This document shows positions 1 through 64,000 of a stretch of 64,000 nt of DNA, one piece after another. The stretch is from positions 68,015 to 132,014 of the forward strand of contig NZ_JAJIRQ010000006.1 in NCBI RefSeq assembly GCF_025717605.1. Direction: 5' to 3'. Made by a program: the position numbers and the translations under genes. The notes under the pieces are model-generated. The model made no database searches and had not been told where the DNA came from. It saw only the letters and a list, made by a program, of their open reading frames with translations. How positions within the stretch are numbered: the stretch's first letter is position 1; the number at the start of each line of letters is the position of its first letter. The stretch is from Paucibacter sp. TC2R-5. GTDB taxonomy: Bacteria; Pseudomonadota; Gammaproteobacteria; Burkholderiales; Burkholderiaceae_C.

Positions 1-260
1 GTGATTTTCAACAGCAGCACGTCGTTGTCGCAGTCGAGCCGCATCTCATGCACCGTCTGCGTGTGGCCGGACTCTTCGCCCTTGTGCCAGAGTTTGGCGC
101 GCGAGCGGCTCCAATACACGGCCTCCCCGAGTTCCTGGGTGCGCGCCAGCGCGGCGCGGTTCATCCAGGCGAACATGACCACGTCCCCGCTCGCCCGCTC
201 CTGCGCGATCACCGGCACTAGGCCGTCCGCATCCCACTTGATTTGATCCAACCAGTTCAT
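1..260 (-). CDS. hisI: Phosphoribosyl-AMP cyclohydrolase HisI (partial, C-terminus outside window)
   Basis: Translating the minus strand from the ATG at 260 gives a protein beginning [20 protein letters not shown], followed by [29 protein letters not shown] and [12 protein letters not shown]. These are hallmark HisI segments: the substrate-loop SRSR.KLWHKGE.SG motif and the metal-binding D.D.D cluster. HisI opens the purine ring of phosphoribosyl-AMP in histidine biosynthesis in the cytoplasm. About 86 codons are visible; the window edge cuts the 3' end, so the full length cannot be judged. The Nudix gene lies only 22 bp upstream on the same strand, so the two may be co-transcribed. Confidence 0.93.
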
Positions 261-282
261 GAGCTTCAGTGTAGTTGAGGGG

Positions 283-738
283 TCAGCTCAGATGGGTCGC
301 CCCCTCAAAGCCCCGCTCGCCGGCAAACCAATCCAGCACCGGAATCGTGCCCGGCAAGACCGGCTGCACCTGCACCGGCAGGCTTTGCCAAGCCATGGCC
401 TGCTGCTCACGCATCTCGAACTCGCCTGTCCACTCGAACACCTTGCAAAAGTGCAACCGTACGCGCGCATGCGGGTAGTCCATCACCAGCTCTTGCCAGG
501 GGTGGGCCGCACCGATCTCGATGCCGAGCTCCTCATGCAGCTCGCGGCGCAGCGCCTGCTCGACGGTTTCACCCGCTTCCAGCTTGCCACCGGGGAATTC
601 CCAGAAACCGGCATAGACCTTGCCCACCGGCCGACTGGTCAACAAGAAGCGCCCTTCGCGGCCCTCAGCATCACGCTCGACCAGCACACCTACCGCCACC
701 TCGACCGGCACACGCTCTGCAGCACTCGACTCAGCCAT
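283..738 (-). CDS. MutT-like Nudix hydrolase (NUDIX domain protein, 151 aa)
   Basis: A compact Nudix protein with a complete Nudix box at residues 51-73 (G-x5-E-x7-R-E-L-x-E-E-x-G-I). The size and the flanking FWEFPGGK segment match MutT-type 8-oxo-dGTP pyrophosphatases, which sanitise the nucleotide pool. The ATG at 738 was chosen because upstream codons in this frame lie inside the neighbouring ATPase gene and look non-coding. The gene overlaps the end of the DUF815 ATPase gene by 8 bp, which indicates translational coupling. The precise substrate cannot be read from the sequence; other Nudix dNTPases are possible. Confidence 0.85.
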
Positions 739-1624
739 GATGATCCAAGCCTTCGCGCCCCGCCAAATCGCGGGCGAATTGGTAGGCCACCCGGCCCGAG
801 CGCGAGCCGCGCTCCAGCGCCCAAACCAGCGCGGGCTGACGGGACGCTGCAATCGCCGGCTCGGGCACGCTGAAGTAACGCAACCATTGAGCGGCAATGG
901 CCAGATATTCATCCTGGCTAAAGGAATAAAAGCTCAGCCACAGGCCGAAGCGCTCGGACAGCGAGATCTTCTCTTCGATCGCCTCGCCCGGATGCACCTC
1001 GCCGTCGAGCTGGTGGGTGTAGCTCAGGTTGTCCTTGATTTGCTCGGGCAAAAGGTGGCGGCGATTGCTGGTGGCGTAGATCAAGACGTTGTCGCTGGCT
1101 GCCGCCACCGACCCGTCCAACATCGACTTCAAGGCCTTGTAGCCGAGTTCGCCCTCGTCGAAGCTCAAGTCGTCACAGAAGATCACAAAGCGCTCGGGGC
1201 GCTCGGCCACCAAGTCCACCAGATCGGGCAGGTCCACCAAATCGGCCTTGTCGACCTCGATCAGACGCAGGCCCCGCGGCGCGAATTCATTCAGGCAAGC
1301 CTTGATCAACGAGCTTTTGCCGGTGCCGCGAGCGCCGGTCAACAACACATTATTGGCCAAGCGGCCGGACACAAACTGCTCGGTGTTTTGCAGCAAGCGC
1401 TGCTTTTGCGTGTCCACTTCCAAGAGCTCGCTCAGCCGGATGCTGGCCGCATGCCGCACCGGCTCCAGCACCGGCACACCGCGCCGGCGCCGGTAACGAA
1501 ACGCCGCCGCTGCCTGCCAGTCGGGCGCGGTCAACGCAGGCGGCAGCAGGGTCTCAACGCGAGCCAGCAATGACTCGGCTCGTTGCAGAAAACCCTGCAG
1601 GGAAACTTGTATTGATTCGTCCAT
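731..1624 (-). CDS. DUF815 family AAA-type ATP-binding protein (297 aa)
   Basis: Carries a P-loop GARGTGKSS at residues 97-105 and a Walker B-like segment FVIFCDDLSF near residues 140-150, with Sensor-type IYATSNRRHL further on. This is the pattern of the DUF815 family of single-domain AAA+ ATPases, whose biological role is unsettled. The ATG at 1624 gives MDESIQ and the family's normal length of about 290 residues. The gene ends 8 bp inside the Nudix gene, an arrangement common in betaproteobacteria. It acts in the cytoplasm; the partner is unknown. Confidence 0.85.
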   Translation of the reverse strand: MDESIQVSLQGFLQRAESLLARVETLLPPALTAPDWQAAAAFRYRRRRGVPVLEPVRHAASIRLSELLEVDTQKQRLLQNTEQFVSGRLANNVLLTGARGTGKSSLIKACLNEFAPRGLRLIEVDKADLVDLPDLVDLVAERPERFVIFCDDLSFDEGELGYKALKSMLDGSVAAASDNVLIYATSNRRHLLPEQIKDNLSYTHQLDGEVHPGEAIEEKISLSERFGLWLSFYSFSQDEYLAIAAQWLRYFSVPEPAIAASRQPALVWALERGSRSGRVAYQFARDLAGREGLDHHG

Positions 1625-1682
1625 GGTCAGCGCGCTTTCAAGGGCTGGCCAGTGTAGCGGCGAGCCCCAGCGGGCCCGAGTT

Positions 1683-2345
1683 TCAGCTGAGCAGCATGCG
1701 CAGCGCCGAGTCCAACTGCTCGATCGGGCTGCGCTTGAAGCCACTGCGCGCATAGCGCTGCAGTCGTCCGATGATGAAGCTGACGAGTACCGAGGCTTGC
1801 GCGTTGGCGTCTACCGTCGGCGTGCTGGATCCCTTCGCTTCGGCCGCGTTGCGCAGCACTTGGCGCAGCGTTGACTCCACACGATCGAAAAACTGATTCA
1901 TGCGCAGCACCAGGCGTTCGTTCTCATACACCAGGGCGTCGCCCACCATCACCCTGGTCATGCCGGGGTTGCGTTCGCCAAACTGCAAGAGCATGGAGAC
2001 AATTTTTTGCGCCTGCAGCAGGCCCGACCCTTCGCGCTCGCTGATCTGATTCAGGAGGGTGAAGATGCTGCTTTCGATGAATTCGATCAGGCCCTCGAAC
2101 ATCTGAGCCTTGCTGGCGAAGTGACGGTACAAGGCCGCTTCGCTGACCTCAAGCTTGGCCGCCAAAGCTGCGGTGGTCACGCGATCAGCGCCCGGCTGCT
2201 CCAACATGCTGGCCAGCGTCTGCAGAATCTGCACCCGGCGCTCACCCGGCCGCGGCCGCTTTCGCGGTGCCGAAGCTGTGGCAGCGGCAGTGGGCAATGC
2301 GGAAGCGACAAGATTCAGTTTTGGCTCTGGAGCTGACATGGGCAT
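1683..2345 (-). CDS. slmA: TetR-family nucleoid occlusion factor SlmA
   Basis: A 220-residue TetR-fold protein with a basic, low-complexity N-terminus (about 30 residues) followed by a helix-turn-helix at roughly residues 40-85 (TTAALAAKLEVSEAALYRHF). The all-helical C-terminal part contains GMTRVMVGDALVYENERL, typical of SlmA, which binds DNA sites and antagonises FtsZ so that septa do not form over the nucleoid. Position downstream of argB and a HAD nucleotidase supports SlmA rather than an ordinary TetR repressor. A second ATG six bases inside (2339) is an equally possible start. Confidence 0.85.
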   Translation of the reverse strand: MPMSAPEPKLNLVASALPTAAATASAPRKRPRPGERRVQILQTLASMLEQPGADRVTTAALAAKLEVSEAALYRHFASKAQMFEGLIEFIESSIFTLLNQISEREGSGLLQAQKIVSMLLQFGERNPGMTRVMVGDALVYENERLVLRMNQFFDRVESTLRQVLRNAAEAKGSSTPTVDANAQASVLVSFIIGRLQRYARSGFKRSPIEQLDSALRMLLS

Positions 2346-2440
2346 AGCGGCTTGGGGTTGTTCGCAAAAATTGTCGCGTCACGAAAGCGCTCGGCCCATG
2401 ACGGCAGCCGGCGGCCGATTCTGGCACAGCCGCGTGACAC

Positions 2441-3115
2441 TCAATCCCGCAGCCAACCCAGGCGGCGCGCTTCATAGATCGCCTCCACCTTAGAGCGCAC
2501 ATGCAGTTTGCGATAAACCCGTTTGACGTAAGTCATCACCGTGTGCGGAGACACCGCCATAAAGCCGGCGATCTCATCAAAAGTGAAGCCCTTGGCGGCC
2601 AGATTCAAAACCTTTGATTCCTGCTCCGACAAGGCCACGGCATCTTCGTCCAAGGACGCCGCTGGCCCAGTACCACGATCCGCATGGGCGGTGGGCGCCA
2701 AGCGTTTGAGCAAACGCCGCGCAATCAGGGGGCTGATCGGGCTGCCGCCGCAGCGCAAGCTGCGCAATTGTTCAGGCAGATCGAGCGCCAGGCTGTCCTT
2801 GAGCAAATAGCCGCTGGCTCCGGCCTCGATACTGGCCAAGACATGCTGCTCATCGCCAAACACCGAGATCACCATCACCTCGCACTCGGGCCGCGTCTGC
2901 GCGGCATGGCGAATCAAATCGATGCCACTGCCGCCAGGCAGATCCAGATCGACCAGCAATACATCCGGCCGGTACTGGTCAAACATCTTGCGGCCCTGCG
3001 GCAGATCATGCGCCAGCCCCAGCAAGTTGATGTCGGCCACATGCGCCAGCGAAAGCGCGAAAGCCTCGCGAAAGCGGGCCTGATCTTCAACGACAAGCAC
3101 GGAGAAAACACTCAT
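2441..3115 (-). CDS. Orphan NarL/FixJ-type response regulator (LuxR HTH, 224 aa)
   Basis: The N-terminal receiver domain (residues 1-120) has the acidic pair VVEDQ, a phospho-acceptor aspartate at about residue 56 in LLVDLDLPGG, and the switch lysine in GYLLKDS. The C-terminal LuxR-type HTH (about 155-215) reads LSEQESKVLNLAAKGFTFDE and then VSPHTVMTYVKRVYRKLHV. ATG 3115 is the start consistent with a canonical receiver N-terminus. No histidine kinase is adjacent, so its sensor is encoded elsewhere. It sits alone between slmA and the HAD gene, with about 90 bp on each side. Confidence 0.9.
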   Translation of the reverse strand: MSVFSVLVVEDQARFREAFALSLAHVADINLLGLAHDLPQGRKMFDQYRPDVLLVDLDLPGGSGIDLIRHAAQTRPECEVMVISVFGDEQHVLASIEAGASGYLLKDSLALDLPEQLRSLRCGGSPISPLIARRLLKRLAPTAHADRGTGPAASLDEDAVALSEQESKVLNLAAKGFTFDEIAGFMAVSPHTVMTYVKRVYRKLHVRSKVEAIYEARRLGWLRD

Positions 3116-3203
3116 GAGCGCTTCACGATTTGAGTTTGCAAACGAGTAAACGGACGTTGTACGGTACCGCAAGGTTAGGCGCAGCGCCTCGTCCATGCAG
3201 GCC

Positions 3204-3899
3204 TCAAACTGGGGGGATGGTCAGCAAGGCACCGAGCCGGTTAATGCGCCTATCCACATAGACCGGCCTGCGGCGCAAGCCCTTGTGCGCCTCCGGGCCG
3301 AGTGGATTGTTGCGGGAGCGATGCAGCCAGCGCTGCATCCAGACCGTGCGCATGCCCACCCGACGGGCGGCCTTTTGATGCACCAGCGTGTCTTCCACCA
3401 GCACACAGTCCCCTGCCCGAAGCTGCAGCCCAGCCAGCAAGTGGCGGAACATGCGCGCATCGGGCTTGGGGCGTAACTGGCCAAACATACGCATTTGCTC
3501 GAAGGCGATCACACCCTCAAAACAATGCGAAATTCCCAGCACGGCCAATACCCGTTCGGCATAGGCCAAAGGCGCATTGGTCAACAAGAATTTGCGCCCG
3601 GGCAGACGCTTGAGTGCCGCCAGATCATGAGCATGGCCGTGCAGCAAGGCGTCCACGCCCGGCAATTGATGGGTGTGGTGCAAAAAATGTGCCGGCTGCA
3701 CGCCGTGGTGACGCACCAAACCCAATAGCGTCGCGCCGTAACGATGCCAGTACAACGCGCGCAGGCGGTTGGCCTCATCGCGCGGCACGCCGACATGGGT
3801 TTCGATGTAATCGGTCATCGCCACATTGAGCGCCCGGAAGACATGAGCGGACGCGTTATGCAGCGTGTTGTCGAGATCGAAGAACCAGACTGGGGTCAT
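3204..3899 (-). CDS. HAD-superfamily pyrimidine 5'-nucleotidase (Sdt1-like, 231 aa)
   Basis: HAD motif I FFDLDNTLH (Asp8 and Asp10 from ATG 3899), motif II LLTNAP, and the later RPKPDARMF and VEDTL.HQKAARRVGMRTVW segments match the pyrimidine 5'-nucleotidase (Sdt1/PPM1-like) subgroup of HAD hydrolases. It is expected to dephosphorylate pyrimidine mononucleotides such as UMP and CMP in the cytoplasm. ATG 3899 places motif I at the usual distance from the N-terminus. It lies downstream of argB, separated by a cluster of inverted repeats, and upstream of the response regulator and slmA. Confidence 0.85.
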   Translation of the reverse strand: MTPVWFFDLDNTLHNASAHVFRALNVAMTDYIETHVGVPRDEANRLRALYWHRYGATLLGLVRHHGVQPAHFLHHTHQLPGVDALLHGHAHDLAALKRLPGRKFLLTNAPLAYAERVLAVLGISHCFEGVIAFEQMRMFGQLRPKPDARMFRHLLAGLQLRAGDCVLVEDTLVHQKAARRVGMRTVWMQRWLHRSRNNPLGPEAHKGLRRRPVYVDRRINRLGALLTIPPV

Positions 3900-3948
3900 T
3901 GGAACCCCTCGCTCAAGGAGTACCTTGATCGGTCCCCCGAGGGGACGG

Positions 3949-4074
3949 CGATGCTTGCCGGTTCGACCGGCAAGCACATCGCCACGCGGGCCGGCTCGGC
4001 GGGCTGAGGCCGGACACGAACAGTCCCTGCGGACTGTTCGTGCCTGCCGAAGGCCAAGGGCCTCTGGCCCTTGG
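3949..4074. repeat. Cluster of three perfect inverted repeats between argB and the HAD gene
   Basis: Three stem-loops lie in tandem: arms 3952-3962 / 3966-3976 (11 bp, 3-nt loop), 4015-4026 / 4031-4042 (12 bp, 4-nt loop), and 4054-4062 / 4066-4074 (9 bp, 3-nt loop). All are perfect and GC-rich, with no T-run, so they are not classical intrinsic terminators. They may stabilise mRNA ends, bind a protein, or be REP-like elements. Confidence 0.75.
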
Positions 4075-4116
4075 CGGCCCAGCGCTCAGCCCAAAATGCC
4101 GGAGACACTCGTAGTC

Positions 4117-5613
<1,497 letters not shown>

Positions 5614-5617
<4 letters not shown>

Positions 5618-6498
5618 CCAGCGTTTGTTGCCTGCTGGAGCCGCGCAATGCGCTGCTCCATCGGCGGGTGGCTGGAGAACAGCGCCATCAGGCCGCTGGG
5701 CCGTGCGCTGATACCCATCGCCTGCATGGACTTGGGCATCTCGCCGGGGTCCAGCCCACCCAGCCGGGCCAAGGCATTCATCATCGGCTGCTTACGGCCC
5801 ATCAATTGCGCCGCACCGGCATCGGCCCTGAATTCACGCTGACGTGAGAACCAGGCGACGATCATTGCCGCCACCACGCCCAGCACGATGTCCATCACGA
5901 TGGTGGTGATGAAGTAGCCCATGCCAGGCCCGTCGTTCTGATTGCGCAACACAAATTTATCGACCAGATAGCCAATCACGCGCGAGATGAAGACCACAAA
6001 GGTATTCATAACGCCTTGAATCAAGGCCATGGTGACCATATCGCCATTGGCCACATGGGCGATCTCATGGCCGAGAACGGCTTCCACCTCTTCTCGCGTC
6101 ATCGACTGCAGCAGGCCGGTCGACACCGCCACCAAGGCCGAGTTCTTGAATGCGCCGGTCGCAAATGCATTCGGCGGGCCCTCGTAAATGCCCACCTCGG
6201 GCATCTTGATGCCGGCCTTGGCAGAGAAGCGCTCCACGGTCGTCACCAACCACATATGGGTCGTGTCGCCGGAGTCGTTGATGAGTTTGACGCCGGCGGT
6301 CCACTTGGCCATCGGCTTGCTGATCAGCAGCGAAATAAAGGCGCCGCCAAAACCCATCACCAGCGCGAAGCCCAAGAGGCTGGTGAGGTTGAGGCCGTTG
6401 GCCGTGAGGAAACGGTTCAGGCCCAAGAGGTGAACGGCCAAGCCCAACACCAGCATGACGCCAAGATTGGTCAACAAAAACAGGGCAATGCGTTTCAT
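5614..6498 (-). CDS. htpX: Membrane zinc metalloprotease HtpX
   Basis: The 294-residue protein has two N-terminal membrane segments (about 4-25 and 36-58), the zinc motif HEIAH at residues 144-148, two further hydrophobic segments around 160-215, and the third-ligand segment [14 protein letters not shown]. HtpX is an inner-membrane M48 peptidase that cleaves damaged membrane proteins during envelope or heat stress. Its length matches the family. It converges with dtd (4-bp overlap). Upstream of its start lies a long perfect hairpin, so the promoter must lie between 6499 and about 6590 or be read through it. Confidence 0.96.
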
Positions 6499-6590
6499 GA
6501 ACGGCCTTTTTACAAAATTTCCGGCTTATTGCCGAGGGGACTTAAACACTTTCGGTGACAAACTGAGGCTCCGACTGCCATGGCCAAGGC

Positions 6591-6631
6591 AAGTCCCCCC
6601 GGGCCTCCCATGTTGAGGCCCGGGGGGACTT
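6591..6631. repeat. 16-bp perfect hairpin in the htpX-merR intergenic region
   Basis: Arms 6591-6606 and 6616-6631 are perfectly complementary (AAGTCCCCCCGGGCCT and its complement) around a 9-nt loop. A partial third copy of the arm (AGGGGACTT) occurs near 6536-6544. It lies downstream of the merR stop and upstream of htpX, both on the minus strand. No clear T-run follows, so it could be a weak terminator for merR or a REP-like element. Confidence 0.7.
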
Positions 6632-6696
6632 GAATAAAGCAGCCAATCCAAGAGCTTGCTTCCTCTTTTTACGAACAAGCCTCTTGTCAGCCGTGT

Positions 6697-7101
6697 TCAA
6701 ACAGTCTGCGCAACCAAAGGCGTGCCTGCGCCGAGTTCCAAACAGCGGCCTTGCTGCCATTGCGCCTGCAACTGCTGCATCAGCACCTCGGTCTCTTGCC
6801 GCTGCGTCGCCAAGGTGTTCTGCATGGCATCGATTTCACTCAAACGCTCTTGCAAGCTTTGCATTACCAAATCATGCGGCATCTCGCGCCCTTGATGGCC
6901 GGCCAGGCGACGCAAAGTGTCCAGCGAAAAACCCAGGCGCTGCGCGGTCTGAATCACCAGCAAGCGCTGCAAGGTTTCTTCGTCATAACTGCGATAGCCA
7001 TTGGCGCCGCGCTTGGCCGGCGGCAACAAACCGCTGGATTCATAGAACCGAATCGCCGACGTGGCCATCCCGGTGCGCTGCGCCAAATCTCCAATCTTCA
7101 T
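6697..7101 (-). CDS. MerR-family transcriptional regulator (134 aa)
   Basis: The N-terminal winged HTH ([20 protein letters not shown], then ESSGLLPP and [12 protein letters not shown]) is followed by a long dimerisation coiled coil to about residue 120. No C-x-n-C metal-binding cluster is seen in the C-terminus, so it is not an evident metal sensor; the ligand is unknown. It is divergent from the Fe-S/molybdopterin oxidoreductase genes, and the 19-bp-spaced promoter with a dyad at 7145-7162 is the obvious target. It probably controls the neighbouring dehydrogenase. Confidence 0.88.
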
Positions 7102-7139
7102 TACATTTAGCCCCTGCCCGAACGTTCAAAAAAAATTGC

Positions 7140-7170
7140 TTGACCTTCAAGTCGGCTTGAAGCTTAGCAT
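7140..7170 (+). promoter_or_regulatory. MerR-type promoter/operator with 19-bp spacer ahead of the iorA-like gene
   Basis: TTGACC (7140-7145) and TAGCAT (7165-7170) are separated by 19 bp, the overlong spacer typical of MerR-activated promoters. Between them lies a perfect dyad CTTCAAG (7145-7151) / CTTGAAG (7156-7162). Transcription should start near 7177-7178, which places the start on the ATG at 7178. The other candidate ATG (7169) overlaps the -10 element and would not be on the transcript. Confidence 0.7.
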
Positions 7171-7177
7171 GGCGACC

Positions 7178-7645
7178 ATGAACACAAACCTCACCATCAA
7201 CGGCCAGCGCCACAGCTTGGATATTGAACCCGAGACCCCGCTGCTGTGGGTGCTGCGCGACGAGTTGGGCCTGACTGGAACCAAGTTCGGCTGCGGCGTC
7301 GCCAGCTGCGGTGCCTGCACGGTCGAGGTAGACGGCGTAGCAACCCGCTCTTGTGTAATGCCCATCATGGCGCTGGAAGGCAAGAGCATACGAACCATCG
7401 AGGCCGAACCCGACCGCATCACCGCCGCCTTGCAAGCGGCCTGGATTGAACAGCAAGTCCCCCAATGCGGCTACTGTCAGAGCGGCATGATCATGGCTGC
7501 AGCCAGCTTGCTGCGAGCTAAACCCCGGCCTACAGACGCCGACATCGACGCCAACATCAGCAATATCTGCCGCTGCGGCACCTACCAGCGCATTCGAGCG
7601 GGCATACATCTCGCCGCAGCTCAGCTGAACGGAGCTTCAGCATGA
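7178..7645 (+). CDS. (2Fe-2S)-binding subunit of a xanthine-oxidase-family dehydrogenase (IorA-like)
   Basis: A 155-residue small subunit with the two [2Fe-2S] sites of the molybdenum hydroxylases: plant-ferredoxin cysteines C39, C44, C47 and C59, then the helical-domain set C97, C100, C131 and C133. It passes electrons from the molybdopterin subunit encoded immediately downstream (4-bp ATGA overlap). The pair resembles isoquinoline 1-oxidoreductase alpha/beta, and no FAD subunit gene is present, which fits that subgroup. ATG 7178 is preferred over 7169 because the predicted -10 box covers 7169. Confidence 0.88.
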
Positions 7646-9891
7646 AGCGCCGTGGTTTTTTGATCGCCGGCGGCCTGCTGGGCGGCGGCGTTTTGTTGGG
7701 CGTGAGCCTGACGACACCGCCCTCGGCCCGCTCGCGCCTGGGCGACAAGCACAGTTTCCCCACCAGCGGCGAGCAAGTCGCGCTGAACGGCTGGGTCAAG
7801 ATCATGCCGGACGGTCGCGTCATCGTCGCCTCGCCGCGCGCCGAGATGGGCCAAGGCGTGCACACCGCTTTGGCGATGCTGGTCGCCGAGGAGATGGACG
7901 CCGACTGGGCCAGCGTCAGCACCGAGCAGGCGCCTGTCGCCCAAATCTATGCCAACACCGCGCTGCTGCTCAATGTGCTGCCCTTCGCCAGCGATGATGA
8001 CAGCCTGCTGGCTCGCATCGCGCGTCGCTCCGTACAAAAAGTCGGTTATGCGCTGAGTCTGCAAGTCACCGGTGGCTCCTCCAGCGTACGCGATGCCTGG
8101 GCCCCGATGCGCTTGGCCGGCGCGACGGCCAGAGCGATGCTGGTCGACGCCGCCGCGCAAGCCTGGGGCGTGGCAGCCGAGACTTGCAGCGTGCGGGCCG
8201 GCGTGGTCAGCCATCCGCCCAGCGGCCGCAGCATCGGCTTTGGCGAGTTGGCGGCTGCCACAGCAAAAATTGCACCGCGCAGCGATGTGAAGCTCAAAGA
8301 CCCCAGCGAATTCCGCCTGATCGGCAAGCCCACCGCGCGCACCGACATCCCGGCCAAGGTCAATGGCAGTGCCGAGTTCGGCATCGACGTCAAACCCGTT
8401 GGCCTGCTGTTTGCCGCGATTCGCCAATGCCCGGTCTTGGGCGGCAAGGTCTTGCGCTTTGATGCGAGTGCGGCCAAGGCCGCGCGCGGCGTAGCGGACG
8501 CTTTTGTGATTCAAGACCAAGCCGTGGTCGTCGTGGCCGACCGCTATTGGCGCGCCAAGTCCGCGCTGGAGGCTCAGAACGTCGAATGGGACGAAGGCCC
8601 CAACGCCAAGCTAGCCTCGGCGCAGATCAGCGCTCAGTTGCAAGCCGCATTGACCGGCAGTGACACTGGCAGCGGTTTTCGCAGCCAAGGCGATGCCGAC
8701 AAGGCCTTGAGCCAAGCCTCGCGCAAATTGGAGGCGACTTACTCGGCGCCATTCTTGGCCCATGCGGCGATGGAGCCGATCAACTGCACCGCCCAGTTCA
8801 AGGACGGGCATTTGACCGTCTGGTGCGGCACCCAAGTCGCGTCGCTGGCACGTTGGCGCGCCGCCAAGATTGCCGGCCTGGACAGCGAACAGGTGACGCT
8901 GCATGTGCCGCTCTTGGGCGGCGGCTTCGGCCGCCGGCTGGAGCTCGACATGATCGAGCAGGCGGTGCTGATCGCGATGCGAACAAAGGGTCAGCCGGTC
9001 AAGCTGATCTGGTCGCGTGAAGAAGACATGCAGCACGATATGTACCGCCCAGCCGCGATGGCCAGCTTCGCCGCCGCGCTGGACGAGCAGGGCCAAGCCC
9101 TTGCCTGGCTGAATCGGGTAGCTGCGCCCTCGATAGGCCTGTCCACCACCGAACGTCTGCTACCCGCCTTTGCCGCGGACTCGCCGGACAAAAACCAGAT
9201 CGAAGGCGCGTTTGACCTGCCCTACGCAATTCCTCACTTGAGCGTGCGCCAACTGCGCGTGAAGACCCCTGTGCCGGTGGGCTCCTGGCGCAGCGTCGGC
9301 CACTCCTACAACGCCTTCTTCACCGAAGGCTTCATCGATGAGCTGGCCCATGCGGCCGGCAAGGGCCCGCTTGAATACCGCCGCGTCCTGCTGGCCGAAA
9401 AGCCCCGCCACCGCGCGGTGCTGGAGTTAGCTGCCGCCAAGGCCGGCTGGGGCCAAGCCTTGCCCGCCGGCCGAGCACTCGGCATTGCCGTGCATGAAAG
9501 CTTTGGATCCTGGTGCGCCCAGGTCGCCGAAGTGTCCGTGCAAGACGGCCAGCCGCGCGTGCACCGGTTCGTCTGCGCGATCGACTGCGGCGTGGTCGTC
9601 AACCCCGACACGGTGGAGGCGCAGATGCAAAGTGCGATCGTCTACGGCCTGTCGGCCGCCTTGTTCGGCGAGATCACCATCAAGAACGGCCGCATCGAGC
9701 AGAGCAACTTCCCCAGCTATGAAGTTATTCGGATAGCGCAGATGCCGGTGATCGAGGTCCACATCATGCCGAGCAGCGCGCCTCCGGGCGGCGTCGGCGA
9801 GCCGGGCACCCCGCCTATCGCTCCGGCAGTCGCGAACGCCTTGTTCGCGCTGACCGGCCAGCGCCTGCGCCGGCTGCCGCTGAAGCTCTAA
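7642..9891 (+). CDS. Molybdopterin-binding subunit of a xanthine-oxidase-family dehydrogenase (IorB-like, 749 aa)
   Basis: Begins with an RRGFLIAGG Tat-like signal, followed by two repeats of the aldehyde oxidase/xanthine dehydrogenase fold. Recognisable segments include [44 protein letters not shown] and the C-terminal [16 protein letters not shown], where the catalytic glutamate is normally found. It hydroxylates a substrate, probably an N-heterocycle or aldehyde, and is likely exported folded across the inner membrane. It is ATGA-coupled to the Fe-S subunit gene and probably under the divergent MerR regulator. The substrate cannot be fixed from the sequence. Confidence 0.88.
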
Positions 9892-9907
9892 GAGGCCGTA
9901 TGGCCTG

Positions 9908-11140
9908 TCAGTTGGAGTTTTCGCTGGTGATTTGCCAATCGCCGGCTTTGCCCTTGATCAGCGCCAAGGTCTTGTCGTTCTTCATTTTCAAGGCGTCGGC
10001 GCGGTAGTCTTGCTTGAAGCTCGCGGTGGCGGTGTTGCCCTCAAGCTTGACCTGCACATCGCTGAGCACCACCGAAATTTCCTTCTTGCTGGAAATACGC
10101 GCAACCCGGTCCGCTTCCCAGGCCTTGCGGCTGGCGGCCTTGCCCTTGAAATCGGGGGCGTAGGCGGCGAAATAGGCAAACATATCGCGCTTGCTCCAGG
10201 CCGCAGCCCAGGCGTCAACCGCTGTTCGAACTGCTTGGCTGTCGCTGGCCGAGGTGTCGACCTTGGCCGTAGCGGCCGCTGCCGCCGGCTTGGCCGCTGC
10301 AGCAAGGGCAGGAGCAGGGGCTGTGGCGGGTTGGGCCGCTTTGCTTGTGCTACTGGCGTTGGTCGTGCTGGGCGTGTTGGCAGCAACCTTGGCGGGCTGA
10401 CCCGACAGGCTGGACAGCACGGCCGAAGTGAGCGGATCAGCAGGCTTCGCAGATTCAGCGCTGGCTTTTGCCGCCACTGCCGCAGCAGCAGGTGCAGCAG
10501 GGCTCTTGGCAGGAGCAGGGGCAGGCGCCGCAGCGACGGCTGCAGGGCTAGGTGCGGGAGTCGGTTTTGCCGCTGGCGGGCTGGTACGAGCCGGCGCGCC
10601 GGGCTCGAAGACATTCTGGACTGCCGCGATTTTCAGCGGCAGTGCCAGGTCATTCTTGTCCAGTGACAGCGATTTGGCATAGGCTTTTTCGGCCAGGCGC
10701 GCATGGATGTCGCCCAGGTTTTGATAGGCGGTGGCGTAGTCGGGGTTGGCCCTGACCGCTTGCTCCAACGATTGCCTGGCCTTTTCATAGTCGCCCTGGT
10801 TGGCGTAGAGCACGGCCAGATTGTTGTAAGGGCCAGGCATCTCCGGGTTGCTCGCGACCAACTTCTTGAACACCTCGATCGCCTCGGGGTTGCGCCCCAG
10901 CAGGGACAGGGCGATTCCGCGCTGCAAGCGCAGGCGCGCGTCGCCAGGTTTAGCCTTGAGCAAGTCGTCCGCCTTCTTCAAACCCTCGGCAACCTTGCCG
11001 CCGGCCAACATCGCCTGCACATCGGCCACATCATCGGCACGCGCCGAAGCCGACATGCCCAGAGCCAAAGCGCAAGCGAGGCAGATCGGCCCCAAGCTAG
11101 GCCAAGACAATGACTTTGGTGCGATCCGAGCTGTTGACAT
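9908..11140 (-). CDS. Secreted TPR protein with Ala/Pro linker and SnoaL-like C-terminal domain (410 aa)
   Basis: Starts at ATG 11140 with a long signal peptide ending near ...MSASARADD. TPR repeats cover about residues 35-175 (AIEVFKKLVASNPEMPGPYN, NLAVLYANQGDYEKARQSLE and similar), followed by a very Ala/Pro/Lys-rich linker of about 120 residues. The C-terminal domain (about 295-410) reads DAWAAAWSKRDMFAYFAAYA and ends in DWQITSENSN, an NTF2/SnoaL-like fold. Such TPR-NTF2 proteins are periplasmic and often accompany L,D-transpeptidases, but none is adjacent here. A 131-bp gap separates it from the upstream PaaK-like gene. Confidence 0.75.
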   Translation of the reverse strand: MSTARIAPKSLSWPSLGPICLACALALGMSASARADDVADVQAMLAGGKVAEGLKKADDLLKAKPGDARLRLQRGIALSLLGRNPEAIEVFKKLVASNPEMPGPYNNLAVLYANQGDYEKARQSLEQAVRANPDYATAYQNLGDIHARLAEKAYAKSLSLDKNDLALPLKIAAVQNVFEPGAPARTSPPAAKPTPAPSPAAVAAAPAPAPAKSPAAPAAAAVAAKASAESAKPADPLTSAVLSSLSGQPAKVAANTPSTTNASSTSKAAQPATAPAPALAAAAKPAAAAATAKVDTSASDSQAVRTAVDAWAAAWSKRDMFAYFAAYAPDFKGKAASRKAWEADRVARISSKKEISVVLSDVQVKLEGNTATASFKQDYRADALKMKNDKTLALIKGKAGDWQITSENSN

Positions 11141-11271
11141 GTGCGTGGCCTTGAATAGAAAGAAAGTGCGAGAAATGGGATGACTTGGCGCGCCACCTTG
11201 ACGGCGGCGAGCCGCACTATAACGAAGCCGAAAGCCTGCCGAGCGGGGCAAGTGCTGCCAGCCCAAGCAGA

Positions 11272-12546
11272 TTAGGCATAAATGCGCGCATCCTCAATAA
11301 CCCGCCCATCGTTGGGCAGGCTGCCGAGCGCCAGCAACTGCACTTCGGCACGCAGCTTGGTGACTTCGCGCACCACTGCGGCGATGCGTTCACACAGGCC
11401 CTCCTCATCGGCGCCGGCCGCAGACTCGATTCTCAAGCTCATGCGGTCTTGCGCCATCTCACCCTCGACAAGCAAGCGCGCACGCCCCAGGGCAGGAAAG
11501 CGCTGCATGATTTCGGCCACCTGGGCCGCGTGCACAAACATGCCGCGCACCTTGACCGACTGATCGGCGCGGCCCATCCAGCCTCGGATGCGGGTGTTGC
11601 TGCGCCCGGTTGGGCACAGGCCCGGCAGCACCGCGGACAGGTCCCCGGTACCAAAACGTATCAAGGGGTAGTCGGGATTCAAGCTGGTCAACACCAACTC
11701 GCCCACCTCCCCGTCCGGCAAGGGCTCGCCCGTGCCCGGCCTCACGATCTCGACAATCAAGCCCTCGGCCAGCACCAAGCCCTCGCGCGCAGCGGTTTCA
11801 TAGGCAATCAAACCCAGATCGGCGCTGGCGAGGCATTGAAAAGCAGCCACCCCGCGCTCGGCAAACCAATCGCGCAGCGAGGGCGGCAGCGCCTCGCCGC
11901 TGAGCAGCGCGGTCTTCAAGGCGCCGACATCCAAGCCCATGGCGGCCGCCTTCTCCAGCAGGATGCGCAGAAAGCTCGGCGTGCCAGCAAAGGCTTTTGG
12001 CCGCAAATCGGCAATGGCCTGCAGTTGCAACTCGGTATTGCCAACGCCACCCGGGAAGACGGTGCAGCCCAGCGCGTGCGCGCCGCCCTCCATCATTGAG
12101 CCGGCTGGCGTCAGGTGGTAGCTGAAGCTGTTGTGCAGCAAGTCACCGCTGCGCAAGCCGGCCGCAAACAGCGCCCGCGCGGCGCGCCAATAGTCGCTGG
12201 CCTCGCCTTCAGGCTCATAGACGCCGCCGGGCGACTGGAAGACCCGCCGGGCGCCGCGCCGCAGCCCCCAAGCAATCGTTGCATAGCCTCCAAATGGATC
12301 GCTTGCGCGCAGGCGCTGCTGCCGCGCTAACAGCTCGGCCTTGCGGGTAACGGGCAGCTGCGCCAGCGCTGCCCGGCTGTTGATGCCGCGCGCGTCCAGA
12401 CCGGCAAACAGCTCCGAATATGCACCCGCCTGGGCCTGGGCATGCGCGATCTGCTGCGGCAGCGCCGCCATCAGGGCGCGCTCGCGCTCGGCCGGATCAA
12501 GGCACTCCTTGGCGTCGAAGAACAGGCCCGACTGCACGCTGCTCAT
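11272..12546 (-). CDS. PaaK-like AMP-forming CoA ligase (phenylacetate-CoA ligase family, 424 aa)
   Basis: An adenylate-forming enzyme of the short PaaK type: FQSPGGVYEPEGE in the P-loop region, FSYHLTPAGSMMEGGAHALG, PDGEVGELVLTSLNPDYPLI, RFGTGDLSAV and the C-terminal RGWMGRADQSVKVRGMFVHA hinge. It would activate an aryl or other carboxylic acid to its CoA thioester. It is the last gene of the ABC-transporter operon and overlaps the small gene upstream by 4 bp, so uptake and activation appear linked. No paa catabolic genes are nearby, so phenylacetate itself is not assured. Confidence 0.85.
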   Translation of the reverse strand: MSSVQSGLFFDAKECLDPAERERALMAALPQQIAHAQAQAGAYSELFAGLDARGINSRAALAQLPVTRKAELLARQQRLRASDPFGGYATIAWGLRRGARRVFQSPGGVYEPEGEASDYWRAARALFAAGLRSGDLLHNSFSYHLTPAGSMMEGGAHALGCTVFPGGVGNTELQLQAIADLRPKAFAGTPSFLRILLEKAAAMGLDVGALKTALLSGEALPPSLRDWFAERGVAAFQCLASADLGLIAYETAAREGLVLAEGLIVEIVRPGTGEPLPDGEVGELVLTSLNPDYPLIRFGTGDLSAVLPGLCPTGRSNTRIRGWMGRADQSVKVRGMFVHAAQVAEIMQRFPALGRARLLVEGEMAQDRMSLRIESAAGADEEGLCERIAAVVREVTKLRAEVQLLALGSLPNDGRVIEDARIYA

Positions 12547-12842
12547 GGGGTTTCGTCCGTCCAGCGCGCCAGGCGGCGCTTGATTTCGTCTTGCAGCGCC
12601 CGCGCCTCGCTGCTGTTCTTGCAGTCCCGCAAGTCCCAGTCCGGGCTGCGCGCCGGACGCTTGGCCAAGCGGGCATGCAGGATCGAGTCAGCCACGCTCA
12701 GCTCCAGCACGACCTGACCCTGCAGGCTGAACTGGTTGTTGCGCTCGCTCAGCGAGCGGCTGTCGCGCAGCGCTCGCTTGAGTTGTTGCAGCGCCTCGTC
12801 CGGCTTGAAGGCCGGTGGGGCAAAAAATTGTTCGTCGTTCAT
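12543..12842 (-). CDS. Small conserved-looking protein of unknown function (99 aa)
   Basis: Encodes a charged, soluble protein without signal peptide or membrane segment (MNDEQFFAPPAFKPDEALQQ at the N-terminus, ARALQDEIKRRLARWTDE near the end). It is embedded in the transporter/ligase operon between livF and the PaaK-like gene and is ATGA-coupled to the latter, which argues that it is real and works with it. I do not recognise the family. It may be an accessory or regulatory subunit for the ligase, but that is conjecture. Confidence 0.7.
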   Translation of the reverse strand: MNDEQFFAPPAFKPDEALQQLKRALRDSRSLSERNNQFSLQGQVVLELSVADSILHARLAKRPARSPDWDLRDCKNSSEARALQDEIKRRLARWTDETP

Positions 12843-12881
12843 ACAGTCCAGTCCCTACCTTGCCTGCTGCCCAGCCGTGCC

Positions 12882-13694
12882 TCAGGCCAACCAGCGCTTG
12901 CGGCGCTTATAGCTTTTGACATCCTTGAAGCTCTTCCTATCTCCGCCGCCCATGCCCAGGTAGAACTCCTTGACGTCCTCGTTCTCGCTCAACAGCGAGG
13001 CTGCGCCGTCCATCACCACGCGGCCGTTCTCCAGGATGTAACCATAGTCGGCATAACGCAAAGCCATATGAGTGTTTTGCTCGGCCAATAAAAATGTCAC
13101 GCCCTCGCGCTGGTTGAGGTCTTTGACGATCTCGAACACCTCCAGGGCAATCTGCGGGGCCAGCCCCATAGAAGGCTCGTCAAGCAAGACCATCTTGGGC
13201 TTGGCCATCAAAGCGCGGCCAATTGCGCACATCTGCTGCTCGCCGCCCGAGGTGTAAGCGGCTTGGGTGGCCCGGCGGTCTCTCAGCCTTGGAAAGTAGT
13301 TGTAGACCTTCTCCAAGGTCGCCGCCACCGCCGCCTTGCCGTCGCGGCGGGTGTAGGCGCCGGTCAGCAGGTTTTCCTCGATGCTGAGGTGGGCAAAGCA
13401 GTGGCGCCCCTCCATCACCTGGATCACGCCGCGCCCGACCAAGTCGGCCGTCGAGAGCTTGTCGATGCGCTCGCCACGCAGCTCGATAGACCCTTTGGTG
13501 ACGGCGCCGCGCTCGCCGGCCAGCAAATTGGAGACGGCCCGCAGCGTCGTGGTTTTGCCGGCGCCGTTGCCACCCAGCAAAGCCACGACCGAGCCTTCTC
13601 TGACCTGCAGCGACACGCCCTTGAGCACCAAGATCACATGGTTGTAGATGACCTCGATGCCGTTAACGTTCAGCAAGATGTCCGAATTGCTCAC
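12882..13694 (-). CDS. Branched-chain-amino-acid-type ABC transporter ATP-binding protein (LivF-like), GTG start
   Basis: A 270-residue ABC ATPase with Walker A LLGGNGAGKTTT, signature YTSGGEQQMCAIGRAL and Walker B KMVLLDEPSMGLAP, of the LivF class. The start is GTG at 13694 (MSNSDILLNVNG); no ATG lies at a sensible place. The C-terminus has an unusual basic tail (KSYKRRKRWLA). It powers uptake with LivG, LivH and LivM encoded upstream. In view of the flanking CoA ligases, the substrate is likely an organic acid, not a branched-chain amino acid. Confidence 0.92.
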   Translation of the reverse strand: MSNSDILLNVNGIEVIYNHVILVLKGVSLQVREGSVVALLGGNGAGKTTTLRAVSNLLAGERGAVTKGSIELRGERIDKLSTADLVGRGVIQVMEGRHCFAHLSIEENLLTGAYTRRDGKAAVAATLEKVYNYFPRLRDRRATQAAYTSGGEQQMCAIGRALMAKPKMVLLDEPSMGLAPQIALEVFEIVKDLNQREGVTFLLAEQNTHMALRYADYGYILENGRVVMDGAASLLSENEDVKEFYLGMGGGDRKSFKDVKSYKRRKRWLA

Positions 13695-13713
13695 GCTAAG
13701 CCCCCGTTCGCTA

Positions 13714-15018
13714 TCAAGACTGGCAGTCTTCGGGTGTTCTGCGCGTGAGCTTTTTGTCCGCCGCGTATTTGTCGGCGGTCGCCCTGACCATGGGCTTGAT
13801 CAGGCTGTCGTCGGCCTGATACCAGTCGGAGCTGAATTTCCATTGCTTGCCGTCCCAGCTGTGCACGCGCGCCCAGCTTGAACCCATGTGATCGACACAA
13901 GAGGTCGACACCGGCCGCATCACACCGGCCAGGCCCAGTGCGTCGAGCTTTTTCTGGTCCAGGGCCAGATTCTCCAGGCCCCAACGGACCTGCTCGCCGT
14001 CCATATGCTTGCCCTTGCCGAAGCGTTCTTGCGCACGCTTGACGCCCTCCACGCCAAGCATCGCCGACAGCAGGCCACGCATATAGAGCACCTGCCCGAC
14101 TTCCTCCTTAGGCCCTGTGCCCTGCCCCTTGGCGTGCAGCTCCTTGAGCACATCCTGCACAACCTTGGCATTCGGCTCGGCGCCATGCTGGATGGTGACC
14201 GCGCTATAGCCCTTGGCGCCGTCACCGACATCCTTGACATCGGGCTCGGCGCCGGCCCACCAGACGCCATACATCTTCTCGCGCGGGTAGCCGGTCGCCT
14301 GCGCCTCCTTCAAGGCGGTCGAGTTCATCACGCCCCAGCCCCACAGCAAGGTGTAGTCGGGCTTGCTCTGGCGCACCTGCAGCCAAGTGGCTTTTTGCTC
14401 AACCCCGGGTGCGGTCACGGGCAGCAGTTGCAGCTCGAAACCATGCATCTTGGCGCGCTCCTGCAGCAGCGGGATAGGCTCTTTGCCGTAGGGGCTGTCG
14501 TGATAGACCAGTGCGATCTTCTTGCCCTTGAGCTTGTCCCAGCCGCCTTCCTTCTTGGCGATGTGCTGCAGCAGCACATCGGCCGCCACCCAGTAGGTGC
14601 CCAAGAGCGGGAAGTTCCATTTGAAAACGCCGCCATCGGCCGACTCGCTGCGGCCATAGCCGGCGGTGATCAAGGGGATTTTGTCGCCGGGCGCTTTCTC
14701 GGTCAGCGCGAAAGTGGCGCCAGTGGAGAGCGGCTGGAACAAGGTAGCACCCTTGCCCTTCAAGCGCTCATAGCATTCGACCGAGCGGTCGGTGGCGTAG
14801 CCGGTTTCGCATTCCTCAAACGTGATCTTGACGCCGTTCATGCCGCCGCGCGCATTGACCAGCTTCAGATAGTCCACATAGCCGTTGGCCCAAGGCGTGC
14901 CATTGGGCGCGTAGGCGCCGGTGCGGTAGACCAGCACCGGGAAAAATTGCTCGGTGGCGGCCAAGGCAGGCAGGCCAAGCAGCAAGCTGGTAACAAAAGC
15001 AATCGATTTCAGTTTCAT
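13714..15018 (-). CDS. ABC transporter periplasmic substrate-binding protein (LivK-like, 434 aa)
   Basis: A signal peptide (MKLKSIAFVTSLLLGLPALA) is followed by a periplasmic binding protein type-1 fold: YRTGAYAPNGTPWANGYVDY, LVNARGGMNGVKITFEECET, and KIALVYHDSPYGKEPIPLLQ. It captures the substrate in the periplasm for the adjacent LivHMGF-like transporter. The cleft residues typical of leucine binding are not obvious, consistent with another ligand such as an aromatic or aliphatic carboxylate. It lies between livM and livF in the operon. Confidence 0.9.
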   Translation of the reverse strand: MKLKSIAFVTSLLLGLPALAATEQFFPVLVYRTGAYAPNGTPWANGYVDYLKLVNARGGMNGVKITFEECETGYATDRSVECYERLKGKGATLFQPLSTGATFALTEKAPGDKIPLITAGYGRSESADGGVFKWNFPLLGTYWVAADVLLQHIAKKEGGWDKLKGKKIALVYHDSPYGKEPIPLLQERAKMHGFELQLLPVTAPGVEQKATWLQVRQSKPDYTLLWGWGVMNSTALKEAQATGYPREKMYGVWWAGAEPDVKDVGDGAKGYSAVTIQHGAEPNAKVVQDVLKELHAKGQGTGPKEEVGQVLYMRGLLSAMLGVEGVKRAQERFGKGKHMDGEQVRWGLENLALDQKKLDALGLAGVMRPVSTSCVDHMGSSWARVHSWDGKQWKFSSDWYQADDSLIKPMVRATADKYAADKKLTRRTPEDCQS

Positions 15019-15081
15019 GTTTTTCGTCTCCGTGATTACAAGGGCTGATCAATGAAAATTCAATGCGGCATCAATGAGGAA

Positions 15082-16146
15082 TCAATGAGGAAAGGGCCAC
15101 AGGCGCAACTTCTCTTTGGCGGTGGACCACAGGCGCGCGATACCGTGTGGTTCAACAATCAGGAAGAACACAATCAATGCGCCGAAGATCATGAACTCCA
15201 GATGAGAGGCGGTCTCGGTCTGCATCGGGATGCCGAACCAATGCGGGATCTGCCCCAAGACGATGGGCAAGATGATGATGAAGGCGGCGCCAAAAAAGCT
15301 GCCCATCACCGAACCCAGGCCGCCAATGATGACCATGAACAAGAGCTGAAACGAGCGGTCGATCGAGAATGCCGCCGGCTCCCAGCTGCTCAGGTGCACA
15401 AAGCCCCACAAGGCGCCAGCCACGCCGACGATGAAGCTGCTGACGGCGAAGGCGCTCAGCTTGGCGTACACAGGCCGTATGCCGATCACCGCGGCGGCCA
15501 CGTCCATATCGCGCATCGCCATCCATTCCCGGCCAATCGCGGACCGCACCAGGTTCTTGGTCAAGAGCGCAAAGACCAGCACAAAGCCCAGACAGAACAA
15601 ATACTTTTGCACCGGCGACTCGATGCTACAACCCAGCAATTGCAGGCCGGACACCGACACATTGCCGGACGGCGAGTCATTCGTGAACCACTTGATGCGC
15701 AAAAACGCCCAGTCGCAAAAAAACTGCGCCGCCAGCGTTGCCACCGCCAGATACAGGCCTTTGATGCGCAGCGAGGGAATGCCGAACAGCACGCCGACCA
15801 AGGTGGAACACAGCCCGCCCAGGAGCAGCGAAGCAATCAAGGGCATGCCCTCGATGCGCACATGAAAGTTATAGGCCGCATAAGCCCCGACCGCCATGAA
15901 GGCGCCGGTGCCCAAGGAGATTTGCCCGCAATAGCCAACCAGCACATTCAGCCCCAAGGCCGCCAGCGACAGAATCAAAAAAGGAATCAAGATGGCGCGG
16001 AACAAATACTCGGACGCAAACAGCGGCACACCAACGAGGGCGATCAGCAAGAGCAAGGCCATAGCGATCTGGTCCTGCCGAATCGGGAAGATCTGGCCGT
16101 CGGCGCGATAGCTGGTTTTGAACTGGCCGTTTTCTCTGTAGAACAT
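15082..16146 (-). CDS. Branched-chain-amino-acid-type ABC permease (LivM-like, 354 aa)
   Basis: A polytopic membrane protein with about 9-10 hydrophobic segments and the LivM signature region ALGLNVLVGYCGQISLGTGA. The EAA-like loop REWMAMRDMDVAAAVIGIRP precedes the final segments FIVGVAGALWGFV and FQLLFMVIIGGLGSVMGSFF. It forms the transport channel with the LivH-like permease encoded just upstream. A roughly 30-residue hydrophilic N-terminus precedes the first membrane segment. Confidence 0.92.
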   Translation of the reverse strand: MFYRENGQFKTSYRADGQIFPIRQDQIAMALLLLIALVGVPLFASEYLFRAILIPFLILSLAALGLNVLVGYCGQISLGTGAFMAVGAYAAYNFHVRIEGMPLIASLLLGGLCSTLVGVLFGIPSLRIKGLYLAVATLAAQFFCDWAFLRIKWFTNDSPSGNVSVSGLQLLGCSIESPVQKYLFCLGFVLVFALLTKNLVRSAIGREWMAMRDMDVAAAVIGIRPVYAKLSAFAVSSFIVGVAGALWGFVHLSSWEPAAFSIDRSFQLLFMVIIGGLGSVMGSFFGAAFIIILPIVLGQIPHWFGIPMQTETASHLEFMIFGALIVFFLIVEPHGIARLWSTAKEKLRLWPFPH

Positions 16147-16231
16147 GTATTTATTTAACCTCGATGATCTTCTGACTCCGGCCGCTCACTGCGTTCGCTT
16201 AACTTTGCCGCGCAAAGTTAGCCTGCGCCGA

Positions 16232-16268
16232 AAGATCATTGACCGCGCTACACGCGGTCAATGATCTT
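16232..16268. repeat. 16-bp perfect hairpin with the livH stop codon in its loop
   Basis: Arms 16232-16247 and 16253-16268 are perfectly complementary around a 5-nt loop (16248-16252). On the minus (coding) strand the first arm is the final codons of livH (encoding KIIDR), the TAG stop lies in the loop, and the second arm is 3'-untranslated sequence. A smaller inverted repeat (AACTTTG / CAAAGTT) is near 16201-16219. No T-run follows, so differential mRNA stability inside the operon is more likely than termination. Confidence 0.8.
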
Positions 16269-17177
16269 CTCGCCGAACATCCCCTGTGGCCTGAACAGCA
16301 AGAACAGCAGCGCCAGCACATAGGCAAACCAGATCTCGATGCCGCCGCCCAGCAGCGGGCCGATATAGACCTCGCTCAGCTTCTCGCCCACCCCGATCAC
16401 CAAGCCGCCGATGATGGCGCCGGGCACCGAGGTCAGCCCGCCCAGAATCACCACCGGCAAGGCCTTCAGCGCCACCAGCGAGAGCGAAAACTGCACGCCT
16501 AGCTTACTGCCCCAGATGACCCCGGCCACCAGGGCCACAAAGCCGGCCACGCTCCAGACGATGACCCAGATGGTGGACAGCGGAATGCCTATCGACTGCG
16601 CCGCCTGATGATCATCGGCCACCGCGCGCAAGGCGCGGCCGGTCGCCGTCTTCTGGAAAAACAGCGCCAGCAGGGCCACCATCAAGGCAGCGATCAAGGC
16701 GGCATAAAGATCTTCCTTATTGACCAGCAGCCCGCCCTCGAAAGTCTTCTCAAACAAGAAAATCGGGTCCTTGGGCATGCCGACATCGATCTTGTAGATA
16801 TCCGAGCCAAACAACGATTGACCCAGGCCTTCGAGGAAATAGGTCACCCCCAAGGTCGCCATCAAGAGCGTGATGCCCTCTTGATTGACCAGATGGCGCA
16901 GTACCAGGCGCTCAATGCCCCAGGCCAAGCCAATCATCAGCAGGAAGGCCAGGCCAAAAGCCAGCGCATTGACAGCAACGGGGTGGCTGAGGCCCGTGAG
17001 CCCGGGAACCCATTCGGCAAAACGCGCCATCGCCAGGGCGGCGAACAGCACCATCGCCCCTTGGGCGAAATTGAACACGCCGCTGGCCTTGTAGATCAAG
17101 ACAAAACCCAAGGCGATCAGCGAATAAAGCATGCCGGTCATCAGGCCGCCGAAGAGTATTTCAAGAAATGCACCCAT
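16248..17177 (-). CDS. Branched-chain-amino-acid-type ABC permease (LivH-like, 309 aa)
   Basis: A hydrophobic permease with the LivH N-terminus LFGGLMTGMLYSLIALGFVL, YKASGVFNFAQGAM, the cytoplasmic loop TATGRALRAVADDHQAAQSI, and LPVVILGGLTSVPGAIIGGL. It pairs with LivM in the inner membrane. It ends in a strong hairpin that covers its stop codon. The gene lies 9 bp downstream of livG, so the operon is tightly packed here. Confidence 0.93.
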   Translation of the reverse strand: MGAFLEILFGGLMTGMLYSLIALGFVLIYKASGVFNFAQGAMVLFAALAMARFAEWVPGLTGLSHPVAVNALAFGLAFLLMIGLAWGIERLVLRHLVNQEGITLLMATLGVTYFLEGLGQSLFGSDIYKIDVGMPKDPIFLFEKTFEGGLLVNKEDLYAALIAALMVALLALFFQKTATGRALRAVADDHQAAQSIGIPLSTIWVIVWSVAGFVALVAGVIWGSKLGVQFSLSLVALKALPVVILGGLTSVPGAIIGGLVIGVGEKLSEVYIGPLLGGGIEIWFAYVLALLFLLFRPQGMFGEKIIDRV

Positions 17178-17186
17178 CGGTCGCTT

Positions 17187-17972
17187 TCAGTGGCTGGTGC
17201 CGAGATAGGCACTGATGACGTCTTCATTACGTCTTACTTCAGCGGGCGTGCCGTCGCCAATCTTCTTGCCGTAATCCAAGACCACGACACGGTCAGAAAT
17301 GTCCATCACCACGCCCATATCGTGCTCGATCAACACAATCGTGCAGCCGAACTCGTCATTGACGTCGAGGATGAAGCGGCACATATCCTGCTTCTCCTCG
17401 ACATTCATGCCAGCCATAGGCTCGTCCAAGAGCAAAACCTGCGGCTCCATCGCCAAGGCACGCCCCAGGTCGACACGTTTTTGCAGGCCGTAAGAGAGCC
17501 GCCCAACAGGCGTCTTGCGGTAGGCCTGAATCTCCAGAAAGTCGATGATGCGTTCGACCTTTTCGCGCTGCTCGTTCTCCTCGCGCTCGGCCGCCCCCCA
17601 TCTGAGCGCCTGCCAGAGCAGATTGCGCTTCATGTGCAGGCTGCGCCCGGTCATGATGTTGTCCAGCACGCTCATGCCCTTGAACAGGGCCAGATTCTGA
17701 AAGGTGCGCGCCACGCCCATCTCGGCCACCTGGCGTGAATTCATATGCTTGAAATGCTGGCCGCGCAAGGTAATTTCGCCTTGCTGCGGCTGATAGACGC
17801 CGTTGATGCAGTTCAGCATCGAGCTTTTTCCCGCGCCGTTGGGGCCGATGATGGCGCGGATTTCATGCTCGCGCACATCAAAGCTGATGTCGGTAAGCGC
17901 CTTCACGCCGCCGAAGGCGAGCGAGATGTTCTTGACCTCGAGGATGATGTCGCCGATCTTCTTGCTGCTCAT
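17187..17972 (-). CDS. Branched-chain-amino-acid-type ABC transporter ATP-binding protein (LivG-like, 261 aa)
   Basis: ATG 17972 gives MSSKKIGDIILEVKNISLAF. Walker A is IIGPNGAGKSSMLN, the signature LSYGLQKRVDLGRAL departs from the usual LSGGQ by having SYG, and Walker B is VLLLDEPMAGMN, which is typical of LivG/BraF proteins in acyl-CoA-synthetase-linked operons. It energises import with LivF. The 88 bp to the upstream synthetase gene contain GC-rich inverted repeats. Confidence 0.92.
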   Translation of the reverse strand: MSSKKIGDIILEVKNISLAFGGVKALTDISFDVREHEIRAIIGPNGAGKSSMLNCINGVYQPQQGEITLRGQHFKHMNSRQVAEMGVARTFQNLALFKGMSVLDNIMTGRSLHMKRNLLWQALRWGAAEREENEQREKVERIIDFLEIQAYRKTPVGRLSYGLQKRVDLGRALAMEPQVLLLDEPMAGMNVEEKQDMCRFILDVNDEFGCTIVLIEHDMGVVMDISDRVVVLDYGKKIGDGTPAEVRRNEDVISAYLGTSH

Positions 17973-18060
17973 ATCAACGTCCGCCGGGCCGCCCCAAGGG
18001 CGTTGAGCGCCCCCTCGGGAGGCTGAGAAGCGGCGAAGCCGCAAACGTGGGGGCAAACAT

Positions 18061-20061
18061 TCAGGCGGCCCTCCCGACCGAGGCGAATGTCTTCGCATCG
18101 ACGATCTTCAAATCGGCCGATATCGAGCCACTGCGCCCATCCTCAAACTTGACTGCGGTCTCAATGAACTGCGATCGGCGTCCGTCATACAGCGCCGAAA
18201 TCAAAACCGCATATTTCTCGGCAATCGCGCTGCGCTTGACCTTGCGGGTGCGGGTCAACTCGCCGTCATCGGCATCCAGCTCCTTGTGCAAAATCAGCAA
18301 GCGCGCTATTTGGCTGCCGGCCAAGGCGACGTCCTCGGCCAAATCGGCATTGACCTGCTCCACGCAGCCTCTGATCAACTCATAGACCTCGGGTTTTTGC
18401 GCCAGATCGGTGTAGCCGGCATAGGCCAGATTGCGCCGCTCGGCCCAGTTGCCGACCGCCTCGAAGTCGATATTGATAAAGGCGCAGACGCTGGCACGCT
18501 GGTCTCCAAAGGCCACCGCCTCCTTGATGAAGGGGAAGAACTTCAGCTTGTTCTCCACATATTTGGGCGCAAACAGGGCGCCGTCAAACGGGCCACCGGC
18601 CATGCGACCGACATCTTTGGCGCGGTCAATGATCTTCAGATGGCCATGGCCGTCGATGAAGCCGGCGTCACCGGTGTGATACCAGCCCTCGGGCGTCAAG
18701 GCCTCGGCCGTGGCGGCCGGATTTTTGTAATAGCCGCTGAACAGGCCGGCCGACTTGACCAGGATCTCGCCGCCCTCGGCGACCTTGATTTCAACCCCAT
18801 CGATAGGCACGCCGACCGTGTCGGCGCGGGCCTGATGATCGGGCTGCAGGCAGACGAAAACCGCCGTCTCGGTCGAACCGTAGAGTTGCTTCAAATTGAT
18901 GCCGATGGCACGGTAGAAGCTGAACAAGTCCGGCCCTATCGCCTCGCCGGCCGTATAGGCCACCCGCACCCGTGAGAAACCCAGGCTGTTGCGCAGCGGG
19001 CCGTAAATGGCCAGATTGCCCAATGCGTATTTGCAGCGATCCACGAGACCTACGGCCTGGCCGTCCATCAAGCTGGGGCCAACCCGCCGCGCCAGGCGCA
19101 TGCAGCGCTCGAACAAATAGCGTTTGAGCCGGCTCGCGTCTTCCATCCTGATCGATACGCTGGTCAAGAGGCCCTCGAAGACGCGCGGCGGCGCGAAGTA
19201 GTAGCTCGGGCCGATTTCCTTCAGGTCTATGGTCACCGTGCTAGCCGACTCGGGCGCATTGACCACATAGCCGCAGACCAACCACTGCGCGTAGCTGAAG
19301 ATGTTTTGGCCTATCCAGGCCGGCGGCAAATAGGCCAGGACCTCTTCGCTTGATGTCAGTTTGTCAAAGCGCGCGCCGGCCTGTGCCCGGTCGATCAGGC
19401 TCAGATGGGTGTGGACGACGCCCTTGGGGTTGCCGGTTGTGCCCGAAGTAAAGAACATCGCGGCGCTGTCGCCGGGCTGCGTGGCCGCCACCTGCTCGGC
19501 AAAGAAGTTGGGACGCTCTTTGGCATGTTCGCGGCCGGCCGCACAAAGCTGATCCAAGGACGCCAGGCCGGGCTCCACATAGCTGCGCAGGCCGCGCGGC
19601 TTGTCGTACCAGATGCAACGCAGCTGCGGGCATTGTTCGCGCAGCTCCAGCATCTTGTCGACCTGCTCCTGGTCCTCGACCACGGCATAAGCAATTTCGG
19701 CGTTAGCCAACGGGAACACAAATTCGGCGGCGACCGCGTCGGAGTACAGCGGCACCGGGATCGCCCCCAGGACTTGCGCGGCCAAGACGACTGCGGACAA
19801 GCGCGGCCGGTTCTCGCCCACCAGCGCAATATGGTCGCCCCGGCGCAAGCCGGCCGCCGCCAGACCATGCGCCAACTCAGCGACCAAGGCCTCAAGCTGA
19901 CGCCAGCTGAGCGTTTGCCAGATGCCGTACTCCTTCTCGCGCAGCGCCGGCGCTTGCGGGCGCTGCGCGGCATGCTCGATCAAGAGCCGGGGGAAAGTCG
20001 TCGCCACGGTGCTGGGCCTCCTTGTGAAACGGGGCGCCCAAGTTTGGGGCGCTGTGTTCAT
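18061..20061 (-). CDS. Long-chain AMP-forming acyl-CoA synthetase (666 aa)
   Basis: A full-length adenylate-forming ligase: the P-loop FFTSGTTGNPKGVVHTHLSL, the A5 region LYGSTETAVF, LVKSAGLFSGYY, the A8 hinge YHTGDAGFIDGHGHLKIIDR, and RTRKVKRSAIAEKYAVLISA near the C-terminus. The long form (about 660 residues) resembles the FadD15-like long-chain acyl-CoA synthetases found at the head of livGHMKF-like operons. The ATG at 20061 is the first good start. It should trap imported acids as CoA esters in the cytoplasm. Confidence 0.9.
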   Translation of the reverse strand: MNTAPQTWAPRFTRRPSTVATTFPRLLIEHAAQRPQAPALREKEYGIWQTLSWRQLEALVAELAHGLAAAGLRRGDHIALVGENRPRLSAVVLAAQVLGAIPVPLYSDAVAAEFVFPLANAEIAYAVVEDQEQVDKMLELREQCPQLRCIWYDKPRGLRSYVEPGLASLDQLCAAGREHAKERPNFFAEQVAATQPGDSAAMFFTSGTTGNPKGVVHTHLSLIDRAQAGARFDKLTSSEEVLAYLPPAWIGQNIFSYAQWLVCGYVVNAPESASTVTIDLKEIGPSYYFAPPRVFEGLLTSVSIRMEDASRLKRYLFERCMRLARRVGPSLMDGQAVGLVDRCKYALGNLAIYGPLRNSLGFSRVRVAYTAGEAIGPDLFSFYRAIGINLKQLYGSTETAVFVCLQPDHQARADTVGVPIDGVEIKVAEGGEILVKSAGLFSGYYKNPAATAEALTPEGWYHTGDAGFIDGHGHLKIIDRAKDVGRMAGGPFDGALFAPKYVENKLKFFPFIKEAVAFGDQRASVCAFINIDFEAVGNWAERRNLAYAGYTDLAQKPEVYELIRGCVEQVNADLAEDVALAGSQIARLLILHKELDADDGELTRTRKVKRSAIAEKYAVLISALYDGRRSQFIETAVKFEDGRSGSISADLKIVDAKTFASVGRAA

Positions 20062-20281
20062 CAATCAGGCACTATCCTAGTTCGCTGCGGGCACAGCTTT
20101 GCCTCTACAGAGCAAGGGACTTCCCTGCCGCGTAGTTTCCCTAATCCCTTTGCGCCTCTGGGTGCTTGACAAGCATTCCCCCTGCGCTGGCGCAAGCGCC
20201 CTGGCGCGCAATCGATGAAAATCCGCAGCTTGCCGCCAGCGCGTTCACCCCGAGCCGCTGCCGCATCGATTGAAAGTCACC

Positions 20282-20668
20282 ATGCCCCACCTGACCCTCG
20301 AATACACCAGCAACCTCCCCCTGTTCAAGGCCGCTGACGCGCTATTGGCGCTCAACAAGCTGCTGCTGAACAGTGGCGAATTCGAGGCGCTAGACATCAA
20401 GAGTCGAGCCATTCGCCTGGACACCTATTTGGTCGGCACGCATGTCAGCAACCACCCAGACAACGAGGCCTTTGTGCATGTCAAGCTGGCCTTGCTGAGC
20501 GGGCGCTCGGCGCAGCTCAAGCAAACCCTCTCGGCCGGCCTGCTGCAGGTCTTGGAACAAGCCTGTGCTTGGCCCAAGACCCAGTCGGTGCAGCTCTGCG
20601 TGGAGCTGCAAGACATTGAGCGCGCGAGTTATGCAAAGTCCACCGGCCTGGGGGCGGCCGAGCTTTAA
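20282..20668 (+). CDS. 5-carboxymethyl-2-hydroxymuconate delta-isomerase (CHMI) family protein
   Basis: The 128-residue product starts MPHLTLEYTSN, so removal of Met exposes the catalytic Pro1 of the tautomerase superfamily. The later segments (SRAIRLDTYLVG and FVHVKLALLSGRSAQLKQ) match CHMI/HpaF-like proteins. The reaction belongs to homoprotocatechuate degradation, but no other hpa genes are present, so the in vivo substrate is open. ATG 20282 was chosen over an upstream TTG because of Pro1. It is divergent from the acyl-CoA synthetase operon. Confidence 0.85.
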   Translation: MPHLTLEYTSNLPLFKAADALLALNKLLLNSGEFEALDIKSRAIRLDTYLVGTHVSNHPDNEAFVHVKLALLSGRSAQLKQTLSAGLLQVLEQACAWPKTQSVQLCVELQDIERASYAKSTGLGAAEL

Positions 20669-20704
20669 GCAGGCGCGGGGCTGAGAGCCTCGCCTCGGCC
20701 CCGC

Positions 20705-21331
20705 TCAAGCACCAAACGGTGTGGGCTGGGGCTGCACCTTGGGCAGGCCGGCAAAGCGCGCGGCGCTGAGTTCGTAGACCAGGCTGGGTGGCTGGCCCGG
20801 CACATCGGCCAGCGCGCTTTTCAACAGCATGCCCAGGCGCTCCAGCGTCTTGCGCGAGGGCGTGTTGGCCGGCAACACGACGGCCAGCACATGGGCTTGC
20901 TGGAGGGCGTCAAAACTCAGGCTCAAGGCCTTCAAGGCCATCTCGGAGGCGAAGCCCTGGCCCCAAGCTTGCGGGCGGAAGCGGAAATACAGATAGGGGC
21001 CGTTGACGCCATCGACCGTCTTGTGCATCACGCCACCAAAGCCGAGCACGACATCGGGCTGCTCGCGCGCGCTGATCACCCAATAGCCAAAACCATTCGC
21101 CTGCCAATGATCAAGCCAGCCCTGCAACAAAACCTGCGCTTCGTCGCGCCCCACCAAGGTGGCGCTGGCGCTGCAGCGGGTGCAGACCGGATCGGCGTGC
21201 AACTCGAACACGGCCTCCAGATCGTCGGCCCTTGGCGGGCGCAGCAAGAGGCGCGAAGTGGCGGCGGCCCCGAAGGCGGCAAAAGCCACTGCTGGCGCCG
21301 AGGCCGCCTCAAAATCTTCTGTCAACGCCAT
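20705..21331 (-). CDS. GNAT-family N-acetyltransferase (RimJ/RimL-like, 208 aa)
   Basis: The core segments (LLRPPRADDLEAVFELHADP, YWVISAREQPDVVLGFGGV, YLYFRFRPQAWGQGFASEMA and NTPSRKTLERLGM) follow the GNAT fold. The acetyl-CoA pyrophosphate loop appears as the divergent QAWGQGFA. An Ala-rich stretch of about 25 residues precedes the domain. It probably acetylates a protein N-terminus or a small amine in the cytoplasm; the substrate is unknown. It is convergent with the CHMI-like gene and divergent from pepF. Confidence 0.82.
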   Translation of the reverse strand: MALTEDFEAASAPAVAFAAFGAAATSRLLLRPPRADDLEAVFELHADPVCTRCSASATLVGRDEAQVLLQGWLDHWQANGFGYWVISAREQPDVVLGFGGVMHKTVDGVNGPYLYFRFRPQAWGQGFASEMALKALSLSFDALQQAHVLAVVLPANTPSRKTLERLGMLLKSALADVPGQPPSLVYELSAARFAGLPKVQPQPTPFGA

Positions 21332-21644
21332 CTAAGCTCGCCTTCGAATCAACGACCAGGAATGAAGAACTGGTGAAAACCCTAAGATTACCCCAGCCCA
21401 AGACTTCCGCGCCCCGGATCGCCGGATTTACCCCCCTCATCTGCAGGGTGGCTGCGGCATGGACACAACAATGCACCAAGGGCGACAGACCCGCCTCTGT
21501 CACCCGAAACCCGGCGCTGCTACCGACCCCGCCGCGCAGGCATGACGAAAGCCTGCACGGCACGGGCACTGCACAATGGCGGCCGTTGCCGGCCGCAAGC
21601 TGGCCCCCACATCATCAAAACCGCCACAAGCGAAGAGACAGTCC
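21332..21644. other. Intergenic region between divergent GNAT and pepF-like genes
   Basis: Contains no convincing gene. It must hold both divergent promoters, but no strong -35/-10 pair stands out. A 7-bp GC hairpin (arms 21579-21585 and 21590-21596) lies about 50 bp ahead of the peptidase start. A GAAGAGA Shine-Dalgarno-like stretch precedes ATG 21645. Confidence 0.5.
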
Positions 21645-23537
21645 ATGAAATTAAGCGCTATTGCCCTGGCCTCCGCCACCCTGCTGCTGCTCAGCAACGC
21701 ACAAGCAGCCAGCACCCCCAGCAAGCCCGTCACCAGCAGCGCCAAGGCGCCCAGCACAGCCAGTGCGCAGCAGTGGGACTTGACCCAGCTCTACGCCGAC
21801 GACGCCACATGGGAGGCCGAGCGCCAGGCCATCGCAGCCGAGTTCCCCAAGCTCAAGGCGCTGGCCGGCACGCTGGGCGAAAGCGCACAGAGCCTGCTCA
21901 AGGGCCTGGATTTGATGTCAGCGATGCAACGCCGTCTGTCACGCCTGCAGTCCTACGCCAGCATGAAGGCCGACGAGGACACCCAAATCACCGCCAATCA
22001 AGCGCGCAGCCAACTCGGCGACCAGATCTACAACCAGTATGGCGAGGCCGTCTCCTTCGTCAACGCCGAGGTGGCCGCGATGGGCCGCGCCAAGGTCGAG
22101 GGCTTCATTGCTGCCGAGCCAGGCCTGGCCAAGCACCGGCAGTCGCTGCAAACCATCTTGCGCATGGCCGAGCACACCTTGAGCCCCAAGGAGGAAGCAC
22201 TGCTGGCCGCTGCCAGCGAAACGCTGCAGCAGCCGGGCCAGATCTACACCTTGCTGACCAATGCCGATCTGCCTTGGCCCAAGATCAAGATCCGTGGCAA
22301 AGACGTGGCGCTGGATCAGGAACAGTACACCGCTTACCGCTCCGACCCGGACCCGAAGGTGCGCAAGCAGGTCTTCGACGCCTTCTGGCCGGTCTACAAA
22401 AACTATGAGCGCACGCTGGGCGCCGTCTATGCAGCCAATTTGCGCGGCACGGTCTTCAACGCCAAGGCTCGCAACTACCCCAGCAGCGTGGCGATGGCGC
22501 AGGCCGAGTACAACATTCCCGAAGCCGTCTACCTGACCCTGGTGCAAGAGGCCAATGCTGGCCTACCCACCTTGCACCGTTACCTCAAGCTGCGCAGCAA
22601 GGTCTTGAGCCTCAAACAAGCCGGCTACCAGGACATGTATGTACCGCTGGCCAAGCCCGCCGGGGCCTACACCCAGGCCGAGGCCGAGGCTTTGACCTTG
22701 GCCGCGCTGAAGCCGCTGGGCGAGGACTACACGCAAAAACTCGGCGCCGCGTTCAAGCAAAACTGGATGCACTCGCTGCCACAGCGCGGCAAGCGCTCGG
22801 GCGCCTATATGAACGGCGCCGCCTACGATGTGCACCCCTATCTCTTGATGAGCTACAACGGCGACTACAACAGCGTCTCGACGCTGGCGCATGAGTGGGG
22901 CCACGCGATGCACACGGTCTACTCGAACTCGCAGCCCTATGAAACTTCGGGTTACGCGACCTTCATCGCCGAGATCCCGTCCACCGCCAATGAGCTGCTG
23001 CTGGCCGATTACATGGTGGCCAACGCCAAGACCCGCGACGAGAAGATCTTTGCGCTCAGCCAGCAACTCGAGAACCTGCGCGCCACCTTCTTCCGCCAGG
23101 CCATGTTTGCCGAGTTCGAACTGGCCGCCCATGCAGCGGTCGAAAAGGGCGAGCCCGTCACCGGCGAGAGCCTCAGCAAGATTTACCTGGATCTGCTCAA
23201 GCGCTACCACGGTGACGCCCAGGGCGTGGTCAAGATCGACGATATCTATGGCATCGAGTGGGCCTATATCCCGCACTTTTACCGTGATTTCTATGTCTAC
23301 CAATACGCCACCTGCATCAGCGCCGGGGCCTTCTTTGCGGAAGGCATTGCCAAGGGAGACACCGCCATGCTGGAGCGTTACTTCACCCTGCTCAAGGCCG
23401 GCAAATCCGCCGACCCCTATCCGCTGACCCGCGCGGCCGGCCTGGACTTGGCCACGCCGGAACCTTACCGTGCGCTGGTGCGGCGCATGAACCTCGCGAT
23501 GGATCAGCTGGAAGGTTTGCTGGCGACCAAGTCCTGA
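21645..23537 (+). CDS. Oligoendopeptidase F-like M3 metallopeptidase with a signal peptide (630 aa)
   Basis: ATG 21645 gives a clear signal peptide (MKLSAIALASATLLLLSNAQ, then AAS), followed by the M3B/PepF fold beginning QWDLTQLYADDATWEAERQA. The zinc motif AHEWGHAMH is at about residues 415-423, with the downstream glutamate ligand in FIAEIPSTANELLL. PepF-type enzymes cleave short peptides and are mostly cytosolic, so the signal peptide predicts a periplasmic form, probably for peptide scavenging or turnover. Its length of about 600 residues after cleavage is normal. It stands alone, with divergent GNAT upstream. Confidence 0.92.
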   Translation: MKLSAIALASATLLLLSNAQAASTPSKPVTSSAKAPSTASAQQWDLTQLYADDATWEAERQAIAAEFPKLKALAGTLGESAQSLLKGLDLMSAMQRRLSRLQSYASMKADEDTQITANQARSQLGDQIYNQYGEAVSFVNAEVAAMGRAKVEGFIAAEPGLAKHRQSLQTILRMAEHTLSPKEEALLAAASETLQQPGQIYTLLTNADLPWPKIKIRGKDVALDQEQYTAYRSDPDPKVRKQVFDAFWPVYKNYERTLGAVYAANLRGTVFNAKARNYPSSVAMAQAEYNIPEAVYLTLVQEANAGLPTLHRYLKLRSKVLSLKQAGYQDMYVPLAKPAGAYTQAEAEALTLAALKPLGEDYTQKLGAAFKQNWMHSLPQRGKRSGAYMNGAAYDVHPYLLMSYNGDYNSVSTLAHEWGHAMHTVYSNSQPYETSGYATFIAEIPSTANELLLADYMVANAKTRDEKIFALSQQLENLRATFFRQAMFAEFELAAHAAVEKGEPVTGESLSKIYLDLLKRYHGDAQGVVKIDDIYGIEWAYIPHFYRDFYVYQYATCISAGAFFAEGIAKGDTAMLERYFTLLKAGKSADPYPLTRAAGLDLATPEPYRALVRRMNLAMDQLEGLLATKS

Positions 23538-23693
23538 GCGCTCACAGGCGCAGGAAACGAGGCGGGCGACAAGCACAAAAGCGTCGCCCGCCTCTAGGAG
23601 CGCCCTGCCGAACGGTTTGACGAACTGCTATCCTTTCGCTCAGGGTGATAGGGTGCTCACCTCTAAGAATTTCTCGCATCCAACATTTGTTGC

Positions 23694-25748
23694 GTGAGCA
23701 TGGCAGACCAAACCGACAGGACGGCCGAAGTTCTCTCTATGGGCAACAGTCCCGACATCGCTGCGACCCTCTCCCGCCTCGATTTCTACCTCGACAGCAG
23801 CGACCGCGCGCAAGTGGCGCGCTTGCTGCAGGACTTGCGGCTGCGCAATGACCTGAGCCCGGGCGATTTGATCAGCCTGAGCAGCCGTGAACTGCGCAAC
23901 AGCATGCCGCACGGCGTCACACAAGACATGGTCGATCAAGCATTTGCCTTGGTGGACCGCGCCGAGCAGCTGTGCCTGACACAAGCTGAACAACGGCCGC
24001 TGGCCGATGCGCTGACCTGTCTCGCCCGCTTTCAGAGCAAATCACATCTGAGCGCGCTGGCGCTGGCCTCGCTGGGCCGAGCCGAAGCCATTTTTGAAGC
24101 GCTGCAGGATGCGGAGAACCTGTTTCGCTGCCTCAATCTGGCGGCCAAGATCCTGCATGACACCGAGATGTACCAGCAGGCCGTCGACAAGCTGGAACCC
24201 TGGGCGCATGACGCGCAGCGCCTGGCTGCATTAAGCACCGAGCAACGCTACAGCCTGCTGGTCAATTTGGCGGCCGCCTATTCCTTTTTGGACCGACCGC
24301 TTGACGCCACCTACTGGCAGGAAATCCTCTATGCGGAGGCGCTGACGCTGGCCCAGCCGGCCCGGCTGTTCCGCGACGCGGTCAATCTGGCCAACCAGCG
24401 CCTGTGGGTCGGGCGTCTGGATGAAGCGCGGCAACTGCTGGCGGTGGCCGAAGCCACGCACAACGCTCACCCCATCAACAAAGAACAAGAAACCTTCCTT
24501 TTGCAAAACCACGCCCTGGTCGCCTGGAAATCGGGCCAGCATGCGCAGGCGATTGAGCTATTCCGGCAGGCCAGAGACTCGGCCCGCAGTCATTCGCAAT
24601 GGCCCATCCTGGGGCGCGCCTTGCGCCGCCGGGCCGAATGCGCTGAGGAAGCAGGCCTGTGGGAAGAAGCCCTGGCCGCCCGCAAAGAGCAGATGGAGTT
24701 GCAACAGTCACAACTGGCCGCCATGCGGCTGAACAATAGCAACAGCCTGCTGGGCATGTTGGGCCACGCCCGCACCCAGGCTCAGAACGAATACCTGCGC
24801 AAACAGGGCAATCAGTTGGAGTTGGAACTGGCCGAGCGCAACCACGAACTCAAACGCAGCCTGCTGCGCCTGCAAGACGAGATCGAAATACGCCGCCAAG
24901 CCGAAGCAGAGCTGAAAGCCGCGCGCGACGCGCTGGAGCTCAAAGTCGAGGAACGCAGCCGAGAATTGGAGCATGCGATGCGCTTGCTGCTGGAGCGCGA
25001 AAAACAGGCTGCGCTGAGCTATCTGGTGGCCGGCGTGGCGCATGAGCTCAATACGCCCATCGGTAACGCGATCCTGGCCACCAGCACCATGAGCGACAGC
25101 CTGAGAGCGAATGTGCAGGCTTTTGATGAGAACCGCATGCGCCGCCAAGACTTGACGCAGATGCACCGGGCCATGGGAGAAGGCCTGGACATTGCCGGGC
25201 GCAGCTTGCACCGGGCGGGCGACTTGATCCAGCGCTTCAAGGCGCTGGCGATCGAACAATCGAGCCAGCAAGTGCTGACATTCAATCCGCTGCAGGTGAT
25301 TGAAAACACGCTGGCTGTGATGGCGCCGGCCCTGCGCGCCGGCCAGGTTGAGGTCGATGCCCAGGGTTTGCAAGCCGTGAGCTTGTGCAGTGACCCCGGC
25401 GCGCTCGGCCAAGTACTGGCTCAGCTGATCGAAAACAGCCTGCTGCACGGATTTCAGGATCAAGCGCCACCGTGCCGCTTGACCCTTTCCTGCACCGTTG
25501 ATAATGGAAATTATGTCTTGCGCATCGAGGACAATGGCCGCGGCATAGCAGCCGAGCATCTCGACCATGTGTTCGACCCCTTCTTCACCACGCGGCTCGG
25601 CCAGGGTTCTTCAGGCCTGGGGCTGCATGCGGCATACCGCTTGGTCACGCAGAGCTTGGGCGGCGAGATCAAGATTCTCAGCAGCGCCGGAGCAGGTTGT
25701 CGGGTCGAGCTAAAACTGCCCCTCCATATCCATCATCCCGCCGGCTGA
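23694..25748 (+). CDS. Soluble TPR-containing sensor histidine kinase (about 684 aa)
   Basis: The N-terminal half (about residues 100-350) is alpha-helical with TPR-like repeats, followed by a long coiled coil (about 355-440). The H-box VAGVAHELNTPIGN has its histidine near residue 450, and the HATPase domain contains the N box LIENSLLHG, the G1 box IEDNGRGI, and GSSGLGLHAAYRLV. No membrane segment is present, so it senses a cytoplasmic cue. No response regulator is adjacent. The start is either GTG 23694 or ATG 23700. It lies just upstream of the SOS cassette but has 161 bp between. Confidence 0.88.
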   Translation: MSMADQTDRTAEVLSMGNSPDIAATLSRLDFYLDSSDRAQVARLLQDLRLRNDLSPGDLISLSSRELRNSMPHGVTQDMVDQAFALVDRAEQLCLTQAEQRPLADALTCLARFQSKSHLSALALASLGRAEAIFEALQDAENLFRCLNLAAKILHDTEMYQQAVDKLEPWAHDAQRLAALSTEQRYSLLVNLAAAYSFLDRPLDATYWQEILYAEALTLAQPARLFRDAVNLANQRLWVGRLDEARQLLAVAEATHNAHPINKEQETFLLQNHALVAWKSGQHAQAIELFRQARDSARSHSQWPILGRALRRRAECAEEAGLWEEALAARKEQMELQQSQLAAMRLNNSNSLLGMLGHARTQAQNEYLRKQGNQLELELAERNHELKRSLLRLQDEIEIRRQAEAELKAARDALELKVEERSRELEHAMRLLLEREKQAALSYLVAGVAHELNTPIGNAILATSTMSDSLRANVQAFDENRMRRQDLTQMHRAMGEGLDIAGRSLHRAGDLIQRFKALAIEQSSQQVLTFNPLQVIENTLAVMAPALRAGQVEVDAQGLQAVSLCSDPGALGQVLAQLIENSLLHGFQDQAPPCRLTLSCTVDNGNYVLRIEDNGRGIAAEHLDHVFDPFFTTRLGQGSSGLGLHAAYRLVTQSLGGEIKILSSAGAGCRVELKLPLHIHHPAG

Positions 25749-25872
25749 CTCCTGCCGCTGAGACACCGCCTGGCGTCACCAGGACAGCGCGCACGCCAAG
25801 CAAGGCCCTGGCCGACCCTGGATATGAGGCACTCCTGCCGCCGCTCTTGCCAGCGGAGGGCATGGCCGTATA

Positions 25873-25888
25873 CTGTACAAAAATACAG
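25873..25888 (+). promoter_or_regulatory. LexA box upstream of imuA
   Basis: The 16-mer CTGTACAAAAATACAG fits the CTGT-N8-ACAG LexA consensus perfectly at both half-sites. It lies 21 bp before the imuA ATG at 25910, so it would cover the promoter. This predicts repression by LexA and induction after DNA damage for the whole imuA-imuB-dnaE2 cassette. Confidence 0.92.
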
Positions 25889-25909
25889 TAAATTGATTAC
25901 CCCCAAACC

Positions 25910-26806
25910 ATGTTCGCCCCCGCCCCCCAAAGCTCGGCGCTGCCTGACGATGTTGGCGCCGCAGCAGCTTCAGCCGCCGCCAACAGCGCTCGCCTGGATG
26001 CTTTGCTGCGGGCGCAGGTCTGGCGCGCCAGCAGCTTGGGCTCCAGCCGCAGTGCCTGCGTCGGCAGCGGCTTTGCCGCGCTGGACGCCGAGCTGCCGGG
26101 TGGCGGCTGGCCAAGCCAGAGCCTGAGCGAGATCCTCTGCGACAGCGTGGCCACGCTGGAATGGCGGCTGCTGGCGCCAACGCTGCGCTTGCTGCTTGGA
26201 AGCCCAGCCAGCCAGGCCTTGCCTAGCGCAACGAGCAGGCTTAGTCGTGCATCAAGCCGGCCCAAGGCCCTTCGCCCCGAGCGCCCGCTCTTGTTAATCA
26301 ACCCGCCGCTCACGCCCCATCTGCCCGGTTTGCAGCGCGCCGGGCTGCCGCCCCACCGGCTGATCTGGATCGCCCCCGAAACACCGGCCCAGCAGCTCTG
26401 GACGCTGGAGCAGGCGATCAAGGCCAATGCCAGCGCCGCCATCCTGGCCTGGTTGCCACGCGCCGCGCCCGAGCAAATCCGCCGCCTGCAAAGCTGCGCT
26501 CAAGTGATGGATGCGCCGATTTTTCTGTTCCGCCCGCTGGCCGTGCAAACGCAGCCCTCGGCCGCGCCGCTGCGTCTGTGTGTCAGCACCGGCTCGGGCT
26601 GGACGCTGCAAGTGCATGTCCTCAAACGCCGCGGCCCGCGCCACGAGGGGCTGTTGAGCCTGCCGGCCATGCCGGCCGATCTGGCGCAGGTGCTGACACC
26701 GCAGATGCTGAGCCGGGCCCAGCCACAGATTCAGCTGCCCAATACCGTGGAGGCTCGCCATGCATTGGCTCGCCCTGCTCCCCAGCCCGCCATCAGCCAC
26801 CGATGA
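25910..26806 (+). CDS. imuA: Translesion-synthesis-associated protein ImuA (SulA/RecA-like fold)
   Basis: The 298-residue product has the ImuA core: GFAALDAELPGGGWPSQSLS near residue 55, LLINPPLTPHLPGLQRAG and LIWIAPETPAQQLWTLEQAI. ImuA is a RecA-like accessory protein that, with ImuB, recruits DnaE2 for error-prone replication past lesions. It is the first gene behind a LexA box and overlaps imuB by 47 bp. A Walker A motif is not evident, as usual for this family. Confidence 0.93.
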   Translation: MFAPAPQSSALPDDVGAAAASAAANSARLDALLRAQVWRASSLGSSRSACVGSGFAALDAELPGGGWPSQSLSEILCDSVATLEWRLLAPTLRLLLGSPASQALPSATSRLSRASSRPKALRPERPLLLINPPLTPHLPGLQRAGLPPHRLIWIAPETPAQQLWTLEQAIKANASAAILAWLPRAAPEQIRRLQSCAQVMDAPIFLFRPLAVQTQPSAAPLRLCVSTGSGWTLQVHVLKRRGPRHEGLLSLPAMPADLAQVLTPQMLSRAQPQIQLPNTVEARHALARPAPQPAISHR

Positions 26807-28106
26807 GCCGCCGTCCTGCAGCGCTGACCCCGAACAAACCCAGCAAGCGCTGGCTTGGTGGGCGCTGCAGTTCAGCCCCAAGGTCGCTAGGCTCGAAGAA
26901 GCGGTGGTGCTCGAAGTGCAAGCCTGCCTGCGGCTGTTTGGCGGCGCCGAGGCCTTGCACCAGCGGGTACGGCGCAGCGCCGCCCAGGCCGGCCTGAGCC
27001 TGCAAGCCCTCGCCTGGGCGCCGACCAGCCTGGCCGCACTGGCGCTGGCACGCGCGGCCGTCAGCGACGGTCTGAGCCGGCCCATCGCAGAAATCCTTGA
27101 TGGCCTGCCCTTGCACTGTCTGAGCGCGGTGCAGGCGCAGGCAGCCATGCTGGCGCGGCTGGGCTGCCGCACGCTCGGCGATGTGCGGCGGCTGCCGCGT
27201 GCGGGCCTGAGCCGACGCTTCGGCAAGGCCTTGCTGCAGACGCTGGATCAGGCGCTGAGCCTGCAGCCCGAGGCGCACGCTTGGTTGCAGGCACCGGCCG
27301 AATTCGAGGCCCGACTGGAGCTGCCGCAGCGGGTCGAGAATGCGCAGCTCTTGCTTCAGTATGTGCGCCATCTGCTTTTGCAGTTATGCGCCTGGTTGGC
27401 AGGTCGCCATGCCGGCATCCAGGTGCTGACCCTGCACTGGGAGCATGACGCGATGCGGGCTCGCGGCGTGGGCAGCGGCGGCTCGCTACAGATCCACACC
27501 AGCCACTGCACGCGCGACTTCGGTCACCTCTCGCGGCTCTTGGGCGAGCATCTGGCGCAGCTGACGCTGGCCGCGCCGGCCGGTGAGATTCGCCTGCAAG
27601 CGGGCGAAGTCCTGCCCTTGATCGAGGCCAGCGCCAGCCTGCTGCCGGCCGCACCCGATCAAGCGCTGGAACCGCTGGCGCAATTGCTGGAACGCATCTC
27701 CGTGCGTTTAAGCCCCGAGCGGGTGCGCTGCGGCCATTTGCAAGAGGACCACCGGCTGGAAGCGATGCAACATTGGCAGGCCTGGGCGAGCAGCGGCGCA
27801 GCACCCAGATCGGCCGTGCGTGGGCCAAGCTACCCGCAACCGAGTTGGTTGCTCAGCAGCCCACTGCGCCTGAGCGTGCATCAGGACCGCCCCCAGTACC
27901 AGCAAGCACCACTGCAGCTACTGGCCGGGCCGCAGCGCATCGAGGGCGGCTGGTGGCAGCTTGATGCAAGCTTGCCGAATGGCCATGCTCAGGTGCAGCG
28001 CGACTACTTTCTCGCGCTGAGCGCCGGCCACCTCGTGCTGTGGGTGTTTCAGCAGCGCTTGTCCGAGTTCGAACATGGCTGGTTTTTGCATGGGGTGTTT
28101 GCCTGA
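26760..28106 (+). CDS. imuB: Y-family polymerase-like protein ImuB, short N-terminus
   Basis: The 448-residue product has the ImuB body: ALAWWALQFSPKVARLEEAV, CLRLFGGAEALHQRVR, LGDVRRLPRAGLSRRFGKAL in the helix-hairpin-helix region, and a long C-terminal domain. ImuB lacks polymerase activity in characterised systems and acts as a hub binding the beta clamp, ImuA and DnaE2. Here the N-terminus enters the palm region after only about 30 residues, shorter than ImuB proteins I know. The ATG at 26760 lies inside imuA; no alternative upstream start restores the missing part. It overlaps dnaE2 through TGATG. Confidence 0.9.
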   Translation: MHWLALLPSPPSATDEPPSCSADPEQTQQALAWWALQFSPKVARLEEAVVLEVQACLRLFGGAEALHQRVRRSAAQAGLSLQALAWAPTSLAALALARAAVSDGLSRPIAEILDGLPLHCLSAVQAQAAMLARLGCRTLGDVRRLPRAGLSRRFGKALLQTLDQALSLQPEAHAWLQAPAEFEARLELPQRVENAQLLLQYVRHLLLQLCAWLAGRHAGIQVLTLHWEHDAMRARGVGSGGSLQIHTSHCTRDFGHLSRLLGEHLAQLTLAAPAGEIRLQAGEVLPLIEASASLLPAAPDQALEPLAQLLERISVRLSPERVRCGHLQEDHRLEAMQHWQAWASSGAAPRSAVRGPSYPQPSWLLSSPLRLSVHQDRPQYQQAPLQLLAGPQRIEGGWWQLDASLPNGHAQVQRDYFLALSAGHLVLWVFQQRLSEFEHGWFLHGVFA

Positions 28107-31100
28107 TGAGCGTGATCAGCGCCTATGCCGAGCTTCATGCCCTGAGCAACTACTCCTTTCTGCGCGGCGCCTCGACGCCGGCCGAGCTGGTGGAGCGCGC
28201 GCATGCGCAGGGCTATGCCGCCTTGGCCTTAACCGATGAATGCTCGCTGGCCGGTGTGGTGCGGGCGCATGTGGCTGCCAAATCCTGCGGTTTGAAGTTG
28301 ATCATTGGCGCCGAATTCCTTGTGCAAGATGAGACGGAACAGCCGCTGTTCAAGCTGCTGGTACTGGCACGCCATCTGAACGGCTACGGCAATCTCTGCC
28401 AGTTCATCACCGAACTGCGCCGCGCGGCCGACAAGGGCACGTATTGTTTACGCTGGTCACAACTGCAAGAACAGCTGCCGGCCTTGGCCGATTGCCTGTT
28501 CATCGCCCTGCTGCCGCGCACGGCCAGCGACGCAGAGCTCTTGGCCCCGGCGCGCTGGCTGCTGCAGCAGGTGCCGGGCCGCGCCTGGCTGGGTGTCGAG
28601 TTGCTGCGCGAGCTGGGTGACGAGATGTGGTTGCAGCGCCTGCGCGCCTTGTCAGCGCTGACCGCCCTGCCCCTGGTCGCTTGCGGTGATGTACATATGC
28701 ATAGGCGCTCACGCAAACCGCTGCAGGATGTGATGACCGCCACCCGCCTGAACAAACCGATCGCCGACTGCGGCTTTGAGCTGCAGCCTAACGCCGAGCG
28801 TCATCTGCGCAGCCGCCTGCGCCTGGCCCAGCTCTACCCGGCCGAGCTGCTGGCCGAAACGCTGGTGGTGGCGGGGCTGTGCGATTTTTCGCTCGACGAG
28901 ATCCGCTACCAATACCCCAGCGAGGTGATCCCTGCCGGCAGCACGCCGACGGCCCATCTGCGCGCGCTGACCGAGGCCGGGGTGGTGCGGCGCTGGCCCG
29001 GCGGCATAAGGACCAAGCTGCGCAGCCAGATTGAGCATGAGCTGAGCTTGATCCATGAACTGGGCTACGAGCATTACTTCCTCACCGTGGCCGATATCGT
29101 GCGCTTCGCGCGCGGCCGCGAGATTCTCTGCCAGGGGCGCGGCTCGGCCGCCAACAGCATCGTCTGTTATTGCCTGTTCATCACCGAGGTGGACCCGGCG
29201 CGCTCCAGCATGCTGTTCGAGCGCTTCATCAGCCGCGAGCGCAATGAGCCGCCCGATATCGATGTGGACTTCGAGCATGAGCGCCGCGAGGAAGTAATCC
29301 AGTACCTGTACCGCAAATACGGCCGCGAACGTGCCGCGCTGACCGCCGTGGTCATCAGCTACCGGCCGCGCAGCGCGATCCGCGACGTCGGCCGCGCTTT
29401 GAATATGGACGAAGCCTTGGTCGAAAAGCTCGCTAAGGACCACAGCGGCTGGAGCGAAGAGAGCCTGCCGGACGAGCGCCTGCAAGCTTTGCAGATCGAG
29501 CTGGGGCTGGACCCGAATGACCTCAAACTGCGCCAGCTGGTGCGCCTGAGCCGCCAACTGATGGGCATGCCGCGCCACCTCAGCCAGCATCCCGGTGGCT
29601 TTGTATTGACCGAGGGGCCGCTGAGCCGCCTGGTGCCGATCGAGAACGCCAGCATGGCCGAGCGCACCGTGATCCAGTGGGACAAGGACGATATCGACGC
29701 GCTCGGCCTGATGAAGGTCGATGTGCTGGCGCTGGGCATGCTGAGCGCGCTGCGCCGCAGCTTCGACCTCATCAGCAGCTTGCGCGGCAAACCTTTCGGC
29801 ATCAAAGATGTGCCCGAGGGTGACCAGCCCACCTACGACATGATTTGCAAGGCCGACACCATCGGCGTGTTCCAGATCGAATCGCGCGCGCAGATGTCCA
29901 TGCTGCCGCGCCTTAAACCCCGCTGCTTTTACGATTTGGTGATCGAGGTCGCGCTGGTGCGCCCGGGGCCGATTGCCGGCGGCATGGTCCACCCCTACCT
30001 GAAGAACCGAGCGCTGCCGCCCGAACAGATCAAATACCCCAAGGACGAGTTGCGCGCGGCGCTAGAGCGCACCTGCGGCATCCCGATTTTTCAAGAGCAG
30101 GTGATGCAGGTGGCGATGATCGCGGCCGGCTTCTCGCCCGGCGAGGCCGATCAGCTGCGGCGCGCGATGGCGGCCTGGAAGCGGCCTGGTGATCTGGCCC
30201 GTTTCCACGAGAAGATCCTCACAGGCATGCGCGAACGCGGCTACCAGGACGAGTTTGCCGAGGCGATATTTCGCCAGATCAAGGGCTTTGCGTCCTATGG
30301 ATTTCCGGAGTCGCATGCGGCCAGCTTTGCGCTGCTGACCTATGTGTCCTGCTGGGTCAAACGGCATGAGCCGGCCGCTTTTTTGTGCGCGCTCTTGAAC
30401 TCGCAGCCGCTGGGTTTTTACACACCCAGCCAGCTGGTGCAGGATGCGCGCCGGCACCAGATTGAGGTGCGCGCGGCCGACGTCAACGAGAGCGAGCAGA
30501 TGAGCAGCTTGGAAACTCTTGAAGGCAGCCAGCAGCCGGCGGTGCGCCTGGGTTTGCATTTGATCTCGGGCCTCAGCAAGGCCGCAGCAGCACGGATTGA
30601 GGCCGAGCGCCGCAAGGCCGGCCCCTTCAACGACGCGCAAGACCTGGCCCTGCGCGCCGAGTTGGACCAGCAAGACATGCAGCAACTCGCCGCCGCCGAT
30701 GCGCTGATGTCGCTGGCCGGCCAGCGCCGCCAGCAGGTCTGGCAGGCCTCGGCCCTGCGCGCCCAGCCGCGGCTGCTGCAGGGCGCCTTCAGCGCAGATG
30801 AAGAGTTAGACCTACCGGCAGCGCCCGAGGGCGAGGAAGTGATCTGGGACTATGCCGCCTTGGGCCTGACCTTGCGCAGCCACCCGCTCAAGTTGCTCCG
30901 CCCGCGCCTAGCCAAACTCGGGCTGAAAAGCTCCGAGCAACTACAGCATTGGCCGAATGGCCGCAAGGCACACACCTGCGGCATCGTCACCGTGCGCCAG
31001 CGCCCGCAGACGGCCCATGGCACGCTCTTCATCAGCCTGGAAGACGAAAGCGGCAGCGTGCAGGTGATCGTCTGGCCCGACATCTATGCCGAGCACCGCA

Positions 31101-31246
31101 TCGTCGTGCGCGCCGCCCGGCTCTTGGCCGTGCACGGCGTCTGGCAGCATGAAAACGGCGTGAGAAATCTGATCGCTCGCAGCTTCGATGATTTGACGCC
31201 GCTGCTCGGACGCTTGGGGTTGGAGCGGAGCCGGGATTTCAAGTGA
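28106..31246 (+). CDS. dnaE2: Error-prone DNA polymerase DnaE2
   Basis: The 1046-residue C-family polymerase starts MSVISAYAELHALSNYSFLR with a PHP domain (residues 1-280). The catalytic aspartates lie in PDIDVDFEHERR, with LCQGRGSAANS before them and LSQHPGGFVL, FGYPESHAASFALL-type (here YGFPESHAASFALL) and LISGLSKAAAARIEA segments after them. It ends in an OB-fold (GIVTVRQRPQTAHGTLFISL). It performs SOS mutagenesis with ImuA and ImuB. ATG 28106 overlaps the imuB stop as TGATG. The length is typical of DnaE2, shorter than replicative DnaE. Confidence 0.97.
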   Translation: MSVISAYAELHALSNYSFLRGASTPAELVERAHAQGYAALALTDECSLAGVVRAHVAAKSCGLKLIIGAEFLVQDETEQPLFKLLVLARHLNGYGNLCQFITELRRAADKGTYCLRWSQLQEQLPALADCLFIALLPRTASDAELLAPARWLLQQVPGRAWLGVELLRELGDEMWLQRLRALSALTALPLVACGDVHMHRRSRKPLQDVMTATRLNKPIADCGFELQPNAERHLRSRLRLAQLYPAELLAETLVVAGLCDFSLDEIRYQYPSEVIPAGSTPTAHLRALTEAGVVRRWPGGIRTKLRSQIEHELSLIHELGYEHYFLTVADIVRFARGREILCQGRGSAANSIVCYCLFITEVDPARSSMLFERFISRERNEPPDIDVDFEHERREEVIQYLYRKYGRERAALTAVVISYRPRSAIRDVGRALNMDEALVEKLAKDHSGWSEESLPDERLQALQIELGLDPNDLKLRQLVRLSRQLMGMPRHLSQHPGGFVLTEGPLSRLVPIENASMAERTVIQWDKDDIDALGLMKVDVLALGMLSALRRSFDLISSLRGKPFGIKDVPEGDQPTYDMICKADTIGVFQIESRAQMSMLPRLKPRCFYDLVIEVALVRPGPIAGGMVHPYLKNRALPPEQIKYPKDELRAALERTCGIPIFQEQVMQVAMIAAGFSPGEADQLRRAMAAWKRPGDLARFHEKILTGMRERGYQDEFAEAIFRQIKGFASYGFPESHAASFALLTYVSCWVKRHEPAAFLCALLNSQPLGFYTPSQLVQDARRHQIEVRAADVNESEQMSSLETLEGSQQPAVRLGLHLISGLSKAAAARIEAERRKAGPFNDAQDLALRAELDQQDMQQLAAADALMSLAGQRRQQVWQASALRAQPRLLQGAFSADEELDLPAAPEGEEVIWDYAALGLTLRSHPLKLLRPRLAKLGLKSSEQLQHWPNGRKAHTCGIVTVRQRPQTAHGTLFISLEDESGSVQVIVWPDIYAEHRIVVRAARLLAVHGVWQHENGVRNLIARSFDDLTPLLGRLGLERSRDFK

Positions 31247-31483
31247 GGCGACCCGGAGCCCGCGCGAATTGATGACCGGCAAAGTGAACGGAGCTGACCT
31301 TGGTTCTTGCTCGTGAGGCCCGGCCTGAGGTTCGCATAACTTCTTATTTTCAGAAGTAAACATCAATAAAACACCGGTTTTTCCTTCATGTATCGGACCC
31401 ATACTCCAAGACAGGCCTGAACCTCAATGCTTCGCTCAACGGATCAGACCACCCCACCTCGCCACTCATAAAGGACAAACACC

Positions 31484-31891
31484 ATGCGTTCCTACCCTCG
31501 CAACAGCGCGGAAGCCGCCGCCCGCATCGTGGCCCTCGTGCTGATCGCCGATGGCAACGTCAGCCTATCGGAGTTCAATGCACTGCAGCAACTCGACGCC
31601 GCAGGGCAGTTGGGCCTGGCGCCAGGCGGTTTGGGGCCTATCGTGCAGTCGCTCTGCGAGGATTTGTTGGTGAATGCATATGGCTCGGCCTCGATGATGT
31701 CCAGCGTCGACGAGCAAAGCATGGCCGCGCTGATGGCCGAAGTTGATGAGCCCTTGCTGCAGCGCAAGGTGCTGACCTTGGCCCTGGCGGCGGCGCGGGC
31801 CGATGCTCACCTTGCCGAGGGCGAGACCCTGGTTCTGGAAGCGGCCTGCCGGCATTGGCAGATCCACCTGGGGGACGCGCAAGCTGCCTAA
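31484..31891 (+). CDS. TerB-like small acidic helical protein (135 aa)
   Basis: Contains IVALVLIADGNVSLSEFNAL and LALAAARADAHLAEGETLVL, two copies of the pattern alanine-rich helix, D-G-x, acidic residues, which is typical of TerB-like domains. Such proteins are cytoplasmic, possibly metal-binding, and are named after tellurite resistance, although no ter operon is present. The ATG follows an AAAGGACA Shine-Dalgarno. The 237 bp upstream hold no gene that I can see, only a 6-bp hairpin near 31339-31357. Confidence 0.65.
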   Translation: MRSYPRNSAEAAARIVALVLIADGNVSLSEFNALQQLDAAGQLGLAPGGLGPIVQSLCEDLLVNAYGSASMMSSVDEQSMAALMAEVDEPLLQRKVLTLALAAARADAHLAEGETLVLEAACRHWQIHLGDAQAA

Positions 31892-31939
31892 AGCCCCGCC
31901 GTCACAAGTATTCCAAGAACTCAATCGACCCAAAATACT

Positions 31940-32326
31940 ATGCTTTACGCCATCAGCTGGTTTGCCGTTCTCAGCCTCATTGGGCTCTGGTCTTTCGCCG
32001 CCTGGGCCTTCCATGCACTGACCCAATGGGGCTTGAGCACCAGCGGCGACTGGTCGGGCGCCACGGCGCCTGAAGGCTTCAATTTGCAAGAAATCCTAGG
32101 CCCATGGCTGCCGCCCGACTTGGCGCAAGCACTGACGGCGCTGCTGGCCAGCCTGAAGCCGCTGTTTGAATCGCTGCTGAGCTTCGCGCCGGCCTTGGGC
32201 AGTGGGCTGAGCTTTTTGGTCTGGCTGGTCTGGGGTCTGGGCTGTTTCTTGCTGCTTATCGTCGGCGCTGCACTCCATGCCATGATCGCCGTGATGCGCC
32301 GCCGCACGACTATTGGCAACACCTGA
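31940..32326 (+). CDS. Small membrane protein of unknown function (128 aa)
   Basis: Two strongly hydrophobic segments, LYAISWFAVLSLIGLWSFAA (about 2-25) and SFLVWLVWGLGCFLLLIVGA (about 90-112), flank an amphipathic central region rich in Leu, Pro and Ala. It ends with a basic tail (MRRRTTIGN). It is probably an inner-membrane protein. The copD-like gene follows 18 bp downstream, so the two may be one transcript. I do not recognise the family. Confidence 0.7.
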   Translation: MLYAISWFAVLSLIGLWSFAAWAFHALTQWGLSTSGDWSGATAPEGFNLQEILGPWLPPDLAQALTALLASLKPLFESLLSFAPALGSGLSFLVWLVWGLGCFLLLIVGAALHAMIAVMRRRTTIGNT

Positions 32327-32344
32327 CCCCTAAAAAAGCACGCC

Positions 32345-32815
32345 ATGATCTACGCCCTTCTCAAGACACTGCACCTGCTCGCCATCATCGTCTGGCTGGG
32401 CGGCATGTGCTTCAGCTACTTTTTCTTGCGCCCGGCCGCCGCGCAGCTCGAAGCGCCGGTGCGCGTGCGCCTGATGCACGCCGTCATGGGCCGTTTTTTC
32501 AAAGCCACGTTTTGGGCTTCACTTTTGGTGCTGGGCAGCGGCGTGTGGATGCTGGGCCGCGTGGCCAAACAAGTGGTGCAGTCGGGCGGCGTCTTTCAGA
32601 TGCCGCTGGCCTGGACCGTGATGGCCGTGCTGGGCTGCGTGATGGTGGCGATCTTTATGCACATCAAGTTTGCGCTTTACAAAAAGCTCTCGCGCAGCGT
32701 CGGCGCCGAGGACTGGGCTGCCGGCGGCCAGGCCTTGGCCCAAATCCGCAACTGGCTGGCCTTCAACCTCGGTTTGGGCACGCTGGTGGTCACCATCGTC
32801 ACTTTGCTGCGCTGA
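32345..32815 (+). CDS. CopD-family integral membrane protein (156 aa)
   Basis: Four hydrophobic segments with conserved-looking histidines: LLKTLHLLAIIVWLGGMCFS at the start, then FWASLLVLGSGVWML, WTVMAVLGCVMVAIFMHIKF, and the C-terminal LAFNLGLGTLVVTIVTLL. This is the short CopD-domain type, sometimes linked to copper or heme handling, but the function of such stand-alone proteins is not settled. Its 3' end overlaps the convergent esterase gene by 17 bp. Confidence 0.8.
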   Translation: MIYALLKTLHLLAIIVWLGGMCFSYFFLRPAAAQLEAPVRVRLMHAVMGRFFKATFWASLLVLGSGVWMLGRVAKQVVQSGGVFQMPLAWTVMAVLGCVMVAIFMHIKFALYKKLSRSVGAEDWAAGGQALAQIRNWLAFNLGLGTLVVTIVTLLR

Positions 32816-33884
32816 ACTGCTTGAGTACAAAGCGCCAAACCATGCGCGAAGCATCGGGCCCAAGCGGGTCACTGAAGGCCTGCGATTTGGCGCCGCCGCT
32901 CCAGGCATGGGCCAAACGATCGACCTCCACCCAGCTCACCACGGTGCGGGCGCCGAGCTTGTAGTCGGTCGTCGTCATCGCATAACGCTGGCCGCGTTGG
33001 CTGCGGCGCGCTGGGCCGGCTTTCACATCAACATCGCCAGCAGCGGCGGCGGCACCGGCAACGGCACTCAGCCGCGCTGCCGCGCACCAGAGCTGCACGG
33101 CAGCCTGCGCATTGTCGGGCGACACGACACTGTCTTGGCGGCCATGGATCAGCAGCAGAGGCGGCCACGCCACGCCGCCCCTGCCGCCAGGCTTTGGCTC
33201 TGCCTTGGCATTTGCATGGCCTAGCTTGCGCCGGCCATGCATTGCACCCAGGGCCGTCAAGCTTGAATGCGCCTCGCCCGGCGGCACCCCCGAATGCATC
33301 ACCACCGCCTTGAAGCGCTCGGGGTGCTGCGTTGCCAACAAGGCCGCCATGCTGGCGCCGGCCGACATGCCGGCCACGGCCACGCGCTCAGGGTCCACCG
33401 GATAGAGCAGGCAGACCTGATCAATCGCCCGCATGATCAGCGCCACTTCCGCCTGCGCCTTGCCGGAGCGGGTCGCAAACCAGTTCCAGCAGCCTTGCGG
33501 ATTGGCAACGAGATCTTGCTCGGGGTACAGCAGCAAACAGCGCTCGCGCGCCGCCAGCGCATTCATGCGCGAACTCTGCGCAAAGGAGCTGGCCGATTGG
33601 CCGCAACCATGCAGCATCACCAACAAAGGCAAGCGCTCCCCCGGCAGCACGCCGGGGGGCCGGTAAACCCGAAACTGGCGGGCGCCGCCTGCTCCCATGC
33701 TGACGCCGGGCAGCCAATCACCCGGGCCGCCTGGCGCAAGCGCACGTTTTGCGTGGGCCACCTGCACGCTCTTGATCGAATGCTTAAGCGCCTTCGCGCC
33801 CGCCTGCATCTGGCTGCGCGCCGCCTGCCCGAAGCTGCGTTGCAGGCTGCGGGCCCATACCGACATCAGACTTTTTCTCGCCAT
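32799..33884 (-). CDS. PHB-depolymerase-family alpha/beta-hydrolase (361 aa)
   Basis: Carries the type-1 depolymerase catalytic pattern: LLVMLHGCGQSASSFAQSSR (oxyanion region), YPEQDLVANPQGCWNW, lipase box GMSAG (Ser near 175), GRQDSVVSP for the aspartate, and a late histidine in DRLAHAWSGG. The family includes extracellular PHB depolymerases and feruloyl esterase-like enzymes. No clear Sec signal is seen: the N-terminus is basic (ARKSLMSVWARSLQRSFG), so it may be intracellular. A GTG lies one codon upstream of the chosen ATG 33884. Confidence 0.88.
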   Translation of the reverse strand: MARKSLMSVWARSLQRSFGQAARSQMQAGAKALKHSIKSVQVAHAKRALAPGGPGDWLPGVSMGAGGARQFRVYRPPGVLPGERLPLLVMLHGCGQSASSFAQSSRMNALAARERCLLLYPEQDLVANPQGCWNWFATRSGKAQAEVALIMRAIDQVCLLYPVDPERVAVAGMSAGASMAALLATQHPERFKAVVMHSGVPPGEAHSSLTALGAMHGRRKLGHANAKAEPKPGGRGGVAWPPLLLIHGRQDSVVSPDNAQAAVQLWCAAARLSAVAGAAAAAGDVDVKAGPARRSQRGQRYAMTTTDYKLGARTVVSWVEVDRLAHAWSGGAKSQAFSDPLGPDASRMVWRFVLKQFSAAK

Positions 33885-33986
33885 CACCCCGCCCTGCTGA
33901 ACGATTGAAAACTCTGTGCAGGCTCCCTACGCCCATTCTCCTCAGCCATGTGACCGGCTCAAGTCAAAGCCAGCCGGTGCCATCAA

Positions 33987-34940
33987 TCAGGCGCCCCGGA
34001 AGGTTTGTCGCCAGGCCGTCGGCGACACGCCAAACGTGGCCCGGAAATGCGTCCGCAGCGACACCGCTGAGCCAAAACCTGCCAACTCGGCGATCTGCTC
34101 GACCGATTGATCGCCCCCCTCCAGCAGCACTTGGCTGCGCGCCAGGCGCTCACTGAGCAACCAGGCACCGACGGTCGTGCCGGTGAGCTGGCGAAAGTGC
34201 CGCGTGAAGCTACGACGGCTCATGGCCACACTATCGGCCAAGCTGTCCAGGCTGTGTGCCTGCCCCAGATCGGCGCGCACACGCTCGATCACTGCGGCCA
34301 AGCGGGTATCACGCGCCGTCTCCGGCAAGGGCTGCTCGATGAACTGCGCCTGCCCGCCCTGCCGATGCGGCGGCACCACCAGGCGCCGCGCCACGCTATT
34401 GGCCGGCCCGGCCCCATATTGGCGCCGCAGCAAATGCAGGCAAGCATCAATGCCGGCGGCAGTGCCGGCCGAGGTCAAGACATCGCCTTCGTCGATATAG
34501 AGCACGTCGGCGTCCACCTCGACCTGTGGATAGCGCGCCGCGAAGTCCTGTGCATAGGCCCAATGCGTGGTGGCGCGCCGCCCATCCAGCAAGCCTGCCT
34601 CGGCCAACACATAAGCACCCAGGCACAGACCCACCAGCTGCGCGCCGGCCTGGTGTGCCCGGCACAGGGCGTCGAGCAGCGCCTGCGGCGGGCGCTCCTG
34701 CGGGTTGCGCCAGCTCGGCACGATGACGGTGCGCGCGCCCTTCAGAGCTTCCAGACCGGCGTTCAAGCTCAGACCAAAGCCGGCCGTCGTCATCAAGTTG
34801 CCCGGCTCGGCGGCGCAGACCCGCAGCTCAAACGGCGGCGCGCCCGGATGCGACTCGCCAAACACAGCGCAGGGCACGGCCAGGTGAAAGGGGCTGATCT
34901 GATCAAAGGCCAGAACGGCAATCGGGTGGGTCTTCTTCAT
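33987..34940 (-). CDS. GlxA-family transcriptional regulator (DJ-1-like domain plus AraC HTH, 317 aa)
   Basis: Residues 1-185 form a DJ-1/PfpI-like domain (VLAFDQISPFHLAVPCAVFG, LVGLCLGAYVLAEAGLLDGR with the nucleophile-elbow cysteine). The C-terminal 110 residues are an AraC-type double HTH (SLDSLADSVAMSRRSFTRHF and SVEQIAELAGFGSAVSLRTH). Such regulators often control amine or quaternary-ammonium metabolism. It is divergent from the isochorismatase-family gene, with 125 bp between, and probably regulates it. ATG 34940 matches the family N-terminus. Confidence 0.9.
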   Translation of the reverse strand: MKKTHPIAVLAFDQISPFHLAVPCAVFGESHPGAPPFELRVCAAEPGNLMTTAGFGLSLNAGLEALKGARTVIVPSWRNPQERPPQALLDALCRAHQAGAQLVGLCLGAYVLAEAGLLDGRRATTHWAYAQDFAARYPQVEVDADVLYIDEGDVLTSAGTAAGIDACLHLLRRQYGAGPANSVARRLVVPPHRQGGQAQFIEQPLPETARDTRLAAVIERVRADLGQAHSLDSLADSVAMSRRSFTRHFRQLTGTTVGAWLLSERLARSQVLLEGGDQSVEQIAELAGFGSAVSLRTHFRATFGVSPTAWRQTFRGA

Positions 34941-35065
34941 CGCCCCGAGGGTACAGGAGTTTGGCCCAACTCTATCGATGAATGGCTTGCAGGCCACTGG
35001 CTCCAAGGCCTGTCGATTGAAACAATCTGCCCAACGATTCACCACCCCAACCGAGACCACTCCCC

Positions 35066-35590
35066 ATGAAACATGCGCAAGCCCTGATCGTCATCGACGT
35101 CCAAATGGACTATTTCCCCGGCGGCAACTACCCGCTGCACCATGCCGAGGGCGTGCTGACGCAGGTCGAAGCGGCCATCCACAAAGCGCGGGCGGCGCAG
35201 ATACCGGTGATCCTGGTGCAGCACATTGCCGATCCGGCCAAGGGCCCGTCCCCGTTCTTCAATGCCGACAGTGCCGGCGTTGCGACCCACCCGCGCGTGC
35301 TGGCCGCCGCAGCGCAGGCGCCGCTGGTGATCAAGCGCTTTGCCGACGCCTTTGACGACACCACCTTGACGCAGACACTGAACGAATTGGGCGTTAGCGA
35401 GCTACTGATCTGCGGCATGATGACGCAAAACTGCGTCACCCATACCGCCATTTCCAAGGCGGCCGAGCGCTACGCCAAGGTCAGCATACTTTCAGACTGC
35501 TGCACCACCGTCACCGAGATGCTGCACCTGATCGCACTCAGCGCAGTGTCCCGACGCGTCAATGTGCTGCCCCTGGCCGAGGCGCTCTAA
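35066..35590 (+). CDS. Isochorismatase-family cysteine hydrolase (174 aa)
   Basis: The catalytic triad of the family is visible: Asp in LIVIDVQMDYF, Lys in LVIKRFADAF and Cys in CGMMTQNCVTHTA. Members hydrolyse amides such as nicotinamide or carbamoyl compounds; isochorismate itself is unlikely without siderophore genes. It is cytoplasmic. The divergent GlxA-like regulator upstream is the probable controller. Confidence 0.9.
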   Translation: MKHAQALIVIDVQMDYFPGGNYPLHHAEGVLTQVEAAIHKARAAQIPVILVQHIADPAKGPSPFFNADSAGVATHPRVLAAAAQAPLVIKRFADAFDDTTLTQTLNELGVSELLICGMMTQNCVTHTAISKAAERYAKVSILSDCCTTVTEMLHLIALSAVSRRVNVLPLAEAL

Positions 35591-35811
35591 AACCTGCGTC
35601 ACCGGCGGCATGCCAACTCCGTCACGGGTCGGCAAGGCGCAGCAAAGCGGGCAACAAAGAAGCCGCGCCAACAAAGCCGGCGGCTTGCCGCCTATGTCAC
35701 GAATCAGGCGCCTGCGTGACCGCTGGGGCCTGTTCAGCGACCGATGCTGCTTTGAGAATTGCGTCAACGGGCCAAGTGTTGGCCCCGCAACAAGCCAGCC
35801 GAGGTATTGCC
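35591..35811. other. Intergenic region with no gene seen
   Basis: These 221 bp between the hydrolase and the small secreted protein show no coding signal. A short GC inverted repeat (GCCGGCGGC...GCC) is near 35675-35695. It presumably carries the promoter of the downstream gene, but none is obvious. Confidence 0.4.
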
Positions 35812-36288
35812 ATGTTCACAGCCAGCGCCAAAACTCTGACCCGCAGCCTGCTCTTGGCTGCTGCGGCCTTGGCCTGCGCCGCGCCGACGCTGGCCGCACC
35901 ACAAGCGCTGGGCGACGAGGAAATGCGCTCGGTCAATGGCGGCGCGCAAGCCGGCCCTCTGCTCGCCGCATCACTGGGCATGTCGCTGCCGGGTCTGCTG
36001 GACCTGCTGGGCAGCGACAAGCTGGCGGCCACCAAATCCAAACTCTCGCCGGCCGAATTTGCCGCCGCCATCCAGGCCGCAGGCTTGACCGCCGCCTTGC
36101 AAAGCGGCTACGACGGCCAAGGCGGCAGTCAGGTTTCCATGGGTGCTGCCAAATTGAACATGCAAGCCGGCCTGGCCGATCTCTTGAGCGCCGGCGCTGG
36201 CTCTTACAACGCCGGCAACTCGATGGGATCGATTGCCATTAGCAATCTGGATGCCGGTGGGACCCGCTTGCTGGTCTGGCATCACTGA
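35812..36288 (+). CDS. Small secreted protein with a post-signal LGDEEM..VNGG motif (158 aa)
   Basis: ATG 35812 gives a Sec signal peptide (LTRSLLLAAAALACAAPTLA, then AP), directly followed by QALGDEEMRSVNGGAQAG. That motif (L-x-D-E-E-M-x-x-V-x-G) recalls the short element found just after the signal in a set of proteobacterial exported proteins, and also the ELxxVxGG leaders of secreted peptides. The remaining 115 residues are Ala/Gly/Ser/Leu-rich with SMGSIAISNLDAGGTRLLVW near the end, suggesting beta structure. Function unknown; probably periplasmic, outer-membrane or secreted. Confidence 0.7.
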   Translation: MFTASAKTLTRSLLLAAAALACAAPTLAAPQALGDEEMRSVNGGAQAGPLLAASLGMSLPGLLDLLGSDKLAATKSKLSPAEFAAAIQAAGLTAALQSGYDGQGGSQVSMGAAKLNMQAGLADLLSAGAGSYNAGNSMGSIAISNLDAGGTRLLVWHH

Positions 36289-36318
36289 CAGCAGCGGCGG
36301 CCACGCCGCCCTGCCAAA

Positions 36319-38331
36319 TCAGAAATGAATCCCCTTCATCATCTGCTGCATCGCGATCGCCTCGGGTGAGAGCTGCGATTTGCCGCTCTTGCCCAGCTTG
36401 TCGCCCTTGGACGCATCGCTGTCCGGGAACATGCGGAAGGTCGTGTTCATGACGATCTGCGCGACGCGCGGCATCGCCGCATGCAGCAACTCGCCCGTGA
36501 TACCTAACCTCGTCGCCACCCGCACCGGTTTCGAGATGCAGGCCTGTGCCACCATATCGGCCGCTTCTTCGGGCGCCAGCGTCGGCACGTTTTTGTAGAT
36601 CTGCGTCGGCGCAATCATCGGTGTGCGCACCAAGGGCATATTGATGGTGGTGAAGGTGACACCCTGGTCGGCAAACTCCGACGAGGCGCAGCGCGTCCAG
36701 GCATCCAGCGCGGCCTTGCTGGCCACATAGGCCGAGAAGCGCGGCGCATTGGTCAAGACGCCAATGCTGGAGATATTGACCACATGGCCCTTGCGCTTGG
36801 CCACCATGCCGGGCAGCAGGCCCATGGTCACACGCAAGCAGCCAAAATAGTTCAGCTGCATGGTGCGCTCGAAGTCATGGAAGCGGTCGTAGCTACCCTC
36901 GATGGCGCGGCGGATCGAGCGGCCGGCGTTGTTGATCAAATAGTCAACGCCGCCGAAGGTCTCGGTCAGCCAGGCGACCATCGCCTTGCAGCTCTCCTCG
37001 TTGGAGATGTCGGCCGAGTAACTGTGTATCTTGGCGTCAGCACCGGCGGCGGCGCGGATCTCGGCGACTGCCTCGGCCAGCTTCACTTCATCGCGAGCGC
37101 AGATCACCGTGATCGCACCGGCTTCGGCAAACTTGATCGCCGAGGCCAGGCCGATGCCGCTCGAACCCCCGGTGACCAAGACCACCTTGCCGCCGCAAGC
37201 ACCGCGCAGGCTACGATCGATGAAGAGATCGGGGTCGAGGTGGCGTTCCCAGAAGTCCCACAGTCGCCAAGCGTAGTCATGCAGATTCGGACAGGCGATA
37301 CCACTACCCTTGAGCGCAGCGGCCGTTTCGCGGCAATCGAAGCGGGTCGGGTAGTTGATGAAGGTGAACATATCGTCCGGCAGACCCAGATCCTTCATCA
37401 CCGCATTGCGAATGCGCCGCACGGGTGCCAGCGCCATCAAGCCCTTTTTGACGCTCTTGGGGATAAAACCCAACAGTGCGGCGTTGATGAACAGATTCAT
37501 CTTCGGCGCATGCGCGGCCTTGGAGAAGATGTCCAGCACATCGCCAACGCGGTAGCCCACCGGGTCGACCAAATGGAAGCAGCGCCCCGTTGCGCGGGTC
37601 TGATGGCTGATGTGATCGAGCGCGTCAACGACAAAGTCGACCGGCACGATATTGACCCGCCCGCCTTCCAGACCGATCGACGGCAGCCAAGGCGGCAAGA
37701 TCTGGCGCAGGCGCTGAATTGGCTTGAAAAAATAGTAAGGGCCGTCGACCTTGTCCATCTCGCCGGTCTTGGAGTCACCGACCACCATGGCCGGGCGATA
37801 GACCGTCCAGGCTCGCTTGCACTCCTGCCGGACGATCTTCTCGCTCTCATGCTTGGTGTTGAAGTAGGGGTGATCCAGCCCCTCGGCCTCGTCGAACATA
37901 TCCTCGCGGAACACGCCTTCGTACAAGCCGGCGGCTGCGATGGATGAGACATGATGCACATGCCCGGCCTCGATAGCGGCCGCAAACTCGACCATGCTGC
38001 GCGTGCCGTCCACGTTAGCGGCCATCTGCGAGGCCTCATCGGCCTTCAAGTCATAGACGGCGGCGAGGTGGTAGACATGGTCGATCTGACCCTTCAAGGC
38101 CTTGAGGTCGGCCGCCGACACGCCGAGCTTTTTGCCGGTTAGGTCGCCAAACACCGGCAGCGCACGAGCCTTGCCGGACTTGGCCAGACCCCAGAACTCC
38201 AGCAACTCGGGCAGCTTGTCACGGCTTTCCTCACGCATCAGGAAATGAACCGTGCTGCCGCGCCGCGCCAACAGTTTCTTGACCAAGCGCTTGCCAATGA
38301 AGCCGGTCGCGCCGGTGACGAAATACTGCAT
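36319..38331 (-). CDS. Two-domain fatty acyl-CoA reductase (NAD-binding_4 plus SDR, 670 aa)
   Basis: The N-terminal extended-SDR domain begins YFVTGATGFIGKRLVKKLL, with HHVSSIAAAGLYEG and TKHESEKIV (Tyr-Lys region) and IVPVDFVVDALDHIS. A second classical SDR domain (about 375-620) has VTGGSSGIGLAS, NNAGRSIRRAIEGSYDRFHD, ISSIGVLTNAPRFSAYVASK and INMPLVRTPM. This architecture and length match the Marinobacter Maqu_2507-type fatty acyl-CoA reductases, which make fatty alcohols for wax esters, more closely than ordinary SDRs. It is divergent from the phasin gene. The family assignment is from memory of sequence pattern. Confidence 0.8.
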   Translation of the reverse strand: MQYFVTGATGFIGKRLVKKLLARRGSTVHFLMREESRDKLPELLEFWGLAKSGKARALPVFGDLTGKKLGVSAADLKALKGQIDHVYHLAAVYDLKADEASQMAANVDGTRSMVEFAAAIEAGHVHHVSSIAAAGLYEGVFREDMFDEAEGLDHPYFNTKHESEKIVRQECKRAWTVYRPAMVVGDSKTGEMDKVDGPYYFFKPIQRLRQILPPWLPSIGLEGGRVNIVPVDFVVDALDHISHQTRATGRCFHLVDPVGYRVGDVLDIFSKAAHAPKMNLFINAALLGFIPKSVKKGLMALAPVRRIRNAVMKDLGLPDDMFTFINYPTRFDCRETAAALKGSGIACPNLHDYAWRLWDFWERHLDPDLFIDRSLRGACGGKVVLVTGGSSGIGLASAIKFAEAGAITVICARDEVKLAEAVAEIRAAAGADAKIHSYSADISNEESCKAMVAWLTETFGGVDYLINNAGRSIRRAIEGSYDRFHDFERTMQLNYFGCLRVTMGLLPGMVAKRKGHVVNISSIGVLTNAPRFSAYVASKAALDAWTRCASSEFADQGVTFTTINMPLVRTPMIAPTQIYKNVPTLAPEEAADMVAQACISKPVRVATRLGITGELLHAAMPRVAQIVMNTTFRMFPDSDASKGDKLGKSGKSQLSPEAIAMQQMMKGIHF

Positions 38332-38441
38332 GTTTGTCTCCTTTGTCTAGCTCGGATTCTTGACCATCTGGAAGGGCTTGCTGATGCGCGATTACCCGCA
38401 GTTCGCGCGACCGATCTGGTGAGAACTCACTAGGAACCCTG

Positions 38442-38470
38442 TACACATCGGCGCTTATGGCATTTATAGT
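38442..38470 (+). promoter_or_regulatory. Putative sigma-70 promoter of the phasin gene
   Basis: TACACA (38442-38447) and TATAGT (38465-38470) are spaced by 17 bp and lie 54 bp upstream of the phasin ATG at 38525, which is preceded by an AAGGA Shine-Dalgarno. Both boxes are imperfect, so the call is tentative. Confidence 0.5.
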
Positions 38471-38524
38471 GAAAGGCATCCCAGCGCGATCCGTGCAAAC
38501 ACACCACCACCAAGGACGAACGAC

Positions 38525-39340
38525 ATGGTCAAGAAGCTTCAGAAGATGGCAGCCAAGAAGAACACCGCTTCCAGCGCGGGCTTTGCCTCGGCGCTGCCGG
38601 CCGGCCTGCTGGACAGCCAGCTTGCCCAAGGCATCAAGGACTCCGCACAACATATCTGGGCCGCCGGACTCGGCGCCTTCGCCAAGGCGCAGGGGGAAGG
38701 TGGCAAGGTCTTTGAAGCGCTGGTCAAGGAAGGCCTGCACCTGCAGAAAAAGACTCAGTCTGCGGCCGAAGAAAAGCTCGGCGCCATGGCCAGCAAGGTC
38801 ACCGATATGGCCGGCGGCGTGGGCAATAAGGCAGGTCAGCATTGGGACAAGCTGGAATCCATCTTCGAAGAACGCGTCGCCCGCGCCCTGAACCGCCTGG
38901 GCGTGCCCTCGGCCAAGGATGTGGCCGAGTTGATCGCCAGCATCGACGCGCTGAACGCGGCTGTGGGCATCAAGGCCCCGGCGAAAAAGGCCGCCAAGGC
39001 AGCAGCAAAGGCAGCTGACAAGCCGACAGCGAAGCCAGCAGCAAAGCCGGCGGCTAAAAAGGTCGCGGCCAAAGCACCCGCCAAAGCTCCGGTTAAAGCA
39101 CCCGTTAAAGCTGCCGTCAAAGCAGCTTCTGCAAAAGCCGCTCCCGCCAAGACAGCCGTGAAAGCCGCAGCCAAATCCGCTGTGAAGGCCGCCCCGAAAG
39201 CAGCCGCCAAGCCAAGCGCCAAGCCTGCAACGAAAGCGGTGCCAACGCCGTTCAAGAAGGCCGCCACCAAGAAAGAAGCCGCTCCCGCAGCAGCCGTCAG
39301 CGAAGTGGCGCAGACCGTCGCAGCGGCCGTCGAGTCCTGA
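38525..39340 (+). CDS. PhaF-like polyhydroxyalkanoate granule protein with AKP-rich C-terminus (271 aa)
   Basis: Residues 1-145 form a phasin-like helical region (QHIWAAGLGAFAKAQGEGGK, then VFEALVKEGLHLQKK, and ARALNRLGVPSAKDVAELIA). Residues 150-250 are tandem Ala-Lys-Pro repeats (AKAPVKAPVKAAVKAASAKA and similar), resembling histone H1/AlgP. In PhaF proteins this tail binds DNA so that granules segregate with the nucleoid, while the phasin part coats the granule. It is divergent from the fatty acyl-CoA reductase and 42 bp ahead of a patatin gene. Confidence 0.88.
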   Translation: MVKKLQKMAAKKNTASSAGFASALPAGLLDSQLAQGIKDSAQHIWAAGLGAFAKAQGEGGKVFEALVKEGLHLQKKTQSAAEEKLGAMASKVTDMAGGVGNKAGQHWDKLESIFEERVARALNRLGVPSAKDVAELIASIDALNAAVGIKAPAKKAAKAAAKAADKPTAKPAAKPAAKKVAAKAPAKAPVKAPVKAAVKAASAKAAPAKTAVKAAAKSAVKAAPKAAAKPSAKPATKAVPTPFKKAATKKEAAPAAAVSEVAQTVAAAVES

Positions 39341-39382
39341 GCTCGGCCACGCGCCTGAGTCTGGCCAGCCTGGGTCCATCGC

Positions 39383-40591
39383 TTGAAACCTGAGGACAAA
39401 ACGGCTCCACGAATTGGCTTGGCGCTGGCAGGCGGTGGGCCTTTGGGGGCCATCTACGAAATCGGCGCGCTGTGTGCACTGGAAGAGGCGATTGACGGCC
39501 TCTCCTTCACCGAATGTGACGGCTTTATCGGCGTCAGTGCGGGCGGCTTTATCGCCGCCGGCCTGGCCAACGGTATAAGCCCGCGCGACTTGTGCGCCGC
39601 CTTCATCGAAAACCGCGACTACTCGCCCGACAGTTTCGACCCGGCCGAGTTGCTGCGGCCAGCCTGGGCCGAATACCGCTCACGCCTGAAGCTGTTGCCC
39701 AAGCTGCTGTTTCGCGCAAGCTGGGCCGCCTTGGTACAGGGCCGCTCGGTGCTGGGTTCTTTCGAACGCCTGGGTGCGGCCTTGCCGACCGGACTGCTGT
39801 CCGGAGAAATCCTGGCCGCGCAACTGAAGCTGCTGTTCAGCCGCCCCGGCCGCAGCAATGACTTCCGCCAGCTGAAAAAGCGCCTGGTGCTGGTGGCCAC
39901 CGATCTGGACAGCGGTGAGGCCACGCCTTTTGGCCTACCCGGCTGGGATCACATTCCGATCTCGCAGGCCGTGCAAGCCAGCGCTGCTTTGCCGGGGCTG
40001 TTCCCACCGGTATCCATCGAAGGTCGGCATTATGTGGACGGCGCGCTGAAGAAGACCTTGCATGCGTCGGTACTCTTGCAAGAAGGCCTGGATCTGCTGA
40101 TTTGCCTGAATCCGCTGGTGCCCTATGAGTCTGACCCGGCCGACTCGACACGCACCAAACGTGCGCGTATCCCGCACCTGGTCGACGGCGGCCTGCCCTT
40201 GGTGCTAAGCCAGACCTTCCGCTCGCTGATCCACTCGCGGCTGGAACTGGGCTTCAAGCGCTACGAACACAGCCATCCGGAAACCGACATCTTGCTGTTC
40301 GAGCCCGATCACCGCGACGCCGAAATGTTCCTGGCCAACACCTTCAGCTACTCGCAGCGTCATCATCTGGCCGAGCATGCCTACCAAAGCACCCGTGCTG
40401 CGCTGAAGCAGCGCGCGCCGCATTTGGGCAAACAACTGGCGCGCCATGGCTTGCGGCTGAACACCGAAGTTCTGGATGACCCCAGCCTGCGCCTGCTGGG
40501 CGAGCCGGGTGAGCACCGGATGGCGGCCGCGCTGCGCGATTTGCGCCGCACGCTAAAAACACTGCAGAGCAAGCACAGCCCTACATCGTGA
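39383..40591 (+). CDS. Patatin-like phospholipase, TTG start (402 aa)
   Basis: Patatin catalytic elements are all present: oxyanion hole ALAGGGPLGAIYE (residues 14-26), nucleophile GVSAG (Ser52) and the Asp of YVDGALKK. The protein should be a serine acyl-hydrolase acting on lipids, possibly on granule-associated lipid in view of its neighbours. No ATG precedes the first conserved motif in frame; TTG at 39383 gives MKPEDKTAPRIGLALAGGGP, which is the normal distance. It lies 42 bp after the phasin gene. Confidence 0.87.
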   Translation: MKPEDKTAPRIGLALAGGGPLGAIYEIGALCALEEAIDGLSFTECDGFIGVSAGGFIAAGLANGISPRDLCAAFIENRDYSPDSFDPAELLRPAWAEYRSRLKLLPKLLFRASWAALVQGRSVLGSFERLGAALPTGLLSGEILAAQLKLLFSRPGRSNDFRQLKKRLVLVATDLDSGEATPFGLPGWDHIPISQAVQASAALPGLFPPVSIEGRHYVDGALKKTLHASVLLQEGLDLLICLNPLVPYESDPADSTRTKRARIPHLVDGGLPLVLSQTFRSLIHSRLELGFKRYEHSHPETDILLFEPDHRDAEMFLANTFSYSQRHHLAEHAYQSTRAALKQRAPHLGKQLARHGLRLNTEVLDDPSLRLLGEPGEHRMAAALRDLRRTLKTLQSKHSPTS

Positions 40592-40743
40592 ACCCGTTCA
40601 CGTTTGGCGATTCGACCCCCTGTGAACACGGGGATGCGCAGGCCCGATCAAGCCGCCAGAATTGCATCCAGGCAATGAGAAACAAGCTCTGAGAGGCGTG
40701 AACGGGGTAGAGGCCAGCAGCGTCAAGCTAGTGCTCAGAACTG

Positions 40744-40776
40744 AAAAGGGGAACCCGCAAGGGCTCCCCTTTTTTT
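40744..40776. terminator. Bidirectional rho-independent terminator between patatin and M32 genes
   Basis: The sequence forms a stem from AAAAGGGG(AA)CCC and GGG(CT)CCCCTTTT around a GCAA loop, with A- and T-runs on both sides. It lies between the convergent patatin and carboxypeptidase genes and can serve both. Confidence 0.88.
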
Positions 40777-40795
40777 CTTCACCAAACGCGCGGCA

Positions 40796-42283
40796 TCAAG
40801 CCAAGTAGCGGGCCTGCAAATGGGCCTTGAAATGCGCCGGGTTGAGCGTTTCACCGCTGGCGGCCTTGACCAAGTCGGGCGTTTCCAAGCGGCTGCCCTG
40901 CAGCCAGATATTGCTGCGCAACCAGTCGAACACCGGCGCCAGATTGCCGGCGGCAATGTCGGCGTCAAGCGTCGGGCGGCTGCGGCGAATGGCGGCGAAC
41001 CACTGGGCCGCATACATCGCGCCCAAGGTGTAGCAAGGGAAATAGCCGAACAGGCCGCAACCCCAGTGCACGTCCTGCATGCAGCCGTCCTTGTAGTTGC
41101 CGCGCGTGTCCACGCCCAGCAGCTCCATCATCTTGGCATCCCACAGCGCGGGGATGTCCTCGCACTCGATCTGCCCTTCGATCAAGGCGCGCTCGATCTC
41201 ATAGCGCAGGATCACATGGGCCGGGTAGGTCACTTCGTCGGCATCGACGCGGATGAAAGCAGGGTGGACGCGTGTCAGCAGGCGATTCAAGTTAGCCGGC
41301 TCAAAGGCGGCCTGCGCGCCGAAATGCTTGCTCACCAAGGGGCTCAGCAATTGGGCAAAGGCCGGATGGCTGCCGAGCTGCATCTCGAAGCTCAGCGACT
41401 GGCTCTCGTGCAAGCCCATCGAACGCGCATTGGCCAGCGGCTGACCCAGCCATTCGCGCGGCAAATTCTGCTCGTAGCGGGCATGGCCGGTTTCATGAAT
41501 GACGCCCATCAGGCTGGGCAAAAAGTCATCCTCACGGTAGCGCGTGGTGATGCGCACATCCTCGGGCACGCCACCGCAAAACGGGTGGGCGCTCTCGTCC
41601 AGGCGACCGGCCTCGAAGTCAAAGCCGACCAACTGCATGGCCGCCAGGCCCAGCGCGCGCTGGGCTTCTTTGGCGAAAGGACCTTGTGGGCGAAGCGTGG
41701 TCTCCTGGGCCTGCTTGGCCTGCACATCCTTGATCAACTGCGGCAGCCAGCTGCGCAGATCACCAAAAACCCGGTCCACTTCGGCCGCGCGCATGCCCGG
41801 CTCATATTGATCCATCAAGGCGTCGTACAGGCCTAGGCCACTGCTCTCGGACAGGCAGCGCGCTTCTTCGCGCGCCAGCTTGACGCATTCGCGCAGCAGC
41901 GGCAGGTAGCCGGCCCAGTCATTGGCGGGGCGCTGGGTGCGCCAGGCATGTTCGCAGCGCGAGTTGGCCAGCGACTTGGCTTCGACCAGGCTTTGCGGCA
42001 AGGCGTTCGATGACATCCAGACACGGCGCATTTCGCGCAAATTGGCGCGCTGATCCGCGGTCAAGGGCTCGCCCGCTGCGGCGTCCAGCAGCCCCTTGAG
42101 CTGTGGCTCGGTCGCCAGTTGATGCAGCATGCCGCCCATCTCGGCCAGCGCCAGCGAGCGCGCTTCATTGCCCTTGGACGGCATATTGGCGGACTGGTCC
42201 CATTGCGCCATGGACTGCAGGTGCGCCAAGCGGTGCAAGCGTTGATGGCGCTGGTAAAGGTCGTTGTAAGCGGGTGTGCTCAT
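40796..42283 (-). CDS. M32 family (Taq-type) zinc carboxypeptidase (495 aa)
   Basis: Contains all M32 signatures: HPFCGG (233-238), DVRITTRY (242-249), the zinc motif HETGH (263-267), GLHESQSLSFE with the third ligand, and the late YPAHVILRYEIERALI segment. It removes C-terminal residues from peptides in the cytoplasm. The length is normal for the family. It is convergent with the patatin gene and shares its terminator. Confidence 0.95.
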   Translation of the reverse strand: MSTPAYNDLYQRHQRLHRLAHLQSMAQWDQSANMPSKGNEARSLALAEMGGMLHQLATEPQLKGLLDAAAGEPLTADQRANLREMRRVWMSSNALPQSLVEAKSLANSRCEHAWRTQRPANDWAGYLPLLRECVKLAREEARCLSESSGLGLYDALMDQYEPGMRAAEVDRVFGDLRSWLPQLIKDVQAKQAQETTLRPQGPFAKEAQRALGLAAMQLVGFDFEAGRLDESAHPFCGGVPEDVRITTRYREDDFLPSLMGVIHETGHARYEQNLPREWLGQPLANARSMGLHESQSLSFEMQLGSHPAFAQLLSPLVSKHFGAQAAFEPANLNRLLTRVHPAFIRVDADEVTYPAHVILRYEIERALIEGQIECEDIPALWDAKMMELLGVDTRGNYKDGCMQDVHWGCGLFGYFPCYTLGAMYAAQWFAAIRRSRPTLDADIAAGNLAPVFDWLRSNIWLQGSRLETPDLVKAASGETLNPAHFKAHLQARYLA

Positions 42284-42374
42284 AGTGGGGTCAATGGCCG
42301 GTAGGCATCAAAGGGCTGGGAGGTTGGAGCCGACATTGTCCACGCTGGACGGCCCAGCTCGGCCGTCCCAAAAC

Positions 42375-42866
42375 TCATACCGACCCCGGGAATACCCATA
42401 GCAAGGCCGCCGTCATCAAGACATAGCGGATGAACTTGCCCACGGCCATATAGGCCACACAGGGCCAAAAAGGCAGGCGCAACCAGCCAGCCAGCGCACA
42501 CATGGGGTCGCCGACCACCGGCAGCCAACTCAGCAAGCAAGTCTTGGCGCCGAACCGAGAAAACCAGGCCAAAACCCTGGGGTTCGGAGGCTTGCGATGG
42601 GTGGCGCGCTCATAGGCTGCCTCGGCGCCATAGCCCATCCACCAACTGATCGCGCCGCCCATGGTGTTGCCCGCCGTCGCCACCAAAATCGCCGGCCAGA
42701 AAAAGGCCGGGTCGGCCTTGATCACCAAAAACACCGCCGGCTCCGAACCCAGGGGCAGCAAGGTGGCCGAGACCAAGGCAATCAAAAACACGCTGATCAA
42801 GCCCACTTCCGGCACGGCCAAGAGCACAAACAAACTGCGTAACAATGATTCCAAATGGGCTTCCAT
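42375..42866 (-). CDS. YqaA-like small inner-membrane protein (SNARE-associated/DedA-like, 163 aa)
   Basis: Shows the YqaA pattern: IALVSATLLPLGSEPAVFLV, ATAGNTMGGAISWWMGYGAE, RFGAKTCLLSWLPVVGDPMC and a final hydrophobic segment YMAVGKFIRYVLMTAALLWV. These small DedA-like proteins sit in the inner membrane and may move lipids, but the role of YqaA is not known. Two in-frame starts are possible (42875 and 42866); the inner one has a GAGG ahead of it. It is divergent from dusB. Confidence 0.82.
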   Translation of the reverse strand: MEAHLESLLRSLFVLLAVPEVGLISVFLIALVSATLLPLGSEPAVFLVIKADPAFFWPAILVATAGNTMGGAISWWMGYGAEAAYERATHRKPPNPRVLAWFSRFGAKTCLLSWLPVVGDPMCALAGWLRLPFWPCVAYMAVGKFIRYVLMTAALLWVFPGSV

Positions 42867-42957
42867 GGCCCTCATTATGGGCAGGGCTGTCGCCGCAGGC
42901 TCGGTGGGCGGCAGATAGCGCTGGGCGAGCTGGCTACCCAGCCTTGCCCCGAGCAGG

Positions 42958-42984
42958 TATAATTTTGCCTCTTTTTTAGGCAAA
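42958..42984 (+). promoter_or_regulatory. dusB-fis promoter -10 box and leader hairpin
   Basis: A perfect TATAAT (42958-42963) lies 37 bp before the dusB ATG; no good -35 box is seen 17 bp upstream. Immediately after it, arms TTTGCCT (42964-42970) and AGGCAAA (42978-42984) flank a CTTTTTT loop. Fis operons are growth-rate controlled in other bacteria; nothing more can be concluded here. Confidence 0.5.
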
Positions 42985-42999
42985 GCCCTCCCCTCCCCC

Positions 43000-44070
43000 A
43001 TGTCCGCCAAGCAACCGGTCCTGCAGATCGGTCCCCATCTCCTGCCGAACAATCTGTTCGTGGCGCCCATGGCCGGCGTCACCGACAGGCCGTTCCGCCA
43101 GCTCTGCAAACGCATGGGTGCAGGCTACGCCGTGAGCGAAATGGTGACCTCGCGCAAGGACTTGTGGAGCAGCCTGAAGACTTCGCGACGCGCCAACCAC
43201 GAAGGCGAGGCCGGCCCTATCGCCGTGCAGATTGCCGGCACCGACGCGGCCATGATGGCCGAGGCCACGCGCTACAACATTGAGCGCGGCGCGCAGATCA
43301 TCGACATCAATATGGGCTGCCCGGCCAAGAAGGTGTGCAATAAATGGGCCGGCTCGGCCCTGATGCAAGACGAGGCGCTGGCGCTGGAGATCATTGAGGC
43401 GGTGGTGGAGGCGGCGGCGGCGCATGGCGTGCCGGTCAGCTTGAAGATGCGCACCGGCTGGTGTGCGAGTGAAAAAAATGCCCTGCGCCTGAGCCTGGCT
43501 GCCGAAGGCGCCGGCGTGGCCATGGTCACCGTGCATGGTCGCACCCGTGAGCAGGGTTACAAGGGCGAAGCCGAATACGCCACCGTGGCGGCCGTCAAAG
43601 CGGCGCTGAGAATACCGGTGGTCGCCAATGGCGATATCGATTCACCGCAAAAAGCCCGGGATGTGTTGGCCTTGACCGGCGCCGACGCGGTAATGATTGG
43701 CCGCGCGGCCCAGGGTCGGCCCTGGATTTTTGCGGAAACCGCGCATTTTTTGGCCACCGGCGAGCAGTTGCCGGCGCCTACCGTCACCCAGGCGCGAGAC
43801 TGGCTGGTCGAACACCTGCATGATCACTACAGCCTCTACGGCGAGCTGACCGGCATGCGCACCGCGCGCAAGCATATCGGCTGGGCCGTCGCAGACTTGC
43901 CCGGTGGCGAAGCATTTCGCCAGGAAATGAACCTACTGGAGAGCAGCGCCGCGCAAGTCAAGGCCTTGCAAGCTTGGTTTGACACACTTGGGGCTTCCTA
44001 TCAGCGCTTGCCCTATCTTGCCAAGCTGCCAGAAGCTCGAACAATAGCTCCCCATGAATACAAGCAATAA
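43000..44070 (+). CDS. dusB: tRNA-dihydrouridine synthase DusB
   Basis: The 356-residue flavoprotein has FVAPMAGVTDRPFRQLCKRM, the catalytic-cysteine segment NMGCPAKKVCNKWAGSALM, TVHGRTREQGYKGEAEY and VVANGDIDSPQKARDVL. It reduces specific uridines in tRNA using FMN. The 3' part (DWLVEHLHDHYSLYGELTGM, RTARKHIGW) is typical of DusB. A fis-like gene follows 17 bp downstream, the well-known dusB-fis arrangement. Confidence 0.96.
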   Translation: MSAKQPVLQIGPHLLPNNLFVAPMAGVTDRPFRQLCKRMGAGYAVSEMVTSRKDLWSSLKTSRRANHEGEAGPIAVQIAGTDAAMMAEATRYNIERGAQIIDINMGCPAKKVCNKWAGSALMQDEALALEIIEAVVEAAAAHGVPVSLKMRTGWCASEKNALRLSLAAEGAGVAMVTVHGRTREQGYKGEAEYATVAAVKAALRIPVVANGDIDSPQKARDVLALTGADAVMIGRAAQGRPWIFAETAHFLATGEQLPAPTVTQARDWLVEHLHDHYSLYGELTGMRTARKHIGWAVADLPGGEAFRQEMNLLESSAAQVKALQAWFDTLGASYQRLPYLAKLPEARTIAPHEYKQ

Positions 44071-44087
44071 AGATTGAGACAACAGGC

Positions 44088-44324
44088 ATGATGACCCCGA
44101 AAACAATCGATGCCTGCGTGCGCGACAACCTCGAAACCTATTTCCGCGACCTGGACGGCGAAGAGCCGCACTCGATGCATGAAATGTTGATCCAAGTGGT
44201 CGAGAAACCTCTGCTGGAGGTGGTGATGAAACACGCCGCCGGCAACCAAAGCAAGGCCGCCGAATGGCTGGGCATCAACCGCAACACGCTGCGGCGCAAG
44301 TTGACCGAGCATAAATTGCTCTAG
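44088..44324 (+). CDS. fis: Fis-family DNA-binding protein (78 aa)
   Basis: A short protein with the Fis C-terminal HTH (LEVVMKHAAGNQSKAAEWLG, then INRNTLRRKLTEHKLL). Betaproteobacterial Fis homologues have this 75-80 residue length, shorter than E. coli Fis at the N-terminus. It is a nucleoid-associated regulator. Two adjacent ATG codons (44088 and 44091) could serve as start. Operon position after dusB supports the call. Confidence 0.93.
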   Translation: MMTPKTIDACVRDNLETYFRDLDGEEPHSMHEMLIQVVEKPLLEVVMKHAAGNQSKAAEWLGINRNTLRRKLTEHKLL

Positions 44325-44397
44325 CCCGTTCGAGCACAAGCAAGCGCAACTCCCCAGCGCGAACGCATCTTTCTAACGTAGTAGCTCCCCGCACACC

Positions 44398-45978
44398 ATG
44401 TCCAAACTGACTGCCCTGATCTCCGTGTCCGACAAGACCGGCATTCTCGAATTCGCCACCGCGCTGAACAAGTTGGGCGTGCGCCTGCTGTCCACCGGCG
44501 GCACCGCCAAGCTGCTGGCAGATGCTGGCCTGCCCGTCACCGAGGTGGCGGAGCACACCGGCTTCCCCGAAATGCTGGACGGCCGCGTCAAGACCCTGCA
44601 CCCCAAGGTACATGGCGGCTTGCTGGCCCGGCGCGACCTGCCCGAGCACATGGCGGCAGCGGCCCAGCACGACATCACCATGATCGACATCCTGGCCGTC
44701 AATCTCTACCCCTTTGAGGCGACCGTGGCCAAGCCCGGCTGCACGCTAGAAGACGCGATCGAGAACATCGACATCGGCGGCCCGGCCATGGTGCGCTCCG
44801 CCGCCAAGAACTGGAAAGACGTGACCGTCTTGACCGACGCCGGCCAATACGCGCAAGTACTGGAAGAACTCAAGAGCAGCGGCAAGACCAGCGACAAGAC
44901 TCGCTTTGCCGCCTCGGTCGCCGCCTTCAACCGCATCGCCCAATATGACGCTGCGATCAGCAATTACTTGAGCGCACGTCAGGATGATGGCTCACTGGCC
45001 GAGTACCCCGCGCAGATGAACTCCACCTTCGTCAAGGTGCAGGATCTGCGCTACGGCGAAAACTCTCACCAGACCGCCGCCCTCTACCGCGACCTCTATC
45101 CCGCGCCCGGCTCCCTGGTGACCGCCAAGCAGTTGCAAGGCAAGGAGCTGAGCTATAACAATATCGCCGATGCCGACGCCGCCTGGGAATGCGTGAAGGC
45201 TTTTGAAGCTCCGGCTTGCGTCATCATCAAGCATGCCAACCCTTGCGGTGTGGCCGTGGCCGAGAACGCCGCTGCCGCTTATGCCAAGGCACTCAAGACC
45301 GACCCAACCTCGGCCTTCGGCGGCATCATCGCCTTCAACCGGCCCGTCGATGCGGCGGCCGCCACCCATGTGGCCAAGCAGTTTGTCGAAGTTTTGATGG
45401 CGCCGGCCTTCAGCGATGAAGCGCGCGCCATCTTCGCTGCCAAAGCGAATGTACGTCTGCTCGAGATCGCTCTGCCGGCCGGTGGCTCAACGCCGTTCAG
45501 CCAGGGCCGCAATGCCGTCGACAGCAAGCGCGTCGGCTCCGGCATCCTTTTGCAAACCGCCGACAACCATTTCCTGAAGGCGGCCGATCTGAAGGTCGTC
45601 ACCACCAAGCAGCCGACGGCACAAGAACTCGAAGACTTGTTGTTCGCCTGGACCGTCGCTCAATATGTGAAGAGCAATGCCATCGTGTTCTGCGCCGGCG
45701 GCATGACGCTGGGCGTCGGCGCGGGCCAGATGAGCCGCATCGACTCGGCCCGCATTGCCAAGATCAAGGCCGAGAACGCCGGCCTTACCTTGACCGGCTC
45801 GGCCGTCGCCAGCGACGCCTTCTTCCCCTTCCGTGACGGCCTGGATGTGGTCGTTGACGCGGGTGCCACCAGCGTGATTCAGCCAGGCGGCTCGATGCGC
45901 GACGACGAGGTGATCGCCGCCGCCAATGAGCGCGGCATTGCCATGGTGTTCAGCGGCGTCCGCCACTTCAGGCACTGA
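44398..45978 (+). CDS. purH: Bifunctional AICAR transformylase/IMP cyclohydrolase PurH
   Basis: The 526-residue enzyme has the MGS-like cyclohydrolase domain ([53 protein letters not shown]) and the transformylase domain ([16 protein letters not shown], the Lys-His pair in [12 protein letters not shown], and [20 protein letters not shown]). It performs the last two steps of IMP synthesis. The length is standard. It follows fis after 73 bp and ends before a hairpin terminator. Confidence 0.98.
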
Positions 45979-45983
45979 AGAAG

Positions 45984-46011
45984 GAAACAAACCCGACACC
46001 GGGTTTGTTTC
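45984..46011. terminator. Bidirectional terminator between purH and the OPT transporter gene
   Basis: The arms GAAACAAACCC and GGGTTTGTTTC (11 bp, perfect) enclose a 6-nt loop, with T-rich 3' arms in both orientations. It separates the convergent purH and OPT genes. The run of T is short (TTTGTTT), so termination may be partial. Confidence 0.78.
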
Positions 46012-46017
46012 AGCGCT

Positions 46018-47832
46018 CTAGACCAAGGCCGCCAAGCCCACGAGCCCCAGGCCTAAAGCGGCCAAGGCGTCGCCGGCAATCAGCCCACCTCCGACCAAGG
46101 AGGTACTGCTCATGTCCTCGGGCAAGTCCACCTCGCTGGCCTTGGCCTTGGGTTTCAAGGTATTGATCAAACTCGATACCACGCCACCGGCCGCGAACCA
46201 AACCGAGGTCGGCAGGTTGACAAAGCCGCCAAAGGACGAGGCATAGGGGCTGGGCAAGAACACCGCGTCAAGGCAGAAGTCGACGCTGAAGCCGAGCTTG
46301 CCGCTGGCCACATAACGGCGATACACAACGTTGGACTTGATCAACTTGCGCAAGACCTCGGTCACCAAGCCGACCGCCATTCCCAAGAGAATCGCTGTGG
46401 TCTGAAACGGCTTGGGCTCGGTCAGGGTGCTCAGCACGCCGACAAATTTGTAAGTCATGGCCGAGGTCCATTGCGCAGGCACCTGTTCGGCGCTCATCAC
46501 CGTTTGGTCCAGCTTCAGCACCGGATAGGCCGCCATGAAGACATGCGCGATCGCTACCGCGAGCACGGCGCCGAGCAAGATGCCCGCCACCTGAAAGCGG
46601 AACTGAATCGTTCGGTTCGTGCCCAAGCGCCAACCGGTCGAGCGGTCTTGCTGCATATCGCCGGCCACGCTGCTTGAGATGAACACCACGCTGGCGACCA
46701 TTAGGCCTAGGACAGGGTCGCGCAAACCGATCGCAGCCAAGATCAGGACCGTCACCACAAAGGCCGAAGAAATCGGATTCGAGTCGGTCAAGCCCAGCGA
46801 GATGCCGTTGACGAGGGCAAACACATAGACCAAGGCCACGGCGATCAACATATAGATCAGCGGCTCATTGAAGAACTGCACCCCAGCCACCACCGTGGCC
46901 ACCGTCCACACCGCCACCCAACTCAGCAGGCGCGGCAGGCTGGCCCGCGGGCCTGTGCGCTGCTCCTCGGGCACAAGGGTGCGCACACCCGGATCGCGCA
47001 GGCGCGCGACGGCGCGCCACAGGATCAAGCTCATATCGATCACCGCCGCGCCCAAAATCATGCCCAGTGCGATCAGGAATGCAATTTTTCGGAAGGGCTC
47101 GCCATCCTTGAGCCAGCCAATGCTGATGAAGTAAGGCGCTAGCGCCCAGAACACCAGGCCACCCAAGAGCGCCGGCAAGCCGACCCGCGCGCCAACGATC
47201 AAGCCCGCACCAAAGGTCGAGGTCGACAGCTCGATCGCTCCCAACGCCGCAACCTTGGCCGCAGCAAAGCCGCCACCAAACCCGGCAGCCATGCCGCCGA
47301 ACAAGCGCGACACCGACTGGCGCAACAGCACCGGATCGGTCAGCGCACGCAGGATATTGGCAACCGCCAGCCCCGAGGGAAAAACCAGCTGCATGCGCTC
47401 GACCAGGATGGGCGTGTAAAGCATGCCGATGCCAGCGGCCATCATGCCAATGCACAACATATAAGTTACCAGCTGCCAGGCGGGAGGCTGGGGCATGCCC
47501 ATCCAGGTCATCGCCTGGATCAAGGTGCTCATCGCCATCATGCCGGCCACCGAGGCGGCGGTGGTCTGTATGTAATTGGCGCCATGCTTGCCCTCGCTGC
47601 CGTAACCAAAGGTCACGACAGAGCCCAAGATGCCGGCCAAGACCTGACCCCCGACATAAAAGCCGATCGAGAAATTCATGAAGGCGGCCGCGATGCCACC
47701 CAAGGGCCCGAGCACCAACATGCCGATGGCGGCCAACAAGGCGTAATAGCCGGCCGAGCCGACCGGCGGCAGCCAGGCCCAGCGGCGGGTATCGGTGTGA
47801 ATCTCTTGCGGGTCTAGGCTGAAAGCGGACAT
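46018..47832 (-). CDS. OPT-family oligopeptide transporter (604 aa)
   Basis: About 14-15 hydrophobic segments; characteristic OPT/YSL stretches include FMNFSIGFYVGGQVLAGILG, FPSGLAVANILRAL and DPVLGLMVASVVFISSSVAG. OPT proteins import oligopeptides, glutathione or metal-chelate complexes by proton symport across the inner membrane; which one cannot be told. ATG 47832 (MSAFSLDPQEIHTDTRRWAW) fits better than upstream codons. It is divergent from the DJ-1-like gene (56 bp) and convergent with purH. Confidence 0.9.
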   Translation of the reverse strand: MSAFSLDPQEIHTDTRRWAWLPPVGSAGYYALLAAIGMLVLGPLGGIAAAFMNFSIGFYVGGQVLAGILGSVVTFGYGSEGKHGANYIQTTAASVAGMMAMSTLIQAMTWMGMPQPPAWQLVTYMLCIGMMAAGIGMLYTPILVERMQLVFPSGLAVANILRALTDPVLLRQSVSRLFGGMAAGFGGGFAAAKVAALGAIELSTSTFGAGLIVGARVGLPALLGGLVFWALAPYFISIGWLKDGEPFRKIAFLIALGMILGAAVIDMSLILWRAVARLRDPGVRTLVPEEQRTGPRASLPRLLSWVAVWTVATVVAGVQFFNEPLIYMLIAVALVYVFALVNGISLGLTDSNPISSAFVVTVLILAAIGLRDPVLGLMVASVVFISSSVAGDMQQDRSTGWRLGTNRTIQFRFQVAGILLGAVLAVAIAHVFMAAYPVLKLDQTVMSAEQVPAQWTSAMTYKFVGVLSTLTEPKPFQTTAILLGMAVGLVTEVLRKLIKSNVVYRRYVASGKLGFSVDFCLDAVFLPSPYASSFGGFVNLPTSVWFAAGGVVSSLINTLKPKAKASEVDLPEDMSSTSLVGGGLIAGDALAALGLGLVGLAALV

Positions 47833-47888
47833 GGCTGGCAAACAAATTGGTGTGGCGCGCACTGTAGTCCTCGGTTCACAATCCGACC

Positions 47889-48530
47889 ATGCGTGAAGAC
47901 ACCCCCCATCCACTCTCTCCAGGCTCCCCAGTTTCGGTCGCCATCCTGAGCTTTGATGGTTTCAACGAGCTGGACAGCTTTATCGCGCTGGGTCTGCTCA
48001 ACCGCCTGCGGCCCCTGGGCTGGTCGGCGCAGCTGTGCGGCCCCGGCCACGCCGTCACGTCGATGAACGGCGTTACCGTGCAATTGCAACGCCCGCTGGA
48101 ATGGGCCAATGAGGCCGATGTGGTGCTGTTCGGATCGGGCATCTACACGCGGGCGATTGCCGAGAACTCCGCGTTGCTGGATCGCCTCCAACTTGACCCC
48201 TTGCGCCAGCTGATCGGCGCGCAATGCTCGGGCACCTTGCTGCTGGCGCGCTTGGGCCTGCTGGGCGATATGCCGGCCTGCACCGATTTGACGACCAAGC
48301 CCTGGGTGGTGGAGGCCGGTGCCCGAGTGATCGACGAGCCCTTTCAGGCACGCGGCGCCGTCGCCACCGCCGGCGGCTGCCTGGCCTCTCAATACCTGGC
48401 AACCTGGGTGATGCTCAAGCGCGCCGGCGAAGCGGCCACCCGCGAGGCGCTGCATTACGCCGCACCGGTCGGTGAAAAAGACGTTTACGTGGAACGCTTG
48501 TTGACGCGGGTGAAGCCGTTTTTGTTCTAG
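47889..48530 (+). CDS. DJ-1/PfpI family protein (213 aa)
   Basis: A class-I glutamine amidotransferase-like fold: VSVAILSFDGFNELDSFIAL, FGSGIYTRAI, and the nucleophile elbow IGAQCSGTLLLARLGLLGD, followed by TAGGCLASQYLATWV. Members are proteases, glyoxalases or chaperones; nothing here fixes which. It is cytoplasmic. It is transcribed away from the OPT gene and lies 84 bp upstream of the aldehyde dehydrogenase. Confidence 0.85.
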   Translation: MREDTPHPLSPGSPVSVAILSFDGFNELDSFIALGLLNRLRPLGWSAQLCGPGHAVTSMNGVTVQLQRPLEWANEADVVLFGSGIYTRAIAENSALLDRLQLDPLRQLIGAQCSGTLLLARLGLLGDMPACTDLTTKPWVVEAGARVIDEPFQARGAVATAGGCLASQYLATWVMLKRAGEAATREALHYAAPVGEKDVYVERLLTRVKPFLF

Positions 48531-48614
48531 ACCCAGCTCCCTAGTCAAGGGCCATTCCGCTTGGCCTGCCTGGGCATTGCGGTTAGCCTATTGAGAGAAC
48601 AAGCAGGAGACCCG

Positions 48615-50024
48615 ATGAACCAAACGCTGCAAGAACGATTGCACCTGGCGCTGGAGCTGCAGCGCAGCGCCTTCCGTGCCGAGATGAACCCGAGCTTGGC
48701 GGTGCGCCTGGACAGGCTGCAACGCCTGCGGGCCATGACGGCCAAGTACAGCGAGGCGCTGGTGGCGGCCATCTCCAGCGATTTCGGCCACCGCGCACCT
48801 CAAGAAACGCTGCTGGCCGATATCTTCACGGTCGAGTCGGGCGTCAAACATGCGCAAAAGCATCTGAAGGCCTGGATGCGCACGCGCCGGATGCCAACCG
48901 CACTGCACTACCTGCCCGCCAGCAACCGGCTGATGCGCCAGCCGCTCGGCGTGGTCGGCGTGGTCTCGCCCTGGAATTACCCCTATTACCTCGCGATGGC
49001 GCCGGCACTGGCCGCGCTGGCCGCGGGCAACCGGGTCATGATCAAACCCTCAGAGTTGACCCCGGCGACTTCGGCGCTGATGGCCAATATGGTGGCCGAG
49101 TTCTTCGCGCCGGAGGAGATGCAGGTCATCACCGGCGACGCCGATGTCGGCCGCGCCTTCACCCAACTGCCTTTTGATCATCTGTTCTTCACTGGCTCCA
49201 CCGCAGTCGGCCGCCATGTGGCGCAAGCTGCCGCGCAAAACCTGACCCCGGTCACGCTGGAGCTGGGCGGCAAGAGCCCCGCGCTGATTGACCGCAGCTG
49301 CAATTTGCAGCTGACCGCCGAGCGCCTGGCCTACGGCAAGCTGCTCAATGCCGGCCAGACCTGCGTGGCGCCCGACTATCTTTTGGTGCCCAAGGAAATG
49401 GTCGAGCCGCTGGCCGAAGCGATTGTCAAAGCAATGCAGCGCCTGTTCCCGACGCTGGAAGGCAACCCCGACTACAGCAGCATTGCCGCCGAACGCCACT
49501 TGAGCCGCCTGCAAGGCTTGCTGAGCGACGCCAGGTCGCGCGGCGCTCGCCTGCTGCCCACCCACCAGGAAACGATGACTAGCCGCAAGCTGGTGCCCCA
49601 CCTGCTGCTCGACGTGACAGACGAGATGGCGGTCATGCGCGAAGAAATCTTCGGCCCGCTGCTGCCCATCGTGGGCTACACCCAGGTTGAGGAAGCCTTG
49701 GCCTATATCAACAAGCATGAGCGCCCGCTGGCGCTGTACTGGTTTGGCCAAGACGAGGCCGCACAGCAGCACGCGATGGAGCAGACCCACGCCGGCGGCG
49801 TCACCATCAACGACTGCATCTGGCATCTGGGCCAGGAGGAGCAGCCCTTTGGCGGCGTCGGCGCCAGTGGTATGGGGAGTTATCACGGTGAATGGGGTTT
49901 CCGCACCTTCAGCAAGGAAAAGCCGGTCTTCAGCCAAGCCCGTTTTGCCGGCACCAAGCTGTTCTATCCGCCCTATGGCAAGACCTTCACGACGCTGTTG
50001 AACCTGCTGAAGAAAATCGTATGA
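48615..50024 (+). CDS. Coniferyl-aldehyde dehydrogenase-like ALDH (469 aa)
   Basis: An NAD(P)-dependent aldehyde dehydrogenase with the CalB-type pattern: GVVGVVSPWNYPYYLAMAPA, FTGSTAVGRHVAQAAAQNLT, the catalytic Glu in TLELGGKSPALIDR, the catalytic Cys in NAGQTCVAPDY, and the late FGGVGASGMGSYHGEWGFRT. It oxidises aldehydes to acids. ATG 48615 follows an AGCAGGAGA Shine-Dalgarno and was chosen over an upstream TTG. It is ATGA-coupled to the small Tat-signal gene, forming an oxidation operon with the GMC enzyme. Confidence 0.92.
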   Translation: MNQTLQERLHLALELQRSAFRAEMNPSLAVRLDRLQRLRAMTAKYSEALVAAISSDFGHRAPQETLLADIFTVESGVKHAQKHLKAWMRTRRMPTALHYLPASNRLMRQPLGVVGVVSPWNYPYYLAMAPALAALAAGNRVMIKPSELTPATSALMANMVAEFFAPEEMQVITGDADVGRAFTQLPFDHLFFTGSTAVGRHVAQAAAQNLTPVTLELGGKSPALIDRSCNLQLTAERLAYGKLLNAGQTCVAPDYLLVPKEMVEPLAEAIVKAMQRLFPTLEGNPDYSSIAAERHLSRLQGLLSDARSRGARLLPTHQETMTSRKLVPHLLLDVTDEMAVMREEIFGPLLPIVGYTQVEEALAYINKHERPLALYWFGQDEAAQQHAMEQTHAGGVTINDCIWHLGQEEQPFGGVGASGMGSYHGEWGFRTFSKEKPVFSQARFAGTKLFYPPYGKTFTTLLNLLKKIV

Positions 50025-50530
50025 AAAGACGCAGTCTCTTGAAGTTAGGCCTGGGCGGCGCCGTGCTGCTGGGCCTTGTCGGCGGCGGCATGGCTCTGCT
50101 CAAGCCGGGCCTGGTAGACAAGCATATGAGCCCGTCTGCGCGCGAGTTGATGCGCGCAGTCGCTTTGAGCGTGATGGACGGGCTTTGGCCCGCGCCTGGG
50201 GCCGCCCGGGACGCGGCCCTGCAAGCTCATCTGGACCGGGTGGACGCCAATATCGGCGGCTATCCGGCGGCCGTGCGGGCCGAACTCTCGCAGCTTTTTG
50301 CCTTGCTGAGCAGCAGCGGCGGCCGCCTCGCACTGATAGGCATGAGCCAAGACTGGCCCAAGGCCAGCGTGGCCGAGATTCAAGAACTGCTGAACGAATT
50401 GCGCCTATCCAGCCTGGACTTGCGCCAGCAGATTTATCACGCGCTGCGCGACCTCAACACGATCGCCTTCTTCACCGCGCCCGAGCATTGGGCCAGCACC
50501 GGCTACCCCGGACCGAGAGAGATTCCATGA
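50021..50530 (+). CDS. Tat-signal small subunit accompanying a GMC oxidoreductase (169 aa)
   Basis: The N-terminus MKRRSLLKLGLGGAVLLGLV is a twin-arginine-like signal. The rest is helical (SARELMRAVALSVMDGLWPA, LNELRLSSLDLRQQIYHALR, FFTAPEHWASTGYPGP), resembling the small subunits paired with membrane-bound GMC dehydrogenases (gluconate dehydrogenase subunit 3-like). It probably carries the signal-less GMC partner out through the Tat pathway and anchors or activates it. It overlaps both neighbours by 4 bp (ATGA). Confidence 0.8.
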   Translation: MKRRSLLKLGLGGAVLLGLVGGGMALLKPGLVDKHMSPSARELMRAVALSVMDGLWPAPGAARDAALQAHLDRVDANIGGYPAAVRAELSQLFALLSSSGGRLALIGMSQDWPKASVAEIQELLNELRLSSLDLRQQIYHALRDLNTIAFFTAPEHWASTGYPGPREIP

Positions 50531-52137
50531 GTTCTATCGCTGACCCGATCAAAGCAGGCCTGGCACGTGGATGGAAGGTGTTAGGCCAAGGCCATGCCGC
50601 CCTGCCGTCCAGTCTGGACTGCGACGTGGCCATCATCGGCAGCGGCGCCGGCGCCGGCATCACGGCCGAGTTGCTGGCCAAGGCCGGGCTCAAGATCGTC
50701 ATCATTGAAGAAGGCCCATTGCGCTCCAGCTCCGACTTCAAACAGCGCGAGGCCACCGCCTACGCCGAGCTGTACCAAGAAGGCGCCGGGCGCAAGAACG
50801 CCGACCAGTCCATGAACATCCTGCAGGGCCGCTGCGTCGGCGGCAGCACCACGGTCAACTGGACCGGCTCCTTCCGCACGCCGCCCGACGCTTTGGCGCA
50901 ATGGGTCAAGGAATTCGGCCTGAGCGACTGCAGCCCGGACAAGCTCGCCCCCTGGTTCGAGCAGGTCGAGAAACGCCTCAATATCAGCGACTGGCTGGCC
51001 GAGCCCAATGGCAATAACGATGCCTTGCGGCGCGGCACGCTCAAGCTGGGCATTTCGAGCAAGGTTGTGCAACGCAACGTCAAGGGTTGCTGGAACCTGG
51101 GCTCTTGCGGCATGGGCTGCCCGACCAATGCCAAGCAGTCGATGCTGATCACCACCATCCCCTCCGCGCTGGACCTGGGCGCCACGCTCTTGGTGCAGAC
51201 GCGCGCGCAGCGCTTGGCGCTACAGGGCGACACCGTGCAAGCGCTGATCTGCCTGCCGGTCGGCCTGGACGGCTCACCTAACGGCCCGGAGCTGCGCATC
51301 ACGGCGAAACACTTCGTCGTCGCCGGCGGAGCGATCAACTCGCCTGCGTTGCTGCTGCGCTCGAACGCGCCCGACCCGCACAGCCTGCTCGGCAAGCGCA
51401 CCTTCTTGCACCCCACCGTCGCCAATCACGCGCAAATGCCCGCGCCGGTCGAAGGCTGGGCCGGAGCCCCCTTGAGCGTCTTCTCGGATCATTTTCTGCA
51501 CCAAGGTCCGGTCGATGGGCCGATAGGCTACAAGCTGGAAGTCGCACCGGTGCACCCCGGTTTTGCGATGACCAATCTTGGCGGAGTAGGCCCCACGCTG
51601 GCCGAGCGCGCCCAGCTCATGCCCTATGCCAATGTGATGATTGGCCTGCTGCGCGACGGCTTCCATGCCGAATCAAGCGGCGGCCAGGTCAGCTTGAAGA
51701 GCGACGGCAGCCCGCAGCTGAACTACCCGCTGAATGCCTACTTGCTCGACGGCGCCCGCCGCGCCCACCTGAGCATGACCGAGATCCAGTTCGCCGCCGG
51801 CGCCAAAACCGTGCGCCCCGTGCATGAGCTCGCACGCGACTATGGCTCTTGGGCCGAGGCCAAGGACGCCATCAACAAATTGCCGTACAAACCCTTCCTC
51901 ACCACCGTGGGCAGCGCCCATGTGATGGGCGGCTGCCGCATGGCAGCCGACGCCGGCCGCGGCGTGGTGCGGCCGGACGGCCAGCATTGGCAGCTGAGCA
52001 ATCTGTCCGTGCATGACGGCTCGGTCTTCCCCACCAGCATAGGCGCCAACCCGCAGGTGTCGGTCTATGGGCAAGCCGCCAGGATGGCGAGCGGCCTGGC
52101 CAAGCGTTTGAGCGGGCGCGAAGTTCGCCTGGACTAG
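50527..52137 (+). CDS. GMC-family FAD-dependent oxidoreductase (536 aa)
   Basis: The FAD-binding motif VAIIGSGAGAGITAELLAKA is at about residues 34-53, with GRCVGGSTTVNWTGSFRTP, a cysteine-rich segment GCWNLGSCGMGCPTNAKQS, and the C-terminal active-site region HVMGGCRMAADAGRG and FPTSIGANPQVSVYGQAARM. It oxidises an alcohol, perhaps a long-chain or aromatic one, to an aldehyde. It has no signal of its own and is ATGA-coupled to the Tat-signal partner, with the aldehyde dehydrogenase upstream. The substrate is inferred only. Confidence 0.9.
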   Translation: MSSIADPIKAGLARGWKVLGQGHAALPSSLDCDVAIIGSGAGAGITAELLAKAGLKIVIIEEGPLRSSSDFKQREATAYAELYQEGAGRKNADQSMNILQGRCVGGSTTVNWTGSFRTPPDALAQWVKEFGLSDCSPDKLAPWFEQVEKRLNISDWLAEPNGNNDALRRGTLKLGISSKVVQRNVKGCWNLGSCGMGCPTNAKQSMLITTIPSALDLGATLLVQTRAQRLALQGDTVQALICLPVGLDGSPNGPELRITAKHFVVAGGAINSPALLLRSNAPDPHSLLGKRTFLHPTVANHAQMPAPVEGWAGAPLSVFSDHFLHQGPVDGPIGYKLEVAPVHPGFAMTNLGGVGPTLAERAQLMPYANVMIGLLRDGFHAESSGGQVSLKSDGSPQLNYPLNAYLLDGARRAHLSMTEIQFAAGAKTVRPVHELARDYGSWAEAKDAINKLPYKPFLTTVGSAHVMGGCRMAADAGRGVVRPDGQHWQLSNLSVHDGSVFPTSIGANPQVSVYGQAARMASGLAKRLSGREVRLD

Positions 52138-52139
52138 GG

Positions 52140-52164
52140 GATAGTCCGCGCGAAGCGGACTATC
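52140..52164. repeat. Perfect hairpin just after the GMC gene stop
   Basis: Arms GATAGTCCGC (52140-52149) and GCGGACTATC (52155-52164) flank a 5-nt loop, starting 3 bp after the GMC stop codon. There is no T-run, so it may protect the 3' end of the operon mRNA or act as a weak terminator. Confidence 0.65.
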
Positions 52165-52214
52165 GACGCAGTGTCTAATGCCGGCTTCGCCCTAGCGGCA
52201 AATCTGCACGGATC

Positions 52215-53849
52215 ATGCGCTTCAACGCCCTTCTTTTCAGCCTGACCGCAGCCCTGTCCTTGACCGGGCCAGCTTGGGCGCAGAACGCCGCGAGTGCTGG
52301 CCCTGTCGTGGATGAGGTGCCGCTGCGCGCCCATTTGGCCTTGCTGTCCTCTGACCTGTTCGAAGGCCGCGGCACCGGCCAGCGCGGCGGCGAGCTGACT
52401 GTCGCCTATCTGGAAACGCAGGCCAAGGTGCTGGGCCTGCAGCCGGCTGCACCCGGCGGCAGCTACCGTCAAGCCGTGCGCCTGCTCGGCACACGCACGC
52501 TCCAAGCTCAAAGCCAGCTGCGCATCGACGGTGACAGCAAGAGCGGGCCCATGCCTGTGCTGAAGTTCGGCAGCGACTGGGTCTACGGCAGCGGCAACGC
52601 CCAGGCGATCAATGCCTTTGGCGAAGAGCTGGTGTTTGCCGGCTACGGCATCAGCGCGCCCGAGGAGCGCTGGGACGATTTCAAAGGCCTGGACTTGCGC
52701 GGCAAGGTCTTGATCGTGCTGGCCAACGATCCCTACCCCACCGAGGCCGAACCCGGCCGCTTTGCCGGCAAGGCCATGACGATTTACGGTCGCCGGGCTT
52801 ACAAATTTGAGGAGGCGCTGCGCCGCGGCGCCAAGGGCGTATTGGTGCTGCACACCGAGGCCTCCACGCTGAGCAGTTGGAGCGTGGTCAGCCAAGGCGC
52901 TTTGAGCGAGCAGTTCCAGCTCGACGGCGGCAAGCTCGGCCTGCCCCTGCAGGGCTGGATCAGCCAGCCGGCAGCCCAGCAGTTGTTTGCCAGCGCCGGC
53001 CTGGACCTGGACGCTTTGCGCGCACAAGCCGAATCGCGCGAGTTCAAGCCCGTACCCTTGGGTCTGCGCCTGCAGGGCGAGCTGCACACCGAACTGCGCC
53101 GCCTGGAGCAATTCAATATTGCCGGCCTGGTGCCGGGCAGCGACCCCAAACTCAAGGACGAGTTAGTCATCTACACCGCCCATTGGGACCACATCGGCAA
53201 GACGACGAATGCGAGCGGCGAAACGCAGATCTTCAACGGCGCGGTGGACAACGCCTCGGGCACCGCCGCCCTGCTGGCCATGGCGCAGGCCGCCGCGCTT
53301 CAGCCGGCGCGGCGCAGCCAGATGTTCCTGTGGGTGGCGGCCGAGGAGCAAGGCCTGCTGGGCAGTGCCTGGTACACGCAGCAGCCGCTCTGGCCGCTGG
53401 CGCGCACGGCGGCCAACCTGAACCTGGACACCCTGAACTTTGTCGGCCGCACCCGCGACATCGGTGCCCATGGTGCCGAGCGCAGCGACTTGGGCGCTGT
53501 GGCCGCGCAGGTGGCCGAACAAATGGGGCTGAGCATCGCGCCGCCGCGCGTGGACGTCGGCGGCTACTACTTCCGCAGCGACCATTTCAGCTTCGCCAAA
53601 GCCGGCGTGCCGGCCTTTTCGGTCAGCAGCGGCAGCCAATACCACGGCGACGTCGCCGCGCAGACCGCCAAGCGCGCCGCCTACGGCCAGCGCTACCACC
53701 AAAGCAGCGACCGCTACGACCCCAGCTGGGACCTCTCAGGCATGCGCGAGCAAGCGCAGTACACGCTGACCTTGGGGCGCTCGATTGGCAATGCAGAGGC
53801 CATGCCGGCCTGGAAGGCCGGCGACCCGTTTGGCGCAGTCAAGCGCTAA
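52215..53849 (+). CDS. Secreted M28-family zinc aminopeptidase with PA domain (544 aa)
   Basis: A signal peptide (MRFNALLFSLTAALSLTGPA, then WAQ) is followed by a split M28 domain with a PA insert (about 130-270). Zinc ligands are recognisable: YTAHWDHIGKT, GAVDNASGTAALLAMA, AAEEQGLLGSAWY, NLDTLNFVG, and the last His in YYFRSDHFSFAKAG. It removes N-terminal residues from peptides in the periplasm or outside. The last 43 codons exist again at 55084-55212, downstream of two unrelated genes. Confidence 0.93.
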   Translation: MRFNALLFSLTAALSLTGPAWAQNAASAGPVVDEVPLRAHLALLSSDLFEGRGTGQRGGELTVAYLETQAKVLGLQPAAPGGSYRQAVRLLGTRTLQAQSQLRIDGDSKSGPMPVLKFGSDWVYGSGNAQAINAFGEELVFAGYGISAPEERWDDFKGLDLRGKVLIVLANDPYPTEAEPGRFAGKAMTIYGRRAYKFEEALRRGAKGVLVLHTEASTLSSWSVVSQGALSEQFQLDGGKLGLPLQGWISQPAAQQLFASAGLDLDALRAQAESREFKPVPLGLRLQGELHTELRRLEQFNIAGLVPGSDPKLKDELVIYTAHWDHIGKTTNASGETQIFNGAVDNASGTAALLAMAQAAALQPARRSQMFLWVAAEEQGLLGSAWYTQQPLWPLARTAANLNLDTLNFVGRTRDIGAHGAERSDLGAVAAQVAEQMGLSIAPPRVDVGGYYFRSDHFSFAKAGVPAFSVSSGSQYHGDVAAQTAKRAAYGQRYHQSSDRYDPSWDLSGMREQAQYTLTLGRSIGNAEAMPAWKAGDPFGAVKR

Positions 53850-53939
53850 GTATGCTCTGCTTGCGTAACACGCTATGTGCTTGGATTGATGCACCAAGGG
53901 TGTAGCATCTCATTCCACTTGCTAGCTTGAGGGGCCCAC

Positions 53940-54365
53940 ATGCATTTACCCAGAAGACTCGCTCTCGCTAGCGGCATCATGTTCGCGGCCGGCGCGGCCT
54001 TCGCTCAAGACCATCAGGAAGCCCAGGCGCAGGCAAAATTGGCCGCAACACAGTGGCTGGCCTTGGCTGATGCAGGGCAGTTTGGCGACACTTGGGATCA
54101 GGCCGCCGCACCCATCCAGGCGCTGATCAGCAAGCCCAAATGGGTGAGCGTTTTGCAGGCCGTGCGCACGCCGCTGGGCAGCGTCCAGACGCGTCAGCTG
54201 AAATCGGCTGATTTCACCAAGACATTGCCGGGCGCACCGGACGGCGCGTATGTCGTCATTCGCTTCGAGACCCAGTTTGCCAACAAGGCCAGCGCCGTTG
54301 AGACCCTCACGCCGATGAAGGGCGAGGACGGTGCATGGCGGGTTTCGGGCTATTTCATCAAGTAG
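53940..54365 (+). CDS. DUF4019 family secreted protein (141 aa)
   Basis: A signal peptide (LALASGIMFAAGAAFAQ) precedes a compact domain with AATQWLALADAGQFGDTWDQ, TPLGSVQTRQLKSADFTKTL and GAYVVIRFETQFANKASAVE, which is the DUF4019 pattern. It is probably periplasmic and of unknown function. It lies between the M28 peptidase and a TonB-like protein, in the interval bounded by the duplicated peptidase 3' end. Confidence 0.82.
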   Translation: MHLPRRLALASGIMFAAGAAFAQDHQEAQAQAKLAATQWLALADAGQFGDTWDQAAAPIQALISKPKWVSVLQAVRTPLGSVQTRQLKSADFTKTLPGAPDGAYVVIRFETQFANKASAVETLTPMKGEDGAWRVSGYFIK

Positions 54366-54378
54366 CAGCCCGTTCGCA

Positions 54379-55041
54379 ATGAATCGTTTGTTCGGTTTGG
54401 TCGGCTTTTTAAGCTTTTGGGCCCGCCTGCGCGGCCACCTCGTTTCCCGGCGACGCCTGTGCTTCCTGGTCTTCGTCGGCGGCCTTCATCTCTTGCTGGT
54501 GTACTTGCTGCTCGATGCCCTGCATCGACAGCCAAGCAACCCTGCGCGGAAAGCTGCGTATCTTGTCACCGTCCAACTCGCACCTGCACAGCCGGTCCAA
54601 AAGGTGCGCCCGGCGAGGCCTTCGAAGGCGAACCCCTTAGCCGCCCGAGCAAAAGCATCGCCCCCGCAGATAGCCAATACCGAAGCGCTCGTCTCGACCG
54701 AGCTTGTCGTGCTGGCCGACACCGCTGCGACCGCCGCTTCCGCGCCGCCTGCGCTAGCTGGACTCAACCCCGATGCCACCGGCCGCGCCCTGCGGGAGGC
54801 GGCGCACAACCCGTCGCTGGCCTATCGCGCTCGCGTGCGCGACGGCAAGGCAGCGGCCACGATTGATCAGCGCTTGGAGGCCGGCGTGACGACCGCCGGT
54901 CGGCGTGATTGCCTGAACGGCAAGCTCAACCCTGGAGCCCAAGGCGACAGCACGGTCAAGTATTCGCCTATCCCCGTCTCCGGCATCCTCTTAGCGCCCT
55001 TCATCGTTGCCGACGCGGCACTGGGCAAGTGCGGCCTCTAG
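54379..55041 (+). CDS. Membrane-anchored protein with a TonB-like N-terminus (220 aa)
   Basis: One N-terminal membrane segment (CLFVLVFVGGLHLLLVYLLL-like, about residues 30-47) is preceded by basic residues and followed by a Pro/Ala/Lys-rich stretch (PAQPVQKVRPARPSKANPLA). The C-terminal 70 residues (SLAYRARVRDGKAAATIDQR, CLNGKLNPGAQGDSTVKY) are not a TonB beta domain; two cysteines could form a disulfide. It is probably a periplasm-facing inner-membrane protein. The start is 13 bp after the DUF4019 stop, so the two are likely co-transcribed. Function unknown. Confidence 0.68.
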   Translation: MNRLFGLVGFLSFWARLRGHLVSRRRLCFLVFVGGLHLLLVYLLLDALHRQPSNPARKAAYLVTVQLAPAQPVQKVRPARPSKANPLAARAKASPPQIANTEALVSTELVVLADTAATAASAPPALAGLNPDATGRALREAAHNPSLAYRARVRDGKAAATIDQRLEAGVTTAGRRDCLNGKLNPGAQGDSTVKYSPIPVSGILLAPFIVADAALGKCGL

Positions 55042-55083
55042 CTCCACCACGATGCCATGCTCATGAATCATCCCGCGCTGCAA

Positions 55084-55212
55084 CCCAATTGGGACTTTTC
55101 AGGCATGCGAGAGCAAGCGCAATACACGCTGACCTTGGGGCGCTCGATTGGCAATGCCGAGACGATGCCGGCCTGGAAGGCGGGCGACCCGTTTGGCGCT
55201 GTCAAGCGCTAA
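55084..55212 (+). pseudogene. Detached second copy of the 3' end of the M28 peptidase gene
   Basis: The 42 codons plus stop here align without gaps to 53721-53849. Of 129 bases about 11 differ, and only 3 of 42 residues change (S/N, L/F, A/T); both end GDPFGAVKR-stop. No other part of a second peptidase gene is present upstream, where the TonB-like gene ends at 55041. The bias to silent changes suggests that the copy came from a once-functional paralogue, of which only this piece remains. Confidence 0.9.
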
Positions 55213-55278
55213 GGATTGCAGCCACGCTTACCTTCCATTCGGCGCTTTCATCCAATAGATTACCTGCAGCAAAACGCA

Positions 55279-55569
55279 ATGCTACTCATGACAAGACCCT
55301 GCCCAAACTGTCAAAGACCGCATGGCTTTTCCAATTGGGCCGCAGCGAACTCATCGGTGATGCGACCGTTGAAATGCAAACGCTGCTCGCAGTTTTTTCA
55401 CCAGACCGGACTGCAGGCATGGTTCTGGTTCATGACCATCTTTCCAACGGGCTTGTTTTTCTCGCTGCACTGGGCCTTGGGCGTGGCAGCAATCGCGATT
55501 GCACCCAGCACGATGCTCGCATACGTCAGCCGAAAGTACCCACTCGTGGCCGGCCCAAAGCATGGCTGA
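55279..55569 (+). CDS. Small zinc-ribbon-like membrane protein (about 96 aa)
   Basis: Two cysteine pairs, CPNC near the N-terminus and CKRC about 30 residues later, form a zinc-ribbon-like pattern. They are followed by two hydrophobic segments (AWFWFMTIFPTGLFFSLHWA, then LGVAAIAIAPSTMLAYV). It probably sits in the inner membrane with the ribbon in the cytoplasm. Starts at 55279 or 55288 are both possible and neither has a strong Shine-Dalgarno. I do not recognise the family. Confidence 0.6.
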   Translation: MLLMTRPCPNCQRPHGFSNWAAANSSVMRPLKCKRCSQFFHQTGLQAWFWFMTIFPTGLFFSLHWALGVAAIAIAPSTMLAYVSRKYPLVAGPKHG

Positions 55570-55658
55570 AGCTAGCGATGGAGTTTGGCTAAGGCCGAAC
55601 TTGCACGTGCTGCCTGAAGCTCGTTTGAGTGCCACACAAACTTCGCTACCATGGCCCC

Positions 55659-56288
55659 ATGTCGTTAGCTCAATTCACAGGACTGGCTCTGGCCGGCATC
55701 GCCCGCCTGATCACGGGCGCGCAAGGTCATTGGAAGGGCTGCCCGCCGATGGCGGAGCAGCGCATTTATTTCGCCAACCACCAAAGCCATTTCGATTGGG
55801 TCCTGATCTGGGCCGCGCTGCCGGGTGACCTGCGGGCACAAACGCGGCCGATCGCGGCGCGCGATTACTGGACCAGCAGCCCGCTCAAGGCTTGGATTAC
55901 CAGCGCAGTGTTCAATGCGATCTATGTTTCGCGCACCCGGGCCACACCGGATGAAGATCCGCTGGAGCCATTGATCGAAGCCCTCGCCCAAGGTGACTCG
56001 GTGGTGATATTCCCCGAGGGTACGCGTTCCAACAAGGGCGAGCCCCAGGCCTTCAAGGCCGGTCTTTTCCACCTGGCCGAGCAGTTCCCGCAGGTCAAGC
56101 TGATCCCCACCTGGATCGACAATGTGCAGCGCGTGATGCCCAAGGGCGAAGTGGTGCCGGTGCCGATCTTGTGCACGGTGACCTTTGGAACGCCGATGCA
56201 GCTGGCCCCCGATGAAGACAAGCGGGCGTTTCTTGCCCGTGCCCGCGCCGCTGTGCTGGCGCTGCGCCCCGACGGAGGCCGCGCATGA
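55659..56288 (+). CDS. 1-acyl-sn-glycerol-3-phosphate acyltransferase (PlsC-like, 209 aa)
   Basis: The acyltransferase motifs are intact: block I NHQSHFD (HxxxxD at residues 41-46), block III FPEGTRSNKGEPQAFKAGLF, and block IV LIPTWIDNVQRVMPKGE. It acylates lysophosphatidate to phosphatidate, or a related lysolipid, at the inner membrane. ATG 55659 gives MSLAQFTGLA; a nearby ATG at 55651 is out of frame. It is ATGA-coupled to the cdsA-like gene, so substrate hand-over to CDP-diacylglycerol synthesis is likely. Confidence 0.92.
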   Translation: MSLAQFTGLALAGIARLITGAQGHWKGCPPMAEQRIYFANHQSHFDWVLIWAALPGDLRAQTRPIAARDYWTSSPLKAWITSAVFNAIYVSRTRATPDEDPLEPLIEALAQGDSVVIFPEGTRSNKGEPQAFKAGLFHLAEQFPQVKLIPTWIDNVQRVMPKGEVVPVPILCTVTFGTPMQLAPDEDKRAFLARARAAVLALRPDGGRA

Positions 56289-57298
56289 ACTGGGACTGGC
56301 TTAAAGCACCCAATCCCCTGAGCGCCTGGACGGCCAGCGAGCAAGTGGGATTGCTGTTCGTGATCCTGTTCGGCGTTCTGCTGCTGACCAGCATAGGCAG
56401 CTTCCTGAACAGTTTGCGCGAGGCGGGCGGCGGCCAGGATGCCTTGGCGGCTCAAGCGCGCCGCCAGCGCTTTGCCCATGAATTGAGGCTGGCCTGGTTT
56501 GGCTCCACCGTGTTTTGGCTGGCCTGGGTGGCGGGGCCGATCGGCGCGACGCTGCTGTTCGGCGTGCTCTCCTTCCTGGCCCTGCGCGAGTACATCACCC
56601 TCTTGCACACTCGCCGGGGCGACCACCGAAGCTTGCTCTTGGCTTTCTTTGTGATCTTGCCCATGCAGTACGCATTGACGGGCGGGCGCTACTTCGATTT
56701 GTTCTCGGTGCTGATCCCGGTGTACAGCTTTCTGGCGATTCCAGTCGTCAGCGCCTTGGCCGGTGACCCGGCGCGTTTTTTGGAACGTAACGCCAAGATT
56801 CACTGGGGCATCATGGTCTGCGTGTACGGTCTTTCGCATGCGCCGGCGCTGCTCTTGCTGGAGTTCCCTGGCTACCTGGGCAGCGGCGCTTTTCTGCTGT
56901 TCTTCCTGGTGGCGGTGGTCGCTTGCGGGCAGTCGGCGCAGCTCGCCGCCACCCGGCGCCTACGCAGGCGGCCGCTGGCACGCCAGATCAGCCGTGACTT
57001 TTCGATGCGCGCCTGGTGGATTGGCGCGATCGCGGCCGGCCTGGCCGGCGGCGCCTTGTTCTGGATCACGCCCTTCAAGGCCAGCCAAGCGATGCTGATG
57101 GCTTTTGTCGCCTCCGGCGCGGGCAGCTTCGGCGGGCTGATCATGCAGGCCCTCAAACGCGATGCGGGCGTCAACAACTGGGGCAATCTCAGCGCCATCA
57201 CCGGCGCCGTCGGCCTGCTCGACCGCATTGCGGTGCTGTGCTTCGCCGCACCGGTGTTCTTTCACTCGGTACGCTGGTATTTCCAGTTGGCACTTTGA
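56285..57298 (+). CDS. Phosphatidate cytidylyltransferase (CdsA/YnbB-like, 337 aa)
   Basis: An integral membrane protein with about 8-9 hydrophobic segments and the CDP-diacylglycerol synthase C-terminal signature region (GGLIMQALKRDAGVNNWGNL followed by GLLDRI). It makes CDP-diacylglycerol from phosphatidate and CTP. The pairing with plsC in one ATGA-overlapping operon resembles ynbB-type loci, which are distinct from the housekeeping cdsA near dxr and uppS; that locus is not in this window. Confidence 0.87.
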   Translation: MNWDWLKAPNPLSAWTASEQVGLLFVILFGVLLLTSIGSFLNSLREAGGGQDALAAQARRQRFAHELRLAWFGSTVFWLAWVAGPIGATLLFGVLSFLALREYITLLHTRRGDHRSLLLAFFVILPMQYALTGGRYFDLFSVLIPVYSFLAIPVVSALAGDPARFLERNAKIHWGIMVCVYGLSHAPALLLLEFPGYLGSGAFLLFFLVAVVACGQSAQLAATRRLRRRPLARQISRDFSMRAWWIGAIAAGLAGGALFWITPFKASQAMLMAFVASGAGSFGGLIMQALKRDAGVNNWGNLSAITGAVGLLDRIAVLCFAAPVFFHSVRWYFQLAL

Positions 57299-57513
57299 GC
57301 GCTTACTGGCGGTGGATGTTGGGGCGGCGGGCGGCTGCCACGTGCCTTGAGCTGCTGCCCATCACGCCAGATCAATCGTCGCTGAAGGGCTGTAAGCCGA
57401 ACTTGCATGCCGCCAAAGTAAACACCAAAGGTCGTCCTGCGATGGACGCCAATGAGCGAGAACTCGTGGCAAAAAAGCGGCCTTCAAATTCACATCTCTT
57501 ACGACAAAAAGGC
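57299..57513. other. Intergenic region at the left edge of the PEP-CTERM segment
   Basis: These 215 bp between cdsA and the small membrane-protein gene show no coding signal. Base composition drops towards the right (about 57440 onward is visibly richer in A and T), which may mark the left boundary of an acquired segment. No inverted or direct terminal repeat matching 61767-61952 was found here by eye. Confidence 0.4.
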
Positions 57514-57810
57514 TTACTTGGCCTTGATCGTGATGCCCTGTCTCTGCAACTCTGCCACCATGCGCTGGGCATTGGCGTTGCCTTGTGTGGCAAGTGCCTG
57601 GGTAGCGTTGACCAGTGCATCCCCTTGTTCGCGCAACTTGGCAGCCTTTTCCAGTGTTGGGGCCAGTGCCGCAGACTGTGCGTTGAGCTGGTTGCGTTCG
57701 GCCACCAGTTGCACTGCCTGAAAGCCTAGCCAGCCCACCAGCGCCACGCCCATCAAGAGCACGGGCACAAAGGGGCTGCGGGTGTCATTGCTGTTCATAT
57801 TGGCGCTCAT
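57514..57810 (-). CDS. Small membrane protein with coiled coil, second partner of the PEP-CTERM operon (98 aa)
   Basis: One membrane segment (FVPVLLMGVALVGWLGFQAV, about residues 14-34) is followed by a helical periplasmic part (LVAERNQLNAQSAALAPTLE, then KAAKLREQGDALVNATQALA) and ends QRQGITIKAK. It overlaps the previous gene by 4 bp (ATGA), so the two are translationally coupled. An internal ATG at 57798 is a possible alternative start. The function is not recognised; its layout resembles its upstream partner, suggesting a hetero-oligomeric membrane pair. Confidence 0.75.
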   Translation of the reverse strand: MSANMNSNDTRSPFVPVLLMGVALVGWLGFQAVQLVAERNQLNAQSAALAPTLEKAAKLREQGDALVNATQALATQGNANAQRMVAELQRQGITIKAK

Positions 57811-58106
57811 GGTTTCTCAACGGCAGCAGCCGTTGCCGGTGCTGGGTTGGGCGTGACTTTCAGGCCCAAGCTGCCCAGCATGTCAATCAGCGCACGGTCA
57901 TTGTCTTTGAGGGCCAACTGCGCAAGCGAGGTGGCGATGTTGGTGTAGATGCCTTCCAACTGGCCGGTTTGCTGCAAGTAGCCCTGTTTTTGGGCCAGCT
58001 CGGCCTGCGCTGTTTGGTTGGTGCTCAGGAGCACACCATTGAGCAGGGCCAGCACCACGGCAAGCGCTGCCAGTAGGGTGGTCAGGATGTATTGCGCTTT
58101 AGTCAT
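57807..58106 (-). CDS. Small membrane protein, first partner of the PEP-CTERM operon (99 aa)
   Basis: An N-terminal membrane segment (YILTTLLAALAVVLALLNGV, about residues 5-26) is followed by a Gln-rich helical stretch (LSTNQTAQAELAQKQGYLQQ), NDRALIDMLGSLGLKVTPNP and a Pro/Ala tail. ATG 58106 lies 7 bp after the stop of the PEP-CTERM gene; a TTG two codons upstream is the other option. It is coupled to the next gene by ATGA. I do not recognise a family; I predict an inner-membrane anchor facing the periplasm. Confidence 0.75.
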   Translation of the reverse strand: MTKAQYILTTLLAALAVVLALLNGVLLSTNQTAQAELAQKQGYLQQTGQLEGIYTNIATSLAQLALKDNDRALIDMLGSLGLKVTPNPAPATAAAVEKP

Positions 58107-58113
58107 GGGCAAA

Positions 58114-61077
58114 TTACACGCTTACTGCGCTGCGGCGACGGCGGACCATGGCGCCCATCAACGCCAAACCTGCCAGCAGCATGGCATAGGTTTCTGGCTC
58201 GGGCACGGCAGACGTAATCGCCACACGCACCGTGCCATCGGTGCTCAGGTGCGAGAAGTCCAGCTTGCTTTTGTCATAGCCCGTCACAAAGATGCTGGAG
58301 TAGCCGTCTTCTGCAGTGCCAAACGAGCCGCTGAAACTGTTAAAGCCAAACAGTGCAAAGCTAGTGCCCTGCGCAGGCACATAGCTGCTGTCAAAGGCAA
58401 GGTTCAGCTTGCCATTGAAGGTGAGCGTGTTGATGCTAATCAGCTGGTCGTACTGGGTGCCAGGTGTGGCGCCAAAAAACTCCATGTTCAGCACCGATGT
58501 GCTGTCAAACGTGGCATTCCCGCCGCTAAAGCTGAACGCTGCCGGGCTGTTGCCGGGGTTGAAGGCGGCTTTGAAGGCAAAGTTGCCCGCAAAACTGCCA
58601 GCACCATTCACATCGTTCATGAAACTCAGGGTGCCTGCGCTGCCCGCCACAGTGCCGTTGTTGGTGAAGTTGCCCTGCACGCTGCTGTCGCCACTGAAGG
58701 CAACGGTGCTGTTGTTGACCGTGCCGCCCACCGTGCTGATTTGACCGCCCTGACCCAAGTTGACCGTGCCGTTTTGTGTCAAGGTGTCTGCGCTGAGCAC
58801 GCCACCATTCAGATTCAGGGTATGTCCCGCGCCAAGGCTCAGGTTCTTGGCTACGTTCAATGCCTGGGTGCTATTCAGCGTGGTGGTGCTGGCCAGCAAA
58901 CCGGTACCCAAGGCTGCGTCGCCTCGGTAGCCCAACGTGCCGCTGGCCCAGTTGAAACTGCCAGCAGACGTTTCACCGCCACTGGTTTGTAGCGTGCCGC
59001 CGCTGAGTGCAATGGTGCCCGCAGCAAGGGTTCCACCATGGGTATCCAAGGTATTGCCCGTGCCAATGTTGAGAATTTTGGCAACATTCAAAGCTTTACC
59101 GGACGCGAGTGTGGTCGTGCTGGCCAGCAAACCAGCGCCCACGCTGGCATTGCCGGTATAGCCCAGCGTTCCCTGGTTCCAGTTGAAGTTGCCGCCATCC
59201 AAAGAGCCGCTAGCAATTTGCAGCGCACCGCCACTCAGAGCCAAGGTGTTACCACTACCCACACTGAGATTTTGGGCTACGTTCAATGTCTTGCCGGAGC
59301 CGAGTGTCGTGTTTTTAGCCAACAGGCCCGCAGCACTTAAGGCTGCATCGCCGGTGTAACTCAGTGTTCCCTTGCTCCACGTAAAGGTACCGCCGCTATC
59401 CACCGCGCCAGTTTTGACTTGCAGTGTGCCTCCATCCAGGGTAAGGGTTGAAGCATTGACAACGCTGAATTTCGCTCCTACAGCGAGTGTCTGCCCGGCG
59501 CCCAGTGTGGTGGTTTTGCTCAATAAGGCGCTATTCAGAACAGCGTCCCCAGTGAAGCTCAGCGTGCCAGCCGTCCAAACGAGTCTGGACAGAGGTACGA
59601 GTGTTACGCCGGCGTTGTTATTGGGCAGTTCCAAGGTGCCGCCAGCCAGATTGACTGTGCCTTTGGCACCGATGTTCAGCGATGACGCTGTCACTTTGCC
59701 AGAATCCTGAATGTTCAGGGTGCCGGTGCCATTCAACCCAACAGTTAAGGTAGAAGAGCTATTCCACTGCGAACCAGCGCCCTTAACTGTGAGGGTGCCG
59801 GTGGAGTTTGTGGCGTTTCCGACAATGCCTTTTTGGGCACTCACCACACCACCTTCTTCGATGTTCAGAGTGCCGGTGGTAGTAAAGGCGCCACCTATGA
59901 TGATCTGGTTGGAAAGGTTCCACTGGGAATCCGCACCGATGACGTTGACCACGCCGATACCCGCAGAGCCATTCTGGCCGACAATGCTGTTGACACTATT
60001 CACAACGCCACCAGTTGTGATGTTCAGAGTGCCCTTACTGGAAGCAACAGTACCAAGGTTTAGATACCCAGTAGTGTCCCAACGCGACCCGGCGCCAGAC
60101 ACGTTAACTGTGCCTTGGCCAATACTAGTTTGCCCGGTACTGCCAGTCACCCACCCACCGTTTTCAATGTTCAGGACGGCACCTGTGTTTTTGACGCTTG
60201 CGCCAACGGTGAGGTTCCCGGTGTTGGTCCACTTGGAGCCTGAACCGGTCACATTGATGGTGCCATTGCCGCCGGTTAAGCTGCCGCCGGGCGAGCCGCC
60301 TAATGCGGCGCCATTGGTGGTCACGGAACCGCCATTTTCGATGTTCAGTGTGCCAGTGCCCCCATTACCAATCGTCAGGAAACCTGCGTTTGTCCACTGC
60401 GAGCCCGCGCCAGTGACCTTGACCGTGCCGGTGCCGTCTTTGGATTCACCGACTCTGCCATAGAAGTTACTCACCACACCGCCGTTTTCGATGTTGAGCG
60501 TACCGGCTCCGCTCCTACCGACGGTCAGGTCAGCCGCGTTGGACCACTGCGAGCCCGCGCCGGTGACAGTTGCTTTGCCATTGCTGCCTGAGTAATAACC
60601 AATATCGCCGCCTGCACTCGATACATACCCTGCATTTTCGATGTTCAGGGTACCGGTGCCGGCCTCTCCAACGTTCAGTGCGTCTGAGTTGACCCACCGT
60701 GAAGCCGGGCCACCACCAGTGGCCTTGCCAGTCACGTTCACGGTGCCAATGCTGCCCAAAAGGCGGCCGATCATTCCGCGGCGGTTACTCACAGCCCCAC
60801 CGCTTTCGATATTCAAGATGCCGATGCCGCTGTTGCCAATGGTGAGATCGAAGGTGTTTGTCATCTTCGTGCCGGCGCCAAGCACGTTGTAAGTCTCGGT
60901 GTCCCCCGCTAAGTTCCCCACAAGAACACTATCAAAAGTGTTTTTCACTTCGGTGCCCGTTGCCACCGTGGTGGTTTTGTCGGCAGCGAAGCCAGGTGCA
61001 AATGCCACCAGCAGGCTCAGGGCCAAAGTGCTTTTTGCGGGCAAACGAAGGCGGCTAAGGCCCAAAGGCTTTGTCAT
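58114..61077 (-). CDS. PEP-CTERM surface protein with T5SS/PEP-CTERM-associated repeats (987 aa)
   Basis: A signal peptide (ending LLVAFAPGFAAD, about residue 33) is followed by about eight 45-55-residue repeats (residues 40-470) of the form TVxVTGAGSQW...LTVG..GTGTLNIENGGxV, the repeat type shared by autotransporters and PEP-CTERM proteins. A second block (about 490-760) has four longer repeats with TTTL..G..LNVA..L..G and GGTLQ. The C-terminus is VPEPETYAMLLAGLALMG plus RRRR, a PEP-CTERM sorting signal for exosortase. It is probably an exported matrix or surface protein anchored or released by exosortase, none of which is encoded here. An AAGGA site precedes ATG 61077. Confidence 0.9.
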   Translation of the reverse strand: MTKPLGLSRLRLPAKSTLALSLLVAFAPGFAADKTTTVATGTEVKNTFDSVLVGNLAGDTETYNVLGAGTKMTNTFDLTIGNSGIGILNIESGGAVSNRRGMIGRLLGSIGTVNVTGKATGGGPASRWVNSDALNVGEAGTGTLNIENAGYVSSAGGDIGYYSGSNGKATVTGAGSQWSNAADLTVGRSGAGTLNIENGGVVSNFYGRVGESKDGTGTVKVTGAGSQWTNAGFLTIGNGGTGTLNIENGGSVTTNGAALGGSPGGSLTGGNGTINVTGSGSKWTNTGNLTVGASVKNTGAVLNIENGGWVTGSTGQTSIGQGTVNVSGAGSRWDTTGYLNLGTVASSKGTLNITTGGVVNSVNSIVGQNGSAGIGVVNVIGADSQWNLSNQIIIGGAFTTTGTLNIEEGGVVSAQKGIVGNATNSTGTLTVKGAGSQWNSSSTLTVGLNGTGTLNIQDSGKVTASSLNIGAKGTVNLAGGTLELPNNNAGVTLVPLSRLVWTAGTLSFTGDAVLNSALLSKTTTLGAGQTLAVGAKFSVVNASTLTLDGGTLQVKTGAVDSGGTFTWSKGTLSYTGDAALSAAGLLAKNTTLGSGKTLNVAQNLSVGSGNTLALSGGALQIASGSLDGGNFNWNQGTLGYTGNASVGAGLLASTTTLASGKALNVAKILNIGTGNTLDTHGGTLAAGTIALSGGTLQTSGGETSAGSFNWASGTLGYRGDAALGTGLLASTTTLNSTQALNVAKNLSLGAGHTLNLNGGVLSADTLTQNGTVNLGQGGQISTVGGTVNNSTVAFSGDSSVQGNFTNNGTVAGSAGTLSFMNDVNGAGSFAGNFAFKAAFNPGNSPAAFSFSGGNATFDSTSVLNMEFFGATPGTQYDQLISINTLTFNGKLNLAFDSSYVPAQGTSFALFGFNSFSGSFGTAEDGYSSIFVTGYDKSKLDFSHLSTDGTVRVAITSAVPEPETYAMLLAGLALMGAMVRRRRSAVSV

Positions 61078-61766
61078 GGAACATCCTTGAAAAACGGATT
61101 GAATGTGCATACATCCCATGGCGATATGAATCGCTACTGCAGGGCGAGCTTTGGTTCAGCTCTTTAATGTGGCGCGATTATCAGTAGCAAAAACACCATG
61201 CCTTTGGTTGAATCCGCGTGTTGTTAAAACTTTGGCGAGCCCTCTGTGCATTAGTTCAAACCTTTGCCACTTTTCTGCGGCGCCCTGGATGCTTAGGCTG
61301 CTTTGCACAGTTTCCATGGACTGAGGCCAGATCATCGAGCGAGCCAACACAGCAGAATTTCCAACTACCCGCAGAGTGAATACAGCCGGGAGTTTTTGGC
61401 AATTAGGCTTTGACCTGGGCTATGTACCTGATGCCAACGGTGGTGAATCAGCGACTTGCTACGAGTGAATGCAATTTGAACCACTCCAAAGGCGAACTTC
61501 ACTCATTGCGAATCTGGGATGACTCTCGCTCTTTTGCGCCTTCAGCACTAAGACTCCCGCCGCGGTGTTGCTGCCATCCACCTTGAGAATTTGGGCTTCC
61601 GCAATGGGCACGCTTCGCTCAGCCGCCAGCTTCTCAATGCAAACCCAAAGCTGCAACAAGTCATCAGCATTGCTTGAATTGCTCTCTCGCCCAAGCGGCA
61701 AAACGCCAGCGCCAGAATTACTGGCTGCCACCCAGGATCTCCTCCTGAACTGCGACACTGCGAGCC
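61078..61766. other. Long region upstream of the PEP-CTERM operon with no confident gene
   Basis: These 689 bp separate the PEP-CTERM gene from the truncated ruvC copy. They are visibly lower in GC than the core genes. A small hairpin (GAGCT...AGCTC) is near 61146-61162. A minus-strand frame of 114 codons (61459-61803) contains plausible-looking segments such as LLQLWVCIEKLAAERSVPIA but no recognised domain and no good start. The operon promoter should be in the first 150 bp; no sigma-54 or strong sigma-70 pattern was found. Confidence 0.45.
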
Positions 61767-61871
61767 ATGAGAATTCTTGGCATTGACCCCGGTCTGCAAA
61801 CAACGGGTTTTATCTTTGGCACGGCGCTGTCGCGCCTTCAAGTCCGCCGAAGCGTTCTCAGCCGTCGCTGA
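61767..61871 (+). pseudogene. Truncated, diverged copy of the ruvC 5' end
   Basis: ATG 61767 starts a 34-codon frame whose first 15 residues ([15 protein letters not shown]) are identical to the start of the intact RuvC at 61908. Beyond codon 15 the frame leaves RuvC and soon ends at TGA 61869-61871. At the DNA level the 45-bp copies (61767-61811 and 61908-61952) differ at about seven positions, all silent except that the start codon is ATG here and TTG in the intact gene. It is a gene fragment, not a functional RuvC. Confidence 0.92.
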
Positions 61872-61907
61872 AACCCTTTCCAACTTAACCCTCGTCGGAT
61901 CTACACC

Positions 61908-62456
61908 TTGCGTATTCTTGGCATCGACCCCGGTCTACAAACCACGGGTTTTGGACTTATCGACGCCGACGGCCCGCGTCTGAGCTATGTGGCCAGCGGC
62001 ACGATCAAGACCAGCGCGGTCGCGACCGGTGACTTACCGGCGCGCCTCAAAATCATTTTCGACGGCGTGCGCGAGGTGACGGCGCGCTACCAGCCGCACT
62101 GTGCGGCGGTCGAGATCGTGTTTGTCAACGTCAACCCGCAGTCGACCTTGCTGCTGGGGCAGGCACGCGGCGCGGCCATCACGGCGCTGGTGTCGAACGA
62201 CCTGGCAGTGTCTGAATACACCGCGCTGCAGATGAAGAAAGCGGTAGTCGGCCATGGCCATGCGGCCAAGGAGCAGGTGCAGGCCATGGTGCAGCGGCTC
62301 TTGAACTTGCCGTCAGAGCCGGGCAAGGACGCGGCCGACGCGTTGGGCCTGGCCATCATGCATGCACACGCGGCCGTGTCCTTCGAGGCGATGGGCCGCA
62401 GCACCACCTTGCAGCGCCGCCAGCACGCGCAGTTCAAGGGCGGGCGTACTTACTGA
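61908..62456 (+). CDS. ruvC: Holliday-junction endonuclease RuvC, TTG start
   Basis: The 182-residue nuclease has the catalytic acids of RuvC: Asp7 in [15 protein letters not shown], Glu in [15 protein letters not shown], and the last Asp pair in [18 protein letters not shown]. It resolves Holliday junctions with RuvAB. The start is TTG at 61908, preceded only by a weak GGAT; the family N-terminus (MRILGIDPG) permits no other start. Upstream, a fragment repeats its first 15 codons with an ATG. ruvAB and the purH end are not adjacent, so the locus has been rearranged. Confidence 0.95.
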
Positions 62457-62468
62457 GAATCCTTTTCT

Positions 62469-62984
62469 ATGACGAACGAGTTCAATCAGCCGATCGAACG
62501 ACTGCCTGCCTTGCTGCGTTACTGGCGTTGGCGATATGGCCTCAGTTGCGCTGTGCCGGGTCTCGCCCTGGCGCTCGGCGCATCGTTGCTACTGCTGCGC
62601 TCGGCCGCGGCCGGCAGGCATGGGCCGGACTTGGCATATGGGGTATTGCCGGCCCTGGCAGGCTTGGCCTTGCTCGGTTTCGCTTGCGGCTGGCGCTATG
62701 CCTCACTGCGCTTTGAACATTACCGCGCCGAGCACCATATCGGCGAAGGCGTGGTCTTGCGCAGCGGTGTTTGGTGGCGCAGCGAGGTCTGGGTGCCGAT
62801 TGCGCGGCTGCAGCATTTGGACGTCACCCAAGGTCCGCTGGACCGGCGCTGGGGCATGGCGACCTTGAGCCTGCACACGGCCGGCAACCACGACCATCAC
62901 ATCCGCATCGATGGCCTGCCGCTGGCGCAGGCCCATGCCTTGCGCGAACAACTGTTACCTCGCCAAGCCCTTCAGCATGAGTGA
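62469..62984 (+). CDS. PH-domain membrane protein (YdbS-like, 171 aa)
   Basis: Two hydrophobic segments (about 25-45 and 57-75) precede a bacterial PH (bPH2/DUF304) domain: YRAEHHIGEGVVLRSGVWWR, VWVPIARLQHLDVTQGPLDR and RWGMATLSLHTAGNH. This is the YdbS half of the YdbS-YdbT pair. The pair is thought to sit in the inner membrane, with a suggested protective role in some Gram-positive homologues; the role in Proteobacteria is unknown. The next gene overlaps its end by 8 bp. Confidence 0.85.
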   Translation: MTNEFNQPIERLPALLRYWRWRYGLSCAVPGLALALGASLLLLRSAAAGRHGPDLAYGVLPALAGLALLGFACGWRYASLRFEHYRAEHHIGEGVVLRSGVWWRSEVWVPIARLQHLDVTQGPLDRRWGMATLSLHTAGNHDHHIRIDGLPLAQAHALREQLLPRQALQHE

Positions 62985-64000
62985 AGCCTCGCAGTTGCAA
63001 AGCCTGCATCCGGCATCCTGGCTCTTCGGCATTGCCGGCTTGCTCAAGCAGATGCTGATGCCTCTGGTTGCCGTGCTGATTCTGGGTCACAAGGATGCGC
63101 AATGGGTGTTGTGGGCCTTGCCCGCCATGTTGGCATTGACGTTGCGCTCGGTGCTGCGGGCACGGGCTTTTCGTTACGAAGTCACCGGAGGCGAGTTGCT
63201 GGTGCGCGAAGGCGTGTTGGATCGCTCGCTGCGCCACATCCCGCTCGCGCGTATCCAGAACATCACCCAGCGGCGAATCTTTTTGCACCGGATTTTTGGC
63301 GTCACCGAGTTGCACCTGGAGTCGGCCGCCGGAGGCAAACCCGAGGCGGTGATGAAGGTGCTGAGCCTGGCGGCCGCAGCGCAGTTGGAGGCCTTGTTGC
63401 GAGGCGCTGTCAACCCGATTGAAACGACCGGAACCTCCTCGGTGACGCATGAGCCGCAACTCTTGTTCGCCATGCCCATGCGGGAGGTTCTGCTGCTCGG
63501 GCTGACCAGCAACCGAGGCAAGCTGATGCTGGCGGCCATGTTCGGCGCAGTGATGCCCAACCAGACCTTGCGCACCACGCTGCTGCAATGGTCCGAGCGA
63601 CCCTTGACGGCGCTGAGCCGCGTCTTCAGGGCGGACCTGGAAAGCCAGGGCTGGCTGCACCTGGCCGCGCTGAGCTTGAGCCTCTTGCTGCTCGGACTAT
63701 TGATGCTGCAAGTGCTGTCTGCTGCCATGGCTCTGATCAAGTTTCATAACTTCCGGCTTGAGCAGCAAGGCGAGCGCCTCTTGAGCAGCTCGGGCCTGAG
63801 CACCCAAACGCGCGCCGCCGTGCGCCTGCCCAGGCTACAGCGCTGGGAACTCAGCAGCAGCTGGCTGCAGCGCCGGCTCGGTCGCTGCCAACTCAGCGTG
63901 ACGGTGGCCGGCCAACATGACAGCCCCGACAAGGCAGAGAAATTTGCCCGCTTCAGCGAGTTGGCACCGCTGGCCACACCCGCGCAAGCGCAGGCGCTGC
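62977..64000 (+). CDS. PH-domain membrane protein (YdbT-like, partial at window end)
   Basis: ATG 62977 gives MSEASQLQSLHPASWLFGIA. Several hydrophobic segments alternate with PH (bPH2) units: YEVTGGELLVREGVLDRSLR followed by HIPLARIQNITQRRIFLHRI, then HNFRLEQQGERLLSSSGLST with RLPRLQRWELSSSW in the second unit. About 341 codons are visible; the window edge cuts the 3' end. It is the usual larger partner of the YdbS-like protein and is translationally coupled to it by an 8-bp overlap. Confidence 0.87.
   Translation, partial: MSEASQLQSLHPASWLFGIAGLLKQMLMPLVAVLILGHKDAQWVLWALPAMLALTLRSVLRARAFRYEVTGGELLVREGVLDRSLRHIPLARIQNITQRRIFLHRIFGVTELHLESAAGGKPEAVMKVLSLAAAAQLEALLRGAVNPIETTGTSSVTHEPQLLFAMPMREVLLLGLTSNRGKLMLAAMFGAVMPNQTLRTTLLQWSERPLTALSRVFRADLESQGWLHLAALSLSLLLLGLLMLQVLSAAMALIKFHNFRLEQQGERLLSSSGLSTQTRAAVRLPRLQRWELSSSWLQRRLGRCQLSVTVAGQHDSPDKAEKFARFSELAPLATPAQAQAL

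Follow-up and report, generated by a model that had tools for sequence, protein, structure and literature searches.

Directly behind the gene for a giant PEP-CTERM surface protein of Paucibacter sp. TC2R-5, we found two genes for small membrane proteins, S1 and S2, which form an ordered, conserved pair and frequently follow PEP-CTERM genes. The pair recurs, in many cases just downstream of a giant protein that bears a sorting tail of this kind, and on sequence grounds S1 and S2 therefore look like unnamed assembly or export helpers. Our favored interpretation, which we hold tentatively and at slightly less than an even chance, is that the two proteins may form a heteromeric tether or hand-over pair in the inner membrane for CTERM-tagged surface proteins that are very large and rich in beta structure.

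The three-gene unit and its conservation

The window analyzed here is a stretch of 64,000 nucleotides, and the unit lies on its minus strand. The first gene (58114..61077) encodes an exported T5SS/PEP-CTERM-repeat protein of 987 aa, the passenger. After a gap of 7 bp it is followed by the gene for S1 (99 aa; 57807..58106), which overlaps the gene for S2 (98 aa; 57514..57810) by 4 bp at an ATGA. S1 and S2, the first and second members of the conserved pair, each contain one hydrophobic segment. The frames, lengths, gap and overlap given in the initial annotation were all confirmed, as was its description of the large protein as a repeat protein with a C-terminal PEP-CTERM signal. This protein matched the TIGR04393 repeats in eight stretches (267.7 bits; cut-off, 23) and the PF07589 PEP-CTERM motif (32.3 bits; cut-off, 20.7). 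The sorting signal occupies residues 957-981 (58135..58209, minus strand; the same place as 126149-126223 of contig C42 in genome G000), and an N-terminal signal peptide was recognized by eye. A terminator-like hairpin that overlaps the S2 stop codon (57509..57525, minus strand; pattern match only) possibly marks the end of the unit. The hairpin scan returned 11 such sites on both strands compared with a mean of 5.7 in shuffled sequences, and this hairpin is therefore weak evidence.

Homologs of S1 and S2 were found in 15 genomes, and the order S1-S2 was kept in 15/15. Across the pair loci, identity to the proteins of the window ranged from 27 to 67% for S1 and from 34 to 76% for S2. Because the ordered pair recurs in all 15 loci, we regard both frames as real genes. 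Further, the distances of S1 and S2 were correlated over the 15 loci (Mantel r = 0.88, p = 1e-4). The distances of the C-terminal region of the passenger, available for 8 loci, correlated with those of S1 (r = 0.37, p = 0.03) and S2 (r = 0.53, p = 0.02).

The pair was present in 8 of 300 genomes of the order sample and in at least 7 of 299 genomes of the family sample, the latter a lower bound because the single sequence P0001 served as the query. The order and phylum scans used an S2 profile and scored at most the best 13 candidates per genome; within this scope, the window genome and G739 were the only ones given among the 299 genomes of the phylum scan. Scanning contigs with strict peptide patterns yielded at least one relative from 128 candidate stretches. 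The counts of pair genomes leave out G739 (S2 profile E = 4.3e-4), in which the match sits among genes that look ATP-synthase-like by eye, and G312, G535 and G564 of one genus (E = 2.7e-4 to 6.8e-4), in which the matches are proteins of 477-479 aa with, by eye, a membrane helix and a coiled coil. The family of G326 consisted of one genome.

Passenger genes beside the pair and exosortases in the pair genomes

The initial annotation had tied the pair to PEP-CTERM genes, and the refuting case that it named, homologs mostly away from such genes or in genomes without exosortase, did not arise. A PEP-CTERM gene lay directly upstream in 10 of the 15 loci, at gaps of -4 to 107 bp. These 10 loci span nine numbered genera and Rhodoferax bucti. 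The sorting tails of their passengers were confirmed by a family model in four cases (the window, L013, L032 and L033) and recognized by eye in six. The pair family follows two different types of passenger. The other five loci have no adjacent PEP-CTERM gene, and thus the link between the pair and PEP-CTERM genes is not strict. Further, although 70 PEP-CTERM matches were counted in the window genome at E <= 0.1, it contains one S1-S2 pair, indicating that PEP-CTERM proteins do not as a rule require the pair; no pair was found beside any of the three other PEP-CTERM proteins longer than 900 aa that were examined in this genome.

To make the A3 profile, we used passengers picked for preceding the pair. 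Six genomes of the family had both a strong A3 match and the pair, which follows by construction because A3 derives from those passengers. We therefore rejected as support the Fisher value obtained when A3 was compared with the pair (2e-10), since it is largely circular. The informative part of this comparison is the rarity of A3 elsewhere alone: A3 was found in 2 of 292 genomes outside the pair genomes of the family sample, with at most the best eight candidates per genome scored. The A3 passenger region was not found at E <= 0.001 in G357, G400 and G505, and at the same threshold its tail part only was found in G464. In G269, an A3-type PEP-CTERM protein is followed by a helicase-like gene; a search for S1 with P0001 and a motif search of the contig's first 12 kb did not find the pair there. 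The contig of G090 ends about 90 bases past the A3 match. The neighborhood names ppiC, purL, helicase, LuxR and exopolysaccharide were assigned to these genes by eye.

Exosortase was detected in 14 of the 15 pair genomes, and was of type A, B or D-like. The expectation that the pair is confined to exosortase genomes thus held for all pair genomes except G464, in which none was detected. The background frequency was 162/299 in the family sample (at most the best eight candidates per genome) and 120/300 in the order sample. Exosortase was present in 7/7 pair genomes compared with 155/292 others in the family sample (p = 0.017) and in 7/8 compared with 113/292 others in the order sample (p = 0.008), where both p values are uncorrected for relatedness and the window genome is counted in both samples. 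The exosortase of the window genome (PF09721, E = 5.5e-66) is of type B (339.7 bits; cut-off, 275), and a B-type EpsI is also present. By eye, we take the genes around this exosortase to be an exopolysaccharide-like locus. With a passenger carrying the PEP-CTERM signal and an exosortase in the same genome, the unit resembles the PEP-CTERM/exosortase (EpsH/Xrt) system; in contrast to parts of that system, S1 and S2 lack a match to any exosortase-associated model within the limits used, and adjoin the passenger rather than the exosortase.

These distributions bear on a rival explanation, in which S1 and S2 serve the envelope in general, for example as a scaffold or spacer in the periplasm, have nothing to do with PEP-CTERM export, and owe their placement to shared regulation or transfer. 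The patchy spread of the pair (1 of 18 genomes in the genus of the window) is consistent with such a role. So is the ppiC-like gene that precedes the pair in four genomes, all of one genus, although these loci share one location and may represent one event. In G464, no PEP-CTERM gene adjoins the pair and no exosortase was detected; however, G464 keeps 9 PEP-CTERM matches over the cut-off, and G555 of the same genus has an exosortase. The frequent upstream PEP-CTERM gene and the exosortase in nearly all pair genomes also argue against a general role, which we consider somewhat unlikely. In view of the two passenger types, the four ppiC-like loci and G464, the proposal of the initial annotation that the small proteins assist this one surface protein was too narrow; judging from the sequences, the pair could plausibly act in export, sorting or anchoring.

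Family-model matches and predicted structure of S1 and S2

Among the matches shown for S1 and S2 against curated family models, none was above its cut-off. The exosortase-associated NCBIfam models were absent from the matches listed at E 1 for the window proteins and at E 0.1 for eight members of each family. S2 also matched the model of ATP synthase b (20.8 bits; cut-off, 211; E = 3.6e-4), which we put down to a helix effect. None of the titles and abstract openings listed in the literature search, which included few subscription papers, describes two small membrane proteins encoded next to a PEP-CTERM gene.

The predicted models of S1 (helices 3-67 and 71-79; mean pLDDT 61, poor) and S2 (helices 14-75 and 79-90; mean pLDDT 74) have a common layout, with low to moderate helix confidence and no strand modeled. 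S1 and S2 are probably sister proteins, each with a single membrane helix and a long stalk that ends in a turn followed by a short helix. Evidence for their homology from sequence profiles is weak. Each of 200 segment-wise shuffles scored lower (mean 11.4, sd 2.4, max 19.8) than the S1-S2 profile comparison (21.5), and the reversed control reached 17.1; hhalign gave a probability of 47%, or 11% in cut-down form. Foldseek returned no PDB match for the S2 model. Among PDB sequences, S2 had one match (E = 0.74) and S1 had six, named as designed repeat proteins or fusions, in which no stretch passed on its own.

GspL and GspM combine a membrane helix with a periplasmic stalk, as S1 and S2 may also do, and the two proteins might be small stalks of this kind that couple the passenger to a type II secretion system. 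GspL_C matched 2/8 S1 and 2/8 S2 members (best E = 0.0076 and 0.0095), and S1 matched GspM at E = 0.03. Further, type II secretion is described as the probable export route of PepA, a PEP-CTERM protein (PMC9850573). However, where cut-offs are shown, the matches fall far below them (window S2 and GspL_C, 15.9 bits, cut-off 29.6; window S1 and GspM, 14 bits, cut-off 60), and they may simply reflect the combination of a membrane helix and a stalk. In the pair neighborhoods examined, we recognized no gene of type II secretion by eye, and we regard this coupling as decidedly unlikely.

It is more improbable still that S1 and S2 are a membrane sensor that tunes passenger expression to export capacity. 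In both L013 and L033, the unit has as its divergent neighbor a LuxR-type regulator, recognized by eye; these two are related to each other (27% over 323 aa), and a response regulator beside the pair in L028 matches them over only about 60 residues; however, no such regulator was recognized beside the window unit, and S1 and S2 contain no signaling or DNA-binding domain above cut-off. A sigma-54-like site was found in 1 of 5 upstream regions, which was not that of the window.

A phage-type lysis or toxin unit travelling with the passenger gene, as might be suggested by small overlapping membrane genes, one S2 member that matched LysB (E = 0.016) and weak matches of 3/8 S2 members to alpha-xenorhabdolysin subunit A (best E = 7.2e-4), is scarcely credible, because such matches can arise from long helices alone, no phage gene was recognized by eye in the pair neighborhoods examined, a search of 72,556 plasmid records found nothing for S2 at E 1e-5, and the absence of cysteine from 15/15 S2 and 14/15 S1 leaves no outer-membrane lipoprotein partner with a lipobox cysteine, unlike in spanins.

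Proposed action of the pair

Our best reading, an inner-membrane tether or hand-over pair, likens the working of S1 and S2 to that of FtsB and FtsL without placing them in those families. From each protein, one membrane helix would run on as a long stalk helix into the periplasm; beyond a conserved turn would come a short helix and then a tail that opens with a G[IVL]-type motif. We infer the periplasmic orientation, the heteromer, the contact with the passenger and the step of action; the charges flanking the membrane helix favor neither orientation. At the inner membrane, S1 and S2 would maintain the passenger in an assembly-competent state up to the point at which exosortase removes its C-terminal anchor, and after cleavage the passenger would leave by a still undefined outer-membrane route. 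Encoded directly behind the passenger in most genomes in which it was found, the pair may work in trans elsewhere.

FtsB and FtsL are likewise small, and the predicted layout of S1 and S2 recalls theirs of one membrane helix, a stalk, a short helix and a tail. In FtsB, a helix, a loop and a strand extend the FtsQ sheet (PMC6134095); the modeled helices of S1 and S2 fit such a layout, and their models contain no strand. In contrast, S1 and S2 are patchy in spread and lie beside surface proteins. The FtsB/FtsL models gave no match for S1, and TIGR02209 (FtsL) matched one of eight S2 members (E = 0.0021), which was not the S2 of the window.

A more specific form of the tether, which we think unlikely as a whole, would make S1 and S2 dedicated inner-membrane parts of the route of giant CTERM proteins from exosortase to the surface. 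They would form a heteromeric stalk, and its tails would bind the exposed edges of passengers with a beta-solenoid or Ig-like fold and release them on cleavage, whatever the type of exosortase. The pathway by which PEP-CTERM proteins cross the outer membrane is described as undefined (PMC12188702). A small conserved pair that often lies behind giant CTERM proteins, with passengers of differing architecture and exosortases of differing type, is thus a concrete candidate for one of the steps of this route. Another uncharacterized partner of the CTERM machinery, the CrtB-associated protein (TIGR04533), is suggested to act in the undefined outer-membrane step (PMC12188702). S1 and S2, as putative partners of this machinery, resemble it and do not match TIGR04533 within the limits used; its gene follows cyanoexosortase B, whereas S1 and S2 follow the passenger.

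The S1-S2 pair in the window

The initial annotation described a 987-aa surface protein followed by two small membrane proteins, S1 (99 aa) and S2 (98 aa). All three frames were confirmed on the minus strand at positions 57514-61077, with 7 bp between the large gene and S1 and a 4-bp overlap of S1 and S2. The large protein possessed TIGR04393 repeats and a PEP-CTERM motif, both above curated cut-offs. When S1 and S2 of the window were compared with Pfam and NCBIfam, no model matched above its cut-off. The best E-values over eight members per family, for only the first of which model cut-offs were given, were 0.0061 (S1) and 3.6e-4 (S2), and the models matched were unrelated and scattered. S1-S2 is a real, conserved pair, nameless in these libraries; the sorting system around it is already known, and the S1-S2 part appears new.

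S1 and S2 each have one main hydrophobic segment. AlphaFold2 predicted helices at residues 3-67 and 71-79 of S1 (mean pLDDT 61) and 14-75 and 79-90 of S2 (mean pLDDT 74). The two profiles were weakly similar (E 2e-4, probability 47%). Limited to the residues of the window, the score was 21.5 (E 0.0029, probability 11%), which exceeded all 200 segment-wise shuffles (maximum 19.8) and the reversed profile (17.1). The profiles suggest, with moderate confidence, that S1 and S2 are sister proteins. Positive charges clearly favored neither membrane orientation; four S2 members, as judged from their called starts, have N-terminal tails of 28-86 residues, which would make N-in more likely.

Distribution and gene neighborhood

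The single-sequence S1 query detected relatives in 7 of the 299 family genomes, including the window genome, and on one Rhodoferax bucti contig. The S2 profile matched strongly in 8 of 300 genomes of the order (the window genome and seven new ones) and, among 299 genomes of the phylum, in the window genome only, one weak match being dropped. In the window's own genus, S1 was present in 1 of 18 genomes. The spread of the pair is patchy and, in these samples, confined to one order.

The order S1-S2 was kept in all 15 loci. The pair had been expected downstream of PEP-CTERM genes, and this held for 10 of the 15 loci, in which such a gene lay immediately upstream on the same strand (gaps of -4 to 107 bp), its sorting tail being confirmed by models in the window, L013, L032 and L033 and read by eye from the alignment in L002, L009-L012 and L014. 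The L014 passenger (the upstream surface protein) matched no PEP-CTERM model at E 0.001, and the large frame ran off the contig in L002, L010, L011, L012 and L032.

The other five loci departed from this expectation. In L027, L029, L030 and L031 (four genomes of one genus), the pair was located 92-233 bp downstream of a ppiC-like gene on the same strand, with a purL-like gene also nearby; this arrangement may be one single event. The position behind a gene for a ppiC-like periplasmic isomerase in one genus would reflect either chance insertion or a functional link. In L028, the pair adjoined a response-regulator-like gene close to the end of a contig.

LuxR-type regulators that are related to each other (27% over 323 aa) were divergent from the passenger gene in L013 (8205-9314) and L033 (1278-2363); none was recognized beside the window unit. 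One sigma-54-like site was found in L033, approximately 72 bp before position 2602 and ahead of the passenger start, and none in four other upstream regions scanned.

Passengers and predicted role of the pair

The four passengers scanned besides that of the window (L033, L013, L014 and L032) possessed choice-of-anchor-D repeats and did not match TIGR04393. Eight partners of this type aligned over their C-terminal 260 residues (profile A3), and the window and R. bucti passengers had another C-terminal domain in common. Thus, one pair family is located behind two passenger types. A3 exceeded 90 bits in 8 of 299 family genomes, namely six of the source genomes of the profile, G269 and G090. The six genomes with A3 and the pair are uninformative because their passengers are in the profile itself; the rarity of A3 without the pair (2/292) is informative. 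In G269, a helicase-like gene followed the A3 match and no pair was seen; in G090, the contig ended there, and presence of the pair cannot be judged. The window genome had 70 PEP-CTERM matches at E ≤ 0.1, yet one S1 and one S2, and three of its other PEP-CTERM proteins (937, 943 and 1473 aa) showed neither an adjoining pair nor a TIGR04393 match.

G563, of the same genus as the pair genome G357, encoded giant A3-like or choice-of-anchor-D-like proteins that end in a VPLPA-like tail (L114 1-7309 on G563:C135; L116 2-190 on G563:C37). The two readable C-termini (L114 and L116) were not followed by the pair, and the remaining frames ended at contig edges. On G563:C135, the end of one giant was followed by the start of the next, with no small pair between them. 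These pair-free giants are compatible with, and no proof of, action of the pair in trans. As judged from sequence, the pair is linked clearly, not strictly, to giant CTERM proteins, and its role is a predicted one.

For each of spanins, GspL/GspM and FtsB/FtsL, one defining feature was sought in S1 and S2 and was not found. The last result does not speak against an FtsB/FtsL-like mode of working. The layout of S1 and S2 is reminiscent of that of FtsB, of which PMC6134095 describes a helix, loop and strand extending the sheet of FtsQ. In an analogous way, the tails of S1 and S2 might keep edges of a beta-rich passenger close to the inner membrane up to its cleavage.

Exosortases in the pair genomes

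The pair had further been expected only in genomes with exosortase, which was detected in 14 of the 15 pair genomes, against a background of 162/299 genomes in the family and 120/300 in the order (115 above the cut-off). The exception was G464, the genome of L028, in whose assembly (370 contigs, given as 97% complete) exosortase was not detected and 9 of 11 PEP-CTERM matches exceeded the cut-off; the congeneric G555 possessed exosortase. One exosortase was typed in each of 9 of these 14 genomes: the window genome, R. bucti and G275 had type B, and G094, G142, G205 and G499 had type A. The best match in G357 and G400 was the VPLPA type (XrtD), at approximately 300 bits versus a full-length cut-off of 400, these sequences being fragments. 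On the window's contig, outside the window, exosortase B and a B-type EpsI were encoded at G000:C42:4449-5932, and their neighbors resembled genes of an exopolysaccharide locus.
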